This document shows, in pieces, positions 1 through 64,000 of a stretch of 64,000 nucleotides of DNA. The DNA lies in assembly GCF_013342145.1 (NCBI RefSeq), contig NZ_JABUQZ010000001.1, positions 2,046,001-2,110,000 of the forward strand, in the 5' to 3' direction. Both the position numbers and the translations under genes were made by a program. The stretch's first letter is position 1. Every line of letters begins with the position of its first letter. The stretch is from Haloterrigena gelatinilytica (GTDB lineage Archaea > Halobacteriota > Halobacteria > Halobacteriales > Natrialbaceae). Under the pieces are notes generated by a model. The model was not told the origin of the DNA and did not search any database. It worked only from the letters and a program-made list of their open reading frames with translations.

Positions 1-129
1 TGGTTCGGCCACTCGACGCGCTGGGTCATGCTCTGGCTGCTGGTCCTGCTCGTCCTCGTGTTCGCCCGCAACGGGCTCTTCCGCTGGATCTGGCACGCCG
101 TCGGCGCGGTCGGAGGTGATCGCGAGTGA
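1..129 (+). CDS. Branched-chain amino-acid ABC transporter permease, C-terminal fragment (LivM-like)
   Basis: The open frame enters from the left window edge and ends with TGA at 127-129, giving 42 residues. They form one hydrophobic segment (WVMLWLLVLLVLVFA) followed by a short basic-to-acidic tail (RNGLFRWIW...GGDRE), as expected for the last membrane helix of a permease. The identity rests mainly on the two ATPase genes that follow (LivG-like and LivF-like), since LivM-LivG-LivF is the usual order for branched-chain amino-acid or urea/amide importers. The stop overlaps the GTG start of the next gene (GTGA), so the genes are translationally coupled. The substrate cannot be judged from this fragment. 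Confidence 0.6.
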   Translation, partial: WFGHSTRWVMLWLLVLLVLVFARNGLFRWIWHAVGAVGGDRE

Positions 130-787
130 CCCTCCTCGAGGTCGACGGCCTCACGAAGACGTTCGGCGGCCTGGTCGCCGTCGACGACTTCTCGCTGTCC
201 GTCGAGCGCGGCGAGATCGTCGGCCTGATCGGCCCGAACGGGTCGGGGAAGTCGACGGTGTTCAACTGCATCATGGGCCTCTACGACGTCACCGACGGGA
301 CGGTCCGGTTCGACGGCGCGGACATCACCGACGACGCGACCCACGAGGTGGTCAATCGGGGGCTCTCGCGGGTCTCCCAGGAGTCGAATCCGATCGACTC
401 GATGTCGGTCGCGGACAACATCGAGCTGTTCACGCTGCCCAACAGCGTCTTCTCGTTGTACGGCGGCGCGAGCGAGGCGGAGATCCGCGAGTACGCCGCG
501 CGCATCGATATCGAGGACGAACTCGACCAGATGCCCGGCGAACTGCCCCACGCCGACGTCCGCCAGGCTCTCGACCGAATCATAAACCGCCGAGCTGTCA
601 GATCGAGGGCTTCCGCGAGGCGGGGATGACGATGGTCGTCGTCGACCACAACATGGGCGGCCTGATGGATCTGGTCGACCGCGTCGTCGTGCTCAACAAC
701 GGCGACTTCCTCGCGGCGGGCTCCCCCGAAGCGATCGCCGAGAACGAACGCGTCCAGGAAGCGTACCTCGCCGGGGAGGGAATATAA
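126..787 (+). pseudogene. livG: Broken ABC transporter ATP-binding gene (LivG-like), internal deletion with frameshift
   Basis: The GTG start at 126 opens a good LivG-type ATPase with Walker A GPNGSGKS and a Q-loop-like SQESNPIDS. After about residue 147 (..GELPHADVRQ, near base 568) the reading frame becomes nonsense. A clear LivG C-terminus (QIEGFREAGMTMVVVDHNM ... AYLAGEGI) resumes in a different frame from about 598 to the TAA at 785-787. The two good parts total about 210 codons, whereas LivG proteins are about 250. The missing stretch is where the ABC signature, Walker B and D-loop should lie, so the product could not hydrolyse ATP. About 28 bases of unrelated sequence sit at the junction. 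The gene overlaps the next one by one base. Either a real deletion has inactivated the transporter or this is an assembly error. Confidence 0.8.
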
Positions 788-1506
788 TGACCGACACGAT
801 CCTCGAAATCGAAGACCTCAACGTATACTACGGCAAGTCGCACGCACTGAAGGGCGTCTCGCTGTCGATCGACGACGGGGAGATCTACGGCGTGATCGGC
901 CCCAACGGGGCCGGGAAGACGACCATGCTCAACGCCGTCGCCGGCTTCACCGAGTACGAGGGAACGATCCGGTACGACGGCGCGGACCTCGCTCGAGTGC
1001 CGCCCCAGCAGATCGTCAGGGACGGGCTCATCTACTGCACCGAGGACCGGGATCTGTTCCCGTACTTCTCGGTCCACGAGAACCTGCTGATGGGCGCCCA
1101 GTTCCGCGACGATCGCGACGGGGTTCGGGCCGACCTCGACGTGGTCTACGACCTGTTTCCGCGACTCGACGAGCGACGCGAACAGGAGGCCGAGACGATG
1201 AGCGGCGGCGAGCAACAGATGCTCGCCATCGGCCGCGCGCTCATGAGCGATCCCGACGTCCTGATGCTCGACGAGCCGACGCTCGGGCTCGCGCCGGTCA
1301 TCATCCAGGACATCGGCGACGCGCTCGAGCAACTGAACCGGGAGGAGGGGCTGACGATCTTCCTCGCCGAGCAGAACTCGACGTTCGCGCTGAAACACGC
1401 CGAGCGGCTCTCGCTGATCGAAACCGGCGAGATCGAACTCGCCGGAACGTCCGCGGAGTTCCACGACAACGAGTACGTCCGCGAGGCGTACGTCGGCGTT
1501 CACTGA
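787..1506 (+). CDS. livF: Branched-chain amino-acid ABC transporter ATP-binding protein (LivF-like)
   Basis: A 239-residue cytoplasmic ATPase that would energise import of branched-chain amino acids or a related amide. Everything needed is visible: Walker A GPNGAGKT (about residues 38-45), signature MSGGEQQM (138-145), Walker B VLMLDEP followed by TLGLAP, and the switch His in FLAEQNSTFALKHA. The length is normal for LivF. The start ATG overlaps the stop of the disrupted livG gene (TAATG), so it belongs to the same transcript. Unlike its neighbour it is intact, which makes the livG lesion stand out. The substrate is inferred from family resemblance only. Confidence 0.88.
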   Translation: MTDTILEIEDLNVYYGKSHALKGVSLSIDDGEIYGVIGPNGAGKTTMLNAVAGFTEYEGTIRYDGADLARVPPQQIVRDGLIYCTEDRDLFPYFSVHENLLMGAQFRDDRDGVRADLDVVYDLFPRLDERREQEAETMSGGEQQMLAIGRALMSDPDVLMLDEPTLGLAPVIIQDIGDALEQLNREEGLTIFLAEQNSTFALKHAERLSLIETGEIELAGTSAEFHDNEYVREAYVGVH

Positions 1507-1515
1507 CTTTCGTTC

Positions 1516-2307
1516 TCACAATTCGCGAAGCGTCTCGAGGTCGTCGCCGTCGTGGCCGCAGATCACGGTCGCGTCGCGGCGGCGTTCGATCTCCTGGACG
1601 GTCCGCAGGCTCTCGAGCCAGTGGCGTTTGCTCCAGAGCAGTTGGCCGCCCATCGGCCGCTCGTCGCGGTAGTTCGCTCGCGTGTAGGCCTGATCGCCCG
1701 CGAGGACGACGGTCCCGATGTCATCGAGTTCGAGGACGAGGCCGAGCAGCCCCGGCGTGTGGCCGGGGAGGCGAACGAACTCGAGGTCCGCGAAGTGTTG
1801 TTCGCGGTCGCGGTGGACGATCTCCCAGTTCAGGTCGCGGTCGAAGTCGCCGGCGACGTAGGCCTCGTCGCCCGCGTCGGTCTTGGCGCTGTAGTAGGCG
1901 TACTTCAGTTCGCGCTCGTGGACGTAGATCGGCACGTCGGTTCCCTCGAAGGCGTAGAGCCCGCCCGCGTGGTCGAGGTGGAGGTGCGTCTGGATCACCG
2001 CGTCGACGTCGTCGACGTCGTAGCCCGCGTCCGCGAGGTCGTCCTCGAGCGGTCGCAGGCCGCTGTGTTCGAAGGCGGCGTAGAGCTCCTCGGGCCAGTG
2101 GCCGTCGGCGGCGTCGGGGTGGGAGCCGGTGTCCCAGAGGATCGTCGCCTCGGGGTGGTCGATGATGACGTTGTAGACGGGGCCGTCGGCCATCACCGTC
2201 TCGGGGTTCGGATCGGCGGCCGTGCCCAGGGAAAAGCCCTCGACGATGTTGTTGCTGTCGGCGGTGATCGTCCCGCGGTCGATCGGGGTGATGGATGCGT
2301 CGACCAT
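1516..2307 (-). CDS. Metallo-beta-lactamase-fold hydrolase, N-acyl-homoserine-lactonase-like
   Basis: A 263-residue protein of the metallo-beta-lactamase superfamily. The zinc-binding motif HTHLHLDHAGGL lies near residue 110, a second metal His in RLPGHTPG near 180, and an Asp in VVLAGDQA near 200. The arrangement and length match the AttM/AiiA-type lactonase branch, which hydrolyses lactone rings in the cytoplasm. The archaeal substrate is unknown, and acyl-homoserine lactones should not be assumed. The gene converges on livF with only 9 bases between stops. Superfamily is secure, substrate is not. Confidence 0.8.
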   Translation of the reverse strand: MVDASITPIDRGTITADSNNIVEGFSLGTAADPNPETVMADGPVYNVIIDHPEATILWDTGSHPDAADGHWPEELYAAFEHSGLRPLEDDLADAGYDVDDVDAVIQTHLHLDHAGGLYAFEGTDVPIYVHERELKYAYYSAKTDAGDEAYVAGDFDRDLNWEIVHRDREQHFADLEFVRLPGHTPGLLGLVLELDDIGTVVLAGDQAYTRANYRDERPMGGQLLWSKRHWLESLRTVQEIERRRDATVICGHDGDDLETLREL

Positions 2308-2439
2308 ACGCTCCCCACGGACCGCGGCCGCTTATTCGTGGCTGCTCGCCGACCGGTCGGGTCCGAGCGGTCGCGGCGCTTTTAGTGGCGGTGGGGATGC
2401 CAGCCGTGCCGATACCTGTCGCGGCAGCGACTCGTTCGC

Positions 2440-2574
2440 ATGGTCAAACTATCGACGGGCGTCATCCTCCTCGGCATCGTGCTCCTGTTGATCCCCATCC
2501 CGCCCATCGCGACGATTTCGGGGATCGTCGTGATCCTCATCGGCCTCGCGATGCGGTTCGTCTTCGGCGTCTGA
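2440..2574 (+). CDS. Small haloarchaeal membrane protein, 44 residues
   Basis: An ATG at 2440 opens a 44-codon frame ending with TGA at 2572-2574. The product is almost entirely hydrophobic: after MVKLSTG come two membrane segments, VILLGIVLLLIPIPPIA and ISGIVVILIGLAMRFVFGV, separated by a proline-rich turn. Very small two-helix proteins of this style are common in haloarchaea; no function is known to me. It lies in the divergent region between the lactonase-like gene and the GMC oxidoreductase. The regular hydrophobic pattern and good start/stop support it as a real gene. Confidence 0.65.
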   Translation: MVKLSTGVILLGIVLLLIPIPPIATISGIVVILIGLAMRFVFGV

Positions 2575-2700
2575 CGCCGAGCGGCGGGCGCGAGTCGGCG
2601 AGTCGGAGAGTCGGGGAGTCGGACGCGAACGGTCGCGGCTCGAGCCGCGGCCTCGAGCGATCGCGACGAAAAAAGCGGCGCCGAACGCTGCGTCGTCCGG

Positions 2701-4473
2701 CTACGACTCGGGAGCCGCAAGCTGCTCCGGTTCGTCCAGATACTCTTGGATCCCCTCGGCGGCGCGGAACGCCAGCGCGCCGACGGTGCCGGTCGGGTTG
2801 TAGCCGCTGTTGTGCGCGAACGCCGACGCGCCGGGGATGAAGAGGTTGCTCGCCTCCCAGCACTGCAGGTAGTTGTTCACGACCGACTCCGCTGGATCGG
2901 ACCCCATGATGGCGCCGCCCGTGTTGTGGGTCGACTGGTAGGGCGTGATGTCGAAACTGCCCTCCAGACTGGTGTTCGCGTTGATCGTATCGGCGCCCAT
3001 CTCGTCCATGATCTCCTCGAGGTAGGGACCGATGTACTCGACCATGTTGCGGTCCTGCTCGCGCCAGTCGAAGGTCATCCGCAGAAGCGGTCGGCCGTAC
3101 TGATCGGTGTAGTTGGGATCGAGGTCGAGGTAGTTCTCTCGGAAGGGGAGCACTGCACCCTGCGCGGCGATCGAGACCGAACTGTGATAGTAGTCGATGC
3201 TCTGTTCCTTGAACTCCGATCCCCAGGAGGGCGTCCCCTCGGGGATCGGGTTGTTGGCGATCGGTCGGTCGCCGGTCTGATTCATGGCGATGTTCCCGCC
3301 GTGAAGGAAGTCCAGATCCGAGTGGTCGAAGTTGTCGCCGTTGAAGTCGTCGATCGACGCGCCCAGCGCGCCGGCGCCCATGTAGAGGTTCCACTCCTCG
3401 TCGTCGAAGAACCCGCGGGCGCTCGCCTGGAAGTTCTGGTAGCAGTAGTTCTTCCCGACGGTTCCCTCGCCGGTCTCGGGATCGTACGGCTCGCCGATTC
3501 CCGACAGCAACAGGAGCCGGACGTTGTTCAGCACGTAGGCGGTCAGCGCGACGACGTCGGCCGGCTGTTCGTACACCTGGTCGGTCTTGCGGTCGACGTA
3601 CCGGACGCCCTCGACCTGCTGTTCGTCCTCGTTGTACAGCAGTTCCACCACGTCGGCGTGGGTCCGCAGCTCGAAGTTGCCCGTCTCCTGTGCGGCGGGC
3701 AAGACGGTGGTGATCGGCGCGGCCTTCGCGCCCCACTCGCAGCCGAAGCGCTCGCAGTAGCCGCAGTACTGACACTGCCCCTGCTGGACGCCGTCCGGGT
3801 TCGTGTACTGTTCCGTGAGGTTGGCCGAAGGCGCCTGAAACGGTTCGTATCCGAGTTCCGCGGTCGTTTCCTTGAACCGCTCGAGGACCGGGGTCTCCAT
3901 CATCGGCGGGAGCGGGTACTCCCGCGAGCGCGGTCCCTCGTAGGGGTTGCCCAGGTCCTGAATCTCACCCTCGATGTTCCCCGCCTGGCCCGCGATGCCG
4001 GCGGTGTACTCGAACGCGTCGTAGTAGGGCTCGAGTTCCTCGTAACTGATCCCCCAGTCCTGGAGCTGCATGTTCTCGGGGATCTTCTCCTCGCCGTACT
4101 CGTCGATCGTGCGCGAACGAATCTCGAAGTCGTAGGGGAGGAAGCGCCAGGTCTGGCCGTTCCAGTGGACGCCCGCGCCGCCCTCGCCGGATCCGGGGAG
4201 GAACGCGCCGTAGCGGCGCATCGGCAGCGCGGGTTCGTCGACCGCGTTCCGGAAGGTGATCGTCTCCTTCGAGAGGTCCTGCATCAGCTTGTACCGGAGC
4301 GCGTACCCCAGCTCGTCGTGGACCGTGAAGAAGTTCTCCGTCTCCCGTTCTCCGCCTCGCTCGAGGCTCACCACCTGATAGTCGTTCTGCGCGAGCTCCT
4401 TGGCGACGATGCCGCCGGTCCAGCCCGCGCCGATGGTCACCACGTCGACGGGATCGAGCTGCTGGACCATCAC
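2701..4473 (-). CDS. GMC-family oxidoreductase, FAD-dependent large subunit (gluconate/sugar dehydrogenase type)
   Basis: A 590-residue flavoprotein. Residues 11-35 hold the dinucleotide-binding motif VVTIGAGWTGGIVAKEL. Near 105-120 is the FAD contact LPGSGEGGAGVHWNG. The C-terminal GMC half carries STHNTGGAIMG and SAFAHNSGYNPTGTVGAL, where the conserved His and Asn of the active site are expected. A four-cysteine stretch (CQYCGYCERFGCEWG, about 235-248) matches the Cys-rich loop of gluconate/2-keto-gluconate dehydrogenase large subunits. These enzymes oxidise a sugar or polyol and pass electrons to the membrane chain. It starts 4 bases inside the end of the subunit-3 gene (ATGA overlap), so the two form a coupled operon and a heterodimer. 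The substrate is not determinable here. Confidence 0.85.
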   Translation of the reverse strand: MMVQQLDPVDVVTIGAGWTGGIVAKELAQNDYQVVSLERGGERETENFFTVHDELGYALRYKLMQDLSKETITFRNAVDEPALPMRRYGAFLPGSGEGGAGVHWNGQTWRFLPYDFEIRSRTIDEYGEEKIPENMQLQDWGISYEELEPYYDAFEYTAGIAGQAGNIEGEIQDLGNPYEGPRSREYPLPPMMETPVLERFKETTAELGYEPFQAPSANLTEQYTNPDGVQQGQCQYCGYCERFGCEWGAKAAPITTVLPAAQETGNFELRTHADVVELLYNEDEQQVEGVRYVDRKTDQVYEQPADVVALTAYVLNNVRLLLLSGIGEPYDPETGEGTVGKNYCYQNFQASARGFFDDEEWNLYMGAGALGASIDDFNGDNFDHSDLDFLHGGNIAMNQTGDRPIANNPIPEGTPSWGSEFKEQSIDYYHSSVSIAAQGAVLPFRENYLDLDPNYTDQYGRPLLRMTFDWREQDRNMVEYIGPYLEEIMDEMGADTINANTSLEGSFDITPYQSTHNTGGAIMGSDPAESVVNNYLQCWEASNLFIPGASAFAHNSGYNPTGTVGALAFRAAEGIQEYLDEPEQLAAPES

Positions 4474-5564
4474 CGATCACCCCCGTCGTCCGCGTCGCCG
4501 TCACCGTCGTCGAGGCTCATCGGCGTGATCTCCCGGTCGACGTCCCCGCGAGCGGCCCGCTCGTCGACGACGTTCGGGTAGTCGGCTTCGGCCGCGTCGT
4601 GGACGTGGGCGTGGCCCTCCTCGCTCTGGTCGTTCGCCGGCTCCTGGTTCTCGTCGCCGATCCCGAGCGATTCGACGTCGTCGGCCAGCTTCCGGAAGTC
4701 CCCCTCCTCGAGTTCGATGTACTCGCCTTCCTGCAGCAGGCCTCGGTAGCTGCCGAGCGCGCCGGGCGTTCCGGGGAACCCCTTCAGCCGCCAGCCGATC
4801 ATCTCCCGGTTGCCGCCGTACATCGGATCGCTGAACATCCCCTCCAAGGTGTTCTGTCGAAGCAAGAGGAAGAATCCGCCGGCGTCGATGTCGGTGTCGT
4901 CGAACGTGTCGACCGCGTCCTCCTCGAGCGCGGCGACCACCGCGTCCTGCCGGTCGTCGTCCAGGTCCGTAAACGAATCCGCGTCGGACTCCGACCGGAC
5001 GTACTCCTCGACGGCGTGGATGCCCTGATCGTACGCCTCGTTCGGCGTCAGCGCGTACTGCCAGCCCTGGGTCTCCGAGGGGTTCGTCTCCGCCCACGGG
5101 ACTTCCGCCTCCGGATCGACGTCTTCCGGCTCCTCCGGGTCGTCTTCGAACGGATCGGTCGGGTTCTTCCCGGCGAACGGAGCCTGCATGTACCACCGCT
5201 CGCCGCGGCCCCACGCCGAGTTCATCTGCCGATCGATGAAGTAGACGACGCCCGCTTCGGGCGCCCCCGGCCCGTTGTCGTCGGAGGGATAGATCCGCGC
5301 CGTCAGGTCGTGGACGACCCGCGCCTGCTGGATCGTGAAGTACTCGAGTCCCTGTTCCTCGACCTCGACTTCCTGCACGCTCTCGAGGGGCGCCACGTCG
5401 AACTTCTCGGGGTCGAACGCCTCCGCCGTCCCGGCCATGCCGAAGACGGCTAACCCGCCGATTTGCATCGCTCGCCGCCGCGACACGTCTCGGGTGAAGT
5501 CCAGTTTCGCCCGCGCTTGGGTGTCAGACTCGCCCGCCGCCCGTTGGTTGTCATTATCTCCCAT
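4470..5564 (-). CDS. Gluconate 2-dehydrogenase subunit 3-like protein with Tat signal
   Basis: A 364-residue partner of the GMC oxidoreductase. An acidic leader is followed by a twin-arginine signal (SRRRAMQIGG, about residues 29-38) and a hydrophobic stretch (LAVFGMAGTAEAF), so folded export by the Tat pathway is likely and can carry the flavoprotein along. The middle (FTIQQARVVHDLTARIYPSD) is the typical opening of the gluconate 2-dehydrogenase subunit 3 family, and GFFLLLRQNTLEGMFSDPMYGGN is its C-terminal landmark. The tail is rich in Asp and Gly. It is first in the two-gene operon. There is no cytochrome gene next to it, so the electron acceptor is unclear. Confidence 0.84.
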   Translation of the reverse strand: MGDNDNQRAAGESDTQARAKLDFTRDVSRRRAMQIGGLAVFGMAGTAEAFDPEKFDVAPLESVQEVEVEEQGLEYFTIQQARVVHDLTARIYPSDDNGPGAPEAGVVYFIDRQMNSAWGRGERWYMQAPFAGKNPTDPFEDDPEEPEDVDPEAEVPWAETNPSETQGWQYALTPNEAYDQGIHAVEEYVRSESDADSFTDLDDDRQDAVVAALEEDAVDTFDDTDIDAGGFFLLLRQNTLEGMFSDPMYGGNREMIGWRLKGFPGTPGALGSYRGLLQEGEYIELEEGDFRKLADDVESLGIGDENQEPANDQSEEGHAHVHDAAEADYPNVVDERAARGDVDREITPMSLDDGDGDADDGGDR

Positions 5565-5712
5565 GCGAAGCCACGAACTCCGAAACGAAAGTTAACGCGT
5601 GTCCTTGCAGGAGACGGCCGCGGCGGTCGGCGACGCGATCGACGGCGATCGACCGCCGTCGCCGCAGTCGTTTGGCCCCACGGCTTAGTAACCGGTCGCC
5701 GAACGATCGGCC

Positions 5713-7074
5713 ATGACATCGACACCGCGCGTCCTCGTCGTCGGCGGGGGCCTCGCCGGTCTCGTCGCCGCCAGGCACCTCGCCGGCGGCGGCGTCGACG
5801 CGACGCTGCTCGAGCGTCGCGAGACCGTCGGCGGTCGCGTCCGGACGCTCGAGCGCGACGGCTACCGGTTCGATCGGGGCTTCCAGGTGCTGTTTCCGGC
5901 CTATCCCGCCGTCCGGCGGGAGCTCGATCTCGAGGCGCTGGACCTGCGCCGGTTCACGTCGGGGGCGACGATCGCGCACTCGGGACACAGAACGGTCCTC
6001 GCGGACCCGCGTAGCGCACCGGTGACGCTCCCCGCGACGCTTCGCAACCCCGATATCACGATGGGCGACCGACTTCGCGTCGCCCGGCTCTGGTGGGAGT
6101 TGCGTCGCACGGACCTCGAGACGCTCTTCGACGGAACCAACGAGTCCGACGAATCGATCGAGCGCTACCTCCGCGAGCGCGGCTTCTCGGACGGGTTCGT
6201 CGAGACCTTCGTCGCGCCCTTCTACGGGGGGATCACCCTCGACCGCTCGCTGTCGACCTCGCGTCGCGTCTTCGAGTACACGTTTCGGACGCTGGCGGCC
6301 GGCGGCGCCGCGGTCCCCGCGGCGGGGATGGAAGCGATCCCGACGCAACTCGCCGATCGCGTGCGCGAGGTCGGCGGGGGCGTCGAGACCGGCCGCGAGG
6401 TCGAGTCGGTCTCGAGCGAGGGCGACTCCGCGACCGTCCAGTTGGCCGACGGCGTGAACGGCGAGGTCGACGCCGTCGTCGTGGCGACCGATCCACCGGC
6501 CGCGCGCGACCTGACCGGTCTCGAGTCGATCCCGACCGGCGCGCGGGGCTGTGTCACCCAGTACTACGCGCTGCCGAGCGGCGTGGACCTCGAGACGGGG
6601 AGGCGACTCCTGCTCAACGCGGTCGACGACGACGGACCGAACCACGTCGTCCCCCACAGCGCGGTCGCGCCGGAGTACGCTCCCGACGGGGAAGCGCTGA
6701 TCAGCGCGACGTATCTCGAGGGCGAGGACCTCGGGGCCTCGGGAGACGGCGTGCGCCTCGAATCTTCGAGCGAACGCGACGACGGTCGCGACCCCGAGGA
6801 GCGCGACGCGGAACTGGCCGCGCGGACGCGGGACGCGCTCGAGTCGTGGTATCCGGACCAGCGGTTCGGCAACCTCGAGGCGCTGCACACCGAGCGGGTG
6901 CCGTTCGCGCAGTTCGACCAGCCGCCGGGGATTCACGACGGGCTGCCGGACCCGCGGGAGCCGTCGGGCTCGGTCTACCTGGCCGGCGACTACACCCGCT
7001 GGTCGTCGATCCAGGGCGCGATGCGAAGCGGACGGGAGGCTGCACGCGCGGTGCTCGAGGACCTCTCCGGATAA
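5713..7074 (+). CDS. FAD-dependent oxidoreductase of the amine oxidase/phytoene desaturase fold
   Basis: A 453-residue flavoprotein. It begins with a Rossmann motif VLVVGGGLAGLVAARHL and the ADP-binding ERRETVGGRVRTLERDG. It ends with the FAD-binding GSVYLAGDYTRWSSIQGAM, the usual C-terminal signature of protoporphyrinogen oxidase, phytoene desaturase and monoamine oxidase relatives. It could act on a carotenoid, porphyrin or amine; the sequence does not decide between them. No carotenoid gene is adjacent. The gene stands alone on the + strand, with about 150 bases to the divergent subunit-3 gene. Confidence 0.8.
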   Translation: MTSTPRVLVVGGGLAGLVAARHLAGGGVDATLLERRETVGGRVRTLERDGYRFDRGFQVLFPAYPAVRRELDLEALDLRRFTSGATIAHSGHRTVLADPRSAPVTLPATLRNPDITMGDRLRVARLWWELRRTDLETLFDGTNESDESIERYLRERGFSDGFVETFVAPFYGGITLDRSLSTSRRVFEYTFRTLAAGGAAVPAAGMEAIPTQLADRVREVGGGVETGREVESVSSEGDSATVQLADGVNGEVDAVVVATDPPAARDLTGLESIPTGARGCVTQYYALPSGVDLETGRRLLLNAVDDDGPNHVVPHSAVAPEYAPDGEALISATYLEGEDLGASGDGVRLESSSERDDGRDPEERDAELAARTRDALESWYPDQRFGNLEALHTERVPFAQFDQPPGIHDGLPDPREPSGSVYLAGDYTRWSSIQGAMRSGREAARAVLEDLSG

Positions 7075-7089
7075 CAGCCGTCACTCGGA

Positions 7090-7118
7090 TAATATATCTC
7101 TATCGAGAATTATTCTCG
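7090..7118 (+). promoter_or_regulatory. TATA-like box and palindromic operator upstream of the small EamA-like gene
   Basis: An AT-rich TATA-like run (TAATATAT, 7090-7097) is followed directly by a perfect dyad CGAGAAT-T-ATTCTCG (7104-7118; 7-base arms around one base). The dyad falls where transcription would start from this box, a typical place for a haloarchaeal repressor to bind. The next gene starts at 7159, leaving about a 35-base leader. The operator role is inference from symmetry and position; the binding protein is unknown. Confidence 0.5.
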
Positions 7119-7158
7119 AGAGCGGGACGCTTTTGTCGATGAAGGAGCGCCTTGGGCT

Positions 7159-7572
7159 ATGACCAACGTAGCGATTGTCCTCGCACTCGGCGCATTGCTC
7201 CTGTACGGCGGCTGGGCGGTATCGGCGGGCGTCGCGACGCGGTCGCTCTCGCCCGTCAACGCGGTGTTGCTGTCCTACGTGGCGAGTCTCGCCGTCGTCG
7301 GCGGCTACGTCCTCGCGACCCGCCGTCCCGTCGTCGGGACGCGGACGGACGTCGGGTTCGCGCTGCTGTCCGGCGTCCTGCTGGCCGTCGCGACGATCAG
7401 CTTCTACGCCGCGCTCACCCACGGCAACATGGCGATCGTGTCGGCGATCTCCGCGCTCTACTTCGTCGTTCCGGCGATCGTCGGCGTCCTCTACTTCGAC
7501 GCCCAACTGGCGACGACGAACGTCCTCGGACTGGGGCTCGCGGTCGTCGCGGTCGTTCTCGTCGCGGCCTGA
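7159..7572 (+). CDS. Small EamA/DMT-superfamily membrane transporter
   Basis: A 137-residue hydrophobic protein with four or five membrane helices, about half the length of a full ten-helix drug/metabolite transporter. The order is IVLALGALLLYGGWAV, VNAVLLSYVASLAVVGGYVLA, FALLSGVLLAVATISFYAAL, IVSAISALYFVVPAIVGVLYF and VLGLGLAVVAVVLVAA. The fourth segment carries the EamA pattern of a helix turn before a proline near the end. Half-size members probably work as dimers. The substrate is unknown. A strong dyad sits just upstream, so expression is likely controlled. Confidence 0.75.
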   Translation: MTNVAIVLALGALLLYGGWAVSAGVATRSLSPVNAVLLSYVASLAVVGGYVLATRRPVVGTRTDVGFALLSGVLLAVATISFYAALTHGNMAIVSAISALYFVVPAIVGVLYFDAQLATTNVLGLGLAVVAVVLVAA

Positions 7573-7630
7573 CGCGGTCGTCGCGGGCGCGAGTCGCACA
7601 ATTTCGTCTCCCGTCGGTCACCCCAGCCAG

Positions 7631-8338
7631 TTACAGCAGCCGGCGACACTCGCCCAGCGGCGGGAACCACAGCGGCTCGCCGCTCGAGTCGTCCCAGACG
7701 GCGGGGTGGAACCGGTCGGCGTCGGCGACCAGCGGCGACTGGAAGTCGCGGGCGCGCATCCCGTTGACGGTTGCACCGGCCGCCAGCGTCGTGAACGCGG
7801 GGCAGACGATGACGTCCGCACCCTCGTAGACGTCGGGGCCGTAGAGGAAGCAGGGCAGCTTTCGGCCGTCGACGGAGAGGGCGGGATGGTCGTGGCCGAT
7901 GATATACCGCGACGCCTCCGTCTCGGGGCGTTCGTGGCCGTGACAGACGACCGTCTCGCCGTCCGCGAGGCGGTACTCGGGGGCCCGTTCGCCGTCGAAG
8001 GCCGACTCGAGCATCGCGTCGTGGTTGCCGGGCGTGACGACGAGGTCGGCGCCGGCGTCGGCGACGCAGTCCTCGAGGGCCTCGAGGTCGCGCTCGACGC
8101 CTCGCGGGAGCCGCCCGAAGGAGTGGAGCAGATCGCCGGCGACGACGACCGTCGCGGGGTCGGTGCGCTCGAGGAGAGACGCGAGACGGTCGCGAACGTC
8201 GCCGCCGTCGTCGATCGGCGCGTCGACGCTCGAGTCGGCGGCGCGGCCGAGGTGGACGTCGGCGACGACGAGCGCGTCGGCTGCGGGGACGGAGAGGGCG
8301 CGTTCGACCGGCGAAACGGGGAGGTCGACGTCGGGCAC
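7631..8338 (-). CDS. Metallophosphoesterase (calcineurin-like)
   Basis: A 235-residue cytoplasmic enzyme with the full set of metallophosphoesterase motifs: DVHLGR (near 28), GDLLHSFGR (near 71), GNHDAM (near 104), then CHGHERPE and GHDHP towards the C-terminus. These Asp, His and Asn residues bind the two metals. The type resembles archaeal single-domain phosphoesterases often annotated from structural genomics; the substrate is unknown. The gene follows archaeosortase A with an 8-base gap on the same strand, so the two are probably co-transcribed. Confidence 0.85.
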   Translation of the reverse strand: MPDVDLPVSPVERALSVPAADALVVADVHLGRAADSSVDAPIDDGGDVRDRLASLLERTDPATVVVAGDLLHSFGRLPRGVERDLEALEDCVADAGADLVVTPGNHDAMLESAFDGERAPEYRLADGETVVCHGHERPETEASRYIIGHDHPALSVDGRKLPCFLYGPDVYEGADVIVCPAFTTLAAGATVNGMRARDFQSPLVADADRFHPAVWDDSSGEPLWFPPLGECRRLL

Positions 8339-8346
8339 TGGAGGCG

Positions 8347-9405
8347 TTATCGGTCCCGGTCGTGATCAGCCTGTTCCCCGTCGGGACCGCCGTCCGTTCG
8401 GGCGGGGGTCCCCTCCGGCGCTAACGCTTCGAAGAGGTCGTACTCGGTGCCCGTGAGGACGAACAGGGCCTCCTCGAGGGGCCGCAGGATCTCGGGGAGG
8501 ATCTTGACGACGAGGTAGGTGATCCCGACGAGGGCGACGATCGACAGCGACTGGGCGATGTAGTTGTGCGCGACGAGGAAGGAGACGCGGCTGGCCTCGG
8601 CGCCCATGTAGGTCGTCATGAACGAGACGAGCCAGTCCTGCTGGAACCAGCCCCACGGCGAGGCGAGGCCGATGAAGACGTTGCGCACGAGGTTGAGGAA
8701 CCAGATCACGCCGACGGCCAGCGCGAAGGCGGTGACCTTGCGCTTCAGCGGCGCCGTGACGGCGGCGATCAGCCCGCCGAAGATGGCCATGCTCCCGATC
8801 CCGGTACAGGCGAGGACGATGTAGGTCGTCCGGCCGGTCACGGTCTCGTTTGGATCGAAGCCGAACTTGCTCACGTAGCCGTTGCTGCCCTCGATCAGGC
8901 CGGGGCTGTAGCCGAGCAGTTCCATCCCGAAGTGGGTCTGGGCCGCGGTCGTCTCGATCAGCCACGTCTTGACGAACGGGATCGTCTCGACCGGCAGGTA
9001 GATCAGCCCCATGCAGGCGACGGCCTTCGTGAGGATCAACAGCGAGTCTCGCCCCGCCCAGAGGAGGTAGCCGGTGTAGAGACACAGCGGCAAGGCGAGC
9101 AGCCCCAGAATCGTCTTGAGCGGGCTCTGGGCCTCGCCGTAGTAGTAGGGCACCATCGTCACCCAGAAGACGCCGAAGGCGATCCAGGCCCCCGCGCCGA
9201 GGTAGCGCGCCGGTTCGCGGTACCCCTGGGAGGCGAGTAGCAACGCCGCGAGGAACGCGCCGATCGCGGCCCACGCCAGCAGGCCCGACGACGGAGTGGT
9301 TCCCTCGGCCGCGGCCAGTACGGGCGAGAGCGTCGCCGAACCGACGAGGTCGTAGCCGACGACCGACGCTGCCCCGGTCGCGGCGGTTGCGAACGGCATA
9401 GTCAT
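8347..9405 (-). CDS. artA: Archaeosortase A
   Basis: A polytopic membrane transpeptidase-like enzyme that processes PGF-CTERM proteins such as the S-layer glycoprotein and lets them be attached to lipid. The catalytic triad of the exosortase/archaeosortase family is visible: Cys in IVLACTGIGSMAIFGG, Arg in LNLVRNVFIGLA and His in FLVAHNYIAQSLSIVAL. Several other hydrophobic segments precede these. The frame stays open upstream to 9507, but the ATG at 9405 (or 9399) directly before the hydrophobic N-terminus is the better start, giving about 352 residues. It precedes the metallophosphoesterase in a likely two-gene unit. Given the surface-glycan genes later in the window, both concern the cell surface, but they are 33 kb apart. 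Confidence 0.88.
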   Translation of the reverse strand: MTMPFATAATGAASVVGYDLVGSATLSPVLAAAEGTTPSSGLLAWAAIGAFLAALLLASQGYREPARYLGAGAWIAFGVFWVTMVPYYYGEAQSPLKTILGLLALPLCLYTGYLLWAGRDSLLILTKAVACMGLIYLPVETIPFVKTWLIETTAAQTHFGMELLGYSPGLIEGSNGYVSKFGFDPNETVTGRTTYIVLACTGIGSMAIFGGLIAAVTAPLKRKVTAFALAVGVIWFLNLVRNVFIGLASPWGWFQQDWLVSFMTTYMGAEASRVSFLVAHNYIAQSLSIVALVGITYLVVKILPEILRPLEEALFVLTGTEYDLFEALAPEGTPARTDGGPDGEQADHDRDR

Positions 9406-9597
9406 GTCTGAGTGAAGGACGCGCCCGCTATCAACTTGACGCCTCGGCTTCTCGAGGGAATCGCCGGCCATCGTCGGGAGAGTGCGAGCTTTCGTCGGAA
9501 ACGCCACCTGTTACCGCGCGTCCTCCGGCAGGTCGATCGACTCGAGACGCGTCGGCGACCGCGTTCCTTTTTGCCGTCCTCCCGAAAGTGACGGTGT

Positions 9598-10377
9598 ATG
9601 GTCGACGTCCTCGACAACAAGCGGGCCGCGACGCGGTTTCGGATCCTCGTCCAGATCGCCGAGCGCCAGCCCGCCGTCAGCCAGGGTGAGATCGCCGAGG
9701 AAGTCGGCGTGACGAGTCAGGCCGTCAGCGAGTACATCCGCGAACTCGTCGACGACGACCTCGTCGAGAAGGAAGGCCGCTCGCGGTACCGCGTCACGCC
9801 GGAAGGCGTCGACTGGCTGTTCCGGACCGCCGACGACATCCGCCGGTTCGCCGACCACGTGACCGGCGACGTCTTAGACGCGATGAGCGAGGCGGCCTAC
9901 CTCGCGACCGACGATATCGCGGAGGGCGACACCGTGACGCTGTTCGTCGAGGACGGGCTGCTCCACGCGAAGCCCGGCGACGAGGGACCGGCGACCGGCG
10001 TCGCGACGACCGACGCCGAGGCGGGCACCGACGTCGGCGTCACGAGCTTCGAGGGCGTGATGGACTTAGAGCCGGGCTCGGTCACCGTCCTGCAGGTGCC
10101 CGCGGTCCGCAGCGGCGGGAGCCGGGCGGTCGACGCCGATTTCGTCGCCGAGCGCTGCGAGGCGGCCGATCTGGTCGTGGCCGCCGGCGTCGAAGCCGTC
10201 GTCGCCTGCCGACAGGCCGGCGCGGACCCCGCGGTACCGTTCGCGGCCGGCGAGACCGCCGCCGAGGGGGCCGAACGGGGCCTCGAGGTGACTGCGATCG
10301 TCACGACCGACGAGGTCGGCCGCGTCACCGACACGCTCCGGGACGCCGACGTCACCTACGAAGTCCTCGAGGGCTGA
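9598..10377 (+). CDS. Winged-helix transcriptional regulator with C-terminal ligand-like domain
   Basis: A 259-residue protein. Residues 1-75 form a MarR/Rrf2-like winged helix (FRILVQIAERQPAVSQGEIAEEVGVTSQAVSEYIREL, then DDLVEKEGRSRYRVTPEGVDWLF). The remaining 180 residues alternate beta strands and short helices and contain GDTVTLFVEDGLLHA and VVAAGVEAVVACRQAG, suggesting a sensor or ligand-binding domain not known to me by name. It lies divergent from artA with about 190 bases between starts. The targets are unknown; autoregulation or control of the neighbouring archaeosortase operon is possible but not shown. Confidence 0.75.
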   Translation: MVDVLDNKRAATRFRILVQIAERQPAVSQGEIAEEVGVTSQAVSEYIRELVDDDLVEKEGRSRYRVTPEGVDWLFRTADDIRRFADHVTGDVLDAMSEAAYLATDDIAEGDTVTLFVEDGLLHAKPGDEGPATGVATTDAEAGTDVGVTSFEGVMDLEPGSVTVLQVPAVRSGGSRAVDADFVAERCEAADLVVAAGVEAVVACRQAGADPAVPFAAGETAAEGAERGLEVTAIVTTDEVGRVTDTLRDADVTYEVLEG

Positions 10378-10489
10378 GCCGGCCGGCGACCGGCAGAGCG
10401 GCCGATCGCCGAGGATCGCGGATGAGCCGATCGCGAACGATTTCTCGGAACTCCCTACCGGTAAGAGCGTGGTACTTGATACCACGAGC

Positions 10490-11278
10490 ATGGAATCCGT
10501 CGGCAGCGGACTCGCGGCCATCGACTGGAACGGCACTCGAGCGGACGTTTACCTCTCCCGTCCGGACAAGCGCAACGCGATGACCGTCCCGCTCATGCGG
10601 GATCTGATCACTGCTTTCGAGGCGGTCGACGCCGACGAGGAGGTTCGGGCGGTGACGCTGCTCGGCGAAGGACCCGTCTTCTGTGCCGGCATGGATTTGG
10701 AGATGATGCGCGACCGGGTCGAGCCCGACGCCGAGATCGATCGCGACGTCTTCCCCGAGGTCCTCGAGACCATCGAAGAGTTCCGGCGGCCGGTCGTCGC
10801 CGGGATCAAACGCGCCGCGCCCGCGGGGGCGTTCGAACTCACGCTGCCCTGTGACTTCCGGGTCATCGGCCGCGAGGCTAAGTACGGCCTGCTCGAGGTG
10901 CGACTCGGGACCTTCCCCCACGCGGGCGGCACCCAGCGCCTGCCGCGCCTCGTCGGGCTCTCGAAGGCCAAGGAGATCGTCCTCACCGGGGAGTTCGTCG
11001 ATCCCGAGGACGCCGCCGACATGGGGCTGGTCCACGAGGTCGTCGACACCGAGGCCGTCGACGAGCGCGCGAAGGCGTTCGCCGACGACCTCTGCGAGAA
11101 CGCGCCGCTGGGCCTGCGCAATGCGAAGCGGGCGCTCAACGCCGCCCTCGAGCTGCCGCTCGAGCGGGGGCTGGAGTACGAACGCCAGTTGGCCTACGAA
11201 CTCGACGACACTCACGACTACCGAGAGGGGTTCGAAGCGCGTCTCGAGGACCGCGAGCCGGAGTTTCGCGGCGAATAG
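10490..11278 (+). CDS. Enoyl-CoA hydratase/isomerase-family protein
   Basis: A 262-residue crotonase-fold enzyme, starting at the ATG at 10490 (a GTG seven codons earlier is possible). The first CoA/oxyanion-hole element is GPVFCAGMDLEMM near residue 65. The second, normally A-x-G-G-G, reads KRAAPAGAFELTLPCDFRV near 104, so two of the usual glycines are replaced. The downstream landmark GTFPHAGGTQRLPRLVG is intact with its Glu/Gly context shifted (VRLGTFP). It should act on a CoA thioester in fatty-acid or amino-acid breakdown, but hydratase versus isomerase or another crotonase activity cannot be decided. Confidence 0.82.
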   Translation: MESVGSGLAAIDWNGTRADVYLSRPDKRNAMTVPLMRDLITAFEAVDADEEVRAVTLLGEGPVFCAGMDLEMMRDRVEPDAEIDRDVFPEVLETIEEFRRPVVAGIKRAAPAGAFELTLPCDFRVIGREAKYGLLEVRLGTFPHAGGTQRLPRLVGLSKAKEIVLTGEFVDPEDAADMGLVHEVVDTEAVDERAKAFADDLCENAPLGLRNAKRALNAALELPLERGLEYERQLAYELDDTHDYREGFEARLEDREPEFRGE

Positions 11279-11323
11279 CGGCCCCGAGTCGAGAAGATTC
11301 GGACGTCGTTCGGCGATCGAGTC

Positions 11324-12223
11324 CTACCGCCGATCGTAGACCCGCACCGCTCTGTCGTGGCGTTTGGACAACCCGTTCGGGTTCCGACGGGACGATCGGT
11401 CGGCCCAGCGGGCCCGCAGTCCGTCGCGGAGTCCGCCGGTGGCGTTTGCGACGACGTCGGTCCCGTTTCCGACCCAGTCGGTCGGCGTCGCGTCACCGGT
11501 GACGACGTCCCGAACGCCCGCGGTCCCGTCGCGGAGGGCGCTCCCGACGATTCGGCCGACCGTCGTCGGCCGCACGCCGTAGTTCTTCGCGAGTCGGTAG
11601 GCCCGGGAGCGGTAAGTGTCCCCCCAGTCGCGGTCGGTCTGCCCGCCGTCGGTGCCGACCTCGCACCTGGCGGCCATCCCCGCGTCCCACTCGGTTTCGA
11701 AGCCGAGGCCGGCCAGGCGGTGGGCGCAGTCGCGTTCGCCGCCGACCTCGAGGTACTCGTCGAACCCGTCCAGGGCCTCGAGGACGGTCCGATCGAACGC
11801 GACGTTGTTGCCGTCGAAGTGGGTGACGCTGCGCCCGGCGACAGTGTGCGGATTCTGCAGGTCGTAATCGAGTTCTCCGCCGGTCACGGGGCCGGTGACG
11901 ACGTCGGTGCCGTCGGCGATCGCGCGCTCGACGGCGTCGTACCAGCTGTACTCGATCGCGTACTCTCCGTCGAGGAAGGCGACGACGTCACCCGTCGCAG
12001 CGCGAAGGCCGGCGTTGCGCGAGACGTTCGAGTTCCGTTCGGAGATTTCGACGAGGACGTCGACGTCCGAACGGTCGCGGACGACGCCGGTCGTCCCGTC
12101 GGAGGAAGGGCCGTTGACGACGACGATTTCCGTCGCGGACGGCGTCCGCTCGGAGAGCGCGTCGAGACACGAGAGTAATCGCTCTCGGTCGTTGAGCGTC
12201 GATACCACTACCGAGAGCTCCAT
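11324..12223 (-). CDS. Family 2 glycosyltransferase (AglE/AglG-like)
   Basis: A 299-residue GT2 enzyme. The fold opens with LSVVVSTLNDRERLLSCLDAL, the nucleotide-sugar region continues through VNGPSSDGT, and the metal-binding position reads FLDGEY where a DxD is usual. The acceptor-side motif is GGERDCAHRLAGLGFE. There is no convincing membrane helix. Such enzymes add hexoses to dolichol-linked glycans or to surface polymers in haloarchaea. The gene stands alone, tail-to-tail with the enoyl-CoA hydratase gene, far from the main glycan cluster. Donor and acceptor are unknown. Confidence 0.8.
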   Translation of the reverse strand: MELSVVVSTLNDRERLLSCLDALSERTPSATEIVVVNGPSSDGTTGVVRDRSDVDVLVEISERNSNVSRNAGLRAATGDVVAFLDGEYAIEYSWYDAVERAIADGTDVVTGPVTGGELDYDLQNPHTVAGRSVTHFDGNNVAFDRTVLEALDGFDEYLEVGGERDCAHRLAGLGFETEWDAGMAARCEVGTDGGQTDRDWGDTYRSRAYRLAKNYGVRPTTVGRIVGSALRDGTAGVRDVVTGDATPTDWVGNGTDVVANATGGLRDGLRARWADRSSRRNPNGLSKRHDRAVRVYDRR

Positions 12224-12304
12224 ACGCGGTAGTAGCGTCCATCGATAGTAAAAATACGGGGTTCGCCGCTGCGAGCGGCTCGCGGCCAGCGGACAGGCGA
12301 TCGG

Positions 12305-13012
12305 TCACCGGACGCGGGTGTTCCAGTAGGAGACCGACGCGAGGTGGTCGGTCACCGGCAGCGACCCGATCAACTCGTCGAGCGTCCGGATCGGCGTCGC
12401 GAGCTCGTTGGGGATCGACCGGTAGAGCCCGTACGGAGCGATGAAGTCGTCTTCGACGTCCTCCAGCGTCAGGTTCGTCTTCGCTAAGAGAATCGCCACT
12501 TCGCTCTTCGAGTAGAGCCGCGATCCCATCGGCAGCGCCCAGTTGTAGATGCTGCGCGCGCTAAATCGGTTGAACGTGTCGAAGACGATCTGATCCCGAG
12601 ACACCCGGCGCATCTCCTCCAAGAAGGCCTCCGGGTCGTCCGCGAGGTGGAAAAACCGCATCGCGATGACGGTGTCGAAGTGATCGTCCGGAAACGGGAG
12701 CCGGCCCGCGTCCCCGCGGAGGAACTCCAGGGTTCCCTCGAGGGCCGCGTCCTTCGTCTTCTCCCGTCCCTGCTGTAACATCGCCGCCGAGATATCGAGT
12801 CCCACGACGTCGGCGCCCTGCTGGGCGAGCATCACGGTAAACCGCCCGGTACCACAGGCGATTTCGAGGATATTCCGGTCCTCGACGGGCATGATCGCCT
12901 CGAGGACTGCTTCCTTCTCCCGACGGTCGATGAGCTGACCGCCCCGGGAGAAGCGCTTGTCGTCGTACTCCTCGGCGACGTCGTCGGCCTGGTACCACTC
13001 CTGTCCTTTCAC
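12305..13012 (-). CDS. Class I SAM-dependent methyltransferase
   Basis: A 235-residue cytoplasmic methyltransferase. Motif I is ILEIACGTGRFTVML (near 47-61), followed by the acidic residue of motif II in VVGLDISAAML. The region after FRGDAGRLPFPDDHFDTVIAM matches the UbiE/Coq5-like and methyltransferase-11 pattern. The C-terminal third is unlike well-known relatives (NWALPMGSRLYSKSEVAILL), so the substrate cannot be named. It is on the same strand as the glycosyltransferase gene, with about 80 bases between them, and may share its transcript. Confidence 0.8.
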   Translation of the reverse strand: MKGQEWYQADDVAEEYDDKRFSRGGQLIDRREKEAVLEAIMPVEDRNILEIACGTGRFTVMLAQQGADVVGLDISAAMLQQGREKTKDAALEGTLEFLRGDAGRLPFPDDHFDTVIAMRFFHLADDPEAFLEEMRRVSRDQIVFDTFNRFSARSIYNWALPMGSRLYSKSEVAILLAKTNLTLEDVEDDFIAPYGLYRSIPNELATPIRTLDELIGSLPVTDHLASVSYWNTRVR

Positions 13013-13221
13013 ACTGGGCGCAACTACAGGAGCGGGAGGATAAAACGATACTGGAGTCTATCGATACCCGGGACGACGGTGCCGACCGAAACCGGCTCGA
13101 ACCCCGCGATCGAGCGGCTCCTTTGCTGTGTTAATACGCCATTCATACCCCTTATACAAACTGAACTATTCGTATCCACATATAGGGAAGCTTTACCACC
13201 ACCGATTCCGCTCACGTAGGT

Positions 13222-13503
13222 ATGAGCATGAGTACAGCCGAGGACCGAGGCGCCGCCGCCGAAGAGACCCTTTCGGAGGACGAATACCGCGATCGCCTCC
13301 GCGATCTGCCGCCGAGCGCGAAGCTCGTCGCGAAAGTGCTGGAGACCGATTCACCGCTCTCGCAGGGGCAACTCGCCGAAGAGTCGCTGCTGCCCGACCG
13401 CACCGTCCGCTACGCGCTCAACCGCCTCGAGGACGTCGGTCTCGTCGGCTCCCGGTACAGCTTCCGCGACGCCCGCAAGCAGGTCTACTTCCTCAAGCAC
13501 TGA
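13222..13503 (+). CDS. MarR-like winged-helix regulator, small
   Basis: A 93-residue acidic protein. The DNA-binding part runs from about residue 25 to the end: LPPSAKLVAKVLETDSPLSQ, then LAEESLLPDRTVRYALNRL as the recognition helix and LVGSRYSFRDARKQVYFLKH as the wing. Single-domain helix-turn-helix proteins with this order are widely conserved in haloarchaea, but I know no target. The ATG at 13222 and another at 13228 are both possible starts. AT-rich promoter-like sequence (CATATAG near 13180) lies about 40 bases upstream. Confidence 0.75.
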   Translation: MSMSTAEDRGAAAEETLSEDEYRDRLRDLPPSAKLVAKVLETDSPLSQGQLAEESLLPDRTVRYALNRLEDVGLVGSRYSFRDARKQVYFLKH

Positions 13504-13602
13504 CGGCGGCGACCCGGTCCGCAGCTTCCGAGTGGGAGTGGGGTGGGCCGCCCGGTCCGATCCGTCGACACACACTTTTTCGACCGCTGAGTTGTTCGAG
13601 GT

Positions 13603-14391
13603 ATGGACGTTACTCGGTATGCCGTTCCGGTCGCGACGCGCGCCCCGACGGGGGAAACCAACGCCTACCTCCTCGGGGACGACCCGGCTGTACTCGTCGA
13701 TCCCGCGGCGCGCAGCGACGCCCTCGATCGCCTGGTCGCCGAGCGCGAGGTCGCACACGTCGTCGTCACCCACACGCATCCCGACCACGTCGGCGCCGTC
13801 GCCGCGTACGCCGACGAGACGGACGCGACCGTCTGGGCTCGATACGGGCGGGCGGATCGCTTTCGCGACGCGACCGGCTGCGAGCCGGATCGGACGCTGG
13901 CGCCCGGGACGACGATTCCGCTCGGTGACGACCGCATCCGGGTTCTAGACGCGCCCGGACACGCGCCCGACCACGTCGCCCTCGAGGCCGGCCGCGGCGG
14001 ACCGATCTGCTGTGGCGACTGCGCCGTTCGTGAGGGCAGCGTCGTCGTGGGCGCGCCCGAGGGCGACATGCGCGCATATGTGACGACGCTGCGACGGCTA
14101 TGGGCGAGGAATCCGCCGGCGCTCCATCCCGGCCACGGGCCCGCGATCGACGACCCGAGAGCGACCCTCGAGCGACTGCTGGATCACCGATACCGTCGTG
14201 AGCGCGAGGTGCTCGAGGCGGTCGAGGGCGGCGCCGACACGCTCGAGGAAATCCTCGAAGCGGCCTACGAGAAGGACCTCACCGGCGTTCGCGATCTGGC
14301 CCGGGCGACGGTCCGCGCCCACCTCGAGAAACTCGCCGTGGAGGGGCGCCTCGAGTGGGACGGGGAACGCGCGGCGGCGCGATCGGACTAG
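13603..14391 (+). CDS. Metallo-beta-lactamase-fold hydrolase
   Basis: A 262-residue protein of the metallo-beta-lactamase superfamily with the metal motif VVTHTHPDHVGAV near residue 50, GHAPDHVAL near 120, CCGDCAV near 137 and the distal His in HPGHGPAI near 178. The C-terminal 80 residues form a small winged-helix-like tail (RREREVLEAVEGGADTLEEI ... AHLEKLAVEGRLEW), the same layout as LACTB2-type hydrolases. Those cleave RNA or thioesters; the substrate here is unknown. It is followed at 75 bases by the YkgJ-type gene on the same strand. Confidence 0.82.
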   Translation: MDVTRYAVPVATRAPTGETNAYLLGDDPAVLVDPAARSDALDRLVAEREVAHVVVTHTHPDHVGAVAAYADETDATVWARYGRADRFRDATGCEPDRTLAPGTTIPLGDDRIRVLDAPGHAPDHVALEAGRGGPICCGDCAVREGSVVVGAPEGDMRAYVTTLRRLWARNPPALHPGHGPAIDDPRATLERLLDHRYRREREVLEAVEGGADTLEEILEAAYEKDLTGVRDLARATVRAHLEKLAVEGRLEWDGERAAARSD

Positions 14392-14466
14392 ATTCGGTAC
14401 GGACGCGGACCCGGATTCGGGCTCGAGGAGCGACTGACTTTTCCGCGCCGGCGACGACACTCGGGT

Positions 14467-15141
14467 GTGCAATCGCTCGAAGCCGAACTCGAGGAGGCCC
14501 GCGCGCTGGACACCGACGACCTCGCGGACGCCGTCGAATCGATCGGCTTCGAGTGTACCCGCTGTGGCGCCTGCTGCAAGGGCGAAGACGAGGACGACCA
14601 CACGGCGACCGTTTTCCCCGACGAGGTGCGCGATCTGGAAGCGAGCGACGAGTACGACGGCGACTACGACTGGCGCGACGTCGCCCGGCCGATGCCGTAC
14701 GGGCTCTCGGCGACCGACGACGGCGACCTCGAGGGCGAGACCTTCGAGTGGGCGCTCCAGACCGACGACTGCGGCGACTGCACCTTCTACGAGGAAGACG
14801 AGTCGGGCACGGGCGCCTGCGTCGCCCACGACGATCGGCCGCTGATCTGCCGCACGTATCCGTTCAGCGTCGCGCTCGCGGGAACGAGCCAGCCGATGGG
14901 GGAAGCCGTCGACGAGGAGGGCGTCGTCCGCGCCCACGAGTGCGAGGGATTAGGTCGGGACATCTCTCGCGCGGACGCCGAGGACCTGGCCCGCGCGCTG
15001 AAGGAACGCGCCGTTCGAGAACTCGAGGAGGCCATCGCCGTCCGGGACGAGTACGCGCCCGCCGAACCCGACCCCGGCGAGGTGGTCGTCCACGATTCCG
15101 AGGGGGCCAAACGGATCGACGGGACGCCGCTCGAGGAGTGA
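14467..15141 (+). CDS. YkgJ-family cysteine-cluster protein
   Basis: A 224-residue acidic protein starting at a GTG. It carries the zinc/iron chelating CxxCxxCC pattern (FECTRCGACCKGEDEDDH, near residues 35-50), further cysteines in DDCGDCTFY near 98 and CVAHDDRPLICRTYPF near 120. These match the YkgJ family, thought to bind an Fe-S cluster or zinc. The role is unknown. The tail has long acidic and Ala-rich helices. It lies between a metallo-hydrolase gene and the lipid-synthesis gene, all on the + strand with short gaps. Confidence 0.8.
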   Translation: MQSLEAELEEARALDTDDLADAVESIGFECTRCGACCKGEDEDDHTATVFPDEVRDLEASDEYDGDYDWRDVARPMPYGLSATDDGDLEGETFEWALQTDDCGDCTFYEEDESGTGACVAHDDRPLICRTYPFSVALAGTSQPMGEAVDEEGVVRAHECEGLGRDISRADAEDLARALKERAVRELEEAIAVRDEYAPAEPDPGEVVVHDSEGAKRIDGTPLEE

Positions 15142-15219
15142 GCGCGGTCGCCGCGATCGCCCGCTCGTCGTCCGGCGCGAACCGATAGGAAATTGACCCG
15201 GTTGTTCGAAGGGACCGGC

Positions 15220-15984
15220 ATGGACATCGATTGGGACGGGATCACTCACGTGACGAAAGTCGATCCGGCGAAGCCGCTCCCGTCGGATCTCGGCGCGCTC
15301 GAGGGGACCGACCTGGTGCTCGTCGGCGGCTCCGACGACGTCACCGAGGCCAACACGCTCGAGACGATCGCGGCGATCGACGACGCCGTCCCCTCGCTCC
15401 CCGTCTTTCAGGAACCGTACAGTTCGAGCCACGTCTCCAAAGCGACGATCGAGGCGGCGGACTACCTGTCCGTTCCGGCGGTCTACAACGGCGACCGGGA
15501 GCACTTCGTGGGGAAACACGTCGACCTCTTTACCGAGGTCGGAAGCAAACCCGAGGCTCTCCTCGGTGCGAGCCTGCCGGTCGTCGGCGATCTGATCTCC
15601 TCGAAGGGGGCCGACGCGGTCGCGGATCTCGCCACGAACGTCGTCGGCGAGGGGTACGTGATCCAGCACCTCGAGTCCACGGCGGCGGTGACCTCCGGCG
15701 TCGAGGCGACCTACTCGCCCGAGCAGGTCGCCGGCGCGGCGCTGGCGACGGAGACCTTCTACGGCTTTCCGATCTTCTACATCGAGTACTCGGGCACCTA
15801 CGGCGGCCCCGCGGACGTCGAAGCCGCCGCGCGCTACCTCGAGGAGACGGCGCTGTTCTACGGCGGCGGGATCGACAGTCGGGCGAAAGCGACCGAGATC
15901 CTCGAGGCCGGCGCGGACGCGATCGTCGTCGGCGACTGTTTCCACGACGATCCGGAGACGTTCCTCGAGACGATCCCGGAGTAA
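15220..15984 (+). CDS. Geranylgeranylglyceryl phosphate synthase family (prenyl-glyceryl phosphate synthase)
   Basis: A 254-residue TIM-barrel prenyltransferase that joins geranylgeranyl diphosphate to sn-glycerol-1-phosphate, the first committed step of archaeal membrane lipid synthesis. Visible landmarks are HVTKVDPAKPLP at the N-terminus, VLVGGSDDVTEAN, the phosphate-binding YIEYSGTYGGP near 190, LFYGGGIDSRAKA near 215 and DAIVVGDCFHDDPE near 235. The start at 15220 matches the usual family N-terminus; a TTG 27 bases earlier is less likely. Cytoplasmic or membrane-associated. A strong terminator-like hairpin lies downstream. Confidence 0.88.
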   Translation: MDIDWDGITHVTKVDPAKPLPSDLGALEGTDLVLVGGSDDVTEANTLETIAAIDDAVPSLPVFQEPYSSSHVSKATIEAADYLSVPAVYNGDREHFVGKHVDLFTEVGSKPEALLGASLPVVGDLISSKGADAVADLATNVVGEGYVIQHLESTAAVTSGVEATYSPEQVAGAALATETFYGFPIFYIEYSGTYGGPADVEAAARYLEETALFYGGGIDSRAKATEILEAGADAIVVGDCFHDDPETFLETIPE

Positions 15985-16083
15985 AAACGGTATCAGTTCG
16001 ACCGCTCTGCTATCGTGACAACAGGGATTTTCCACACCTCCCCAACCGATTCATTCGCTCCCTTCGGTCGCTCACTCACCCCT

Positions 16084-16197
16084 CGCGCACTGGGCCGCGG
16101 TTCGGCGGCGGCTCACGGATCGCTTCGCTCCCCGTTCGCTGTTCCGGGATCGTCACTCCGTTCCGGTCTCGCTCGCCTCACCGCGGCCCAGTGCGCG
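16084..16197. repeat. 18-base perfect inverted repeat with 78-base interior
   Basis: Bases 16084-16101 (CGCGCACTGGGCCGCGGT) are exactly the reverse complement of 16180-16197. The 78 bases between are GC-rich and contain further short dyads. No coding frame is convincing here. The repeat lies in the 400-base gap between the lipid synthase and the TRAM gene; folded as RNA it would give a long stem. Function unknown. Confidence 0.6.
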
Positions 16198-16257
16198 CCA
16201 CCACGTGCGGACAAGCCGTGAATCACGCTATGACAGGGTGTACTACGGCGATCGTAC

Positions 16258-16313
16258 GGCGCGCGGAGCGCGCCGTTTTCCCGAGCGCGCCGCTGGCGCG
16301 CTCGGCCTTTTTT
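16258..16313 (+). terminator. Double hairpin with T-run downstream of the lipid synthase
   Basis: Two perfect hairpins stand in tandem: GGCGCGC-GGA-GCGCGCC (16258-16274) and CCGAGCGCGCC-GCT-GGCGCGCTCGG (16281-16305, 11 pairs). The second is followed immediately by CCTTTTTT. The T-run on the + strand suits termination of the preceding + strand genes. The distance from the last gene (about 270 bases) is long, so a different RNA role is possible. Confidence 0.55.
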
Positions 16314-16321
16314 CATCGAAG

Positions 16322-16377
16322 TTTTTTGCTCGTGGTTCGAGCGCGGCCTACGGCCGCGCGAGGACCCGAGCAAAAAA
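16322..16377 (-). terminator. Symmetric hairpin at the end of the TRAM gene, possibly bidirectional
   Basis: An inner perfect hairpin GCGCGGCC-TAC-GGCCGCGC (16341-16359) is enclosed by outer arms TTTTTTGCTCG (16322-16332) and CGAGCAAAAAA (16367-16377). Read on either strand it is a stem with A/T arms, so it could end transcripts of the TRAM gene on the minus strand as well as read-through from the + strand. It lies 9 bases beyond the TRAM stop. Confidence 0.5.
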
Positions 16378-16385
16378 GTTCGTCT

Positions 16386-16787
16386 CTAGAAGGTTTCTTC
16401 GATGATCTCGCCGACGGCGAAGTTGGACTTGACCTCCGAGACTTCGACCTTGACGCGTTCGCCGACGTCGGCACCGGGGACGATGATGACGTAGCCGCGT
16501 TCGACGCGGGCGATCCCGTCGCCCTGTTTGCCGATGTCCTCGATTTCGACGTAGCGCGTTTCGCCGACGTCGACCGGTGGCTGCGGCTCCGACGGTGCCG
16601 TCTGGGGCTGTGCCGTCGACTCCTCGGCGTCGTCCTCCTCGCGGGAGATGAGCGCGACGCGGTAGACCTCCTCCGGGTCGATGTCGCCGGTTTCGACTTC
16701 TTGACGTGGTACCTCGATGACGTATCGGTCCTCCTCTGCCGAGACGTCCGCACTGAACAGACACAGGAGTTTTTCAGATATTTCCAC
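16386..16787 (-). CDS. TRAM-domain protein
   Basis: A 133-residue protein. A short N-terminal strand-rich part (VSAEEDRYVIEVPRQEV) is followed by an acidic, Pro/Gln-rich linker (about residues 50-70). The C-terminal 60 residues are a TRAM domain: ETRYVEIEDIGKQGDGIARV, then GYVIIVPGADVGERVKVEV and NFAVGEIIE. TRAM domains are small beta-barrels that bind tRNA or other RNA; stand-alone archaeal versions have been linked to RNA-chaperone or cold-response roles. It is followed by a symmetric hairpin and has no operon partner. Confidence 0.85.
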   Translation of the reverse strand: MEISEKLLCLFSADVSAEEDRYVIEVPRQEVETGDIDPEEVYRVALISREEDDAEESTAQPQTAPSEPQPPVDVGETRYVEIEDIGKQGDGIARVERGYVIIVPGADVGERVKVEVSEVKSNFAVGEIIEETF

Positions 16788-16949
16788 AGGTAGACCCTCA
16801 ATTCCACCTCTGAAGCGCCTCCGTAATAGAACTACCGACCGAGGGCCGTTATTTGCAGGCGAGGCGGTGAAAAAACGTGGTCGAACGCCCTCGATTCTCG
16901 AGCAGTCGTCAGTCGGCGGACCGTCGTGACGGGTGAGTTCGGCGCCCGG

Positions 16950-18677
16950 TCAGTCCGCGCCCTCGAGCGCTCGCGTCGTCGCGAACCCCTCGAGGTCGAC
17001 CTCGGTTCCCAGATCGGCGTCGGTGACCGACTCGTAGGGCCGGTTGACGACGATGTCGCCGGCGGTGCTGTCGCCGACGCCGGGGATCGCGGTGAGTTCG
17101 TCCATCGAGGCGGCGTTTATGTCCAGCGGGTAGGGGACGCCGGTCACGGAGCGGTAGCCGTGGTCGACGACTGCGACGTCGACGGTTCGGCCGAGTTCGC
17201 GCTCGCCGGGGATGCCGACCAACAGCGGGTAGGTACCCAGCTGGCGACCGAAGGTCCGCCCGTCCTGGTGGTACTCGAGGTGGACGTCGGGCAGGACGGT
17301 GCCCGGCGGCGCGACGCGCTCGAGCATCGGGTTGTCGATCTCCTCGCGGACCCGCTTCTTGTACCGCTTGAACAGCTGTTTGTGTTCGTTCGCGATCTCG
17401 GCACCCGTATCGCTCATGTCGGTGCCGTCGAAGGACATCACCTGCCGGATGTTGATCCGTCGGAGCATGTAGCCCTCGTCGTAGACTCGCTGGAGGAACT
17501 CGCGGTTGCGCTCGTAGGTCTCCTCGCGCTCGCCCTTGAGGCCGTGCAGGAGGTTGATCCCGGGCAGGAGCTTGGGGAGCCGACGCGGGGCGTCGTCCCC
17601 GAAGGTGGGGGCGTCCTCCGGCTCTTCACCGGGTCGCCAGCCGGCCTCCTCGTTGACGATCTTGACCGCTTCGAAACACTCCTCGGCGCTGACGTTGAGG
17701 TTGTTCTCCTCCTGGACGACGGGATCGGCCGACTCGAGGCCGAACGCGGCCGTGTCGCCGGGCGTGTTGTGCTCGGCGATGATCCGGATCCCCTCCCGGC
17801 TCTCCTCGGGCCAGTTGACGATCGTGATCGGGTTCATGTTGTCCAGGTGCAGCGTCTCGAGGTCAGGCGCGACCTCGCGGATGCCGCTGTAGAGCTGGCG
17901 GAGCGCGTCCGGATTCGGCGCCTCGCCGTCGCCGCCGTAGGCGAGGATGTCGGCCTGTCGGCCGATCCGGAAGTGTTTGACGCCGAAATCCGAGAGGGCG
18001 TCGACCTCGCCGACGACCGTCGGCGGCGGCCGGAAGGAGGGGTTACCGTACAGCGGCTCGGTACAGAACGAGCATCGATACGCGCACCCGCGGGAGGTCT
18101 CGAGTTCGGCGATGAGGTGGTCGGGATGGTTAGGGTGTTGTTCGACGATGAAGGCGCCGTCCTGCGCCCACCGCGAGACCTCGTCGATATCGCGCATTCG
18201 GTTGTTGAATCCCTCGAGACCGTTCGCCACGAGGTCGTGGACGGCGGCCTCGACGTCGCCCTTGGCGACGAAATCGAAGTCCAGGTCCTGGCGTTCGGTC
18301 TCGGTTGCGCCGGCGTTCTCGTCGCCGACGCCGAACTTGACGGGGCCGCCCATCAGGCTGGTCCCGTTAGCTGTCCAGGCGAGCTTTCGCACTTCGTCGG
18401 GCTCGGCGGGCGTGCCGCCGACGTACTTCCCGGGGACGGTCATCCCGCCCAGGTAGATCATGAGGTCGGCCTCGTCGACGTCCCGCCAGTAGTCGGGTTC
18501 GTCGCGGAGCCGATCGATCGTGTGGTACGTGATCCGCTCGCGGGGGACCCCCGCGTCGACGAGCGCCCCCGCCGCGTAGCGGGGGTACGTCGAGATGTAC
18601 GGCGGCACCCCGAAGTGTGCGGGCTCGTCGACGTAACCGTCGACGATCGTCACGGACAGCGTCTCGGGGTCGATCAT
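16950..18677 (-). CDS. Radical SAM protein with B12-binding-like N-terminus and helix-hairpin-helix C-terminus
   Basis: A 575-residue protein. Residues 1-110 resemble a cobalamin-binding-type domain (SVTIVDGYVDEPAHFG, DEADLMIYLGGMTVPG). The radical SAM core begins at about residue 194 with the iron-sulfur motif ETSRGCAYRCSFCTEP, followed by EVDALSDFGVKHFRIGRQAD. A C-terminal helix-hairpin-helix (DINAASMDELTAIPGVGDSTA, about 520-540) would contact nucleic acid. The order matches a family of archaeal radical SAM proteins of unknown reaction. The start ATG at 18677 follows an AT-poor region; there is no operon partner. The combination suggests modification of RNA or DNA, but the substrate is not known. 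Confidence 0.82.
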   Translation of the reverse strand: MIDPETLSVTIVDGYVDEPAHFGVPPYISTYPRYAAGALVDAGVPRERITYHTIDRLRDEPDYWRDVDEADLMIYLGGMTVPGKYVGGTPAEPDEVRKLAWTANGTSLMGGPVKFGVGDENAGATETERQDLDFDFVAKGDVEAAVHDLVANGLEGFNNRMRDIDEVSRWAQDGAFIVEQHPNHPDHLIAELETSRGCAYRCSFCTEPLYGNPSFRPPPTVVGEVDALSDFGVKHFRIGRQADILAYGGDGEAPNPDALRQLYSGIREVAPDLETLHLDNMNPITIVNWPEESREGIRIIAEHNTPGDTAAFGLESADPVVQEENNLNVSAEECFEAVKIVNEEAGWRPGEEPEDAPTFGDDAPRRLPKLLPGINLLHGLKGEREETYERNREFLQRVYDEGYMLRRINIRQVMSFDGTDMSDTGAEIANEHKQLFKRYKKRVREEIDNPMLERVAPPGTVLPDVHLEYHQDGRTFGRQLGTYPLLVGIPGERELGRTVDVAVVDHGYRSVTGVPYPLDINAASMDELTAIPGVGDSTAGDIVVNRPYESVTDADLGTEVDLEGFATTRALEGAD

Positions 18678-18837
18678 ACCGAGCGGTAGCGCCTCGAAGG
18701 GTAAAACAGTGACTACACGGTACCTCGGTCCGTGTTCGCGGTATCGAACCGCGTTTGCCGTCCGACGAGAGATCGGTCCGAGGACCGTCCGATATTCCGT
18801 ATAGCTATTTCACCCTGTGGGTCGGTATCTCACACCA

Positions 18838-19200
18838 ATGGACGAAGCGAGTCTACGGGACGTCCTCGAGGCGGTCGAAGCGATGGAGAGCGACGTCTCT
18901 CCGGACGTTCTCCTGGACGTGCTCTCGGATCGGTACGCGCGATACGTACTGCACCATCTCTCGGACGAATCGACCGCGACCCTCGACGCGCTCGCGGACA
19001 CGGCGACCGGACTGGCGGCGACCGAGTCGGGCGCTATCGCGACGCCCGGAGACCGCGAAGAGATCCGCGTTCGCCTCTATCACCTCGTGCTTCCGAAACT
19101 CGACGCTGCCGGGTACCTCGAGTTCGACAGCGAGACGCGAACCGTCGAGCGAGACGAGATCCCCGCCGTCCTCAGGGAACTACTGCGGAAAGAGACGTGA
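18838..19200 (+). CDS. Haloarchaeal winged-helix-like protein (DUF7344-type)
   Basis: A 120-residue acidic protein. The core reads SPDVLLDVLSDRYARYVLHH and then HLVLPKLDAAGYLEFD, the compact ArsR-like helix-turn-helix style that in haloarchaea is annotated as DUF7344. The C-terminal tail is an amphipathic helix (IPAVLRELLRKET). It starts at the ATG at 18838 (a GTG 21 bases upstream is in frame but less likely). Its stop is 5 bases before the start of the DICT-domain gene, so the pair is an operon. A role as a DNA-binding partner of the sensor is inferred. Confidence 0.75.
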   Translation: MDEASLRDVLEAVEAMESDVSPDVLLDVLSDRYARYVLHHLSDESTATLDALADTATGLAATESGAIATPGDREEIRVRLYHLVLPKLDAAGYLEFDSETRTVERDEIPAVLRELLRKET

Positions 19201-19204
19201 GACG

Positions 19205-19939
19205 ATGAACGGCCTCCGCGATCAGATCGACGAAATCGAAGCGCGACGGAAGCTCCTCGAAGTGCATACGGACCGAGATCGAGTGGCGGCGGAGTTCGAG
19301 CAGCAGTTCTCGACGCGAAACGTTCGCGTGGTCCGGGAATCGAGCGCGTCGAGCGCCGATCGCGGCTTCGTGATCGTTCGGGACGCGGACCGCGAGTTCC
19401 GCGGCGCATTGGGTATCGACCACTTCCGGGCCGTACTCTCCCCGGAGATTCACCCGCCGTGGGCGCTCGAGGACGCCGACGTCGACTATTCCGATCTCTT
19501 CGCGTTCCTCGAGAACACGCTGTTCACCTCGTACGATCGACGGCAGATGCTGGCCGCGAGTCGCGAGATCGAAGAGCGCGCCTGGCGGACCGACGCCGGC
19601 ACGTTATTCGTCGGGTTCCAGAATTCGGCGGCGCTCGCCTCTCAAGTCTCGGTCTACGAACGGATGGTACGGGAACGGAACCTCGGTATCACGATCTTCG
19701 TCGAGGACGAGTACGAGTACGACGAGCGAATAGCCGACGCGATCGACGTGGTCTCCGACGCGGGCGGTGAGATCGGGGCGTTCTGGTTCGTGGTCTTCGA
19801 CGGCGGCGGGAGCGATCTACGTAAATGCGGACTGCTCGCCGAAGAACGCGAACCCGATCGGTATTACGGGTTCTGGACGTACGATCCCGATCGAATCGAC
19901 GAGATCGTCTCGTCGCTCCGTTCGTTGAGCGACTCCTGA
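19205..19939 (+). CDS. DICT sensory-domain protein
   Basis: A 244-residue soluble protein. An N-terminal helix (LRDQIDEIEARRKLLEVHTD) precedes a DICT-type domain, with FRAVLSPEIHPPWAL and DLFAFLENTLFTSYDRRQML in the first half and the family-typical EERAWRTDAGTLFVGFQNS near 130. The C-terminus has VYERMVRERNLGITIFVED and IGAFWFVVFDGGG. DICT domains sense signals in diguanylate-cyclase and two-component contexts. In haloarchaea they are often encoded next to a small winged-helix protein, as here. The signal is unknown. Confidence 0.75.
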   Translation: MNGLRDQIDEIEARRKLLEVHTDRDRVAAEFEQQFSTRNVRVVRESSASSADRGFVIVRDADREFRGALGIDHFRAVLSPEIHPPWALEDADVDYSDLFAFLENTLFTSYDRRQMLAASREIEERAWRTDAGTLFVGFQNSAALASQVSVYERMVRERNLGITIFVEDEYEYDERIADAIDVVSDAGGEIGAFWFVVFDGGGSDLRKCGLLAEEREPDRYYGFWTYDPDRIDEIVSSLRSLSDS

Positions 19940-20080
19940 TCGCCGTTCGACGCGAGCGTCCGGTCGAGACGGCGGGCGGCCCTGTCGCGCCGCGGTATCC
20001 GCCGAACGCGACCCCGACGGCGTCCGTGCCGTAGTGCCGCAACCCCGACGTTGATAGGCCTCGTGACGCTAGACTCGCGT

Positions 20081-20239
20081 ATGCCACCGACCGAGGAAAT
20101 CGTCTGCACCGCGGAGGATTGTTTTCTCGACATCTTCGAGAACCACTACACGTACGACGTCCCCGACGACCTCGAGGTGACCGACCTCGCCTGCCCGGTC
20201 TGCGGGGGGACGGACTGCCTCGAGACGGTCGAACTGTAG
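20081..20239 (+). CDS. Small zinc-finger protein, 52 residues
   Basis: Starting at the ATG at 20081, the protein MPPTEEIVCTAEDCF... ends CPVCGGTDCLETVEL. Four cysteines (CTAEDC near residue 9-14 and CPVCGGTDC near 39-47) could bind one zinc. The pattern, length and acidic character fit the many 50-60-residue zinc-finger proteins of haloarchaea, some of which are needed for biofilm or motility. Function is unknown for this one. It sits alone between the DICT gene and Hsp20. Confidence 0.7.
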   Translation: MPPTEEIVCTAEDCFLDIFENHYTYDVPDDLEVTDLACPVCGGTDCLETVEL

Positions 20240-20405
20240 CGTGACGGGACCCCGCCAACGACGGTCGACCCCGACGCCGTCTGACGTTTATTTTGAACCA
20301 TCAAAAGAGATATGAATGCCGATAGCGTAACCGTTGGTAAGCCATGTCCTCGACGTGCGTCCAGGTCCTCGTCGCCGCTCCGAGCGCCCCCAGAGGTGAG
20401 TCACC

Positions 20406-20840
20406 GTGGGTCTAAGTGATCTCCGCAAATCGGTCGGCAGCGTCCTCTACCGACAGGTCGGTCGGGCGAGCGGACACGTCCAGAACCACCGCACGCTCCC
20501 CGTCGACGTGCTCGAAACCGAGACCGCCTACCGAGTCGTTTTCGACGCGCCGGGCGCCGAACCCGACGACGTTCAGGTTCGGTATCTCGACGGCAACGTC
20601 AAGATCCAGATCGATCGGTTCCGCCAGTACCACGAGGGCTACGAGATGCGGTTCCCGGGTCGCGGGATGGAACTCGACGGCGAAGCCGAGCTACCCGACG
20701 ACGCGGTCGTTGACCCCGACTCGGGGACGGCGACGCTGACCGAGGCCGGCACGCTGCGGATCGATATCCCGAAGGACGTCGCCGTCGACGGCGACGCGAC
20801 GGAGGCCACCGAACCGGGCGAACTCACCGCCGACGACTGA
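20406..20840 (+). CDS. Hsp20/alpha-crystallin small heat-shock protein
   Basis: A 144-residue chaperone that holds unfolding proteins in the cytoplasm. The alpha-crystallin core runs from LPVDVLETETAYRVVFDAPG (about residues 32-51) through VQVRYLDGNVKIQIDRF to GTLRIDIPKD near the end. The GTG start at 20406 is preceded by GAGGTGA seven bases upstream, a strong Shine-Dalgarno sequence that decides the start. Upstream lies a TATA-like run (TTTATTTT, 20287-20294) and a short reading frame that may be a leader. The C-terminal tail is acidic, and the usual I-x-I motif is represented by RIDIP. Confidence 0.85.
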   Translation: MGLSDLRKSVGSVLYRQVGRASGHVQNHRTLPVDVLETETAYRVVFDAPGAEPDDVQVRYLDGNVKIQIDRFRQYHEGYEMRFPGRGMELDGEAELPDDAVVDPDSGTATLTEAGTLRIDIPKDVAVDGDATEATEPGELTADD

Positions 20841-20841
20841 C

Positions 20842-22029
20842 TCAGTTCTCCGACTCGACCGCCATCCCGTCGACGATCTCGAACGACTCGTCGCCGTCGA
20901 ACCGGGTCGGATCGAACGCGTCGATCCCCTCGCCGCCCACCACCTGTTCTGCGAGTCGCCGTCCGATCGCCGGCGCGCGCATGAAGCCGTGGCCCTGGAA
21001 CCCCGTCGCGACGTAGATCCCGTCCTCGAGGCGGCCGACTAACGGATCGCGGTCGGGCGTCGCCGTACAGAGGCCGGCCCAGGCCCGCTCGAGTTCGAGG
21101 TCGGCGTCGGGTAGCCGGTGGCGAACGCGCTCGAGCAGGTCGTCGGCGAAGTCGGGATCGGCGTCGCGGTCGTAGTCGTCGGGGTCGCCCTCGACGTACT
21201 CCGTGCCGTCGCCCGCGAGGAGGCCGTCGGGGTGGGGCCGCAGGTAAAAGGAGTCGCTCGCGTCGTAACACATCGGCTCGTCGACGTCGGCGTCGGCGAC
21301 CAGCGCCTGCACGCGGTACGGTTTCATCGCGATCGAGAGCCCGGCGTCCGCCAGCAGTCGCTTCGTGTGGGCGCCGGCGGCCACGACGACCGCGTCGACT
21401 TCGCGTTCGGTGCCGTCCTCGAGGACGACCCGCGCGGGATCGGTCGCCACCTCGACGGGCGTCTCGGGGGCGAGCGTCGCGCCGGCGCCGTCGGCCGCGG
21501 CGGCCAGACAGGCGGTGTATTTCGCGGGATCGGTGTAGCCCGCCCCGCCGGCGATGCCGGCGACGGCGACGTCGTCCGTTCGGAGCGCGTCGAAGCGGTC
21601 CGCGAGCGCGTCGCCGTCGGCCTCGAGGGCGACGACGCCGCGTTCCTGCATTCGCTCGATCTGGTCGCGGATGGCGTCGGCGCGCTCCGTATCGCCCTCG
21701 CGAGCGAGCCAGACGTAGGGGCACTCGGCGAAGGGGAAGGTTTCGTCGCCCGAGAGCGCCCGAAAGCGTTCGATCGCGTCGCCGGCGATCTCGGCGTCGA
21801 GCGGGTCCGCGAAGGCGTCGTAACAGATCCCCGCTGCTCGACCGCTCGCGCCGCTCGCGATCCGGTCCTTCTCGTAGAGGGTTACGTCGGCGCCCTCGCG
21901 GGCGAGATCGTAGGCCGTCGTCGCGCCGACGGCGCCGGCGCCGACGACGGCGACCTCGAGCCCGGTGCCCGCCTGGGTGAAGGCGTCGGCGCCGACCGCG
22001 ATCTCCGGATCGTCGTCGATGTCGGTCAT
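20842..22029 (-). CDS. FAD-dependent amino-acid oxidase family oxidoreductase (DAO fold)
   Basis: A 395-residue flavoprotein. The Rossmann motif EVAVVGAGAVGATTAYDLARE (about 24-44) and the Glu of TLYEKDRI are typical of glycine oxidase, sarcosine oxidase and D-amino-acid dehydrogenase relatives. The second nucleotide element is VVVAAGAHTKRLL near 215, and the C-terminal FAD site is YVATGFQGHGFMRAPAIG near 340. The substrate (a secondary amine or amino acid) cannot be fixed. It ends two bases from the Hsp20 stop, tail to tail. Confidence 0.82.
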   Translation of the reverse strand: MTDIDDDPEIAVGADAFTQAGTGLEVAVVGAGAVGATTAYDLAREGADVTLYEKDRIASGASGRAAGICYDAFADPLDAEIAGDAIERFRALSGDETFPFAECPYVWLAREGDTERADAIRDQIERMQERGVVALEADGDALADRFDALRTDDVAVAGIAGGAGYTDPAKYTACLAAAADGAGATLAPETPVEVATDPARVVLEDGTEREVDAVVVAAGAHTKRLLADAGLSIAMKPYRVQALVADADVDEPMCYDASDSFYLRPHPDGLLAGDGTEYVEGDPDDYDRDADPDFADDLLERVRHRLPDADLELERAWAGLCTATPDRDPLVGRLEDGIYVATGFQGHGFMRAPAIGRRLAEQVVGGEGIDAFDPTRFDGDESFEIVDGMAVESEN

Positions 22030-22157
22030 GGCCGATCACGCGCCGTGGGCGCGCGTGCGCGGCGCTGTCCTCGAGCGTCGATCGCGTCACCGAAACTCGT
22101 CATGCCGAACACTGGGGCTGGCTGATACTTACTCTGTGTGATCGACGTCCGGCAAAG

Positions 22158-22937
22158 TTATTCGAGGAACGGGCCGAGGCCCCGCGCGGGGTAGCCGACG
22201 ATCGTCGTCGCGCCGGCCCCGCGCAGGGCGTCGGTCTGGGAACGCACCTCGTCGGGGGCGCCGACGAGCGCGTAGTCGGTGGCCGCCTCGAGCAGCACGT
22301 CTCGAGCGCGGCCGGTCGCCGTCGCGTCGGTCGAGGCGTCCTCGGGCAACGCCCGGGCGACCGGCCGGCGGCGGGCGACGTAGGCGCCGACGGCGTCGAG
22401 CACGGCGTCGTCGTCCTCGGTTAGCACCGTCGGGGCGTAGACGGAGACGTCGCCGTCGAAGCCGGCCGCCCGCAACGCCCGCAGGTCGCGCTCGGTCGTC
22501 CGCGAGAGCAGTTCGTACTGGGTCGCGCCGGTCGCCATCGCGATCCGTTCGACGCTCTCGGTGCCGACCCAGGCCTCGGGTTCGGTCTCGAGAGCGGCGC
22601 CGAGTCGCGGCGCGACGGCCCGCTCGCGTTCCTCGGCGGTGAGATAGGCGGGGTGTCCCGCCACGAGGACTCGCCCGACGGCATCGGGGAGTTCGGCGGT
22701 CAGCGAGTCGTCGCCAAGCGGGTCGAAGCCGTCGGCGCGGACGGGCGTCGTCACCAGGACGTCGGTCTCCGTCGAGAGGGCGACGAGCGTCTCGGGGGCG
22801 GGGAGGTGTTCGCGGCCCTCGTAGTCGATCGCGATCGTCTCGACCGGGATCGACGCGGCCGTCGAAACGTCGCACTCGGCGGGTTTCAGCGCGATCGCGT
22901 CCAGTCCGGCGCGGGTGACGGTGCTCGTGGTCAACAT
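22158..22937 (-). CDS. Haloarchaeal TIM-barrel/luciferase-like protein, function unknown
   Basis: A 259-residue acidic protein. Repeating beta-alpha units suggest a TIM barrel (VETIAIDYEGREHLPAPETL, VLVAGHPAYL, DVSVYAPTVLT). The C-terminus YALVGAPDEVRSQTDALRG AGATTIVGYPARGLGPFLE is like the end of bacterial luciferase-family monooxygenases, where a phosphate or F420 tail binds. Other conserved blocks of that family are not obvious, so this is tentative. It precedes no clear partner; the FAD oxidoreductase gene lies downstream on the same strand at about 130 bases. Confidence 0.6.
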   Translation of the reverse strand: MLTTSTVTRAGLDAIALKPAECDVSTAASIPVETIAIDYEGREHLPAPETLVALSTETDVLVTTPVRADGFDPLGDDSLTAELPDAVGRVLVAGHPAYLTAEERERAVAPRLGAALETEPEAWVGTESVERIAMATGATQYELLSRTTERDLRALRAAGFDGDVSVYAPTVLTEDDDAVLDAVGAYVARRRPVARALPEDASTDATATGRARDVLLEAATDYALVGAPDEVRSQTDALRGAGATTIVGYPARGLGPFLE

Positions 22938-23178
22938 GGGTGCTCACTTCGCGCGACGCGGCGGTCCCGACGGGCCCGAAACCTCGAGCGACGGCGATCG
23001 GGACGGCGACCCGTCGACGCGGATATAGACGTGCTGTGCGGCCGGCGCGCAAAAAGCTGGCGTTCCGCTGGTGCCGTCGGCGGCCGGCTGCGATCCCCGA
23101 GCGACGCAGTTTCCGCCGCCGGGAGTCCACAATCTACTCATAGGAGGGCGCCCTGCCATCGACCGTGATCGCGGCCAC

Positions 23179-23868
23179 ATGAGTTCGGTCAAGGGGGACT
23201 TCGGACGTGGCCTCATCGTCGTCGGTCCCGTCCTCGTGACGCTGTACCTCGCCCACTACCTCTACTCGTTTATCGCGGGCGTGACGCCGGGGCTCCTGCT
23301 GAACGCGGAGACCCTCGAGGCGATCGCGCCCGGACTCGGCGAGTACGCGCGCGTCCAACTCGCCGGCTTCCTCCGCGTCGCGACGTTCGTCGGGTTCCTC
23401 CTCCTCGCGATGTACGTCGTCGGGCAGATGACTGACACGACGATCGGCGGCGTCCTCGAGGGGATCGTCGACTACGTGGCGAATCGGGTGCCGGTCATCC
23501 GCGTCGTCTACAACGCCTCGAAGACCGCCACCGAGACGACGTTCGGCGCGGGCGAGACCCTCCAGACGCCGGTCAGAGTCGAGACCTGGGACGGCGTGTG
23601 GATGACCGCGTTCAAGACCGGCCAGCGGACGCCCGACGGCCGCGCGACGCTCTTTCTCCCGACGTCGCCGAACATCTCGTCGGGCTACGTCCTCGAGGTT
23701 TCGCCCGACGACTTCACCGAACTCGACGAGACGCTCGAGGAAGCGCTCACGCGGGTGGTCAGCGGCGGCTTCGGCGACGCGGAGACCGCCGAGGCGGAGC
23801 TCGACGAGGAGTCGCTGACCGTGGTCGGCCACCTCGAATCCGACGGAACACGCGAGCGCGATCAGTAA
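23179..23868 (+). CDS. DUF502-family membrane protein
   Basis: A 229-residue protein with two membrane helices (GLIVVGPVLVTLYLAHYLYSF near 13-33 and VATFVGFLLLAMYVVGQM near 75-92) and a soluble C-terminal domain. The blocks VPVIRVVYNASKTATETTF and RATLFLPTSPNISSGYVLEV are the conserved landmarks of DUF502 (LiaI/PF04367-like membrane proteins). The start at ATG 23179 gives the family-normal length; the frame is open further upstream. Function unknown, location inner membrane with the soluble part probably cytoplasmic. Confidence 0.8.
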   Translation: MSSVKGDFGRGLIVVGPVLVTLYLAHYLYSFIAGVTPGLLLNAETLEAIAPGLGEYARVQLAGFLRVATFVGFLLLAMYVVGQMTDTTIGGVLEGIVDYVANRVPVIRVVYNASKTATETTFGAGETLQTPVRVETWDGVWMTAFKTGQRTPDGRATLFLPTSPNISSGYVLEVSPDDFTELDETLEEALTRVVSGGFGDAETAEAELDEESLTVVGHLESDGTRERDQ

Positions 23869-23877
23869 GAGCGTCTC

Positions 23878-24468
23878 TCACTGCGAGCGTTCGACCCGCT
23901 CGGGCGGCTCGAACTCGGTCGTCAACTCGAGCAGCTGGACGAGTATGCGGCCGGTCGCCCCCCAGACGGTGTAGCCGTCGACGTGGAAGTAGTGAATGAC
24001 GATGTCGCCGTAGTAGGGGTGATCCCGGCGCTCGTACTCGTAGTTCTCCGGATCGAGCAGCCCGGACAGCGGCAGGACGACGATTTCGGCGACCTCGTAG
24101 CCGTCGCCGACGTACTCGCGGTCGGGGACGCGGCCGACGAACGGCGTGACGGCGTACTCCGTGATCGTCCGGATATCGTCTAACTGGCCGACGATCTCGA
24201 CTTCGTCGGGCCCGAGCCCGATCTCCTCGTTGGCCTCGCGGAGCGCGGTGTCGAGAATGGAGTCGTCGAACGGTTCGGCGCCGCCGCCGGGGAAACTCAT
24301 CTGGCCGGGGTGCTCGCCGAGGTGGTCGGCTCGCCGCGTGAAGAGCAGGTGGTCCTCGCCGTCGCGCTCGATGATCGGCGCGAGGACGGCCGCGTCGTGT
24401 TCCTGGTCGTCGATCTCGAGGGGCGCGTGGTCGGCGACCGGCTCGAGGTTCATCGTCGGCTGTGACAT
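23878..24468 (-). CDS. NUDIX hydrolase, CoA pyrophosphatase type
   Basis: A 196-residue enzyme. The Nudix box is visible at about residues 60-82: MSFPGGGAEPFDDSILDTALREANEEIGL, split here as GGGAEPFDDS and REANEEIGL, with the catalytic Glu residues and metal-binding pair intact. Before it, LFTRRADHLGEHPGQ is the extra NuCoA motif that marks coenzyme-A pyrophosphatases. The product would be phosphopantetheine and adenosine bisphosphate. It is convergent with the DUF502 gene and 9 bases from its stop. Confidence 0.82.
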   Translation of the reverse strand: MSQPTMNLEPVADHAPLEIDDQEHDAAVLAPIIERDGEDHLLFTRRADHLGEHPGQMSFPGGGAEPFDDSILDTALREANEEIGLGPDEVEIVGQLDDIRTITEYAVTPFVGRVPDREYVGDGYEVAEIVVLPLSGLLDPENYEYERRDHPYYGDIVIHYFHVDGYTVWGATGRILVQLLELTTEFEPPERVERSQ

Positions 24469-24631
24469 ACGGGGGTACGCTCACCTTCGTTCTCGTTTCG
24501 CGGCCCCGCGGCGGCGGTCGATCGGTCGCGGAGCCGCGAGGTCACTGTCGATGTCGGACCGACGGTCCCGATCGGAATCTCCGTTTCGGTTCGCGATCCG
24601 TCGTCGGGCGCTCGCCGTCGACGGCGCGGGC

Positions 24632-25111
24632 TCACTCGAGGGCGCCTTCAAGTCGCTCCCGTTCGGCGGCGAGTTCGACCGGGGCCCAGGCCTCGACGTC
24701 GTAGCTGACGTCGATCAGGTGTCGGATCCGATCGCCGTCCTCGGCCTCGAGGGCCGCCTCGACGGCGTCGGTAAACTGCTCGCGGGCCGTCTCGCCTACG
24801 GCCTCGCGGTCCAGTCGCCGCCGGTCGACGTCGAGGATGTGCGGGACGTCCTCGGCGTGGTCCGGCACCGACGGGAACGCCGTCGGCCCGGCGACCAGCA
24901 GCGACCGGCGCTCGCCGTCGACCGGCCGCTCGTGGCGAACGAGCGCGAACGACTCGAGGGCGTCCTCGATCGCCGTCTCGAGGGCCGCCTCGTCGACGGA
25001 CTGGCCGTCCGCCCGGAACGCCGCCTCGGAGAGCGCCCGCTCGAGTTCCGCGCGGGTCAGCCCGCCGAAGAGGTCGACGACGCCCGCCAGTTCGTCCGCA
25101 GTCGCGTCCAT
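24632..25111 (-). CDS. Haloarchaeal conserved protein of unknown function (DUF7109-like)
   Basis: A 159-residue acidic protein, starting at the ATG at 25111. It is mostly helical: MDATADELAGVVDLFGGLTR, ERALSEAAFRADGQSVDEAALETAIEDAL, then VGETAREQFTDAVEAALEAEDGDRI. Near 60 is HERPVDGERRSLLVAGPTAFP, which may bind something small. The layout resembles a protein family known only from haloarchaea; no function can be given. It lies between the NUDIX gene and the glucosyl-3-phosphoglycerate synthase-like gene, all on the minus strand. Confidence 0.65.
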   Translation of the reverse strand: MDATADELAGVVDLFGGLTRAELERALSEAAFRADGQSVDEAALETAIEDALESFALVRHERPVDGERRSLLVAGPTAFPSVPDHAEDVPHILDVDRRRLDREAVGETAREQFTDAVEAALEAEDGDRIRHLIDVSYDVEAWAPVELAAERERLEGALE

Positions 25112-25170
25112 ACACGCCACGACGGACGAGGGTCGGATTAGCGTTGCGGTCACCGGCATCCCGACGGACG

Positions 25171-26292
25171 TTACGCGTTACGGACCGCCAGCGTGGCCGA
25201 GACGATCGCCTCGGGCGTCACCGGCGCGTCCGTCCACGGGGGCAGCCGGCGGTCGGGGTCGGGCGGCGCGATCGAGCCGGCGTAGCGGGCGAGCTGGTCC
25301 CGCTCGGCCGCGGGATCGTAGGCGAGCCCGTTGAACGCCGCGTCGGCGCGGTACTGCTCGATCAGCCGATCGCCGGCCGCGAGGTACCGCTCCCGGAGGG
25401 TCTCGTAGTCGGGGTCGACGCCGCGCTCCTCGACGACGCGAAGCAGCTCTCCGGCCACCTCGCGGCTCATCCCCTCGAGCCCGGTCTCGCCGGCGACCGC
25501 GCGGTGGTCGTGTTCGTGGCGCCCGAGATCCACCTGCGCGGAGCCGTCGACGCCGGCCGCGTCGAAGGCGTCGCCGAGGGTGCCGACCTCGAGGCCCCAG
25601 GCCCGGGGGGCGCGGAGCCGGCGGGCGAGGGCGGCCGTGGCGGCGAACTCGCCGGCCAGCGGGTACCGGAAGGCACGGAGGTAGTCGAGGATCGGCGCGT
25701 CGTGGCGGTCGGCGAGCGCGCGAACGAGCGGGGCGTAGAACAGCCGGAAGAGCCGCCCGTAGAGCCGACCGTCCTCGACGCGGGCGTAGTACCCCTTCGA
25801 GAAGGCGAAGTCCATCGTCAGGGGTGCGAGCAGGCGCGGGACGTGGCCGGCTTCGTAGCTCCTGGCGTCGGCGTCGTGGACGACGACGTACTCGCCGGCG
25901 TCGGCGGCGGGTCCGAGCGCGAGCCAGACGTCCCGGCCCTTGCCGAACTCGCCGTCTAACCCCGCGTCGGCCAGCAGGGCGTCGACTCGAGGGGCGTTAC
26001 ACCACAGGACGCGAATCGGCAGCGAGAACGACTCGAGCCAGTTGCGAAACGGGCCGATCTCGTCGGCGTCGGCGCGGACGGGAACGAAGACGGCGGCCGG
26101 AGCGGGATCGAGGGACTCGAGTTCCGAGAGAACGCGTTCGGCGGCGGGATTCTCGTGTTCGCGGGCGGTCATCGGGACGACGACGGCCGTTTCGGCGACG
26201 GCGTCGGCGGCCGCGCGGGCGAGGTCGCCGTCGCGGCCGGCGGTCCCGCCGAACTCGTGGAGCGTCGCGATCCGCTCCTGAACGTACTCCAT
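25171..26292 (-). CDS. Glucosyl-3-phosphoglycerate synthase-like glycosyltransferase
   Basis: A 373-residue GT81-type enzyme, start at ATG 26292. It begins EYVQERIATLHEFGG and continues AVVVPMTAREHENPAAERVL. The metal/nucleotide site is VVHDADARSYE near 135, and the sugar-binding FAFSKGYYARVEDGRLYGRL near 165 is the family landmark, followed by FRYPLAGEFAATAALARRL and GLEVGTLGDAF. These enzymes join glucose (or mannose) from a nucleotide sugar to 3-phosphoglycerate, making the precursor of the compatible solute glucosylglycerate, used against salt and nitrogen stress. The phosphatase is not adjacent. Confidence 0.8.
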   Translation of the reverse strand: MEYVQERIATLHEFGGTAGRDGDLARAAADAVAETAVVVPMTAREHENPAAERVLSELESLDPAPAAVFVPVRADADEIGPFRNWLESFSLPIRVLWCNAPRVDALLADAGLDGEFGKGRDVWLALGPAADAGEYVVVHDADARSYEAGHVPRLLAPLTMDFAFSKGYYARVEDGRLYGRLFRLFYAPLVRALADRHDAPILDYLRAFRYPLAGEFAATAALARRLRAPRAWGLEVGTLGDAFDAAGVDGSAQVDLGRHEHDHRAVAGETGLEGMSREVAGELLRVVEERGVDPDYETLRERYLAAGDRLIEQYRADAAFNGLAYDPAAERDQLARYAGSIAPPDPDRRLPPWTDAPVTPEAIVSATLAVRNA

Positions 26293-26450
26293 CGATGGAG
26301 TGTTCGAGCGGACCGGTAAAACGGCCACGACTCCGGCCAGAACGTCCGGTCGTGATGACTAGATTACAGCATCGCGCCACTCAGGTCGTCACGATACAGA
26401 TCTCGATAAAGCACCGGTCTTTTTCTACCCTACGTTCGTAGGGGCGGAAC

Positions 26451-26621
26451 ATGAAATCAGTCCGGAAGGCGCTCCGCGACGGCGAACTCGACAAGGACAC
26501 CTACGACCGGCTCGTCTGCGGCGACTGCGAGAAGGCCCTGAAGACCGAAAACGACCCGGACCAGATCAAGACGATCCGCACCTGTCCGGAGTGCGACGCC
26601 GAGTGGAAGGAAATTCGCTGA
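26451..26621 (+). CDS. HVO_0758-type small zinc-finger protein, 56 residues
   Basis: An ATG at 26451 opens a 56-residue frame. The protein begins MKSVRKALRDGELDKDTYDR and has CGDC near residue 29 and CPEC near 46, giving a four-cysteine zinc site, and ends WKEIR. The pattern matches a family of haloarchaeal zinc-finger microproteins (prototype HVO_0758). Role unknown; some relatives affect motility or biofilms. An AT-rich promoter-like run (TTTTTCTACCC) lies 20-30 bases upstream, so the mRNA may be leaderless. Confidence 0.75.
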   Translation: MKSVRKALRDGELDKDTYDRLVCGDCEKALKTENDPDQIKTIRTCPECDAEWKEIR

Positions 26622-26811
26622 CCGGTCCGACTCGCCCGCTCCCGAATCGGAGTCCCTTCTTCGGTCGCTGTCCGGCAGTGACGATACTCGCGTCGTGTCG
26701 CGTCGACGGCGGCATAGTACGTCGTGTCGGTTCGGTGTGATCGGCGACGGCGATGAGCCGCGTCGACTCTCGAGTCCGCTCGTTCGCACGACTCCTCGCG
26801 TTCTCGGGTCG

Positions 26812-27279
26812 TCAGAACCGAACGTACCGTTCGGCGAGCGGAGACGCCGGCCCGACCAGCGCGCCGTAGACGAGCAGCGCGACGAGACTCCGCCAGTGGA
26901 GGTAGGGGACCGGCGGCGTCCAGCCGAGGGGTCTGAGCCACAGCGGCAACGCGAGCGCGACGCCGAGGCCCCAGACCGCGAGGCCGAAACTCGCGCCGAG
27001 CGTGAGCCCCGTGATCGGATCGGACATGTCCTCCTCGAGGGAACTCAGCCTTCCGAGCAGTCGATACGCGAACGCCCCGACCACGCTGGCCGCTGCCACG
27101 AGCGAGAGACCCGGTATCAGTCCGGGCCGTCCGACGAGGATGCCGACCGACTCGAGCAGGCCGAACGCGTACAGAACGGCCCCGAACCCCGTCCCGCCCG
27201 CGAGTCCGGCGACCGCGATCGCAGCCACGCCTTCGATTCCCCGATCCACGAACTGCCCCTGAACGTGTTCCCCACTCAT
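26812..27279 (-). CDS. Four-helix integral membrane protein, haloarchaeal
   Basis: A 155-residue hydrophobic protein. Four membrane segments are clear: VAAIAVAGLAGGTGFGAVLYAFGLL, GLIPGLSLVAAASVVGAFAY, GLTLGASFGLAVWGLGVALALPLWL and LVALLVYGALVGPASPL. Between the second and third is an acidic cytoplasmic loop (SSLEEDMSDP). No motif or family is recognised. It is preceded by a TATA-like stretch (TTATTTTCG, near 27292) a few bases upstream of the start. It stands alone, divergent from the following + strand genes. Confidence 0.65.
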   Translation of the reverse strand: MSGEHVQGQFVDRGIEGVAAIAVAGLAGGTGFGAVLYAFGLLESVGILVGRPGLIPGLSLVAAASVVGAFAYRLLGRLSSLEEDMSDPITGLTLGASFGLAVWGLGVALALPLWLRPLGWTPPVPYLHWRSLVALLVYGALVGPASPLAERYVRF

Positions 27280-27548
27280 ACGCTTTCGCGGGTTATTTTC
27301 GGCGGTTGATACTTATCTGTTTGTGATTTTTCTGCGCGGATTGTATTCAGAGCGGCCCGACGTGGCCGCGAGGATTAGGTTCGGACGAGTTGCGCTACTG
27401 ATCGGTGATCCGACCCGTCGGATACCGACGGCCGGTCGCCTCCGTCTCACGGCTCGAGTCGCGAGCCGAAACGAGCCTCGAGTCGGCGTTCGACTCGGAA
27501 CGTAATATTCTGCTGACCACTATTGCCGCGACGTGCCAACGACGAGGT

Positions 27549-28061
27549 ATGCACACCGGTCCGCTCGTTCGAGGTCTCGGAATCGCGGCGCTGGCCGCAG
27601 GGCTTCTCGGGTTGCTCGTTCTGGGCGGCGCCGGCTGGTCCCTCGAGGCGATTCCGGCGGCCGACTCGGGTGACGCGAACGAACTCGTCGTCCTCGACGG
27701 CGGCGACTACGACCTCGGGGCGGCGTACCGCGACGCCGGGCCGTCGGCGGCCCCCGAGGCCGAGGCGACCGATCGAGCGGCGACCGCCGGCCTTTCCGCC
27801 GTCGCGTCCGAGGTCGGGAGCACCCTCGTCGCGCCGGCCGACCGCAGCGAGGAGCGTCGCATTGGAGGACTCCTGTACGCGCACGCGATCTCGGCCGTCG
27901 GCGCCGCGCTGGTCGCGGGCCGCGCGCTCGTCGGCTGGCGGCTCGATATCCGCCGGCTCTCCCTCGAACCGACCGGACGGCTGCCCGTCGGTGGCGACGC
28001 CGGGTCGGAGCCGGCCGATCGACAATCGACGACGACTCGAGTCGCGCGAAGCGGGGAGTGA
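27549..28061 (+). CDS. Two-helix membrane protein coupled to a YdjM-like hydrolase
   Basis: A 170-residue protein starting at the ATG at 27549. The first membrane segment is GIAALAAGLLGLLVLGGAGW near residues 10-29 and a second (AHAISAVGAALVAGRALVGW) near 120-140. Between them is a low-complexity, Ala/Asp-rich loop that probably lies outside. Its GTGA stop/start overlap with the following YdjM-like gene shows co-translation. A similar two-gene unit (two-helix protein plus YdjM-like hydrolase) lies at 34141-35308, so the pairing recurs. Function unknown. Confidence 0.6.
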   Translation: MHTGPLVRGLGIAALAAGLLGLLVLGGAGWSLEAIPAADSGDANELVVLDGGDYDLGAAYRDAGPSAAPEAEATDRAATAGLSAVASEVGSTLVAPADRSEERRIGGLLYAHAISAVGAALVAGRALVGWRLDIRRLSLEPTGRLPVGGDAGSEPADRQSTTTRVARSGE

Positions 28062-28597
28062 TCGACGTGGCCGACGGCTTGACGCACGTGCTGGTCGCGT
28101 ACGCGCTCGCGACGCTCCTCTCGGTTCGGTACCCGTGGATCACGGCGCGGCTGGCGACCGTCGCGATGGTCGGCGGGATGCTCCCCGACCTCAATCGGTT
28201 GAAATGGGTTGTCCCGCCGGAGACGATCGAAGCTATGCTCGGCGCGTCGTTTTCCTGGCGGCCGATGCACTCGATCGGCGGCGTGGCGGTCGCGATCTGC
28301 ATCGCCTCGCTGACCGTCCGGGCTGAGTACCGGCGGGCGGTCGCGCTCCTGCTCGCGCTCGGGGCGCTGTCGCACTTCGCGCTCGATCTCCTGTTGGTGC
28401 CGCCGGCGGGCACCTACCAGTACCTCTGGCCGCTCACCGACGCCGACGTCGTCTTTCCGGGCTTCTACAGCAGCCGGGATCGATGGGTCGCACCGGTTTC
28501 GATCGTTCTGGCTCTCGCGGCCCGGTCGGTCGCTCGGCGTCACTCGCGGTCGCCCGAGCGCGAGTCGCCCGAGTCGCCGATGCCGGTGGACGGGTGA
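28058..28597 (+). CDS. YdjM-like membrane metal-dependent hydrolase (first of three)
   Basis: A 179-residue multi-helix membrane protein. The LexA-binding inner-membrane hydrolase pattern is visible: GLTHVLVAYALAT at the start, MLPDLNRLKW near 44, WRPMHSIGGVAV near 69 and ALSHFALDLLL near 106. The conserved His and Asp residues would bind a metal at the membrane face. The GTG start overlaps the previous gene by four bases. Substrates of these archaeal YdjM-like enzymes are not established. Two further members lie at 28639-29196 and 34141-34647. Confidence 0.78.
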   Translation: MIDVADGLTHVLVAYALATLLSVRYPWITARLATVAMVGGMLPDLNRLKWVVPPETIEAMLGASFSWRPMHSIGGVAVAICIASLTVRAEYRRAVALLLALGALSHFALDLLLVPPAGTYQYLWPLTDADVVFPGFYSSRDRWVAPVSIVLALAARSVARRHSRSPERESPESPMPVDG

Positions 28598-28638
28598 GAG
28601 TCGGAGAAGAGTCGTTGGGGTCCGTCGAAACCGTTCCG

Positions 28639-29196
28639 CTACGCGGCTTTTCGCGTGAGTATCGTGACGCTTCGGCGGACGTAGCCGAGCCCGGGCCGTC
28701 CGTCGCGGTACCAGACGAGGAGGGCGACGAACGCGAGGCCGAGTTGCGCCCACTCGTACCAGCCCATCGAGTAGCGCAGGAAGCCCGCGAGGATCCCGTC
28801 GACCGACTCGTACGGCGGCGGGGGAAGAAGCGGCCAGACGAGGAACGTCAACTGGGACGCGTCGGCCGTGAGAATCGCGTTCGGCGGGACGTCCGCGAGC
28901 AGATGCGAGACGTGGCCGACGGCGAACGCGACTCCGGCGTCGGGGCGGTCGAATCGGCTCGCGGCGAGGTAGACGGACGGGAGCAACAGCGCGGCGACGA
29001 AGACGGAGTGGGTGAGCGTCCGCCCGCCGGGGAGGAGTTCGAGCGACCAGGCGAACGGCTTATCGATCAGATCGGGAAACTGCGACCCGATCGCCAGCGC
29101 GATCACCGGCAGCGCGCGCGGCGGGCGGTCGCGGAGGCGGTGCCGGGCGATCGAATAGCACAGGTACGCGACGGCGAGGTGTCCCCAGGGCCACAT
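28639..29196 (-). CDS. YdjM-like membrane metal-dependent hydrolase (second of three)
   Basis: A 185-residue membrane protein on the opposite strand from the first member. It begins WPWGHLAVAYLCYSIA and carries IGSQFPDLIDKPFAW near 32-46, RTLTHSVFVAALLL near 55 and HVSHLLADVPPNAIL near 98, again the H...D...H...HxxxD pattern of the family. At least four membrane helices are evident. Its relation to the neighbouring first copy is distant; the sequence does not look like a recent duplication. Convergent, 41 bases from the other stop. Confidence 0.75.
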   Translation of the reverse strand: MWPWGHLAVAYLCYSIARHRLRDRPPRALPVIALAIGSQFPDLIDKPFAWSLELLPGGRTLTHSVFVAALLLPSVYLAASRFDRPDAGVAFAVGHVSHLLADVPPNAILTADASQLTFLVWPLLPPPPYESVDGILAGFLRYSMGWYEWAQLGLAFVALLVWYRDGRPGLGYVRRSVTILTRKAA

Positions 29197-29387
29197 TGTT
29201 TCGAGGTTGCATCGAACTCCCTAAAGGTACTTCGTTCCGGGACTCGAGCGAGGTGGCTGCGTGCTCGGGAGCGTCGACGATAGTGATTCAACGGATGGAC
29301 GCGGGACTGCGGATTCGATCACCTCGTGGTGAGAAAAACCTGATTGCAGAGAGCTAAGTGGGAGCGTTGCTTATAGCTATCCGCTAT

Positions 29388-29597
29388 ATGGGAGAGGAGA
29401 CGGAGTCTACGGTGTCACTCGAGTTCACGGACGAGGAGATCGAGCGGATACTGATGTGCCTCGCGCTGGCTCGAAACAGTCCGCAGATGAGCGGATCGCT
29501 CGCGGTCGACGACCTCATCGCGCGGTTCGCGACCCACGCCAACGGGAGCGAGATACCCGCTGTCGACGATCCCGCGACGACTCATCAGAAGGACTAA
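29388..29597 (+). CDS. Small acidic haloarchaeal protein, 69 residues
   Basis: Taking the ATG at 29388, the product reads MGEETESTVSLEFTDEEIER and then ILMCLALARNSPQMSGS. The first half is a beta strand and an amphipathic helix, the rest is flexible. A second protein at 36106-36315 has similar size and general style, but I cannot show homology. There is no known domain. AT-rich promoter-like sequence (GCTTATAGCT near 29370) lies close upstream and supports a leaderless or short-leader transcript. Confidence 0.55.
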   Translation: MGEETESTVSLEFTDEEIERILMCLALARNSPQMSGSLAVDDLIARFATHANGSEIPAVDDPATTHQKD

Positions 29598-29718
29598 TCC
29601 GACGCGGATCGCGTCGTTCCGCGACTGGACCTCTGGGAACGGCACAGACTCGAGACTGCGGGATCGGTACGGCATGCATGGGCAGCGCGATTGTGAGGCC
29701 GTTTGCAGTACTCGGGGC

Positions 29719-29946
29719 ATGGGAGCCACAGCGCCATGCCCGAACTGCGACGAAACGGACGTCTGGCTCGAGGAGCGAGCTCGACACATCCAGTACGGCA
29801 GCAACCCGTGCGATCACACGTGGAAACAGGAGAAGGCGACGGAGGACGGGACCGAGACGCACGACGAACGGAACGCGAAGCCGGTCGTGAGCGTCCGGGG
29901 CGTCCGATCGCTCGACGATTCCGCCGCGCGTCGTACGGCCGTCTGA
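29719..29946 (+). CDS. Small putative zinc-binding protein, about 75 residues
   Basis: From the ATG at 29719 the protein reads MGATAPCPNCDETDVWLEE and continues with HIQYGSNPCDHTWKQEK, giving a CxxC and a later Cys-x-His that could bind zinc. The second half is hydrophilic and poorly structured. The frame extends upstream to 29674 but the first 15 codons look random. The only support is the cysteine arrangement and open frame. It could be a false prediction. Confidence 0.4.
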   Translation: MGATAPCPNCDETDVWLEERARHIQYGSNPCDHTWKQEKATEDGTETHDERNAKPVVSVRGVRSLDDSAARRTAV

Positions 29947-30054
29947 CTGACGTTTTTGACCCCGACCGTTGACCCGATCGGTATGATAACTCGACTCCCC
30001 GTCGAGACGTCCCGTATCGAGCAGCGACCGTCGGCGTATCGGAGGCGATAATCC

Positions 30055-30384
30055 GTGTCGTCAGCACAGTCCACGCCGCTACTCCCGCTGGACGCGCGCG
30101 TGACGACGTGGCCGGCGTACCTGCTGACCGTCTGCTGGCCGGGCGCCGGGCACCTCTACGCCCGGCAGTGGCGCCGCGGCTGCTGCTGGGCCGCACTGTG
30201 CGGGGCCGCGCTCGTGTTTCTGAGTCCCGGATCGCTCCTCGCCGCCGGCCCGCTCGTCGATCCGCTCGTCCTCTCGATTCTCCGCCTCGAGACCGTCGCC
30301 TTCGCGGACGTGGCCTTCCCGCTCGCCGTCCTCGCCCTCAGCGCGATCGACCTCTACTCGCTCGCGGTGCTCGAAGAGGTGTAG
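30055..30384 (+). CDS. Small integral membrane protein, 109 residues
   Basis: The product has three membrane segments: YLLTVCWPGAGHLYARQW (with a glycine kink), CCWAALCGAALVFLSPGSLLAAG and FADVAFPLAVLALSAIDLYSLAV. The first helix, PGAGHLYARQWRRG, resembles the TM2-like membrane proteins in which a short Gly/Pro helix precedes an Arg-rich turn. The start at 30055 (GTG) lies right at the end of AT-poor sequence. No function is known. It precedes a short gene-free gap and the convergent DUF35 gene. Confidence 0.6.
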   Translation: MSSAQSTPLLPLDARVTTWPAYLLTVCWPGAGHLYARQWRRGCCWAALCGAALVFLSPGSLLAAGPLVDPLVLSILRLETVAFADVAFPLAVLALSAIDLYSLAVLEEV

Positions 30385-30578
30385 GGAGTAGGGTCGTGCA
30401 ACCGCCGGACGGCCTCCGAAGGAGCGTGGGGCGGTGAAGAGCGTCTCCCGCTCGTACTGAGCGGCCTTCCGGGTCGCGGTCGCCTCCGCAGTCGGGTTCC
30501 GGCGCCCGCGACCGGTGGCGCGTCCCGATCACGCGCGAGACGACGGCCGACTGCCGGCTACTGCAGGACCGGCGGCTC

Positions 30579-30983
30579 TCAGACCGGTTGGAAGCGGTAG
30601 CCGTCCCAGTCCTGGCTCTCCGGCTCGCGGATGCCGGCGTCGGGTTCGCGGAGTTCCTCGACGTGGACCGGTTCGACCTCGTCGCCGGTTTCGATCTCGT
30701 CGGTGGTCACCTGGCCGAGCGCGCGGACCGTCTCGCCGTTGCCGGACTGCGTCCGGCTACTCGAGGCGTCTGACGACGCCTCGCCGATCTCGAACTCGAC
30801 GATAGCGAGCGTGTTGGGTTCGCGGACGCCCGGTGGCGTCGCCGTGCTCGTCGTCCAGGTGACGACTTCGCCGGTGTACTCGCTGAGATCGATCGTGCCG
30901 ACGGGTTCGGCACCGCCGCGACTGCGGGGGTGGCCGGGGTAGCTGATCGAACCGTCCTCGTACTCGTAGGCGTCCATGCTCAT
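30579..30983 (-). CDS. DUF35 OB-fold protein, thiolase partner
   Basis: A 134-residue protein. The OB fold is seen in GTIDLSEYTGEVVTWTTSTA, NTLAIVEFEIG, TVRALGQVTTDEIETGDEVEP. DUF35 proteins bind the thiolase/HMG-CoA synthase pair in archaea and hold the CoA substrate for the transfer. The usual N-terminal zinc ribbon (four cysteines) is missing: no cysteine is present. The gene overlaps the end of the thiolase gene (ATGA), so they are a coupled operon. Confidence 0.75.
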   Translation of the reverse strand: MSMDAYEYEDGSISYPGHPRSRGGAEPVGTIDLSEYTGEVVTWTTSTATPPGVREPNTLAIVEFEIGEASSDASSSRTQSGNGETVRALGQVTTDEIETGDEVEPVHVEELREPDAGIREPESQDWDGYRFQPV

Positions 30984-32176
30984 CGTGCTGCCTCCATGAT
31001 AGTGGTGATAACGCAGTTACCGAAGCCGCCGACGTTACAGCAGAGGCCGATGTCCGCGTCGACCTGCCGCGGGCCGGCTTCGCCGGTCAGCTGTTCGTAG
31101 ATTTCGACCGCCTGTGCGACGCCGCTGGCGCCCAACGGATGGCCCTTCGACTTGAGGCCGCCGGAGGTGTTGATCGGCAGTTCGCCCGTGTCGCGTTCAG
31201 TGTAACCCTCCTCGACGAGTTCCCACGCTTCGCCCTGTTCGGCGAAGCCCAGTCCCTCCATCTGGAGGAACTCGAGGATGGTGAACATGTCGTGGAGTTC
31301 GGCGACGTCGATATCGTCGGGCCCGTAGCCGCTCATCTCGTAGGCGCCCTTGCCGCTCTCGACGACGCCGCCCATCACAGTCGGGTCCTCCCGCTCGTGG
31401 ACGACGTGGGTGTCGGTGGCTCCGTCGACGCCCGAGACGACGACGTAGTCGTCCGTGTACGCTCGCGCGGTCTCCTCGGAACAGAACAGGAGGGCCGCCG
31501 AGCCGTCCGTAACTGGACAGAAGTCGTACAGGCGCAACGGATCGGCGATGACCGGCGACTCGAGGATGGTGTCGACATCGACTTCTTTCTGGAACTGGGC
31601 GTTGGGATTGTCGACGCCGTTCCGGTGGTTCTTGGCGGCGACCGTCGCCAGACTCTCGCGAGGCGCGTCGAACCGCTCGAGGTAGTGGCGGGCGGTGAGG
31701 CCGGCGAAGGAGGGGAGGGTGACGCCGTGTTTGTACTCCGCCGGATGGGTGACCGAGGCGATGATGTCGGTCGATTCGCCGGTCGACCGATGGGTCATCT
31801 TCTCGCCGCCGACGAGCAGCGTCATCTCGCTGGCGCCGCTGGCGATCGACTGCCAGGCGGCGTAGATTCCCGCGCCGCCGCTGGAACTCGTCTGGTCGAT
31901 CCGTTGCGTGTACGCCGGCATCGCGCCGAGGTCGTGAGCGAGGGCGTTCATCACGCCGGTCATCCCCTCGAACTCGCCGCTGGCCATGTTCGACACGTAC
32001 AGGTGGTCGACGTCGCCGGCCTCCGCACCCGCGTCCGCGAGGCACTCCAGCCCGGCCTCCGCGAGGAGCTCGAGGATCCACTCCCCCTCGCGTTGCCCGA
32101 ACTTCGTCATCGACGCGCCGATCACCGCCACGCGATCCCCCGCTTCGTCGGCGGACTGCCGTCGGGACGGCATCAC
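30980..32176 (-). CDS. Thiolase-family protein (SCP2/acetyl-CoA acetyltransferase-like), catalytic cysteine replaced
   Basis: A 398-residue thiolase. The fold is clear from RVAVIGASMTKFGQREGEW, LLVGGEKMTHR, the His of AELHDMFTILEF, and GGLKSKGHPLGASGVAQA near 340, with NVGGFGNCVITTIM at the end. The position of the acyl-accepting cysteine, normally xxxCASG, reads QTSSSGGAG (about residue 92-100), so serine occupies it. A C-terminal Cys and His remain. Partner DUF35 protein follows in a 4-base overlap. It may be a non-canonical condensing enzyme or have lost thiolysis. See the separate finding. Confidence 0.8.
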   Translation of the reverse strand: MMPSRRQSADEAGDRVAVIGASMTKFGQREGEWILELLAEAGLECLADAGAEAGDVDHLYVSNMASGEFEGMTGVMNALAHDLGAMPAYTQRIDQTSSSGGAGIYAAWQSIASGASEMTLLVGGEKMTHRSTGESTDIIASVTHPAEYKHGVTLPSFAGLTARHYLERFDAPRESLATVAAKNHRNGVDNPNAQFQKEVDVDTILESPVIADPLRLYDFCPVTDGSAALLFCSEETARAYTDDYVVVSGVDGATDTHVVHEREDPTVMGGVVESGKGAYEMSGYGPDDIDVAELHDMFTILEFLQMEGLGFAEQGEAWELVEEGYTERDTGELPINTSGGLKSKGHPLGASGVAQAVEIYEQLTGEAGPRQVDADIGLCCNVGGFGNCVITTIMEAAR

Positions 32177-32297
32177 CGGTCACCTCCCGACGTCGACGGC
32201 CGGCGGGTTCGGCGGCGCGGTATCCGAGCGGCGGATCGGAAGTCGCTCGCCGCGCGGCCTCGAGAAGGAGTCTCCGGTCGCGTCGTTCGGGAGACGG

Positions 32298-32864
32298 TCA
32301 TCGCTGTCCCCCTGGAATCAGCGACGGGTCCGGCCCCGCGGCGGGCGCGTCGCGGTCCGCCGCGTCGGACTCGACCGCGGACAGCCACTCGTCGACGGTG
32401 TACGTCCGCTCGTCGGCGGTGTTCGGCCGTTCCGTATACGGGACGACTCCGCGGAGGGCCGCCGGATCCGTCACGTCCCCGTCCGCGGACAGCGCGAGCG
32501 CCACGACCGGGACGCGAACGCGCTCGCGCGCGGCGGCCGACTCCGTTCCGAGCGGCGACGTCGGGCGTTCGCGTCGGCGAAATCCCGGCTCGATCGAACA
32601 CCCGTTTCGGTCGGCCCAGCGCTCGAACGCGGCCACGAGTTCGCCCCGCGACGGCGCGCTCGCGGCGCCCGTTTCCGGCGGCCAGCCGGAGACCCGGTAC
32701 TCGTCGATTCGCCCGGCCTCGCAGAGGGACTCCAGTCGTCCGACGACGCCGTCGACGATCTCGGCGATCGGGGCGGGGACGCCGGATCGAACGTAGCAGT
32801 CGATCCGGAGGTCCGCCGACTCGAGCGCGACGGCCGAAGACGGGGCGGGCTCACCGGCCGACAT
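32298..32864 (-). CDS. Haloarchaeal hypothetical protein paired with a winged helix
   Basis: A 188-residue acidic protein. The first 45 residues (LRIDCYVRSGVPAPIAEIVD, then GVVGRLESLCEAGRIDEYRV) are mixed alpha/beta, followed by WPPE and a helical middle (SRGELVAAFERWADRNGCSI). Near 115 is RVRVPVVALALSADGDV. The tail is Pro/Ala-rich. I do not recognise a named domain. Its start overlaps the end of the small winged-helix gene at 32851-33066 by 14 bases, so it is translated with it; a regulator with an effector or partner domain is plausible. Confidence 0.6.
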   Translation of the reverse strand: MSAGEPAPSSAVALESADLRIDCYVRSGVPAPIAEIVDGVVGRLESLCEAGRIDEYRVSGWPPETGAASAPSRGELVAAFERWADRNGCSIEPGFRRRERPTSPLGTESAAARERVRVPVVALALSADGDVTDPAALRGVVPYTERPNTADERTYTVDEWLSAVESDAADRDAPAAGPDPSLIPGGQR

Positions 32865-33066
32865 AGCCGTCCTCCGTCCGCCGAATGAAATCCCGATCGT
32901 CGAGCGATGCGAGAAGCGGCAAGAGCGTGAGTTTGGAGAGCCCTAACAGCTGCTGCAGTTGGGTGACCGTCGGCTCGTCCGTCACGCGGACGGCCAGATA
33001 GACCAGTTTGGCCTGCGGCGATGCGAGCTCGTTCGGAACTGTTAGTCGGCGTTCACTCGTGGACAT
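32851..33066 (-). CDS. Small winged-helix DNA-binding protein
   Basis: A 71-residue protein starting at the ATG at 33066. It reads VPNELASPQAKLVYLAVRVT, then DEPTVTQLQQLLGLSKLTL as helix and LLPLLASLDDRDFIRRTEDG as the recognition and wing part. This is a minimal TrmB/MarR-style domain. It is first in a two-gene unit with the following hypothetical protein, overlapping by 14 bases. Targets unknown. Confidence 0.7.
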   Translation of the reverse strand: MSTSERRLTVPNELASPQAKLVYLAVRVTDEPTVTQLQQLLGLSKLTLLPLLASLDDRDFIRRTEDGYVGR

Positions 33067-33120
33067 CACAGCCACGTGCCACGGGTGCCGCCATAAACGT
33101 AGACTGAGACTGACACACAT

Positions 33121-33776
33121 GGATTCGTGAAAATCAACAAATGAAAGCTCGATAATAAAGTGGTATTACCAGGGAATAGCTCGCGGTCGAATCCCCGTCG
33201 CGAGCCGTCTCGACGTGACCGCCGCGACTTTCGGCCGCCATCGGTGCGTCCGTCTCGGTTTCCCGACGTCGGGGCGATCGGCGTCGGTCGCTTCGCGTCC
33301 TCGACTCACCATCGATACGGGACCGCTCTGTGGATCGTCTCGAGTCGGCGGCAGCGTGCTCGAGTCGCGTGTCGGCGTCGTGTTCGTCCGCCTGCTCTCG
33401 AGCGCATCGGCCCGTCGCTCGCGGTCGCGACGCGCTCTCGTTCCGAACTCGTCGGTCTCCCGTGGTCAACCATCATTCTGGACGGCGCGCACGCCGCTCG
33501 GTAGTCACGGTAGTGCCGTCGCAGGTCAGATCAGAACTGTTCTGGCTGCCACCGGCGCCGCTGATCGAGTCGCGGTGAACATCGGGTGACGGGGGCCGCG
33601 GTCACCGGGCCGCCGAACGCGAGCGGGGCAGCGGGCTGGTCGATGGTGCGGCGGCGCTCGAGTCGGACTCGTTCGACGACTAGGAGCAGGCGTTTTCGCC
33701 GAACCAGACGATCGGCCACCTCCCACGGCTTTCGCCTCGCTACCGCTGTACCGCTACAGAAGCCGCGCCGAACTGC
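33121..33776. other. Gene-free stretch, 656 bases
   Basis: No frame on either strand has convincing protein character; open frames are composed of Arg/Ser/Pro-rich nonsense. It is GC-rich except for the first 60 bases (AAATCAACAAATGAAAGCTC near 33130), which could hold the promoter of the winged-helix gene on the minus strand. I see no tRNA, repeat array or hairpin beyond short dyads. Confidence 0.5.
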
Positions 33777-34043
33777 TCACGCCCCACGGGCGCGGAGCCG
33801 CTGGGTCACGCGCCGCCAGCCGACCGCAATGAGCAGCCCGCCGACGAGCGCCCCCGTGGCGATCAGCCACGCGCCCGGTCCGGTCAGCCACCAGTGGCGG
33901 GTCCGCGCGCCGCAGTGGGGACAGCTGATAGCTCCCCGGCGGAGGGTGCCGTTACAGGTCGCACACTTGGCCCATCGCGGCCCCGGTTCGACTGGGGCCT
34001 GCCTGCGAGAGCGAGGACTCGGCACACTTCCCTCGTCGAGCAT
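33777..34043 (-). CDS. Zinc-ribbon membrane protein
   Basis: An 88-residue protein with a zinc ribbon (CATCNGTLRRGAISCPHCGARTRH, in two CxxC knuckles at about residues 27-30 and 41-44) followed by one membrane helix (GAWLIATGALVGGLLIAVGW) and a basic C-terminus. Such proteins tether a zinc ribbon to the membrane in many archaea. No partner is adjacent. The start at 34043 lies near an AT-rich sequence (CAACTAGCCATATGATTCTAT), which may carry its promoter. Confidence 0.6.
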   Translation of the reverse strand: MLDEGSVPSPRSRRQAPVEPGPRWAKCATCNGTLRRGAISCPHCGARTRHWWLTGPGAWLIATGALVGGLLIAVGWRRVTQRLRARGA

Positions 34044-34140
34044 AGCGATACTTCAGCAACTAGCCATATGATTCTATTCGGTACTCGCGGTGACTTTCGA
34101 CCGTCTGCACCTGTCACGGTCGGTCGCGACGAGACGGGCA

Positions 34141-34647
34141 TCACTCGAGCGGTGTCCGGTCCGTGTCGCGCCGGCGGTCGACGAGCCAGACGCAAAGCGC
34201 ACCCGCCCCGGCGACGACCGCCGGCCAGCGGTCGCTGCTCAGGTAGAGATCACCCGCCGGCGGGCGATACTCGAGCAGCGGCCAGAAGACGGCGTAGGCC
34301 TCGCCCGACACCGTCACCAGCAGGAGGTCGAGCGCGTGGTGGGAGCCGGCGCCGACCGCGAGCAGGGCGACCGCGAGAGGGCGCTGGGCCGGCGTAACGA
34401 AGAGCGAGCCGAGTCCGACCACGAGCGCGGAGCCGACGAGGGTGTGTATCGGACTCCAGGCGAACGGGACGCCGAGGACATGAGCGACGAGCCCGTCCGG
34501 CACCAGTAGCTGGATCTTCATGAGGTCCGGCACGAGCGCGCCAGCCGTGACGAGCGTGACGTGGGCCGGGCGCAGCCGCGCATAGCGAAACGAGAGCAGC
34601 GTCCCGAGGACGTAGCCGACGAGCACGTGGGTCAAGACGTCAGGCAC
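34141..34647 (-). CDS. YdjM-like membrane metal-dependent hydrolase (third of three)
   Basis: Using the GTG at 34647 (8-base overlap with the upstream gene), the product is 168 residues. It has the family landmarks: VPDVLTHVLVGYVLGTLLSF, VTAGALVPDLMKI near 40, WSPIHTLVGSALVV near 66 and GAGSHHALDLLL near 100. The first member (28058-28597) has a closely similar order and spacing (THVLVAYALATLLS, LPDLN, MHSIGG, LSHFALDLLL), so these two are probable paralogues. The frame is open upstream to 34737, but the overlap with the previous gene makes the GTG most likely. Confidence 0.72.
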   Translation of the reverse strand: MPDVLTHVLVGYVLGTLLSFRYARLRPAHVTLVTAGALVPDLMKIQLLVPDGLVAHVLGVPFAWSPIHTLVGSALVVGLGSLFVTPAQRPLAVALLAVGAGSHHALDLLLVTVSGEAYAVFWPLLEYRPPAGDLYLSSDRWPAVVAGAGALCVWLVDRRRDTDRTPLE

Positions 34648-35308
34648 GCGGCTCACCTCCGGTCGCGGCGGTGCGATCGCCCTGGTCGCTGTGGGCGTCG
34701 GTCCGTGGGCCGTCGGTCTGCGACTGGTCGGCTCCACGGTCGTTCGCTCGAGCGGCGGGCCGCGTCCCGGTCCCGCTCGGGCCGTTCTCCCGATCGGACC
34801 GGCCGCTACGCGATCGGTCGCGGGGCGCGAACGCGAGTGCGGTCCGATCGACGCGCCAGTGGCGGACGAACCGCCCGACGACCCAGAGCCCGCCCAGCGC
34901 CGAGGCGAGGAGCATGTAGCGCGTCTCGGTCGGCTCGCGCGTCACCGCGCGCTCGACGATCAGGGTCGAGTCGTCCTCGAGGGTGCCGAACGCGGTCACC
35001 CGGTCGCCCCGCTCGAGCGGGCCGTCAGCGGTTCTGAGTCGAGCGTCGGTGTCTACGAGCGTGAACCGCCCGTAGCCGCTGGCCCGCGTCGCGATCACGA
35101 CGGGGTCGGTGTCGACAACGTAGCCGCCGAGAGCGACTTCGTCGCCGACGTATGCAGCCGGCTCCGGCGTCACGTCGGTTTCGTCCGGATACCGGCTCTC
35201 CGTCAGGTCGCCGACTGTCGCGCCCGCCCAGATCGAACAGCCGATCAGGAGGCCGACGAGCACGATACCGGCGAGTATGCGACCAGACTGCCCGTACGGC
35301 TCCGACAT
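34640..35308 (-). CDS. Two-helix membrane protein with OB-like outer domain, coupled to YdjM-like hydrolase
   Basis: A 222-residue protein. The N-terminal helix ILAGIVLVGLLIGCSIWAGATV anchors it. Residues 45-125 are strand-rich (VGDEVALGGYVVDTDPVVIA, RGDRVTAFGTLEDDSTLIVE) and look like an OB-type barrel. A second helix (YMLLASALGGLWVVGRFV) follows, then a long Arg/Ser/Gly-rich disordered tail. The stop overlaps the YdjM-like start by 8 bases. The overall arrangement (two helices plus hydrolase) repeats that at 27549-28597. Function unknown. Confidence 0.6.
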   Translation of the reverse strand: MSEPYGQSGRILAGIVLVGLLIGCSIWAGATVGDLTESRYPDETDVTPEPAAYVGDEVALGGYVVDTDPVVIATRASGYGRFTLVDTDARLRTADGPLERGDRVTAFGTLEDDSTLIVERAVTREPTETRYMLLASALGGLWVVGRFVRHWRVDRTALAFAPRDRSRSGRSDRENGPSGTGTRPAARANDRGADQSQTDGPRTDAHSDQGDRTAATGGEPRA

Positions 35309-35502
35309 ACTACTCCTCGCGTAGATTAGTTAACCACGACAAATGTCTTCTGTTCTCGTCGGCCACTCGAGTGAACGCAAGGGACCGGTGCGGAGCGAGA
35401 TCGGCGCGGCCAGTGCGATTTCGTCACCCACTGACACCGCGGGCGAGTCGGCAGTAGCGGGCGGAACGATCGGGCCGCGTTCGCTTCTCTCGTAACTGAC
35501 TA

Positions 35503-35510
35503 TTTTATAC
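35503..35510 (+). promoter_or_regulatory. TATA box of the VOC gene
   Basis: TTTTATAC at 35503-35510 lies about 20-27 bases before the ATG at 35530, the expected spacing for a haloarchaeal TATA box with a leaderless or near-leaderless message. The surrounding sequence is otherwise GC-rich. The upstream BRE is not obvious. Confidence 0.5.
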
Positions 35511-35529
35511 GCGGAGACCATATCTCCAG

Positions 35530-35964
35530 ATGATGAATGTGAGTGACACACATCATATTGGCGTCGTCGTCACGGAGCTGGATCAGGCCCTCGAGTTCTA
35601 TCGCGAGACGCTCGGTCTCGAGGTCGCGGACGAGTTCACGCTCGCCGGCGAGGGGATCGCGACGGCGATCGACGTCGACGACGCGACCGGTCGCTTCGCC
35701 CACTTGACGGCCGGGACCGACGGGACGCGCATCGAACTCATCGAATACGAGCCGGCCGGCGACGACGCCCACCCGACGGCGATCAACCAGCACGGGGCCG
35801 TCCACATCGGGTTCGCAGTGCCGGATCTCCAGGCGTTCTACGAGGCGCTGCCCGCGGACGCCGACCCCATCAGCCGGCCCCAACGGATCGAGCTCGGTCT
35901 CGAGATCCTGTTCTTCCGCGATCCCGACGGGAACGTCATCGAAGTCGTCGAAACCGAGGGGTGA
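35530..35964 (+). CDS. VOC/glyoxalase-fold protein, methylmalonyl-CoA epimerase-like
   Basis: A 144-residue metal-binding dimer-type fold. The order is HHIGVVVTELDQALEFYRETLG, then DVDDATGRFAHLTAGTDGTRIELIEY, VHIGFAVPDLQAFYEALPA and ILFFRDPDGNVIEVVE. The paired betaalphabeta units and the metal ligands His, Glu and a second His are visible. The closest family by pattern is the methylmalonyl-CoA epimerase/glyoxalase group; which reaction it performs is not fixed by sequence. An intact TATA box sits just upstream. The gene stands alone. Confidence 0.75.
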   Translation: MMNVSDTHHIGVVVTELDQALEFYRETLGLEVADEFTLAGEGIATAIDVDDATGRFAHLTAGTDGTRIELIEYEPAGDDAHPTAINQHGAVHIGFAVPDLQAFYEALPADADPISRPQRIELGLEILFFRDPDGNVIEVVETEG

Positions 35965-36105
35965 CTCGGGCGCGGTCGACGCTCTAGTGCCGTCTCAGTC
36001 GGGAGGAGCGCTACCGCCGGCCGCCCCTCGGTGGGATCGTGATCGGCGACCCTCCCTTACGCTCGCTGTCGTCGAGAGACCGGGTATGGGCCGTGAGTTG
36101 GGAAG

Positions 36106-36315
36106 TCAGTGCCCACAGCCGAGTTCTCCCCCGTTCGAGGACGCGAGCCGCTTATACAGGTCGTAGGTCTGCTCGAGTTCGGCGATCGAGTCGTTCAGGG
36201 TGAGGGGCTCGAGGAGTTGCTCGTCTACCTGCCGAATCGTCGCGAGGAGTGCCCGAAGTTGTGCAGGGGTGATCTCAGTCGTACAGTGTTCGTCATTCAC
36301 TATCACGCCACTCAT
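36106..36315 (-). CDS. Small conserved-looking protein, 69 residues
   Basis: The product begins MSGVIVNDEHCTTEITPAQL and ends LASSNGGELGCGH. The middle is an amphipathic helix (RALLATIRQVDEQLLEPLTL, NDSIAELEQTYDLYKRL). No domain is recognised. The helical character, with regular leucines, and a promoter-like AT-rich stretch (CTCATTGGCGATGTTAATAAATC) immediately upstream support it being real. Confidence 0.5.
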   Translation of the reverse strand: MSGVIVNDEHCTTEITPAQLRALLATIRQVDEQLLEPLTLNDSIAELEQTYDLYKRLASSNGGELGCGH

Positions 36316-36946
36316 TGGCGATGTTAATAAATCTTGGTCGTTACCGGTGTCTCGCGCGAGTCGTCGCGGGCGGTAGTACAGGGGCGAGCCACCGTAGCGG
36401 CGGGACAGGTGTGGCAGTCACGGGAACGCGGTGGTGCCGGTCGCCGGTCTCGGCCCGACCTCGGGAACCGCGCTCCGGACCGGGGCACGTCGCGCCGGCC
36501 GCGGTGCCCTCCACAGGCCGTTGCGGGCGGTCACCGGTCGCTCCTGCCCTCCACCGGCTGCGTTCGGCGCCACTCCCTGCCGCCCGCCGTGCGTGTCACC
36601 GCGTGGTGGCGCCGCTCGAGTCGCCGGTCTCGACGCTCGGGGGCCCTCGCTCACGCGGGACCGACACCGCTCGTCGGCCGCGATTGCGGCGGGCCGCCAC
36701 GTCGGGCGCTCCGGGCCGGCTGGCTCGAGCGTCCGGCGCCGGTTTGGCACCTGGAACGCGTGCCACTGCCGATCTCACGGTCGGTGGATCGAGGCCGCCT
36801 GCGCCAGTCACGTCGGCGAGCTGGCGACGCGCAGCGCGGCCGTCTGCGGCGGGGCCACCAGCCCGCGAAGAACTATGCGCCTCGTGCACGTACTCCACGG
36901 GTGCCAGCGGGGGTCCACCCCGCGGCCGGCATTCGAGGTGTTCACC
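36316..36946. other. Very GC-rich gene-free stretch, 631 bases
   Basis: The sequence is extremely GC-rich with repeated GCCGG, CGGCC and GGCGCC, and all frames contain open but arginine/proline/glycine-rich nonsense, so I see no gene. The frame of the thiamine-binding gene at 36947 stays open upstream to 36431 but lacks protein character. There are no obvious hairpins with T-runs and no known motif. Confidence 0.45.
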
Positions 36947-37258
36947 ATGACAGTCATCGCCAGATTCGAAGTCATCCCCGTCCGCGACGGGAGTCTCTCC
37001 GACGAGATCGCCCGAGCCATCGACGCGCTCGACGAGTTCGACATCGCGTACGAACTGACCGCGACCGATACGGTGATCGAGGCCGAGTCGGCCGACGAGG
37101 TGTTCGAGGCCGTCCACGCGGCGCACAACGCCGTCGACAGCGACCGAATCATCACCTCGCTCGAGATCGACGACTACCAGAGCCGCGAGCAGGACGCCGC
37201 GGATCGCGTCGAGTCCGTCGCGAGCGTGCTCGGCCGCGAGCCGGAACGCGACCGCTAA
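36947..37258 (+). CDS. MTH1187/YkoF-type thiamine-binding-like protein
   Basis: A 103-residue protein. The ferredoxin-like fold is seen in MTVIARFEVIPVRDGSLSDE, IARAIDALDEFDIAYELTAT, DTVIEAESADEVFEAVHAAHNAV and RIITSLEIDDYQSRE. This order is typical of the MTH1187 family, which binds a small thiamine-like ligand, often near thiamine transport or synthesis genes, none of which is adjacent here. The start at ATG 36947 is the first with protein character. Flanked on both sides by gene-free GC-rich DNA. Confidence 0.78.
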   Translation: MTVIARFEVIPVRDGSLSDEIARAIDALDEFDIAYELTATDTVIEAESADEVFEAVHAAHNAVDSDRIITSLEIDDYQSREQDAADRVESVASVLGREPERDR

Positions 37259-37771
37259 CGATTGCCGGGCCGCGGCCGGCCCCAGCCCGCGCCCAGCACG
37301 CGGGATCGCGGCCGCCCGGCACTGCTGCCCGGCCGGCCTGCGCAGCGCGCGTTTCACCGCGGTGGACGACGTGTGAGCACCAGTGCCAGGGCACGCAGGC
37401 GGCGGCTGCACCGGGCTCGGTCGCCGGCCGTGGTCCCCCTCTCAGCGCTGGCTTCGATGAGTGAGCGCTGTGGCCACGCGGTCACGGAGGGCGACACCTG
37501 CGTCCCGGCCGCCGGCAGCGGGACCGCCGTCGCCGCTCGGTGCCGGATCGCGCGGTCGGCTGGCTCCCGCCAATGGGTTCAGTGTGCGTGCCCGCCCTCG
37601 AGGCGGCCGTGCGAGCGCGGGCGCCGGTCGCGTGGCCACGGGCGGGAGCGCCCCGATGGGGGGTAGGATGTCTTCGGGCGCCGTCCGGTCTGGCCGTGCG
37701 TGAGCCGCGCTGAGTGACGACTGGCTGCGATTGAGGCAACATTTACCCGTGTCCGACGACTGGGAGTTTCT
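37259..37771. other. Very GC-rich gene-free stretch, 513 bases
   Basis: No convincing coding frame. The start is a GC dyad-rich run (GCCGGGCCGCGGCCGGCCCC, 37264-37283), possibly the terminator of the thiamine-binding gene, but without a T-run. The rest resembles the stretch before the gene. The last 30 bases (CAACATTTACCCGTGTCCGAC) are less GC-rich and may contain the promoter of the next gene. Confidence 0.45.
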
Positions 37772-38164
37772 ATGGAACGCGATGATCAACAGCCTGATCC
37801 CACCGATAGCTCCCCGGCAGCGCTGCCCGCGGGTGGGGCGGCGGCCGATCTCCCGATCGCACTCAGTGATCTGTTCCAGCTCCTCGCGACTGACCGGATG
37901 CGGCAGCTGTTGTACTTCCTGACGGCCCGCGGGGGGACGGTGTTCGTCGAGGACCTCGAGGACGCTTTCGACGCCGACGCCGTGGTCGGGTTCCACCACA
38001 TCCAGTTCCCGCGGTTGGTCGATCTCCACATTATCGACTACGACCGCGAGGCGGGGGCGATCACCCTGACGCCGATCGGTGACGACCTCCGGCCGGCCCT
38101 CGAGCACGTCCGGGCGATGGACGATCCCGCGATCGCTGCGGTCCCGGACCGGACCGAGCAGTAG
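37772..38164 (+). CDS. Haloarchaeal winged-helix-like regulator (DUF7344-type)
   Basis: A 130-residue protein with a Pro/Ala-rich leader and then a compact DNA-binding-like domain: LSDLFQLLATDRMRQLLYFL, TARGGTVFVEDLEDAF and VVGFHHIQFPRLVDLHIIDY, ending with ITLTPIGDDLRPALEHVRAM. It shows the same plan as the protein at 18838-19200, annotated by style as DUF7344. The partner DICT gene is not present here. Target unknown. Confidence 0.7.
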   Translation: MERDDQQPDPTDSSPAALPAGGAAADLPIALSDLFQLLATDRMRQLLYFLTARGGTVFVEDLEDAFDADAVVGFHHIQFPRLVDLHIIDYDREAGAITLTPIGDDLRPALEHVRAMDDPAIAAVPDRTEQ

Positions 38165-38275
38165 GCGGCTCGCGGCGCCGACGGACGGGTCGCGTTCCTG
38201 GCATTCGAATACCGTTCATCCACTACCCGCTCGCTGCCCACCTCGCCCCTGGAAGCAGGCGGTGGGTCACGTGCG

Positions 38276-38506
38276 TTACGCCGCGTGCTCGAGCGAGCGG
38301 GCCGCGTCCGATTGAATCCATGCATCCGGATTTCGCTGGTCGTAGACGAACGTCTCGTCCGCGGCGAGACTGAGCGCCGCATACCGGTCGGGGACTGCCG
38401 GTACCGGTTCGCGTTGCGGCTGCTTCCGTGCTCGCTGCGTTCTCGATGGTTCGTCAGTAGTCTGTTCCGTTTCCGTCTGCTTCGAAGGCGTCTCGTCCGG
38501 TCCCAT
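38276..38506 (-). CDS. Small haloarchaeal protein, DUF7331-like
   Basis: A 76-residue protein. The first 35 residues are a disordered, Thr/Gln/Arg-rich segment; the second half reads VPAVPDRYAALSLAADETFV and YDQRNPDAWIQSDAARSLEH. The core DRYAALSLAADE...YDxxNPDAWIQSD matches a family of short haloarchaeal proteins of unknown role that I believe is called DUF7331. AT-rich sequence upstream (38510-38600, including TTATCTGAATATAGTTGTATTAG) could hold its promoter. Confidence 0.6.
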   Translation of the reverse strand: MGPDETPSKQTETEQTTDEPSRTQRARKQPQREPVPAVPDRYAALSLAADETFVYDQRNPDAWIQSDAARSLEHAA

Positions 38507-38997
38507 CTGTCTTTGCGGTGTGTTACCGTGTATGTCTCTGTCTACCGTGCAGTGTTAAGTCTTCCCATTATCTGAATATAGTTGTATTAGGTCATACTAG
38601 CGGACTACGCTGCCGGAGACACCGCGGGAGACGTGGACGTCACGAGGCACCTGACTGGAATGGCCGGCCAGTCGGCATATCCGGCCGTCCTCCCCGAGTC
38701 ACGTCCAGTACCCGGCCGGTCCACGCCGCCGCGAACGCAGTTTCGGGAGTCGTCGTCCCGGTTCGAGGGCCCGCGATACGGGATCAGCCGTCCGTCAGAG
38801 AGTCACGCTGCGATCGGCGGAGTGGTTGCGGACGAACAGGCCCCTGTCTTTCCTGGTGCCACCGGGCACCCGGTCGACTGCGTATCTGCGAGTCTGGTGG
38901 CGACCCCGGGGGAGACGCAACTCGCTGCCGAGCGAGCGGAGCGGGCCCACTCACTGAGCGACGCGAGTGAGCGCCGTTCTGCCCCGATGCTTTCGCT
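38507..38997. other. Gene-free stretch, about 490 bases
   Basis: No frame has protein character. The first 100 bases are AT-rich and probably carry the promoter for the minus-strand gene at 38276. Near 38930-38972 is a short dyad family (CTCACT-GAGCGACGCG-AGTGAG) of the type seen in many haloarchaeal gaps. Nothing else recognised. Confidence 0.45.
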
Positions 38998-39353
38998 CGC
39001 CTCCCTCAGCAGGAGGGGATTCTCGGCGGTAAAATAACACGGGCGATAGCCACGATTTGGATCCGAACGGGAGCGCGTTTCTACGGCCCTTCGGCCTGGG
39101 TATCTGCAGTTCACGAACCTCGCTTACGCGAGATCCGTTACTGAGCCTTCTCACTCGACCACCGTAGTGGCCGAGTTACGGGCCGCGTTCGTCTCCTCGA
39201 GGGTGTCGACCTCGTTTCCCTGTTACGGGATCTTCGGTTGTACCCCTAACTCGATCCTTCCTGTCCCGTACGGACATTCGAATCGAGTCGTCCGGTGACT
39301 CCTCGTGGCTTCGCCCACAGTATGTGGTATGGTACCACGCGACATAAGTATTG
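38998..39353 (-). mobile_element. Possible IS200/IS605-type remnant or MITE
   Basis: About 355 bases without a gene are bounded by two hairpins: GTGGTA-TGG-TACCAC (39324-39338) and CCCTC-AGCAG-GAGGG (39003-39017), in the arrangement of left and right subterminal hairpins of IS200/IS605-type elements. On the minus strand the right one reads GAATCCCCTCC-TGCTGA-GGGAGG, like many haloarchaeal tnpB ends. The interior has no TnpA or TnpB frame, so it would be a non-autonomous remnant. Evidence is structural only and moderate. Confidence 0.4.
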
Positions 39354-39876
39354 CGCCCCGGGAAGCGCGTGCGAGTGTCGTCCGGTGAACCCCGTACTCG
39401 AGGAACGGCAGCAGCGGTGCCGAATTCAGGGTGGAACTGCAGCACGGACCGACGCCCGCTCGGAGAGCAGCGATCGAGGGAGCCTCAGATCTCCTTTCGA
39501 CCCGACCGTCATCGATGAGCCCGTGAGTGCGTCCTTCGGTCGTTCGGGAGAGTGACGACCGCGAGAGCACGCCCGATGCGATAGACCGGAAGGAGAACGA
39601 CTTCGGCGGCCAGCGCACCCGCGGCCACGGACGGGCAGCCCTCGCGCAGTCCCGATCACCGGCGTCGGTGGCGGTCGTCCGTGGACAGCAGTCGTCCACG
39701 GTCGCCGACGCGCGACCGTCGCTCGCGAGACTGCCGAGGACTGCTCGAGGCGGTGGACCCGCGACTACCGAACCCAGCGAACAACCGCTCGCGTCGGGTG
39801 GATCGGTGTCGTCCGTGAGAGACGTGCGCTCTCTCGAGGCGATCGTTCGGGGGCCGTCCACGGTCGTCCGCGGACG
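39354..39876. other. Gene-free stretch with GTCCACGG dyads, 523 bases
   Basis: No convincing gene. Between 39679 and 39701 is the dyad CCGTGGAC-7-GTCCACGG, and GTCCACGG recurs near 39856 beside the palindrome GTCCGCGGAC. These may be protein binding sites. Otherwise ordinary GC-rich DNA. Confidence 0.4.
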
Positions 39877-40815
39877 TCAGCTGTCTCCGGGGGCGGTCGG
39901 GTCGCTCGAGTTTCGCGTTGCGGTGGCACTCGAGGTGCTCCGCTCGACGTTCCTCGAGGATGCCGTTTCGCCGGGGATCTCGGCGTCGGCCGGGAGGATC
40001 AGCCGGCGTTCGGTGTACTCGAGCCCGTTCTTGCGCTGGGTGCGTTTGCGGACGGCGAGACGATTCTTGGAGAGTTCGAGGGCCGCGTCGATCGTGCGGG
40101 AGACGAGTTTCTTCGCGTAGGTCTCGCTGATGCCCTCTTCCCGTCTGCGGATCCAGTGTTTCAGGTCGGAGGCGGCGACGTACTCCCGGACGGACTTGCA
40201 GCCGGTCGTCCAGGGATCGTCTCCCACTGTGGGATCGGCTCTGGCTTCCCAGAGTTTGGCGGCCAGTCGGGTGGGGAGGGCGTCGGCCGTCGCGCGGCGC
40301 ATGTCCGCGTCCATCCGGGCCAGTTGCTGGATCGGGAGGAGGTCCCCGTGGGCGAGGGCCACGTCGTCTCGGTTCAGCGGGTCCTCGTGGTCGGGCAGGC
40401 GGTAGTACGGTTCGTCGTCGGTCTTGGTGATCCGCTCGAGTCTGTTATCGGGGACGTCGATCTCGTGTTCGTCGACGTTGTCCGTGTGGAGGTGGGCGCC
40501 CTTCTCGAGTTCTCTCGTCTGGAGCTCCTCGATGCGGGCCTTGTTCGCGCCCGTGCGTTTGCGGGTGGCTTCGGTGATCGCCTCGAGGCGGTCGGTCTCA
40601 GTTTGTCGGGACTCGAGTTGGTCGGACTGGGTGTCGAGTCGCGTCTCGTGCGCGTCGAGCTCGTCGTCGTGGTCGTCCACGTCGGCCTCGAGATCGTCGA
40701 CTTGGCGCTCGAGGTCGGCGACGCGCTCCTCGAGTCGCTCGTTTCGCGCTCGGAGTTCGCGGAGTTCCTCGACGAGCGTCTCGAGGGTCGCGTTCTCGAG
40801 GGGCCGGTCAGTCAT
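39877..40815 (-). CDS. Coiled-coil haloarchaeal protein of unknown function
   Basis: A 312-residue protein. The first 110 residues form a long heptad-rich coiled coil (LVEELRELRARNERLEERVA, DLERQVDDLEADVDDHDDEL). The middle (DNRLERITKTDDEPYYRLPD, HEDPLNRDDVALAHGDLLPI, then QQLARMDADMRRATADALPT) looks like a structured domain, followed by a helical part with VREYVAASDLKHWIRRREEG and a disordered tail. Such genes are common on plasmids and in proviral regions of haloarchaea. A broken piece of the same family lies at 44090-44250. The start overlaps the next gene upstream by 8 bases, so it is second in a two-gene unit. Confidence 0.7.
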   Translation of the reverse strand: MTDRPLENATLETLVEELRELRARNERLEERVADLERQVDDLEADVDDHDDELDAHETRLDTQSDQLESRQTETDRLEAITEATRKRTGANKARIEELQTRELEKGAHLHTDNVDEHEIDVPDNRLERITKTDDEPYYRLPDHEDPLNRDDVALAHGDLLPIQQLARMDADMRRATADALPTRLAAKLWEARADPTVGDDPWTTGCKSVREYVAASDLKHWIRRREEGISETYAKKLVSRTIDAALELSKNRLAVRKRTQRKNGLEYTERRLILPADAEIPGETASSRNVERSTSSATATRNSSDPTAPGDS

Positions 40816-41188
40816 CGTCCGCCCCTCCGGCGTCGTCTGGGTCAGCGGATCTAGACTGTCGGCGGGCCGCCTCGAGTGCCGCTTCGGCGGGATCGCTGAC
40901 GATCGTGACGGCTTCGGCGTCGTCGATCGGCGGGCGGACGGTCTCGGGCGGGTCGGGGAGTTCTCGGTGGACGCACTCGAGTTCCGCCCGGAGCTCGCGG
41001 CAGTGGCGTCTGGCTGTTTTGCGGGTGGGCGGGTCTAATTCGGGGTCGTCGTTTATTGTGTCTAGGAGGTTCGTGGTGTGGGTGTAGAGGATCTCGAGGA
41101 TCGGTCGGTAGTCGGTATGGTCGGTCGTGCGCGGCGATGCATCCCGTCGGTCGGAGCTTTCATTGCCCCGCGAATCGTCGTTGCACAT
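40808..41188 (-). CDS. Small acidic helical protein, first of a two-gene unit
   Basis: A 126-residue protein, starting at the ATG at 41188. The first 25 residues are disordered (MCNDDSRGNESSDRRDASPR), followed by helices YRPILEILYTHTTNLLDTIN and KTARRHCRELRAELECVHRE and an acidic tail. The frame is open further upstream, but the first 26 codons lack character. It overlaps the coiled-coil gene by 8 bases. AT-rich sequence (CTATATGCTCCTCTGACATAAG) upstream may be its promoter. Function unknown. Confidence 0.6.
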   Translation of the reverse strand: MCNDDSRGNESSDRRDASPRTTDHTDYRPILEILYTHTTNLLDTINDDPELDPPTRKTARRHCRELRAELECVHRELPDPPETVRPPIDDAEAVTIVSDPAEAALEAARRQSRSADPDDAGGADDD

Positions 41189-41421
41189 GGCTTCCGTAGG
41201 TTGGTTACGGGAGCTCGTGCGGATCCGGTGGCCCAAACACCGGTCCGCGATTCTGCGACTCTGCACTCGCGAGAGTCGCGTATAGCTTCCGTAGCTACGA
41301 CTATATGCTCCTCTGACATAAGTCTTGACTACATACGGCGTTAGGTGTATTCGTCAAACAGGGCTAATCCCCTCGCGATGGTACTAATTTTTCTGCTCCG
41401 CCGGTAGCATACCGTGCAGAG

Positions 41422-41682
41422 ATGGTTGAGCGGGTCCCGTGGATGTCTCCCGTTGATTACGAAATTCTGCTCTTTTTCGACGAGCATCCGATTCAGGTCA
41501 CTCCGAAAGTAATCGCGGCGAACATCAACTACGATCGCCAATACGTCGGGAAGCGATGTAGCACGCTCGCTGATGCAGAGCTATTGGAATCCATCGGTAC
41601 TGGTCTCTATCAGCTTACGGACACTGGCTACGCGTATCTCGAAGGCGAACTCGACGTCAGTGAACTCGAGCCAGACGAATAG
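41422..41682 (+). CDS. PhiH1 repressor-like winged-helix protein
   Basis: An 86-residue DNA-binding protein: MVERVPWMSPVDYEILLFFD, EHPIQVTPKVIAANINYDRQ, then YVGKRCSTLADAELLESIGT, GLYQLTDTGYAYLEGELDV. The plan matches the small repressor-like wHTH proteins named after halovirus phiH1, often found in proviral and plasmid regions. Divergent from the coiled-coil operon, so it may control it. A hairpin array follows its stop. Confidence 0.75.
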   Translation: MVERVPWMSPVDYEILLFFDEHPIQVTPKVIAANINYDRQYVGKRCSTLADAELLESIGTGLYQLTDTGYAYLEGELDVSELEPDE

Positions 41683-41711
41683 ACTCAGAAAGCCACGACA
41701 CGCTCGAGGTC

Positions 41712-41825
41712 GTCGGCGCTTCGCGCCGACTGCTCGAGGAATCGAAGATTCCTCGTTGGCTGCGACTCGCTGTCGTTCGAGAGAGTGTCGCTCTCTCGTG
41801 ATGATGAAAGGCGTTCGCGCCTTTC
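41712..41825. repeat. Cluster of four short perfect hairpins
   Basis: Four hairpins follow one another: GTCGGCGC-TTC-GCGCCGAC (41712-41730), CGAGGAATC-GAA-GATTCCTCG (41735-41755), CGAGAGAG-TGTCG-CTCTCTCG (41778-41798) and GAAAGGCG-TTCG-CGCCTTTC (41806-41825). Stems are eight or nine pairs with no mismatch; loops are three to five bases. Each stem has a different sequence, so these are not copies. No protein frame fits the stretch. It starts 29 bases beyond the stop of the repressor-like gene. Confidence 0.6.
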
Positions 41826-42087
41826 GAACCACGCTCCTCGCTTCGCTGTGGTGCTTACATCGTCTCGCACCTCGAGCGCGTCACCCCTTCGAGTTCCACC
41901 CGCGGAAGTCTGGTTGGTAAGCTCTCGACAGTGAGAACAGCGTACTAGTACTAGAACCGGAACTAGTCTAGCTGTTCGACGATAACTCAGTTAACTATAG
42001 TCAGCTTTGGAGTTTCGTTCGTCGGAGATAACTATCAGATACAACAGTTGGCATCATTCGTATTAGGATGGTCGGCGAGGTAGCCGT

Positions 42088-42270
42088 ATGAGCCTCCGGA
42101 AGTGTCTCGGATTACGACTTCACCGGGCGCTCCTCTATTGGGGGGTCTTGAAGCATCCGTACGGTCGCGAGTACGCGAAAGAACGGTACACGCTACTTGG
42201 TGGAGAACGCGAAGAACATTCAATGGACGAAAACGGTGCTTCTGCGGACCTGAACGAGCCAGATGACTAA
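42088..42270 (+). CDS. Small protein of the YWG-LKHP family, copy 1
   Basis: A 60-residue protein: MSLRKCLGLRLHRALLYWGV, LKHPYGREYAKERYTLLGGE, REEHSMDENGASADLNEPDD. A clearly related protein lies at 61171-61356 (YWGLLKHPFGREYVREHY at the same position), so these are two members of one family. The basic N-terminal helix and aromatic core suggest a small membrane-peripheral or RNA-binding protein, but no function is known to me. It lies at the left edge of the AT-rich glycan island. Confidence 0.72.
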   Translation: MSLRKCLGLRLHRALLYWGVLKHPYGREYAKERYTLLGGEREEHSMDENGASADLNEPDD

Positions 42271-42443
42271 TCTCTCACAGGAAGCGTAGCTCTTACCAGT
42301 TGCCATCAACCTAATGTGAATCCGCTTCAGAGAAGCATGAAAGAGAACTTCGATATGTTAATTCGTATTATAAGTATCTTTGTAGATAATACCCCGTCAT
42401 AGAACCATTTGAACTAAGTTCTGAAAATGGGATAGTCTATATC

Positions 42444-43904
42444 ATGGCATCACTCCTTCGATCGATTATTTCTATTTTTTTCGGGAAGTTCGCTGGGCTG
42501 GTTATCAGTATACTGTTTACCCCTATTCTCGTCCGAGTTATCTCACAATCACAATACGGGGTATACGCGACCGTACTGGCCGGATTTAGCATCATCACAC
42601 TCATATCTAAGGGTGGGCTGTTCGATGCAACGAGGAAAGTAGTTGGAGATGGGAAAGACGACAGCCACAGAGTATCGAAAGTCGTCTCAATTTCGTTGCT
42701 GATCGGCATAGTCTACGCACTATTGGCCGGAATTGCTGTCCTGTTATCGTCGAAGTTGGGCGTCCTACCTGCAACGTATGTACCATACACTTGGGCAATT
42801 ATTCTGGTAGTCTTCTTCGGCAATGTGTATGCCGTCGCCAGAGCGGCTTTCTACGGTATACAGCGAGAGTCGGTCGCTGAAGCACTTAATATTGGTCGCC
42901 AACTGGTATACACTTCTGTTGCACTGCTATTGGCGTACATTGGGTATGATGTGGTCGGTGTATTTACCGGGTACGTATTTTCCTTCGTGCTCCTATGTAT
43001 CCTTGGATTGCTAGTTTTGCGGAGGTCTATCCCCTTCAAGATGCCATCGAGGGGTGACGTTTCCGAATATGGTCGAGAAATCGTCTCGTTTGGCGGATAC
43101 CAGCTCATCGGTGGTGTGAGTGCAATGTTGCTGTACAAGGTAGATCTTCTTCTCGTCGAATTCTTTCAGGGTCAGTCCTCGGCTGCCCTCTATCAGAGTG
43201 CTATCGTTCCAGCGGAGATGATTTGGTTCGTCCCATCGGTTATTCAGGCTGCGTTCTTACAGCACACGGCACACTTGTGGTCAAATGGTGATATTGATAC
43301 AATAAATAGCAATTTAAAAGAAGGATTTAAATATGCTGTTCTAGCATTATCACTATTTGGTATTGGTCTATTCACCCTTGCAGACCCGTTCCTCAGTATT
43401 TACTTTGGGCCGAGCTACTCCGCGTCATCTACGACATTGCAAATCCTGCTCATCGGGACGTTCTTTTTGGGGACCACCCGAGTCGTAACGCCGGTGCTGC
43501 ACGCGACAGGATGGGTTCGGGAATCCGAAGCTATCACCGTCGCAGGATTATGTATCAACTTGGTATTGAATGTTCTCCTAATACCTGAGTACGGCATCAT
43601 CGGTGCAGGTATCGGGACTGGTGTCTCCTATGCCGCGATATTCGCAGGGAACACCTTGCTCTGGAAGCGATCCCCACTTGAGATCGTTTCCCTCCGGTGG
43701 GTAGTCAGACTGATCGCAGTTCAACTGATATTCCTTACTGTGTTCTACGCGATTGTCTCGTCCTTCAGTTACTCGCCGCTGGTATCGATACTCGTATTCC
43801 CACCATTCGGACTTCTGACATTCTTGTCTTTGAACGTTACAGCGGGCTATATTCCGGTTGAACTGATCAGGAAGTTTTTGCACAAGGTACAACTAGACAG
43901 GTAA
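42444..43904 (+). CDS. Polysaccharide/oligosaccharide flippase (Wzx/MATE-like)
   Basis: A 486-residue polytopic membrane protein with about 12-14 helices, beginning LLRSIISIFFGKFAGLVISI and continuing through the typical repeated Gly/Ser/Asn-rich helices (IGGVSAMLLYKVDLLLVEFF near 220, WVRESEAITVAGLCINLVLNVLLIPEYGI near 360). Such proteins flip lipid-linked glycan units across the membrane for S-layer glycosylation or surface polymers. Codons are AT-rich compared with the core genome. The first gene of the island on the + strand; next to it is a broken non-island gene fragment. Confidence 0.85.
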   Translation: MASLLRSIISIFFGKFAGLVISILFTPILVRVISQSQYGVYATVLAGFSIITLISKGGLFDATRKVVGDGKDDSHRVSKVVSISLLIGIVYALLAGIAVLLSSKLGVLPATYVPYTWAIILVVFFGNVYAVARAAFYGIQRESVAEALNIGRQLVYTSVALLLAYIGYDVVGVFTGYVFSFVLLCILGLLVLRRSIPFKMPSRGDVSEYGREIVSFGGYQLIGGVSAMLLYKVDLLLVEFFQGQSSAALYQSAIVPAEMIWFVPSVIQAAFLQHTAHLWSNGDIDTINSNLKEGFKYAVLALSLFGIGLFTLADPFLSIYFGPSYSASSTTLQILLIGTFFLGTTRVVTPVLHATGWVRESEAITVAGLCINLVLNVLLIPEYGIIGAGIGTGVSYAAIFAGNTLLWKRSPLEIVSLRWVVRLIAVQLIFLTVFYAIVSSFSYSPLVSILVFPPFGLLTFLSLNVTAGYIPVELIRKFLHKVQLDR

Positions 43905-44089
43905 CCGATAACGAGGTCTACTGGTACGCCAGAGCGCCTCATCTGGGAATGGCATCCACTATGATTTAGTGATTTTCGTGAATTTGTAGGAGATGTACAG
44001 GTGGGATACTGCGGACGGACAGCCGACGGAGGCGGCAATCTCAGTCGTGTGACTTCCGTGGCGCCTCGGTGGTCTCCACGTCCTGCCGT

Positions 44090-44250
44090 GGCAACAAGCA
44101 CGAGCCCGCGAGTGCTGGATCGGCAGGAGTTCCCGTGGTCGAGTGCCACGTCGTCGGTTCTGTCTAGCGGATCCTCGTGTTCGGGGAGGCAGTAATAGGT
44201 CCCGCCGCTGATCTCGGTGATCCGCTCGAGTCGGTCGTCACGGATGTTAA
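44090..44250 (-). pseudogene. Broken fragment of the coiled-coil gene family
   Basis: On the minus strand this stretch translates as INIRDDRLERITEISGGTYY and CLPEHEDPLDRTDDVALDHG, matching the middle of the protein at 39877-40815 (IDVPDNRLERITKTDDEPYY, RLPDHEDPLNRDDVALAHG). The match continues as LLPIQ only after a frameshift, and no start or end is present. It is GC-rich inside an AT-rich region. Its right end is fused to the 3' end of the next glycosyltransferase: that gene's stop codon (TAA at 44247-44249) lies in the fragment. Confidence 0.72.
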
Positions 44251-45434
44251 TCTTGTTTCCCAAATCTATCGAAAACTTCAGTAAGTTCATCCACAGAATC
44301 AGAAATATCAAACTTATTTCGGACAGTGTTACGCCCATTCTTGGCGAGTTCACGTCGTCTATCTGGGTTATCTAGTAGCTCAGCAATTGTATCTGCAAGT
44401 GCGGTTGAGTTCTTCGGTTCAACAAGAAGGCCATCTTCACCGCTTGTAATCAATTCAGGAATAGCCGAAACCGATGTAGAAACACATGCTGTTTCGGTTG
44501 CCATAGCCTCCTTAAGCGCCACTGGAGCTACATCACGGTCCCCGTTTGAAGCAATGACACACGGGAGAATGAATAGTTCTGCATCATGCAATTCTGATCG
44601 TAATTCATCATCTGACACGTGGCCCAAAAACTTCACGTGATCTTCTATTCCGAGTTCACAAATTCGAGTTTGAACGGATTCCTTTCGTTCTCCAGTACCG
44701 ATAATATGATATTCTATATTATAGCCCTGTTCGATAAGTTCGGCTACTGCCTCGATAGCATACTTGTACCCTTTTTTTTCTACAAGGCGGGCAACCGTAA
44801 GCAGACGCCCAGACACACACCCGTCAGAAGGCTCAAACTTTTCAACATCTGTCGTTGCTGGAATTACCGAGATATCCGTCTTAACTTCGATTTCCTCACG
44901 AAGGTACCGTTTGTTATACTTGGAGGGAACGATCACGTGATTGAAGCGCGAGAGTACTTGTGATAGGCGCTGAACACTAGGTGGTGAGAAAATTTCATGT
45001 GCATGTGCAGTAACAGTACAAGGTATTCCATGGTACGTAGCCGCGTAGGAAGCTGAGAGTCGGTCTGGGGTAGCGAAATGCGCGTGTATCAAATCAACCC
45101 CACCAACTCTTTCAACCACTTCACTTATTTGTTTTCCAAGATGTAACGCATATATGTGGTAAGATGGTTTGTCAATGAATAGAGTTTGTCTTAATAATGA
45201 TTTGTTCAATATATCTTTCGAGCAGACATATGGAAGTGAAGTGAGAGCTGGTTCCTCACCATAGTAAACTGTTATACCCATCTTTTGTATTTCCTCATGT
45301 GTAGCCTCTTCATCTGGCCGTTGTTTTGCGAATACAGTTATATCATAGCCTCGCTTGTCAAGTTCATATAATTCGTTTATGATAAAGCTCTCAGAAATTT
45401 TCGGGAACTGATTGACGACATAGAGTAATTCCAT
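44247..45434 (-). CDS. Family 4 glycosyltransferase
   Basis: A 395-residue GT-B enzyme. The N-terminal domain opens LLYVVNQFPKISESFIINEL; the sugar-nucleotide domain has GRLLTVARLVEKKGYKYAIEAV near 207, VKFLGHVSDDELRSELHDAELF near 266 and the family Glu in VAPVALKEAMATETACVSTS near 300. It transfers a sugar to a lipid-linked acceptor at the cytoplasmic side. It is AT-rich and has AAA/ATA-rich codons. The last four residues (GKQD) and the stop are encoded by an unrelated GC-rich fragment, so the natural 3' end has been changed. Confidence 0.82.
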   Translation of the reverse strand: MELLYVVNQFPKISESFIINELYELDKRGYDITVFAKQRPDEEATHEEIQKMGITVYYGEEPALTSLPYVCSKDILNKSLLRQTLFIDKPSYHIYALHLGKQISEVVERVGGVDLIHAHFATPDRLSASYAATYHGIPCTVTAHAHEIFSPPSVQRLSQVLSRFNHVIVPSKYNKRYLREEIEVKTDISVIPATTDVEKFEPSDGCVSGRLLTVARLVEKKGYKYAIEAVAELIEQGYNIEYHIIGTGERKESVQTRICELGIEDHVKFLGHVSDDELRSELHDAELFILPCVIASNGDRDVAPVALKEAMATETACVSTSVSAIPELITSGEDGLLVEPKNSTALADTIAELLDNPDRRRELAKNGRNTVRNKFDISDSVDELTEVFDRFGKQD

Positions 45435-45503
45435 GATGAACCAATCTATTTCGCTCCATATGTTTGTTTTGATGAGGAGGATATTTTCCGTGCGATCAAC
45501 TGT

Positions 45504-46412
45504 TTAAATGCTATTAGAGATCTTGGCCCGTAACTTAAATAAATGAGTCCTCAAAGGGTTTGGAGCTATACTCAGAAGTAAATATAACATTGTTTGATAA
45601 TCTTGTGGATTATTCTGTAATGAAGAAAGAAGATAGGAAGCTCCTTCTAAATTACGCCCCGACAAGGTAGCGAAAAGTCCTAAATGTCGGTATTGTTGAC
45701 TCAGTGCTGGTGGATTTGATTCAAGAGCAGACCAATGTTTCTCAACTAGTCGTTTTTGACCGCTGTATTTCCGTTCCATGTTACTGCTTATCCGTTCATC
45801 ATGCCCCTCATAAGAAATTGCAAGAGATTTAGGTACTGCAGCAACCTTATATTCTTTCGCAATACGAATCCACAGGTCTATATCTTGAGAGCTTTTGAAT
45901 TCTGGGTCAAATAGACCTATCTTACTAAAACATTCTCTACGAATGAGTGGTGTTTCACTGGGTATTATATTCTCATATAATAATTTGTCATAGATATCCC
46001 CTTCTTGAGATGGTATGTATGTTTTGACTACCTCATTATCGTGCACAATATCTCTTCCTGTATAGACAAGACCGAATTCGTTTCCAACGTCTTTAAACCG
46101 GTCAATTTGGGCCTCTAATTTTGTGGGTTTCCATGCATCATCATCGTCAAGAAGAGCAATATATTTGCCTTCTGAGTTTAATATACCTGTATTTCTAGCT
46201 ATAGGAGCCCCTTGGTTTTCCCTATGTTTTATGTATTTTATATCATCAATATCCGGTATTACATTTTCGATGTCGGATTCGGGATCATCATCGACAACGA
46301 TTAACTCCCAATCTTTGTATGTTTGGTTCTCTACAGATCTAACCGCTCTTAATAGTTTCTCTGGTCGCTTGTATGTGGGAATTACAACACTAACTGTTGT
46401 ATTTTTTACCAT
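45504..46412 (-). CDS. Family 2 glycosyltransferase
   Basis: A 302-residue GT-A enzyme: VSVVIPTYKRPEKLLRAVRS at the start, ELIVVDDDPESD near 36, ENQGAPIARNTGIL near 64 and the DxD metal site IALLDDDDAW near 85. The C-terminal third is helical and without membrane segments. It adds a sugar to the glycan assembled in this locus; which one is not known. It shares the AT-rich codon use of the island. Same strand as the preceding family 4 enzyme. Confidence 0.82.
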   Translation of the reverse strand: MVKNTTVSVVIPTYKRPEKLLRAVRSVENQTYKDWELIVVDDDPESDIENVIPDIDDIKYIKHRENQGAPIARNTGILNSEGKYIALLDDDDAWKPTKLEAQIDRFKDVGNEFGLVYTGRDIVHDNEVVKTYIPSQEGDIYDKLLYENIIPSETPLIRRECFSKIGLFDPEFKSSQDIDLWIRIAKEYKVAAVPKSLAISYEGHDERISSNMERKYSGQKRLVEKHWSALESNPPALSQQYRHLGLFATLSGRNLEGASYLLSSLQNNPQDYQTMLYLLLSIAPNPLRTHLFKLRAKISNSI

Positions 46413-46680
46413 TTGTAGGGCTCCTCCAGTATGTTAAATTTCTGAATGGTAGAGAACTTGATTAGCAAACAAGCGGTTCTTCTTCCAATTCATCTTGCTT
46501 CACTCTTCGTTTTTGGCAATTGTAGTTCTTCAGTTATAAATATTTCTGCATCTGTGAGGACACTGAATTCTATCTTCTTATTTATATCGAATTATTGCCA
46601 AATAGTTTCTGGTTTTGACTAGAAGAGGAGATCATCGGATCTTCTATACCGATAAGAATTTTACTGAGACATCCAATGAT
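46413..46680. promoter_or_regulatory. AT-rich divergent promoter region
   Basis: A 268-base gap between the divergent family 2 glycosyltransferase and the sulfatase-like gene. It contains several TATA-like stretches, for example TTATAAATATTTCTGC near 46535 and CTTATTTATATCG near 46577. Promoters for both directions are expected here. No other feature seen. Confidence 0.45.
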
Positions 46681-48156
46681 ATGGATGAAATGGAATGCCC
46701 GAATATACTATTTGTTGTAATGGATACAGCGAGAGCGAAAAACAGTCTTCCATCCATAAATGAAGAGGTTGTACCGAATTTAGCAGAACTTGCTAATTCA
46801 GGTGTAGAATTCACGTCTACCATATCAAACGCTCCGTGGACGTTACCTTCCCACGCATCAATCTTCACTGGAAAGCATACATCAAACCACAATACGAATG
46901 CAGGGAACAAAAACTTTGATCCAGATGATCCATGTCTACCGGAATTGCTAAATAAAAATGGATACACAACTGTTGCTTTTTCAAATAACAGTTGGATAAG
47001 TCCTGAATTCGGATTTGATAGAGGGTTTGATTATTTTTACAAAGGGTGGGAATTGATACCAGCTGGTGAAGACCTAGCAAGAGCGATGCGGGAGAATGAT
47101 ACACCAGCAAATCAAATCCGTTCTATACTCACATCTACGGAATTCAAACACCTTCCGTCATCAATTCTCAACTCACTCTTTGCGAAATTCCTACGGAAAA
47201 AGTATGATTATGGAGCATACCTCACAAATTGGAAGATCAAGAGATGGCTCAATAAAGAGCGTAATAAAGAAGACCCTTTCTTTATGTTTATTAATTATCT
47301 TGAACCACATTTAGAATATAACCCCCCAAACAGATTTTGTGAGTTTTTAGATGATGATATCAGCCCTTCAGAGGCTAAAGAAGTGAACCAAGATGCATGG
47401 GGGTATGTTAGTGGTGAGATTGAAATGCATGAAGAAGACTTTGAGATTCTAGAAGACCTATATAAGTCAGAAATAAAATATTTGGACCATCGTATTGGCA
47501 ATTTACTAGATCATCTTTCTGAAAGAGGTATCCTTGAGGAGACTCTCGTTGTTGTTGTTGGAGATCATGGAGAAAACATTGGAGATCACAATCTGATGGA
47601 TCACCAATACAGTTTATATGATACGCTTGTACATGTGCCACTAGTTATAAATGGGCCAGAGATCTTTACCGGTGGGAAGAAAATATCACATCTTGTTGAA
47701 TCACGCGATCTTTTCCCAACAATATTAGAGACTGCTGGAGCAGAAGTCCCAAAGCGGGACGGAATTTCTCAGAGTAGTCTTGAAGAAGCTATTCATGAAG
47801 AAAATGATGATGGCGCATATGCTATTTCAGAGTATTTAGTTCCCCAACCAGCAGTTGATACACTCCGTAACCGAGCGCCTGATTCCACTATAGTTGACAA
47901 ATATGATCGGGCACTGCGGGCTATTCGGACAACAGAATGGAAGTATATCGTGGGATCAGATGGAACTAAGGAACTATATAATATCGAATCTGATCCTGGC
48001 GAACTGAATGATGTGGCTGATTCAAACCCAGAAGTAGTAGAGAGACTACATGAAAAAATACCTGATGAATATGGAACTCTTGAACGGGGAAACTCAGATG
48101 AAGAACAGTTAGATGCAGCCGCTCAACAAAGACTCGAGGACCTTGGCTATATATAA
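46681..48156 (+). CDS. Sulfatase-superfamily enzyme (alkaline phosphatase fold), threonine nucleophile
   Basis: A 491-residue protein starting at the ATG at 46681 (a TTG at 46615 is in frame but weaker). It begins MDEMECPNILFVVMDTARAK, with the metal Asp in VVMDTARA. The catalytic region reads NAPWTLPSHASIFTGKHTSN, so where sulfatases have Cys or Ser before x-P-x-R there is Thr and no Arg, which points to a phosphatase or phosphotransferase-like activity rather than formylglycine sulfatase. The second metal site is VVVVGDHGENIGDH near 315. The end contains RAIRTTEWKYIV and ELYNIESDPGELNDVAD. No signal peptide. It may modify a surface glycan. Confidence 0.8.
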   Translation: MDEMECPNILFVVMDTARAKNSLPSINEEVVPNLAELANSGVEFTSTISNAPWTLPSHASIFTGKHTSNHNTNAGNKNFDPDDPCLPELLNKNGYTTVAFSNNSWISPEFGFDRGFDYFYKGWELIPAGEDLARAMRENDTPANQIRSILTSTEFKHLPSSILNSLFAKFLRKKYDYGAYLTNWKIKRWLNKERNKEDPFFMFINYLEPHLEYNPPNRFCEFLDDDISPSEAKEVNQDAWGYVSGEIEMHEEDFEILEDLYKSEIKYLDHRIGNLLDHLSERGILEETLVVVVGDHGENIGDHNLMDHQYSLYDTLVHVPLVINGPEIFTGGKKISHLVESRDLFPTILETAGAEVPKRDGISQSSLEEAIHEENDDGAYAISEYLVPQPAVDTLRNRAPDSTIVDKYDRALRAIRTTEWKYIVGSDGTKELYNIESDPGELNDVADSNPEVVERLHEKIPDEYGTLERGNSDEEQLDAAAQQRLEDLGYI

Positions 48157-48160
48157 TCCA

Positions 48161-49288
48161 ATGTCAAATAAAATATTACTTCGATCGCATACGTCGCTAC
48201 GAGAGGACGATGTTTCTGGTGGTGCAGCACGGTTAATGAAAAACCTGGCTCGAGCACTTTCAGAAACAGGTTGGGATGTTCATATTCTTTCCCCTGCGTC
48301 ACTGACTAATGAGTACGATAACCAATCAGATATTAGTTATATTGAATTCGATTATGGGAATCCCCAATCATCTCTTGAGACAATCATTAATACTGTTCGT
48401 GGCGTATCTACATATCGAGAAACTATTAAGGATGAAAACTATAACATTATTTTAGATGACATTTCTCATTTCCCATATTATCCTATGCACCTCTCTCACC
48501 CAGAGGAGACCGTCAATGCTGTTTTCATGCATACTGCTTTTTTTGGAGCTGCTAGGGAATATGTTGGACCTCTCCGAGGGACTGTAATAGAGTTTATCGA
48601 TAGAACATTACCGTATTTAAATAATCCGGAGATTATATGTGCTGGAAGTGGAACGGCTGATAGGATTCATAGAAAGACTGGCTACTCTTCCACTCATATC
48701 CTTCACCCTTGTATCGATATGGATAAGTTTGAATACAATTTTATGCCTGAATCCAGTACTATTCTGTATCTTGGCCGACTTGGTGAACGGAAAAATGTGT
48801 CCTGTTTGCTCCGTGCATGGCGTATTATTGAAAATAAGACAGAACGTGATGTCTCGTTAGTGATTGCCGGCTCAGGACCTAAGATGGACGAACTCCGTCG
48901 TCTATCAGTAGATCTCGGTCTAACTAACATTGATTTCTTAGGCTATGTTGAGGAAAGCGAAAAGCAGCGCCTATTTGAAGAATCACTTTTGTATGTCCTT
49001 CCTTCGAAGATGGAAGGCTATGTGACGACTGGAATAGAAGCTTTAGCGACTGGAACACCAGTAGTTGGATCTGACACGTTTGGAATCAACGACTATATAC
49101 AGCATGGTGAGACTGGTTATCTTTTCCCAGTCAATGATCATGAAGAATTGGCGCGTCAGGTGCTAGATCTTGTTAGCAATCCCAAGCAAATGCGTCCGAT
49201 TGCAGAAAGAGGTCGCGAGTTAGCTTTGCAGCATAGCTATGAGGAATTCAAGTTACAAGCTGATAACTTGTTCTCAGAAATAATATAA
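48161..49288 (+). CDS. Family 4 glycosyltransferase
   Basis: A 375-residue GT-B enzyme starting at the ATG at 48161, 4 bases after the sulfatase-like stop. The N-terminal domain has DDVSGGAARLMKNLARALSE, the C-terminal nucleotide-binding domain has ILYLGRLGERKNVSCLLRAW near 207, NIDFLGYVEESEKQRLFEES near 263 and the family Glu in KMEGYVTTGIEALATGTPVV near 290. AT-rich codons. It lies in one operon with the sulfatase-like gene. The sugar is not known. Confidence 0.82.
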   Translation: MSNKILLRSHTSLREDDVSGGAARLMKNLARALSETGWDVHILSPASLTNEYDNQSDISYIEFDYGNPQSSLETIINTVRGVSTYRETIKDENYNIILDDISHFPYYPMHLSHPEETVNAVFMHTAFFGAAREYVGPLRGTVIEFIDRTLPYLNNPEIICAGSGTADRIHRKTGYSSTHILHPCIDMDKFEYNFMPESSTILYLGRLGERKNVSCLLRAWRIIENKTERDVSLVIAGSGPKMDELRRLSVDLGLTNIDFLGYVEESEKQRLFEESLLYVLPSKMEGYVTTGIEALATGTPVVGSDTFGINDYIQHGETGYLFPVNDHEELARQVLDLVSNPKQMRPIAERGRELALQHSYEEFKLQADNLFSEII

Positions 49289-49306
49289 TGCCTATTGAAT
49301 ACTATT

Positions 49307-50356
49307 TTAACATTCTGGATTTGTGATTGATCTCACTATATCAATCATATCCTGAGCAGGTTTGTCCCAAGTTTGCTTTGAAGCAGCTTTAATACAGTCT
49401 TCAGAATTAAGGTTTTTGGCTTTCATAACTCCTCGCTCAATTTCAGAAGTGACAACACATGCTGATGATGGGAGAACCTCAACAGCTCCGCAATTTTTAG
49501 TTGCGACAACAGGGGTTCCACAAGCTACTGATTCTAAAATTACGTTTCCAAATGCCTCCCAGCCAGCAGGGTGTATGGTTACGGCAGCGTTAGTGTAAAC
49601 TTGCCGTAATTCATCGCTTGATAAACGGCCTAATGCATCAACGTGAGGTGAATTAACCTCATCAGGCCCAACAATAATAACGTCTTCTTTAGTTTGTCTC
49701 GCGAAAGAAATAACATGTGAGAGCCCCTTCCTTTCAGACCCTCCCACGAATAAAATATAGTCTTCCTTATTATATCCACTATCTGGATAAAAAACACTAG
49801 TATCAATACCGTTGTGTGAGACGATTGACGGAGTCGTGATATTATATGCTGATTCCCATCCAGCACGGCAGACAGCGCTGTTATATATGAGACAATCAGC
49901 TGCTGCAATCGAACGACGATCAACAATCGTTCGGAAGGGACCCATCAACCGATCACCAATTGTTTCAAGAAACGAAAGACCATTACGAATGTATTCTTTT
50001 GTCGCTTCGTAACAATCATGTCTCTTTGAGACGGTTGGAAGGGGAAGCTCAAACGGGACCCCCGTATGTGTGATACACGCATCGAATGGATCAAAATCAA
50101 AAGATTGGAGGTAGTTACGAAGTGCAATCGGAAATAGGACATAATATCCTTTTCTATATCCAAACTGAACAGTATGAACTTCATTCGCTGGTGGCTTCTT
50201 TCCAGTTAATTCGTGAGAGCTTTGTGGACATGTTCCCGTAATTACTGTAATTTCATGACCTTTATCGACGACTTCGTTATAAAGATTACATATGTGGTGA
50301 GATATGCCACCTAAGACATATCCTGGCCACTCACGTGTTATTATTAACAGGTGCAT
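49307..50356 (-). CDS. Family 4 glycosyltransferase
   Basis: A 349-residue GT-B enzyme. It opens MHLLIITREWPGYVLGGISH and has YILFVGGSERKGLSHVISFA near 207 and AGWEAFGNVILESVACGTPV near 285, with the family Glu in the second. The first domain is Cys/Tyr-rich (HDCYEATKEYIRNGLSFLET). It converges on the preceding gene with 18 bases between stops. AT-rich codons fit the island. Product unknown. Confidence 0.82.
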   Translation of the reverse strand: MHLLIITREWPGYVLGGISHHICNLYNEVVDKGHEITVITGTCPQSSHELTGKKPPANEVHTVQFGYRKGYYVLFPIALRNYLQSFDFDPFDACITHTGVPFELPLPTVSKRHDCYEATKEYIRNGLSFLETIGDRLMGPFRTIVDRRSIAAADCLIYNSAVCRAGWESAYNITTPSIVSHNGIDTSVFYPDSGYNKEDYILFVGGSERKGLSHVISFARQTKEDVIIVGPDEVNSPHVDALGRLSSDELRQVYTNAAVTIHPAGWEAFGNVILESVACGTPVVATKNCGAVEVLPSSACVVTSEIERGVMKAKNLNSEDCIKAASKQTWDKPAQDMIDIVRSITNPEC

Positions 50357-50511
50357 GGATCAATATGAATGGGTTTGAACTTCCACTTGCTTATTTCTAA
50401 TCAAGGGCTTGGGATAGTCAATATGTTTGTCTAATAGTCGTGTGTGGTATAAAACTAGGTTCTACGGATAGAACGAAAAGACAATTAGTTCGCGCTCTTC
50501 TAGCGATACCA

Positions 50512-51651
50512 ATGAACGTTGCCTTTGTCTCTAACGTTGTTTACCCATTTGTGAAGGGAGGTGCTGAAAAACGGATCCACGAGATCGGGAAACGTCTTGT
50601 GGCAAATGGACATAGCGTTACCATTTATGGACGACATTTTTGGGAGGGTCCTGAAGTAATCACAAATAATGGAATTATTCTCCGTGCAGTAGCACCAAGT
50701 ACTGAACTCTATACCGGAGAGCGCCGCTCGATTACGGAAGCTCTCGAGTTTTCGACTCGTCTCATTCCAACGCTTCGCCACCATATTGATGATCATGACC
50801 TTGTGGTTGCATCTCTATTTCCATATTTCCCTGTCCTTGCTTCTAAATTCACTACTCTCGGAACCAATACCCCCCTGATAACGACTTGGCACGAGGTTTG
50901 GCTCGACTACTGGGAGGATTATCTTGAACACCTCGCACTATTTGGAAAAGGTGTCGAATACATAACCGCTAAAACCCCTCACTGTTCGATCGCCGTTTCG
51001 AGCGTCACGGCGGACCGCCTTACTGAAATCGGACCGTCGCGAGACGAGATCGAGATCGTCCCCAATGGCATCGATGTCGACCAGATCAAATCAACACAAC
51101 CCGTCAACGACGGCTTCGATATTCTGTATGCGGGTCGACTCATCCAAGACAAGAACGTCGATCTCCTTCTTGAGGCGTTCGATCAAGTCGCCGAGACCGC
51201 GCCGAACATCACGCTGGGCATCATCGGTGATGGGCCAGAACGAGACTCTCTCAAGCGACAAGCCCAAAACCTGGACCACGCCGACCGAGTGACAATGCTC
51301 GGCTTCCTCAAGGAATACGATGATGTTATCGCACACATGCGCGCAGCAGACATCTTCGCCTCACCGTCTACCCGCGAAGGCTTTGGCATCACGTTCGCAG
51401 AAGCAATGGCTGCGGATTGTACCGTCATCGCGGCAGAGCATCCTGAATCCGCCGCTTCCGAAGTGATCGATGACGCAGGATTCCTCGCGTCACCGACAGT
51501 TGACGACATAACCCATGTTCTAGAGCGCGCACTCTCCGGTGATCGACCGAATACGGAGCCGACGACTCGAGCCCAACGATATGATTGGAATACCGTGGCT
51601 GAACAGGCAGAGCAATGTTATCAACAAGCAATCAATGGTGATTGGAAGTGA
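50512..51651 (+). CDS. Family 4 glycosyltransferase, mosaic base composition
   Basis: A 379-residue GT-B enzyme starting at the ATG at 50512: MNVAFVSNVVYPFVKGGAEK, then FDILYAGRLIQDKNVDLLLE near 195, RVTMLGFLKEYDDVIAHMRA near 257 and the Glu of STREGFGITFAEAMAADCTV near 285. The first third is AT-rich like the island, but from about 50980 the gene becomes GC-richer, close to core genome style (GATCGCCGTTTCGAGCGTC). The swap lies inside one intact reading frame. It is divergent from the previous enzyme with 155 bases between starts. Confidence 0.82.
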   Translation: MNVAFVSNVVYPFVKGGAEKRIHEIGKRLVANGHSVTIYGRHFWEGPEVITNNGIILRAVAPSTELYTGERRSITEALEFSTRLIPTLRHHIDDHDLVVASLFPYFPVLASKFTTLGTNTPLITTWHEVWLDYWEDYLEHLALFGKGVEYITAKTPHCSIAVSSVTADRLTEIGPSRDEIEIVPNGIDVDQIKSTQPVNDGFDILYAGRLIQDKNVDLLLEAFDQVAETAPNITLGIIGDGPERDSLKRQAQNLDHADRVTMLGFLKEYDDVIAHMRAADIFASPSTREGFGITFAEAMAADCTVIAAEHPESAASEVIDDAGFLASPTVDDITHVLERALSGDRPNTEPTTRAQRYDWNTVAEQAEQCYQQAINGDWK

Positions 51652-51688
51652 CCAACATTTTGGGTTAGAAAGTACATCAGAAAACGTT

Positions 51689-53401
51689 TCACGTCGTCCT
51701 ATAAACGGAGGTGTCTCCTGAGGTATAAATCCGTGCTGTATCAGTCCCATTCTCTATCCAGTTGTAGTCAATAGGAGTGTAGTCCCAAGTCTCTGGATAG
51801 TCTGAGTAATACGCAGGATAAGTCTGCCCTGCAGGTGGAGCAAGCAATAAATAGCCCTCAAAGGAGTCTTCTCTAATTCCCTGAAAGTGTGGTTTTGGTC
51901 TTGTTCCAGTACGGAATGAATCTGATGTTTCTTCATAGGCCCGAATATTTCGAACAGGAGTGCCGATTGATTGAATTGGCTCACTATCATCTTCATGTTC
52001 AAATAACCATTCAACCCCCGAAGACTCAGCTTTCGTCATTTGCTCACTTGGAGATCGGGATAATTCGGAACCGTAGAGAGTTGGTGCAGCGATCCCAGCA
52101 ACTAGTATCAATATGGCAAAGGTGCCGATAAGAGCTGGTTTCTGCGAATGTGGACTCCACTGTATGAATGCGGTTAAATCACGAGCAACTACGAATACAC
52201 CTAAGATTATAGCTATGGCCCAAAACCGACCTGGCCCAAACGGAACTGGAAGGACAAACATTGCAGCTCCAAGGGCCCAAAAAGCGACAGCAGCAATCGC
52301 GAGCGGTTGGAGTCCTGATTCTCGATTTCGCAGGAATATTGTCCTTAAAGAAATGATTATTAATAAAGATCCAAGGAAGGACACGACATAACCATATTGC
52401 GCGACGAACTCGATCACGATGTCAATAGTTGCGATATCAGCACTAGACAGTTGTTCTGTTCGGCGAGCTAATCGTGATGAGTCACCCCCATCTGAAAGAA
52501 ATATTGAGCCTATAATTGATGCGAACGTGTTGTTGAAGGTTGGTGCGTTGAGCAACCAATATACGACTCCAATTGCTGGGGGGAGAAGAAGAATTGGACG
52601 ATTAGAAACTCTATATATGATATTATCTGTTATAGATTGATAAGCTAGAATAGTACAAAGTATACATAGTGTAATAAGAGAAATCAGAGGATGTGCAAAT
52701 ACTGCTGCTGTAAGTATTACTAATAATGTGAGTAACCACTCTGTGTTATTCGCGCCTGATTTGAGAGATAAAAACACTACGAATATAACTAATACAGTAA
52801 ATAATCTTCCAAATTGTCCCCAGGAAGCGAAATTGAAAAGATCAGGAGTGAGGGTGGCTAATACAGCAGCAAAAATCATAAGACGGTACACTGATTCCAA
52901 AAGATTAAGCCGACGGATACACAGAACGAGCAGTAACCCCAAAATCGCACTCATCATCGTCACAACCAGAAGGGCAGTGATTGTCGGCGAAAGATCAGTA
53001 ACCTCCGAAAGCATAGCCGAGAACCAGTGCAACAGTGGGTAGAGATTTCGATCAGCGGCTACGCCAACTTCTAAAATCCGTTTCATCCGACCAATATGCA
53101 TATATGAATCTGTTGTAAAATGTAGATATTGCGTCTGGAGGCTAGGGACAACCGTTACTGCGACTAGAAATTGTGAGACAAGAAGAGCCATCCACCATGC
53201 GTGATCACGGGCAATTAAGAGCAGTGAGAGGCCTGCTAGTCCAAGCACTACGAGCAGGTCAGCAGGTAGGCCTTGATACAGAGAGAGTGAATAGGTGCTA
53301 ATTGGTTCAGCTGTTAACGCTCGCACCCAAACATAGATCAGCAGGAGCGCTGGCACAACACGGAGCCGATCTGAGTACATTTGCATCTTGAGAGTATTCA
53401 T
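51689..53401 (-). CDS. Large multi-TM protein, possible GT-C-like glycosyltransferase or polymerase
   Basis: A 570-residue membrane protein with about 12 helices: VVPALLLIYVWVRALTAEPI, DLLVVLGLAGLSLLLIARDHA, TALLVVTMMSAILGLLLVLC, LLTLLVILTAAVFAHPLISL and others. Between helices 3 and 4 is TQYLHFTTDSYMHIGRMKRI, with an acidic-aromatic loop facing outside as in GT-C and Wzy-type enzymes. The C-terminus (about 460-570) is soluble. No named family can be assigned with confidence. It overlaps the start of this gene with an upstream frame by 4 bases. AT-rich codons. Confidence 0.7.
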   Translation of the reverse strand: MNTLKMQMYSDRLRVVPALLLIYVWVRALTAEPISTYSLSLYQGLPADLLVVLGLAGLSLLLIARDHAWWMALLVSQFLVAVTVVPSLQTQYLHFTTDSYMHIGRMKRILEVGVAADRNLYPLLHWFSAMLSEVTDLSPTITALLVVTMMSAILGLLLVLCIRRLNLLESVYRLMIFAAVLATLTPDLFNFASWGQFGRLFTVLVIFVVFLSLKSGANNTEWLLTLLVILTAAVFAHPLISLITLCILCTILAYQSITDNIIYRVSNRPILLLPPAIGVVYWLLNAPTFNNTFASIIGSIFLSDGGDSSRLARRTEQLSSADIATIDIVIEFVAQYGYVVSFLGSLLIIISLRTIFLRNRESGLQPLAIAAVAFWALGAAMFVLPVPFGPGRFWAIAIILGVFVVARDLTAFIQWSPHSQKPALIGTFAILILVAGIAAPTLYGSELSRSPSEQMTKAESSGVEWLFEHEDDSEPIQSIGTPVRNIRAYEETSDSFRTGTRPKPHFQGIREDSFEGYLLLAPPAGQTYPAYYSDYPETWDYTPIDYNWIENGTDTARIYTSGDTSVYRTT

Positions 53402-53670
53402 CCAGCTAGCAATATCTGCCTAACGGCAATCGGAGCGCTAGTATACCGAATTTGTCTTGCGGACGGGACAATTTGACCAACGCCAACTGGATCGAGTATT
53501 AATCTAGGGCCAGCGTCTATTTCGACAAGCGATGCCATAACTACATGTTGGCTTTTCACTCTATAAACTCCTATTGGTCTATTCAACGTATAGTGTGCGC
53601 GTGGTTGTCGATTCGGGAACGGGACATGCCTATCTCTAGATACCAATAGGCAGATAACAGAGGTCAACAC
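53398..53670 (-). CDS. Possible small protein upstream of and overlapping the multi-TM gene
   Basis: A 90-codon frame ends in TGA that shares ATGA with the start of the multi-TM gene (53398-53401), so coupled translation is possible. The C-terminal part (MASLVEIDAGPRLILDPVGV, then GQIVPSARQIRYTSAPIAVRQ) has strand-like protein character, while the first 40 residues do not. It could be the remnant of a longer gene. Nothing like it is known to me. The AT-rich surroundings are those of the island. Confidence 0.4.
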   Translation of the reverse strand: MLTSVICLLVSRDRHVPFPNRQPRAHYTLNRPIGVYRVKSQHVVMASLVEIDAGPRLILDPVGVGQIVPSARQIRYTSAPIAVRQILLAG

Positions 53671-53863
53671 TCCAAGTCAATGTCCATAGACAAGTGGTAT
53701 CGCTTCTTGTTCTTTCCCTGATGGCCTTCTCCTTTTTCTCGCTATTACTACATGAATAGGATACTCATCTACATCAAAGGTCCGTTCACAGTTAGAACCA
53801 ATGTTAGCTAGTTCATATGTTTATGGATTTAATATCGAGGAAAGTACAGACTTGATCTTCCAG
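53671..53863. other. AT-rich gap, 193 bases
   Basis: The region lies between the possible small gene and the pyruvyltransferase gene on the minus strand. It holds no gene that I can support; TTTAATATCGAGG near 53830 and similar AT runs could be promoter elements. No hairpin of note. Confidence 0.4.
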
Positions 53864-54892
53864 TCACTTCTGCATATTCAGATACAATTTATTGAAATTG
53901 CTTTTCGACAATGATTTCAACTTATCCACATTGGAAACTTGTGAGAACTGAAGAGGGATCTCTTTATGAGGTTTATATGAAGGTACTTCTAACCGTTCGG
54001 CAACAGCCTTCACTTTTGGTTCATAAGCTATTGGGAGCACAGGTTTTCCACAAATAGCTGCAAATATGAGGGAATGATACCGGGTGGCTACCATTCTTTC
54101 CATTCTGCTCACACGCTTCAATGTCGTTTCGACAGAGAAATCGTAATCAAGGATAGGAACATCAAGATATTTTCGTGCGAATTCCTCGTCAGTAGAATGG
54201 AATGGAATGAATATAGGATTAGGAATTTGTTCGCAGATTTTCTGTGCATTATCTATATAGGTAGTTTTGGCCTCTCTTATGTCTTCATAGCCAAAATAGT
54301 CCAATAATACACTGTCCTGTTTATCTTCTTGGCCAAAATAAGGGCGGAAGTTAACTCCAGTTTGTCCAGCAGTCTTCATATCGGGATCTTCGTAAAGAAA
54401 AACAGGACAAGCAGTTACCGATACATCAACATCACATACCGATTTAATATTGCGTTTTGACCACTCATCACGAACTGTAATTAGGTCCAGTTCTGGTAAT
54501 ATTCGTGAAACAAGATCACGCGCTTCAGATGACTGGAATCCTGGAACACCCACACCAATAATAAATCCTTTCTCACCACCGTTTACATAAGCAAGCCGCC
54601 GCTTCAAGTGTTCGGTTCCATACCAATCATGTAAAACACCACCGCCTCCAAGTACTCTATGAGGGGTATTACTATCCCGTGTATTCCTGCCAAATATCCT
54701 AGCGCTGTGTCCGTCTTTCTGTATTTGGTTTTTAAATTGTTCTGCCAGCGCTCGATCACCAATATTTCCAGTGTAATAACTACCTTGAATACCAAAGTCA
54801 TGGGGTGTTTTCTTTTTGATCTGGTGACGGATCTCTCTTGGAATAAGTGATGGATTCTTTAAACCGTGAAATATGGATTCTGGCGAATACAT
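53864..54892 (-). CDS. Polysaccharide pyruvyltransferase-family protein
   Basis: A 342-residue GT-B-like enzyme that adds pyruvate ketals (or a related group) to surface sugars. Landmarks are FGIQGSYYTGNIGDRALAEQ near 33, VLGGGGVLHDWYGTEHLKRR near 79, LDLITVRDEWSKRNIKSV near 135 and RMERMVATRYHSLIFAAICGKPVL near 270, where the conserved RxH site lies (ATRYHS). AT-rich codons. It is upstream of nothing clearly co-transcribed; the LbH acyltransferase gene lies at 164 bases on the same strand. Confidence 0.82.
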   Translation of the reverse strand: MYSPESIFHGLKNPSLIPREIRHQIKKKTPHDFGIQGSYYTGNIGDRALAEQFKNQIQKDGHSARIFGRNTRDSNTPHRVLGGGGVLHDWYGTEHLKRRLAYVNGGEKGFIIGVGVPGFQSSEARDLVSRILPELDLITVRDEWSKRNIKSVCDVDVSVTACPVFLYEDPDMKTAGQTGVNFRPYFGQEDKQDSVLLDYFGYEDIREAKTTYIDNAQKICEQIPNPIFIPFHSTDEEFARKYLDVPILDYDFSVETTLKRVSRMERMVATRYHSLIFAAICGKPVLPIAYEPKVKAVAERLEVPSYKPHKEIPLQFSQVSNVDKLKSLSKSNFNKLYLNMQK

Positions 54893-55056
54893 ACATGTAT
54901 TATTTAAGCGATGGTACTTTATTGTTTGTGCTTAAACGATCGCTTGCTTACCTACGTCTCTTATTCACACCCCATATTTTATCATAATAACCTCTTCTCT
55001 CCTAATATTCCCTCTTAATGAGACATATTCAAATAAAACATATGAATAGGTATTGA

Positions 55057-55773
55057 TCAGGGTTCCCATTGAATGTTCTCATGTATAATCTCAGCAGGTA
55101 CTCCTCCTACAAGTGTTCTTGGTGGAACATCTTTTGTGACTACACTGTTACTTGCAATAACAGCTCCTTCATTGATTGTAACACCCTTACTGATTGTAGC
55201 ACCGTGGCCTATCCAGACATGATCCTTAATTTCTATGGGAGAAGTAGCAGGTGTGCGTTCTCCTTTGATTATGAGATTATGCCGATCAGTGTCAAGTATT
55301 GTTACATCCCAAGCTATCGCAACTTCATCCCCAATCGTGATTTTATCTTCACATATTATTCGGCAGTCACCATTCATAAATGAATCTCCCATTGAGAATT
55401 CGCCTTCAATACGAACGACAGTACCTGGACCAATACGTGCTGCATGGGGACCTGTTGACGTTATCTGGGCGCCACTACCGGTTGAAAGCAATGAGCGCCG
55501 AAGTAAGGGATTTGATTCCCGTGTACTTGTTGCCCCAAATATAATGCTTTCTGGAAGATCGAACTCAGTACCACTATTGATATCAACGATTGTTTTGGGG
55601 CCGATAACAAGTGAATATAGTGACCCAGTATGCTTTAGTGAGTAATACACGGTTTTTATTGACGATACCGGCCCAATTTCCTTTAAAAATGATATGTTAT
55701 CAGAAAATGCCATTATTTGTTCTGGTTTCCCTTTTAGTAAAAATATATCGTTTTTCAATAGCGCTATTGGCAA
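55057..55773 (-). CDS. Acyltransferase with left-handed beta-helix (hexapeptide) domain
   Basis: A 238-residue protein. The start at 55773 is followed by a second ATG at 55713 that is as likely. The C-terminal half is a hexapeptide-repeat left-handed beta helix (KDHVWIGHGATISKGVTINE, GAVIASNSVVTKDVPPRTLV, GGVPAEIIHENIQWEP), as in acetyl- and succinyltransferases of glycan synthesis; the active-site region with His is RHNLIIKGERTPATSPIEI. The earlier part has more hexapeptide-like turns (ITSTGPHAARIGPGTVV). It modifies a sugar of this locus. Substrate unknown. Confidence 0.82.
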   Translation of the reverse strand: MPIALLKNDIFLLKGKPEQIMAFSDNISFLKEIGPVSSIKTVYYSLKHTGSLYSLVIGPKTIVDINSGTEFDLPESIIFGATSTRESNPLLRRSLLSTGSGAQITSTGPHAARIGPGTVVRIEGEFSMGDSFMNGDCRIICEDKITIGDEVAIAWDVTILDTDRHNLIIKGERTPATSPIEIKDHVWIGHGATISKGVTINEGAVIASNSVVTKDVPPRTLVGGVPAEIIHENIQWEP

Positions 55774-55814
55774 GACCGCATGTACCAGACCCTTTACCGA
55801 TGAGCGTATATAAT

Positions 55815-56540
55815 TCAGCTTCTAACTTCAAGATCAGATAATCGTTCTTCTGCTTCTTCTCGATCCTCTGGATAGCCGACGTCGATCCGCCATCCCTCGA
55901 GTCCGATCGCATCGATAGTCCGTCCGCTCTGAATCAGTAAGTCGATTGCCTCGCTGATCTCGTACTCGCCGCGGTTGGACGGCTGTACTAAATGACACGC
56001 GTGGAAGATGGCCGGCGTAAACGTGTAGAACCCGGTCATCACCAGATTCGACGGCGGATCGTCGGGCTTCTCGACGACGTCGGTAATCTCGCCGAATTTA
56101 TTCGTATCACAGACACCATACCGGTCGGCCTCGTCCCACGGGACTTCTTCGACCAGGAACGCGGCGTCGGCACGATCTTCCTGTTGCCGGCGCACGACAT
56201 CCCCGAGGTTCGCCTGAAACACGTTGTCGCCGAGCATCAGCATGAAGTCGTCGTCGATGTGCTCCTCGACGCTCAACAAGGCGTGGGCGAGCCCCTTTTG
56301 TTCGCGCTGGTGGGTATACGTAATCGGGACGCCTTCGTACTCGTCGCCGTAGTGATCGATGATCTTCTCCTTCAGATAGCCGACGACGACGATCAGCTCG
56401 TCCGCGCCGAGCGACACCAGTTGATCGAAACAGTGGGTGAGAATCGGTTTCTCGTCGACCTCGACCATTCCCTTGGGTTTGTCCTCGGTGAGCGGTCGAA
56501 GCCGCGTTCCCTCGCCGGCCGCGAGTACGACTGCTTTCAT
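55815..56540 (-). CDS. aglF: Sugar-1-phosphate nucleotidyltransferase (AglF-like)
   Basis: A 241-residue enzyme activating a hexose-1-phosphate with UTP or dTTP. The nucleotide loop is KAVVLAAGEGTRLRPLTEDKPKG (2-24), the metal Asp is in MLMLGDNVF near 97, and the family landmarks EKPDDPPSNLVMTGFYTFT and WRIDVGYPEDREEAEERL follow. It is closest in pattern to haloarchaeal AglF of the N-glycosylation pathway. Most of the gene is GC-rich, but the last 18 codons (55815-55868) are AT-rich, so the island boundary lies inside its 3' end. Divergent from the other nucleotidyltransferase gene. Confidence 0.85.
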   Translation of the reverse strand: MKAVVLAAGEGTRLRPLTEDKPKGMVEVDEKPILTHCFDQLVSLGADELIVVVGYLKEKIIDHYGDEYEGVPITYTHQREQKGLAHALLSVEEHIDDDFMLMLGDNVFQANLGDVVRRQQEDRADAAFLVEEVPWDEADRYGVCDTNKFGEITDVVEKPDDPPSNLVMTGFYTFTPAIFHACHLVQPSNRGEYEISEAIDLLIQSGRTIDAIGLEGWRIDVGYPEDREEAEERLSDLEVRS

Positions 56541-56696
56541 ACGAATGAGACATCATTCTACCGCTTAGTAACGTTTTGCAATCGGTACGATAGAAGGACA
56601 CGATCGGGTCACTTTGACGGCGGTACTAGGACGATCGCTGGAGACCAACGTATATCCAATCGGAGATGGATTTCACGCGATGGAGAATCCCCACCC

Positions 56697-57680
56697 ATGG
56701 ACGCAATCGTACTCGCAGGCGGCTACGCGACGCGACTCTGGCCGATCACGAAACACCGGCCCAAGATGTTCCTCCCGGTCGGCGACACGACCGTGATCGA
56801 CGGCGTGCTCGAGGACCTCGAGACCGACACTAGAATCGACGACGTCTACGTCTCGACGAACGAACGCTTCGCGGACGCGTTCGAGGACCACCTCGAGACC
56901 AACGAGTACCACAAACCCCAGCTCTCGATCGAAGACACGACCGACGAGGACGAGAAGTTCGGCGTCATCGGCGCCCTCGCCCAGCTCGTCGACCGCGAAA
57001 ACCTCGAGGACGACACGATCGTCATCGCGGGCGATAACCTCCTCAGCTTCGGCGTCAGCGAGTTCGTCGACTTCTTCCAGAAACGACAGACCCCAACGCT
57101 CGCCGCCTATGACGTCGGCGATTACGACCGCGCGACGTCCTACGGCGTGCTCGAGCTCGAGGACGACGGCCGCGAGATCGTCGCCTTCGAGGAGAAGCCC
57201 GACGACCCGCCGAGCACGCTCGTGTCGGTCGCCTGCTACGGATTCCGCGCGGCGGACCTCGACTTACTCGAGACGTATCTGGACGGGGAGAACAATCCCG
57301 ACGAGCCGGGCTGGTTCGTCCAGTGGCTCGTCGACCGGGAGCGCGTCGACGCGTTCACGTTCGACGGCGCCTGGTACGACATCGGGACGCCCGAGAGTTA
57401 CCTCGACGCCGTCGCCTGGCGGTTCGACGGCGACAGCGCGATCCACCCCGACGCGTCGCTCGAGGGGACGACGATCGGCCCGAACGTGCACGTCATGGCG
57501 GGCGCGCAGGTCACCGACGCGACCCTCCGGGACTGCGTCGTCTTCCCCGACGCCACGATCGCCGACTGCACGATCGAACGATCGGTAATCGATACGGAGA
57601 CGGAGATCCGCGCGACGGACGTCGAGTCCGCGCTCGTCGGGCCGGAGATGACGCTCGAGGAAACCGTTTCCACTCGCTAA
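56697..57680 (+). CDS. Sugar-1-phosphate nucleotidyltransferase with beta-helix C-terminus
   Basis: A 327-residue enzyme with MDAIVLAGGYATRLWPITKH at its start, then DTIVIAGDNLLSFGVSEFVD near 102, EEKPDDPPSTLVSVACYGFR near 167, AWYDIGTPESYLDAV near 222 and a C-terminal left-handed beta helix (LEGTTIGPNVHVMAGAQVTD). It makes a nucleotide-activated sugar. Its start ATG at 56697 is the first with protein character, although the frame stays open from 55992. It is 156 bases from the AglF-like gene start in the opposite direction. The donor differs, as the two are only distantly alike. Confidence 0.82.
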   Translation: MDAIVLAGGYATRLWPITKHRPKMFLPVGDTTVIDGVLEDLETDTRIDDVYVSTNERFADAFEDHLETNEYHKPQLSIEDTTDEDEKFGVIGALAQLVDRENLEDDTIVIAGDNLLSFGVSEFVDFFQKRQTPTLAAYDVGDYDRATSYGVLELEDDGREIVAFEEKPDDPPSTLVSVACYGFRAADLDLLETYLDGENNPDEPGWFVQWLVDRERVDAFTFDGAWYDIGTPESYLDAVAWRFDGDSAIHPDASLEGTTIGPNVHVMAGAQVTDATLRDCVVFPDATIADCTIERSVIDTETEIRATDVESALVGPEMTLEETVSTR

Positions 57681-57954
57681 CGAAGACGGGGCGGACTCGA
57701 GGACGGAGCGAATCGTGACCTCGGGTAAGCGCCGCAGAATCGACACGGTAGACGAGTGGAGATCGAGTGGTTCGAACGGGTGGGGATCCGTGAACGCGTC
57801 GGAACCGAGCCGGCGAGCCGTCGCATAACCGACCCGTGAGACGGCGTAGGGTCGTCGAATCGATTACACTAGTACCTCGAGTATCCAACTAGTATCTCGA
57901 ACGTACCTTACGCCCTCCTCGAGTACACCTCACGCATTCGACTGCCACCAGCGA
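57681..57954. repeat. Gap with two ACTAGTAYCTCGA direct repeats
   Basis: In this gene-free gap, ACTAGTACCTCGA (57868-57880) and ACTAGTATCTCGA (57888-57900) lie 20 bases apart. CTAG is normally rare in haloarchaeal DNA, so close pairs stand out. The repeats lie 55 bases from the tRNA-like sequence. Role unknown. Confidence 0.4.
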
Positions 57955-58054
57955 TGGGATGCGGAAATTCGAACCCCGGGCTTGCTGACCGGCGCTGTAC
58001 GACCGACTGTTGGCAACGGTTCAGCCGTTCTACCGGACTAAACTACATACTCCC
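57955..58054 (-). tRNA. Decayed tRNA-like sequence (pseudo-tRNA), isotype unclear
   Basis: On the minus strand this reads GTATGTAGTTTAGTCCGGTA, AACGGCTGAACCGTTGCC, then GTACAGCGCCGGTCAGCAAG and CGGGGTTCGAATTTCCGCAT. It shares the D-arm, anticodon-stem (GCTGA/TCAGC) and T-loop (TTCGAAT) with the tRNA-like gene at 61403-61550 but has an insert of only about 25 bases between the stem halves, an imperfect T-stem with two G-T pairs and a broken acceptor stem. It is therefore a decayed or partial copy. Confidence 0.55.
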
Positions 58055-58110
58055 GACTCGCGCGAGAACCAGAACGAACGCGAAAAGTCATCGACCGACG
58101 CGCTCGAGCG

Positions 58111-59325
58111 CTACCGGTCGACGGAACTCAGGAAGAACGACGAGAACACGGTCTGGAGGCCGATGACGATCGCGGTAAAGGCGACCAGTGCTCCCATCGT
58201 GAACTCGAGCGAGGCGAACCCGTTCGAGACCCACTGGTAGACCAGGCCCGCGGCGTACAGTCCGCCCGCACCGAACACCAGCAGACCCGCGGTCGCGCCG
58301 TGCTCGAGCGACAGCGATCCGATCACGCGTTCCGTGATCGGGTCCTCGGGCTTCTGAATCGGGTCGCTGGTGACGGCGGCGAACACGCCGAGACTCGCGA
58401 CCTGATACCCGACGATCGTCAGCAGGCTGCCGGCGATCATCGAGTGAATTCCGAGCGACGCCTCACCGAGCGACGCGCCGCTGTACGCGATGCCCATGAT
58501 GGCCATCCCGAGCAGGCTCATCACCATCCCGGGAGCGGAGAACAGGAAGCCCGGCGCGTTGACCAACATGAACCGGACGTGGCGCCAGCCGTCCCGGAAG
58601 CTCTCGAGGGTCTCCTCGCCCTCGCGCTCGTGGTAGATGATCGGCGTCTCCTCGATCACGAGGTCCTTCGCGCCGGCCTCCATGATCATCTCCGAGGCGA
58701 ACTCCATTCCGGTCGTCTCGAGGTCCATCTCGTCGAGGGCCTGCCGGCGGAACACGCGGAACCCGCTGTGGGCGTCGCTCACGCCCGCCCGGTAGAACAG
58801 GTTCAGGAACTTCGTCAACAACGGATTGCCGATGTACTGGTGGAGCGTCGGCATCGCGCCGGGCCTGATCTCGCCCTCGAGGCGACTCCCCATCACCATG
58901 TCCGCGCCGGTCTCCTCGAGGTGGCTGAGCAGGCGCGGGATGTCCTTGAAGTCGTAGGTCGTGTCGGCGTCGCCCATCGCGATGTACTGGCCCCGAGCGC
59001 GCTCGAAGGCGTAGCGGTACGCGTAGCCGTACCCCGGCTGGTCGGGTTCGACGACGATCGCGCCCATCTCGCGGGCGATCTCGGGCGTTCGATCCGTCGA
59101 ACTGTCGCTGATGATGATCTCCGTCGGTAGCTGTAATTCCTCGACGGCCGACTTGATCCAGCCGATACAGGTCTCGATTCCCTCCTCCTCGTTTAACGTC
59201 GGCATCACGACGGACAGTTCCGGTTTAATGTCGCTGTCGCGACTAACCAGGAGTTCGTCCGCCGATCGATGCTCGAGGACCTGCTCCGCCGAAGCCGAAC
59301 CGTCCGAATGTGATTTTGAAGCCAT
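58111..59325 (-). CDS. Membrane-anchored family 2 glycosyltransferase (dolichol-phosphate sugar synthase type, AglJ-like)
   Basis: A 404-residue GT2 enzyme with membrane tail. The catalytic domain is ELSVVMPTLNEEEGIETCIG near 36, IIISDSSTDRTPEIAREM near 70, the DxD site AMGDADTTYDFKDIPRLL near 115 and GSRLEGEIRPGAMPTLHQYI near 142. After about residue 240 four hydrophobic segments follow (FLFSAPGMVMSLLGMAIMGIAY, MIAGSLLTIVGYQVASLGVF and two more). Enzymes of this kind put a hexose onto dolichol phosphate at the start of N-glycan assembly. It lies alone with a 400-base gap on each side. Confidence 0.82.
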   Translation of the reverse strand: MASKSHSDGSASAEQVLEHRSADELLVSRDSDIKPELSVVMPTLNEEEGIETCIGWIKSAVEELQLPTEIIISDSSTDRTPEIAREMGAIVVEPDQPGYGYAYRYAFERARGQYIAMGDADTTYDFKDIPRLLSHLEETGADMVMGSRLEGEIRPGAMPTLHQYIGNPLLTKFLNLFYRAGVSDAHSGFRVFRRQALDEMDLETTGMEFASEMIMEAGAKDLVIEETPIIYHEREGEETLESFRDGWRHVRFMLVNAPGFLFSAPGMVMSLLGMAIMGIAYSGASLGEASLGIHSMIAGSLLTIVGYQVASLGVFAAVTSDPIQKPEDPITERVIGSLSLEHGATAGLLVFGAGGLYAAGLVYQWVSNGFASLEFTMGALVAFTAIVIGLQTVFSSFFLSSVDR

Positions 59326-59779
59326 GGGTGAGTCCGTCTCAACGCCTCCGCATGCTCCGTCTAGTACAGAACCGGCCTCTTAACAGTAGCTATTCATATT
59401 TCACAAAAAATAACTAGGCTAGTGTTGAGTACTAGCGCACTAATCGCTCTCGCGACAATATGGCACTGCGGTAACATCTCGATAGAGGCGTTAAAGGCGG
59501 TTATATATCCCTTTGAAGTGAGAAGGAAGCCATATCAATAAGTATGCTGATAAAAGTATCGGAACGGGAGTAACGAGTTAGTGAATACCTCAAACGAGAA
59601 TGATTACGGGCGACTAGTCCGGAAGGTAGTCGGTCCGCGGCCGGGAAAAGTGAATATATCCGTATCGAGGTGTTTCAAAATCACAATAGGTGTAAATAAA
59701 ACAAATAGTCGGGAACAAGCGGATACTATCCGGGTTAACCCATGGATTTAACACGTCAAGTTGCGATGTGTATGATAAT
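59326..59779. other. AT-rich gap, 454 bases
   Basis: No frame has protein character. The first part (TATTCATATTTCACAAAAAATAACTAGG, 59391 on, read in two pieces) is AT-rich and probably carries the promoter of the minus-strand AglJ-like gene. Near 59411-59438 several CTAG words occur. The last 60 bases hold the promoter of the zinc-finger gene. Nothing else seen. Confidence 0.45.
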
Positions 59780-59947
59780 ATGCAAGAAGCCGTAGACGGA
59801 ACCGTCGCCGTGCATCCGGTAGTCGACGCGCTCGAGGGCAAACGCTGTACGTTCTGCGACGAGGGAGAGCTCGTGCAGGGAGTCTACAAGGGGAAGAACG
59901 CTGTAATCTGCGAGTCCTGCGAGACGCCCACCGCACAGCTCTGGTAA
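59780..59947 (+). CDS. HVO_A0556-like small zinc-finger protein, 55 residues
   Basis: The ATG at 59780 opens a 55-residue frame. It reads MQEAVDGTVAVHPVVDALEG, then KRCTFCDEGELVQGVYKGKN and AVICESCETPTAQLW. Two CxxC knuckles (CTFC near 23, CESC near 44) form one zinc site. The pattern resembles a known family of haloarchaeal zinc-finger microproteins (prototype believed to be HVO_A0556). Role unknown. TATA-like TATGATAATATG covers the start. Confidence 0.72.
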   Translation: MQEAVDGTVAVHPVVDALEGKRCTFCDEGELVQGVYKGKNAVICESCETPTAQLW

Positions 59948-60084
59948 CGCGCGCCGCCAGTCCCCGCATCTTCTTTCGTCCTAATGAAGCACTACTCGTA
60001 GCGAGGCCCCCCGTCAGTACGAACGAGACTCGCGGACGGGGAAAGACCGTAGCGTTCTCGTAGGTGGCTACCAGTTGTGCTGAC

Positions 60085-61005
60085 ATGCAGAACCAGCGCG
60101 TCCTGATAACGGGCGGGGCAGGGTTTATCGGCTCCAATTTGGCGAACCACCTCGCCGAAGACAACGACGTCATCGCGATCGACGACGAGTACCTCGGCAC
60201 GGCCGAGAACCTCGAGGACGATGTCGACTACCGCAACCGAAGCGTCCTCGAGGACGACCTCCCGACGGACGTCGACGTCGTCTTCCACCTCGCCGCGCTC
60301 TCGTCGTACGCGATGCACGAGGAGGATCCCACGACGGGCGCCCGCGTGAACGTCGAGGGGTTCGTCAACGTCGTCGATCAGGCCCGCCAGGACGGCTGCG
60401 ACACCGTCGTCTACGCCTCGACCTCCTCCATCTACGGGAGCCAGACCGAACCCTCGCCGGAGGACATGCCGGTCGCGGTCAACACCGGCTACGAGGCCTC
60501 CAAGCTCGCCCGCGAGCGCTACGGCGAGTACTTCGCGAACCACTACGACATGGACGTCGCCGGGATGCGCTTCTTCTCGGTCTACCAGGGGTACGGCGGC
60601 GCCGAGGAACACAAGGGCGAGTACGCCAACGTGATCGCGCAGTTCGCCGACGACCTCGCCGGCGGCGACGCGCCCGCCCTCTACGGCGACGGCACCCAGA
60701 CGCGGGACTTCACCCACGTCGACGACATCGTCCGCGGCCTCGAGCTCGCGGCCGACCACGAACTCACCGGCGTCTACAACCTCGGCACCGGCGACGCCTA
60801 CAGCTTCAACGAGCTCGTCGAGATGCTCAACGACGAACTCGGCACCGACATCGATCCCGAGTACGTCGAGAACCCGATCCCCGAGGACGTCTACGTCCAC
60901 GACACCTGCGCCGACTCGAGCAAGATGCGCGAGGAAACCGGCTGGGAACCCCAGATCTCCCTCGAGGAGGGCGTCGAACAGGTCTGCGAACCCTACACCG
61001 AGTAG
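60085..61005 (+). CDS. NAD-dependent nucleotide-sugar epimerase/dehydratase
   Basis: A 306-residue SDR enzyme starting at the ATG at 60085. The NAD motif is VLITGGAGFIGSNLANHL, and further landmarks are VVFHLAALSSYAMHEEDP, STSSIYGSQTEPSPEDMPV near 113, the catalytic GYEASKLARERYGEYF near 135 (YxxxK is YEASK) and GDGTQTRDFTHVDDIVRGLE near 205. It interconverts or dehydrates a nucleotide sugar, such as UDP-glucose to UDP-galactose or a related sugar. The preceding GTG at 60064 is less likely. It serves the same pathway as the nucleotidyltransferases. Confidence 0.85.
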   Translation: MQNQRVLITGGAGFIGSNLANHLAEDNDVIAIDDEYLGTAENLEDDVDYRNRSVLEDDLPTDVDVVFHLAALSSYAMHEEDPTTGARVNVEGFVNVVDQARQDGCDTVVYASTSSIYGSQTEPSPEDMPVAVNTGYEASKLARERYGEYFANHYDMDVAGMRFFSVYQGYGGAEEHKGEYANVIAQFADDLAGGDAPALYGDGTQTRDFTHVDDIVRGLELAADHELTGVYNLGTGDAYSFNELVEMLNDELGTDIDPEYVENPIPEDVYVHDTCADSSKMREETGWEPQISLEEGVEQVCEPYTE

Positions 61006-61170
61006 CACTGCTCTGTACGACACGATACCGACCCACGTCGCCGACCGACACCGATAGCACGATCTCCTGTTGAACCTCGCTGCACGACCGGAGACGTTCA
61101 CGACTCACCGTTCGATACGCGGCCCGAAACGCTGCGAACCGCTAAGTCCTTCCCGTCACCTCGTAGGGCC

Positions 61171-61356
61171 ATGAGCGTTCGCAAACGCGTGCTGGGTCGA
61201 ATCGAACGGACGATGACCTATTGGGGGCTCTTGAAGCATCCCTTCGGACGGGAGTACGTGCGAGAACACTACTCCCCGACGGGCAAGAAGCGGAAAGAGA
61301 CCGACGAGTCGGCCGTCGAGATCCCCACGGTCGGACCGTCCGAATCGGACGGGTAG
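61171..61356 (+). CDS. Small protein of the YWG-LKHP family, copy 2
   Basis: A 61-residue protein: MSVRKRVLGRIERTMTYWGL, LKHPFGREYVREHYSPTGKK, RKETDESAVEIPTVGPSESDG. It shares the core YWGxLKHPxGREYxxExY with the protein at 42088-42270. The N-terminal helix is basic, the tail acidic. Function unknown. It sits 46 bases before the end of the tRNA-like gene, which runs on the opposite strand, and is the right-hand counterpart of copy 1 beyond the glycan region. Confidence 0.72.
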   Translation: MSVRKRVLGRIERTMTYWGLLKHPFGREYVREHYSPTGKKRKETDESAVEIPTVGPSESDG

Positions 61357-61402
61357 CGCTGCCGGCCGATCGCGCTGGCCGAACGGCCCGCCGTCTCGCG
61401 AG

Positions 61403-61550
61403 TGGGTATGCGAGGATTCGAACCTCGGGCCTGCTGACCGACGCTGTACGAATGCTCCCCCAAGTGCGAAGCGACGTGCCGCGCGGACTCACGTCCCTCG
61501 CCCGACCGGTGCAACGGTTCAGCCGTTCTGCCGGACTGAACTACATACCC
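61403..61550 (-). tRNA. tRNA-like gene with about 74-base insert, isotype not assigned
   Basis: On the minus strand the acceptor arms GGGTATG and CATACCC pair perfectly, with A as discriminator. The D-stem is GTTC/GAAC, the T-arm CGAGG-TTCGAAT-CCTCG is canonical and the variable loop has five bases. The anticodon-stem halves GCTGA and TCAGC pair but are separated by 81 bases, so an intron-like insert of about 74 bases splits the anticodon loop. No normal U33-anticodon is obvious in the loop, so I cannot assign the amino acid. It could be an intron-containing tRNA or a tRNA-derived sequence. Confidence 0.6.
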
Positions 61551-61638
61551 TATCCGCGTGAGAACAATGACCACAGGCAAAAAGCCACTGGCACCCACGC
61601 GACGAGATGAGACCGTCTCGAGTCATCGACCCGGACGT

Positions 61639-61872
61639 TCACTCGAGCCAGTCGCTCGTGAACCCGGCGACCGCCTCGAGCGTCGTGAGCGCGGCGAGCG
61701 TCACGAGCACGGCCACGAGTAGCGACCCCGTGGTCACGGAGGCGACGAACCCCCAGAGGATCGACGCCGCCGCTGCCGCCCCGCCCGGCGACCCCGGCGG
61801 CGCCAGTCGATCGCGGTCGGCAGACTCGTACCGCCCCGGTTCACCGTCGCGTGCGGGCTGCTCGTCGACCAT
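61639..61872 (-). CDS. Small membrane protein, 77 residues
   Basis: Starting at the ATG at 61872, the protein has an acidic N-terminal half (MVDEQPARDGEPGRYESADR, DRLAPPGSP) and a hydrophobic C-terminal half with two membrane segments (AAAASILWGFVASVTTGS and LLVAVLVTLAALTTLEAVAG). The frame is open further upstream but without protein character. No known family. Function unknown. Confidence 0.55.
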   Translation of the reverse strand: MVDEQPARDGEPGRYESADRDRLAPPGSPGGAAAAASILWGFVASVTTGSLLVAVLVTLAALTTLEAVAGFTSDWLE

Positions 61873-62481
61873 ACCGGACGGTCCGCCGCCAGACCACGAG
61901 TGGCTTGCGCCCGCGCGTGCGGTCGGCACCGCCGCGACGGTCACACCGGGCGGTCGCTCGAGTCCCGGAGGAATGTATCAGGGATGTATCAGACCCGATC
62001 GGTAGTCTGTCGCGCCGAGACGTAACTGACGGACGGTCGACGCACAAATAGTACTGGATTCGAGTTGGCGAATGTGGGCTGCATCGCACGCGACAGACCA
62101 GTGTCGATCGACACACCACCGCGAGAGGGCCCACATCGCGGCGCCGCGAGCGAGAGCCGCGATTACGTCCTCGCCGTCCGGTGATATGCTCCTCGAGCGG
62201 ATAGTCGTTCTGCCAAGATTATTAGGTGAGACTGAGTCACACAGCTGTCGACAAATCGGTGGCTCCCCGAACCGAACGCTCGAGACCGCGGTACGGAGAC
62301 GAGGTCGACCACGGGCAGTGAGCGGTCGAGAAATAGGGGTGGAACAGTCGCGGGGTCGCCACACGCTACAGACAGTCTCTCAGGAGGTGACCCGTGGCGT
62401 CACTCGAGGGCGTCGATCAGGGCGACACCCGCCGCTGAGGGGGGTTCGCAAAACGGACGGTGCCCGGACGCACCAACGACG
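61873..62481. other. Gap of about 600 bases with a possible decayed minus-strand gene
   Basis: No gene I can fully support. On the minus strand between 61978 and 62200 the frame SPDGEDVIAALARGAAMWAL, SRWCVDRHWSVACDAAHIRQ has some helical protein-like character and may be a remnant or a small gene without a clear start. The rest is random-looking. TTATTAGGTGAGACTG near 62220 could be a promoter element. Confidence 0.35.
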
Positions 62482-63312
62482 TTAGCCTGAGAGTTCCAGC
62501 GACCGAGCCGAGAGCTGGTCGTTCCAGCCGTCGTGGTTCGGACCGACCGAGACGAGTTCGTCGTACACCCGCTCGTTCAGCGCATCGAACGATTCAATGA
62601 CAGTGAGGAACCGCTCGGTCGGCGGTTCGTGCTCCGCTGCCCACCAGACCGGATGCGTCAGCACCTGCATAACGTCCGTTGTGTCACGCCCGGTTATTCT
62701 CTCGATCGGTTCTCCCTCGCGCCACCGGCCGGCGGAGTCGGAGATGTACGCCGACATCAGGGCTTCGCTGTAGGCGTTGACCATTCCCGCTATCGTCGAC
62801 GGACCCGCGAGTACTCGGTCCACCGGTTGGTGGAACGAAAGCGACGTGATGGGCCCGATACCGATCGATTCCAGCTGACGCCGAGCGGCTTCGATTTGCT
62901 TTCGTTCCGCGTGAGACAGCCCACTCTCACCGGTCTCCTCCGCTTCCCGGTCGCTGCCTGCTCCCCAGTCCACAGCACAGTGGAGGCCGATTTCGTGCCC
63001 TAGCTCCGCGATCTCGCACAGGTGCGCTCTCTCGTTAGCAACGTCGTACAACGGCGTATTCGGAATGACCATGTACGTCGACTGAACGCCGAACTCGTGT
63101 TCGAGCTTCGCCATCTCGACTGCCCGGTCGATGCAGACGTCGATGTCGTGTCGCATGAACGCCGCGCGCTCGCCGTTCGAACGGCAGTCGGGGTACTCCG
63201 AGAGCGTACGTACCTCGTAGTTCGTCCGGAGCGCCCGGAGCAGTTTCCGGTAGTAGTCGTAGCTGAAGTTTTCAGCCCACCCGTCCAGGGGATCGACGTT
63301 GAGACTACTCAT
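62482..63312 (-). CDS. Polysaccharide deacetylase-like protein (NodB-type barrel)
   Basis: A 276-residue protein. The fold starts with the metal-binding region RAAFMRHDIDVCIDRAVEMA near 49 (first Asp pair), and STYMVIPNTPLYDV and ELGHEIGLHCAVDWG follow, with the metal His in IGLHC. ITSLSFHQPVDRV near 155 is another strand of the barrel. These proteins remove acetyl groups from sugars or act on related carbohydrates. It shares an 8-base overlap with the start of the preceding WbqC-like gene and so belongs to its operon. Confidence 0.78.
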   Translation of the reverse strand: MSSLNVDPLDGWAENFSYDYYRKLLRALRTNYEVRTLSEYPDCRSNGERAAFMRHDIDVCIDRAVEMAKLEHEFGVQSTYMVIPNTPLYDVANERAHLCEIAELGHEIGLHCAVDWGAGSDREAEETGESGLSHAERKQIEAARRQLESIGIGPITSLSFHQPVDRVLAGPSTIAGMVNAYSEALMSAYISDSAGRWREGEPIERITGRDTTDVMQVLTHPVWWAAEHEPPTERFLTVIESFDALNERVYDELVSVGPNHDGWNDQLSARSLELSG

Positions 63313-64000
63313 GGTCGGTTATCGAGTGGAGGAGGTCGTACGTCCCGTCCGCTCCGAGGTTCATGAGCGCGTCGACGATCGATAAGTTCGGGACGAAGTC
63401 GCCGAACCGCTGTTCGTACTGCGGGTGATCGATGGACTGATACTCGAGGGCGATACCCGCCGCCTCGAACTGCGTGCGATCGTTGTACGATCGAGCGCCC
63501 GTACCGGAGAAGTACCGATCGGCGCCGAGTTCGTCACAGAGTCCGACGATTCGCTCGCTGCGTGTCGCATCGACGTCGAGGTCCGACGAGCGGACGAATC
63601 GGCACTCGAGCCCGAGTCGATCCGCGAGGCTCCGAACGAGATGGATATTCAATTCGCACAACGATTCCCACGACTGTGCGTACGTCTGCTCGAAGAGATC
63701 GATGACGTCGTCGAAATACGCGGCTTTTCCGTAGTTCTGCTGGAGGCTTTTTTCGTGGCTGTTTCGCCACCCGTCGTCGGCGATCTCGGCGTCCGCGATC
63801 GGCCCGCTGGATCCGCGAACGGGCACGGTGAGCCACGTCCATCCGTCGGGCGTTTTGATCTTGTTACGGTTGATCCAGGAGTTCGACGTGTACTCGACGG
63901 TGTCGAGAAAGACGAAGACGTCAGACCGATGGATCTTGTGAAAGTAGCCGAGCCAGGGCAGATAATTCGGTTGATGAATGGCGACGGTGAGATCATCCGT
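63305..64000 (-). CDS. WbqC-like protein, 5' end outside the window
   Basis: The frame runs to the right window edge without a start, giving at least 231 residues. It contains DLTVAIHQPNYLPWLGYFHK near its visible beginning, the hallmark of WbqC proteins, followed by SDVFVFLDTVEYTSNSWINR and NKIKTPDGWTWLTVPVRGSS. WbqC-type proteins belong to nucleotide-sugar or aminosugar modification in O-antigen clusters, but their reaction is not fully defined. Near its end are FSGTGARSYNDRTQFEAAGI and DFVPNLSIVDALMNLGADGT. It overlaps the deacetylase-like gene by 8 bases. Confidence 0.8.
   Translation of the reverse strand, partial: TDDLTVAIHQPNYLPWLGYFHKIHRSDVFVFLDTVEYTSNSWINRNKIKTPDGWTWLTVPVRGSSGPIADAEIADDGWRNSHEKSLQQNYGKAAYFDDVIDLFEQTYAQSWESLCELNIHLVRSLADRLGLECRFVRSSDLDVDATRSERIVGLCDELGADRYFSGTGARSYNDRTQFEAAGIALEYQSIDHPQYEQRFGDFVPNLSIVDALMNLGADGTYDLLHSITDHE

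Follow-up and report, generated by a model that had tools for sequence, protein, structure and literature searches.

The window, that is, the whole stretch of 64,000 nucleotides analysed here (G000:C1:2046001-2110000), belongs to a 4.55-Mb genome, and its locus was compared among six Haloterrigena genomes. Judging from its sequence, the locus is a hypervariable surface-glycan island in which a coiled-coil (CC) gene forms the left border; the preliminary description had placed this gene simply outside the island. The features of the locus are listed below.

39877-40815, minus strand: intact border gene of 312 aa, from the uncharacterized CC family
40808-41266, minus strand: 152-aa ORF overlapping the CC start, a conserved partner (21 of 80 CC loci)
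41422-41682, plus strand: divergent winged-helix regulator (phrog_2440); this family is linked to CC, on its upstream side, in 51 of 80 loci
41759-42309: conserved left edge with a 60-aa ORF (42088-42270), 78-79% identical to the congeners G001, G002 and G003
42311-43981, plus strand: flippase module (gene 42444-43904), 93% identical to a module elsewhere in the G003 island
43982-44108: non-coding scrap X; homology to G003:C1:218664-218853 extends over 43921-44108
44109-44256, minus strand: CC fragment, codons ~117-164, with one extra codon, a 1-nt frameshift and both ends cut
44247-45434, minus strand: GT4-family glycosyltransferase, full length (395 aa), its stop probably inside fossil DNA
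50440-51651, plus strand: glycosyltransferase whose homologue lies directly at the left edge in G001, G003 and G005
55843-61013: right edge and flank (nucleotidyltransferase and following genes), common to G003 from 55843 and to G002 from 56558

G002 shares positions 16915-41248 and 41759-42309 of the left flank as well as 56558-61013 of the right flank. Between these same flanks, G002 carries 10 kb of cargo, consisting of a flippase, two sulfatases, a GT2 and a GT4, which gives only short nucleotide matches to the island of the window. The locus therefore has the traits of a replacement island, namely the same position with conserved flanks, and different genes of similar function. The sequence is ~95% identical with G002 at 17-29 kb but only ~80% where the island starts on the left, and the rise in divergence toward this edge is led by third codon positions in the CC gene; on the right side of the island, no clear divergence peak was observed. 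A second GC dip (0.53) is present to the right of the island, at 59001-60000.

The end of the left edge (42296-42309) corresponds to the last ~5 codons (..DGNW stop) of a resident glycosyltransferase gene that has been lost. An intact glycosyltransferase gene directly follows the left edge in G001, G003 and G005, and G002 contains a longer stub of it. As the glycosyltransferase gene at 50440-51651 is reversed with respect to G001, G003 and G005, we considered a simple inversion of 42310-51648. A single inversion fails, because the left edge keeps its own glycosyltransferase end and the gene at 50440-51651 has its own stop (..NGDWK stop). The 60-aa ORF of the left edge is conserved; in G003, the flippase module is flanked on either side by a further copy of this stretch (237780-237902 and 240347-240468).

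The CC border gene is intact in three of the Haloterrigena genomes, with orthologues in the corresponding position in G001 (92% aa identity) and G002 (87%), whereas in G003, G004 and G005 only scraps are left, at this locus or near glycan genes. In G003, it is cut to codons 179-269, and the left edge follows without a gap; codons 262-301 are what is left in G005; and in G004, the right-edge nucleotidyltransferase has a piece of CC immediately beside it. Given these remnants, CC scraps are usual at this locus in the genomes compared.

The CC fragment and its breakpoints

A fragment of ~150 bp at 44109-44256 (minus strand) shows homology to the intact CC gene over codons ~117-164. Smith-Waterman alignment of the nucleotide sequences pairs 44259-44113 with CC nucleotides ~345-491 at a score of 122; the scores of 500 dinucleotide shuffles had a mean of 23 and a maximum of 36, and chance similarity was hence ruled out. 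With blastn, the identity is 76.6% over 145 nt (E 2.4e-24), and a six-frame search of the genome found the fragment independently (aa 117-159, E 2e-8), together with exactly two other CC matches, the intact gene and a copy on contig 2 (60%). The fragment that the preliminary description had located at 44090-44250 is thus real, with similarity that is significant at the nucleotide level, and the intact 312-aa CC ORF was also confirmed. The nucleotide alignment that it had proposed for finding the breakpoints places both ends within a few bases and refines the limits to about 44104-44112 on the left and 44256-44260 on the right.

Besides one extra codon, the fragment has a 1-nt deletion that breaks the frame, and both gene ends are missing. 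It contains no open full-length CC reading frame; only ~48 of the 312 codons are left. Over 40 codons, its mismatches are distributed 11/6/11 among the three codon positions, whereas the substitutions between the window CC gene and its orthologues in G001 and G002 are mostly at third positions (18/8/40 and 27/16/53, respectively). This spread fits decay as non-coding DNA, and suggests that the fragment stopped coding.

On the glycosyltransferase side, the likelihood of CC homology peaks for a breakpoint at 44256-44260. The glycosyltransferase stop codon (TAA, 44249-44247) lies inside this homology, which is favoured by ~3-4 nats over a breakpoint excluding the stop. Therefore, the stop codon probably lies in CC-derived DNA that is read in another frame; the earlier claim that the fragment supplies the stop is probable in this sense, without being certain. 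On the other side, the CC homology runs out at about 44113, possibly 44104, and at 44108 a second homology starts, that of scrap X, of which 123 bp (43986-44108) are 82% identical to G003:C1:218729-218853, a stretch without an assigned gene. Because the end of the flippase module at 43981, X and the CC homology nearly abut, the gap between the flippase and glycosyltransferase genes can be read as module end, X and CC fragment with almost no unassigned base. X itself was identified by no family, and a plasmid search with the gap as query gave matches to the CC part only and none to X. An inverted motif, CCAGA..TCTGG, is present after the flippase gene at 43921-43945; it is also found after the G003 flippase and recurs at G003:C1:218664.

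Together, the fragment (60% GC) and X (64% GC) constitute a GC-rich remnant of ~270 bp between AT-rich imported genes, the flippase at 48% and the glycosyltransferase at 43% GC, in agreement with the AT-rich surroundings reported before. The remnant is situated in the 3'-3' convergent gap between these two genes.

Lineage of the fragment and integrity of the glycosyltransferase

In a tree of 24 sequences and 143 columns, in which the fragment is on a long branch, it joins from outside (support 88/79) the clade formed by the window CC gene and those of G001 and G002 (97/88), apart from the contig 2 copy of its own genome. This position makes the fragment a sister lineage of the neighbouring CC gene, which would have diverged before the neighbour split from its Haloterrigena orthologues. 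The fragment also keeps a codon that is missing in the window CC gene and its G001 and G002 orthologues (LNR-DDVALAHG against LDRTDDVALDHG); across the CC family this codon is variable, as many other members have it and some do not. In addition, two bases specific to the window CC gene are not found in the fragment. The identity of 77% between fragment and CC gene over 145 nt is far under the 88-89% observed between species at this locus, and the two are therefore not a recently recombined pair. Hence, the fragment is not, as had been proposed, a broken copy of the neighbouring gene, and the two segments are not recent recombination partners.

The glycosyltransferase had been described as having lost its original end. 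Its Pfam domains are complete (PF00534, 18-171 of 172; PF13439, 6-169 of 170). Homologues sharing 67% to 27% identity with it can be aligned as far as residues 388-395 (of 395) and end 0-6 residues beyond the alignment; the closest one (67%) stops two residues earlier than the window protein, and 9 of 9 end within a few residues of it. The enzyme is full length with a normal C-terminus and has lost nothing; the fossil can supply only its last few residues. This corrects the claim of a damaged enzyme.

Origin of the remnant

We consider it likely that the fragment stems from an earlier edge of the island and stayed behind as debris when the island contents were replaced. The CC gene, its partner ORF and the divergent winged-helix regulator stand at the left island border, and the genus has seen repeated exchange of the cargo between this border and the right flank. 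In this scenario, a border bearing the sister-lineage CC gene may have been broken, and codons ~117-164 of the broken gene would have been joined at one end to the last glycosyltransferase codons and at the other to the GC-rich scrap X. Left of the remnant, one now finds the flippase module and the intact border of today. The older CC lineage may have been either local or brought in with cargo. The remnant would have survived because a 3'-3' convergent gap needs no promoter and because the glycosyltransferase stayed full length. We infer this order of events, with homologous recombination in the flanks as the motor. An old edge is supported by island contents that differ between congeners while the flanks are kept, and the drop in identity toward the left edge is the boundary signature described for replacement islands (PMC4033161). 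An intact older arrangement, with CC next to this glycosyltransferase or X next to CC, was found in none of the genomes. The earlier view of a recombination scar that records the assembly of the island is borne out by the fragment and the mosaic borders.

Alternatively, the CC gene could have been duplicated in tandem, like the members of the CC arrays in other Natrialbaceae, with the fragment as the decayed duplicate; the border segment and the flippase would then have been inserted between the two. At several loci, two or more CC copies, complete or truncated, indeed lie within 2-8 kb and point the same way, and the fragment is oriented like the intact gene and has border CC genes as its closest relatives. 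However, none of the congeners examined has a CC array at the locus, and the duplicate must predate the split of the window genome, G001 and G002, yet it is absent from G001 and G002, making this origin rather unlikely. It is very improbable that the remnant has a present function, for example in terminating transcription of the two convergent genes or in offering a target for later exchanges: its location coincides with the convergent gap, and the inverted motif is common to the flippase end and X, but it is not conserved, since X is present in only one other of 125 family genomes and has no Rfam family above threshold, and no congener compared has a CC piece at this position. Hardly credible is the proposal that recombination brought a copy of the neighbouring gene into the island and thereby shortened the glycosyltransferase. 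The neighbour is the best nucleotide match (76.6%) among all homologues compared, but the lineage, the extra codon, the unshared window-specific bases and the normal length of the enzyme contradict it.

With debris of an earlier edge as the preferred reading, the locus is an ordinary replacement-type island with one resolved scar. Surface-glycan loci are thought to be swapped under virus pressure, and the scar described here is resolved to the base and placed in a lineage within a haloarchaeal surface-glycan island. Replacement flexible genomic islands (PMC4033161), among them GI1, the cell-wall island of Haloquadratum walsbyi (PMC4535781), are alike in having the same location, related surface functions and different genes between relatives, and in a divergence that rises towards the edge, as observed here on the left side. 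No clear marks of illegitimate recombination have been observed at the boundaries of replacement islands (PMC4033161). Unlike in those islands, the border gene family has left identifiable fossils inside the present one, and one junction is resolved to a few bases. The variable N-glycosylation clusters of Haloferax (PMC5867893) are also similar, being haloarchaeal glycan clusters that differ between close relatives, with recombination. They differ in genus and locus and in that no CC/winged-helix border is described in the available part of that account; the oligosaccharyltransferase AglB is not among the genes identified here.

The CC family and its border module

The CC family is widespread in Natrialbaceae. 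Of 61 related genomes sampled, 28 carry it, and it occurs on chromosomes as well as on plasmids. Sequence searches against Pfam, PHROGs, NCBIfam and PDB for a CC function gave coiled-coil noise only, and no CC gene was found in phage records. The AlphaFold model (mean pLDDT 66.5) shows a long coiled coil and a low-confidence winged-helix-like C-terminus, and has no Foldseek match at E<=0.001.

Of 69 CC loci, 26 have glycan-type gene clusters upstream of CC and 8 have them downstream, and for the flippase alone the numbers are 12 and 3, respectively. As these clusters were picked by eye after viewing and the loci are not independent, the upstream bias is only a lead. Glycan genes were present within 8 kb of 7 of 11 partial-CC sites versus 4 of 20 control stretches (Fisher p 0.023), in a small test in which three sites are from the same genus and some query proteins came from CC neighbourhoods, favouring a positive result. 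Fragments of the CC family could serve to trace old island edges. A more far-reaching idea, that the winged-helix gene, the partner ORF and CC constitute a dedicated border element of haloarchaeal surface-glycan islands, joining in or regulating cargo exchange, with fossils marking old edges across Natrialbaceae, is in our opinion quite unlikely. The recurrent CC/winged-helix border module is nevertheless the more interesting by-product of this analysis and deserves its own study.

The border winged-helix regulator at 41422-41682 has a relative with 65% identity on contig 3 of its own genome, whereas its positional counterparts in G001 and G002 are only 37-44% identical; the regulator, too, has thus apparently been exchanged. 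L126, a contig whose label assigns it to a Syntrophomonadaceae metagenome assembly, bears a typical haloarchaeal CC gene and is probably misbinned. Several additional CC copies, complete or truncated, accompany the CC gene within 2-8 kb and on the same strand at L096, L104, L079, L100, L113, G025:C15 and G010:C1, and at such multi-copy loci each copy is accompanied by small variable partner genes.
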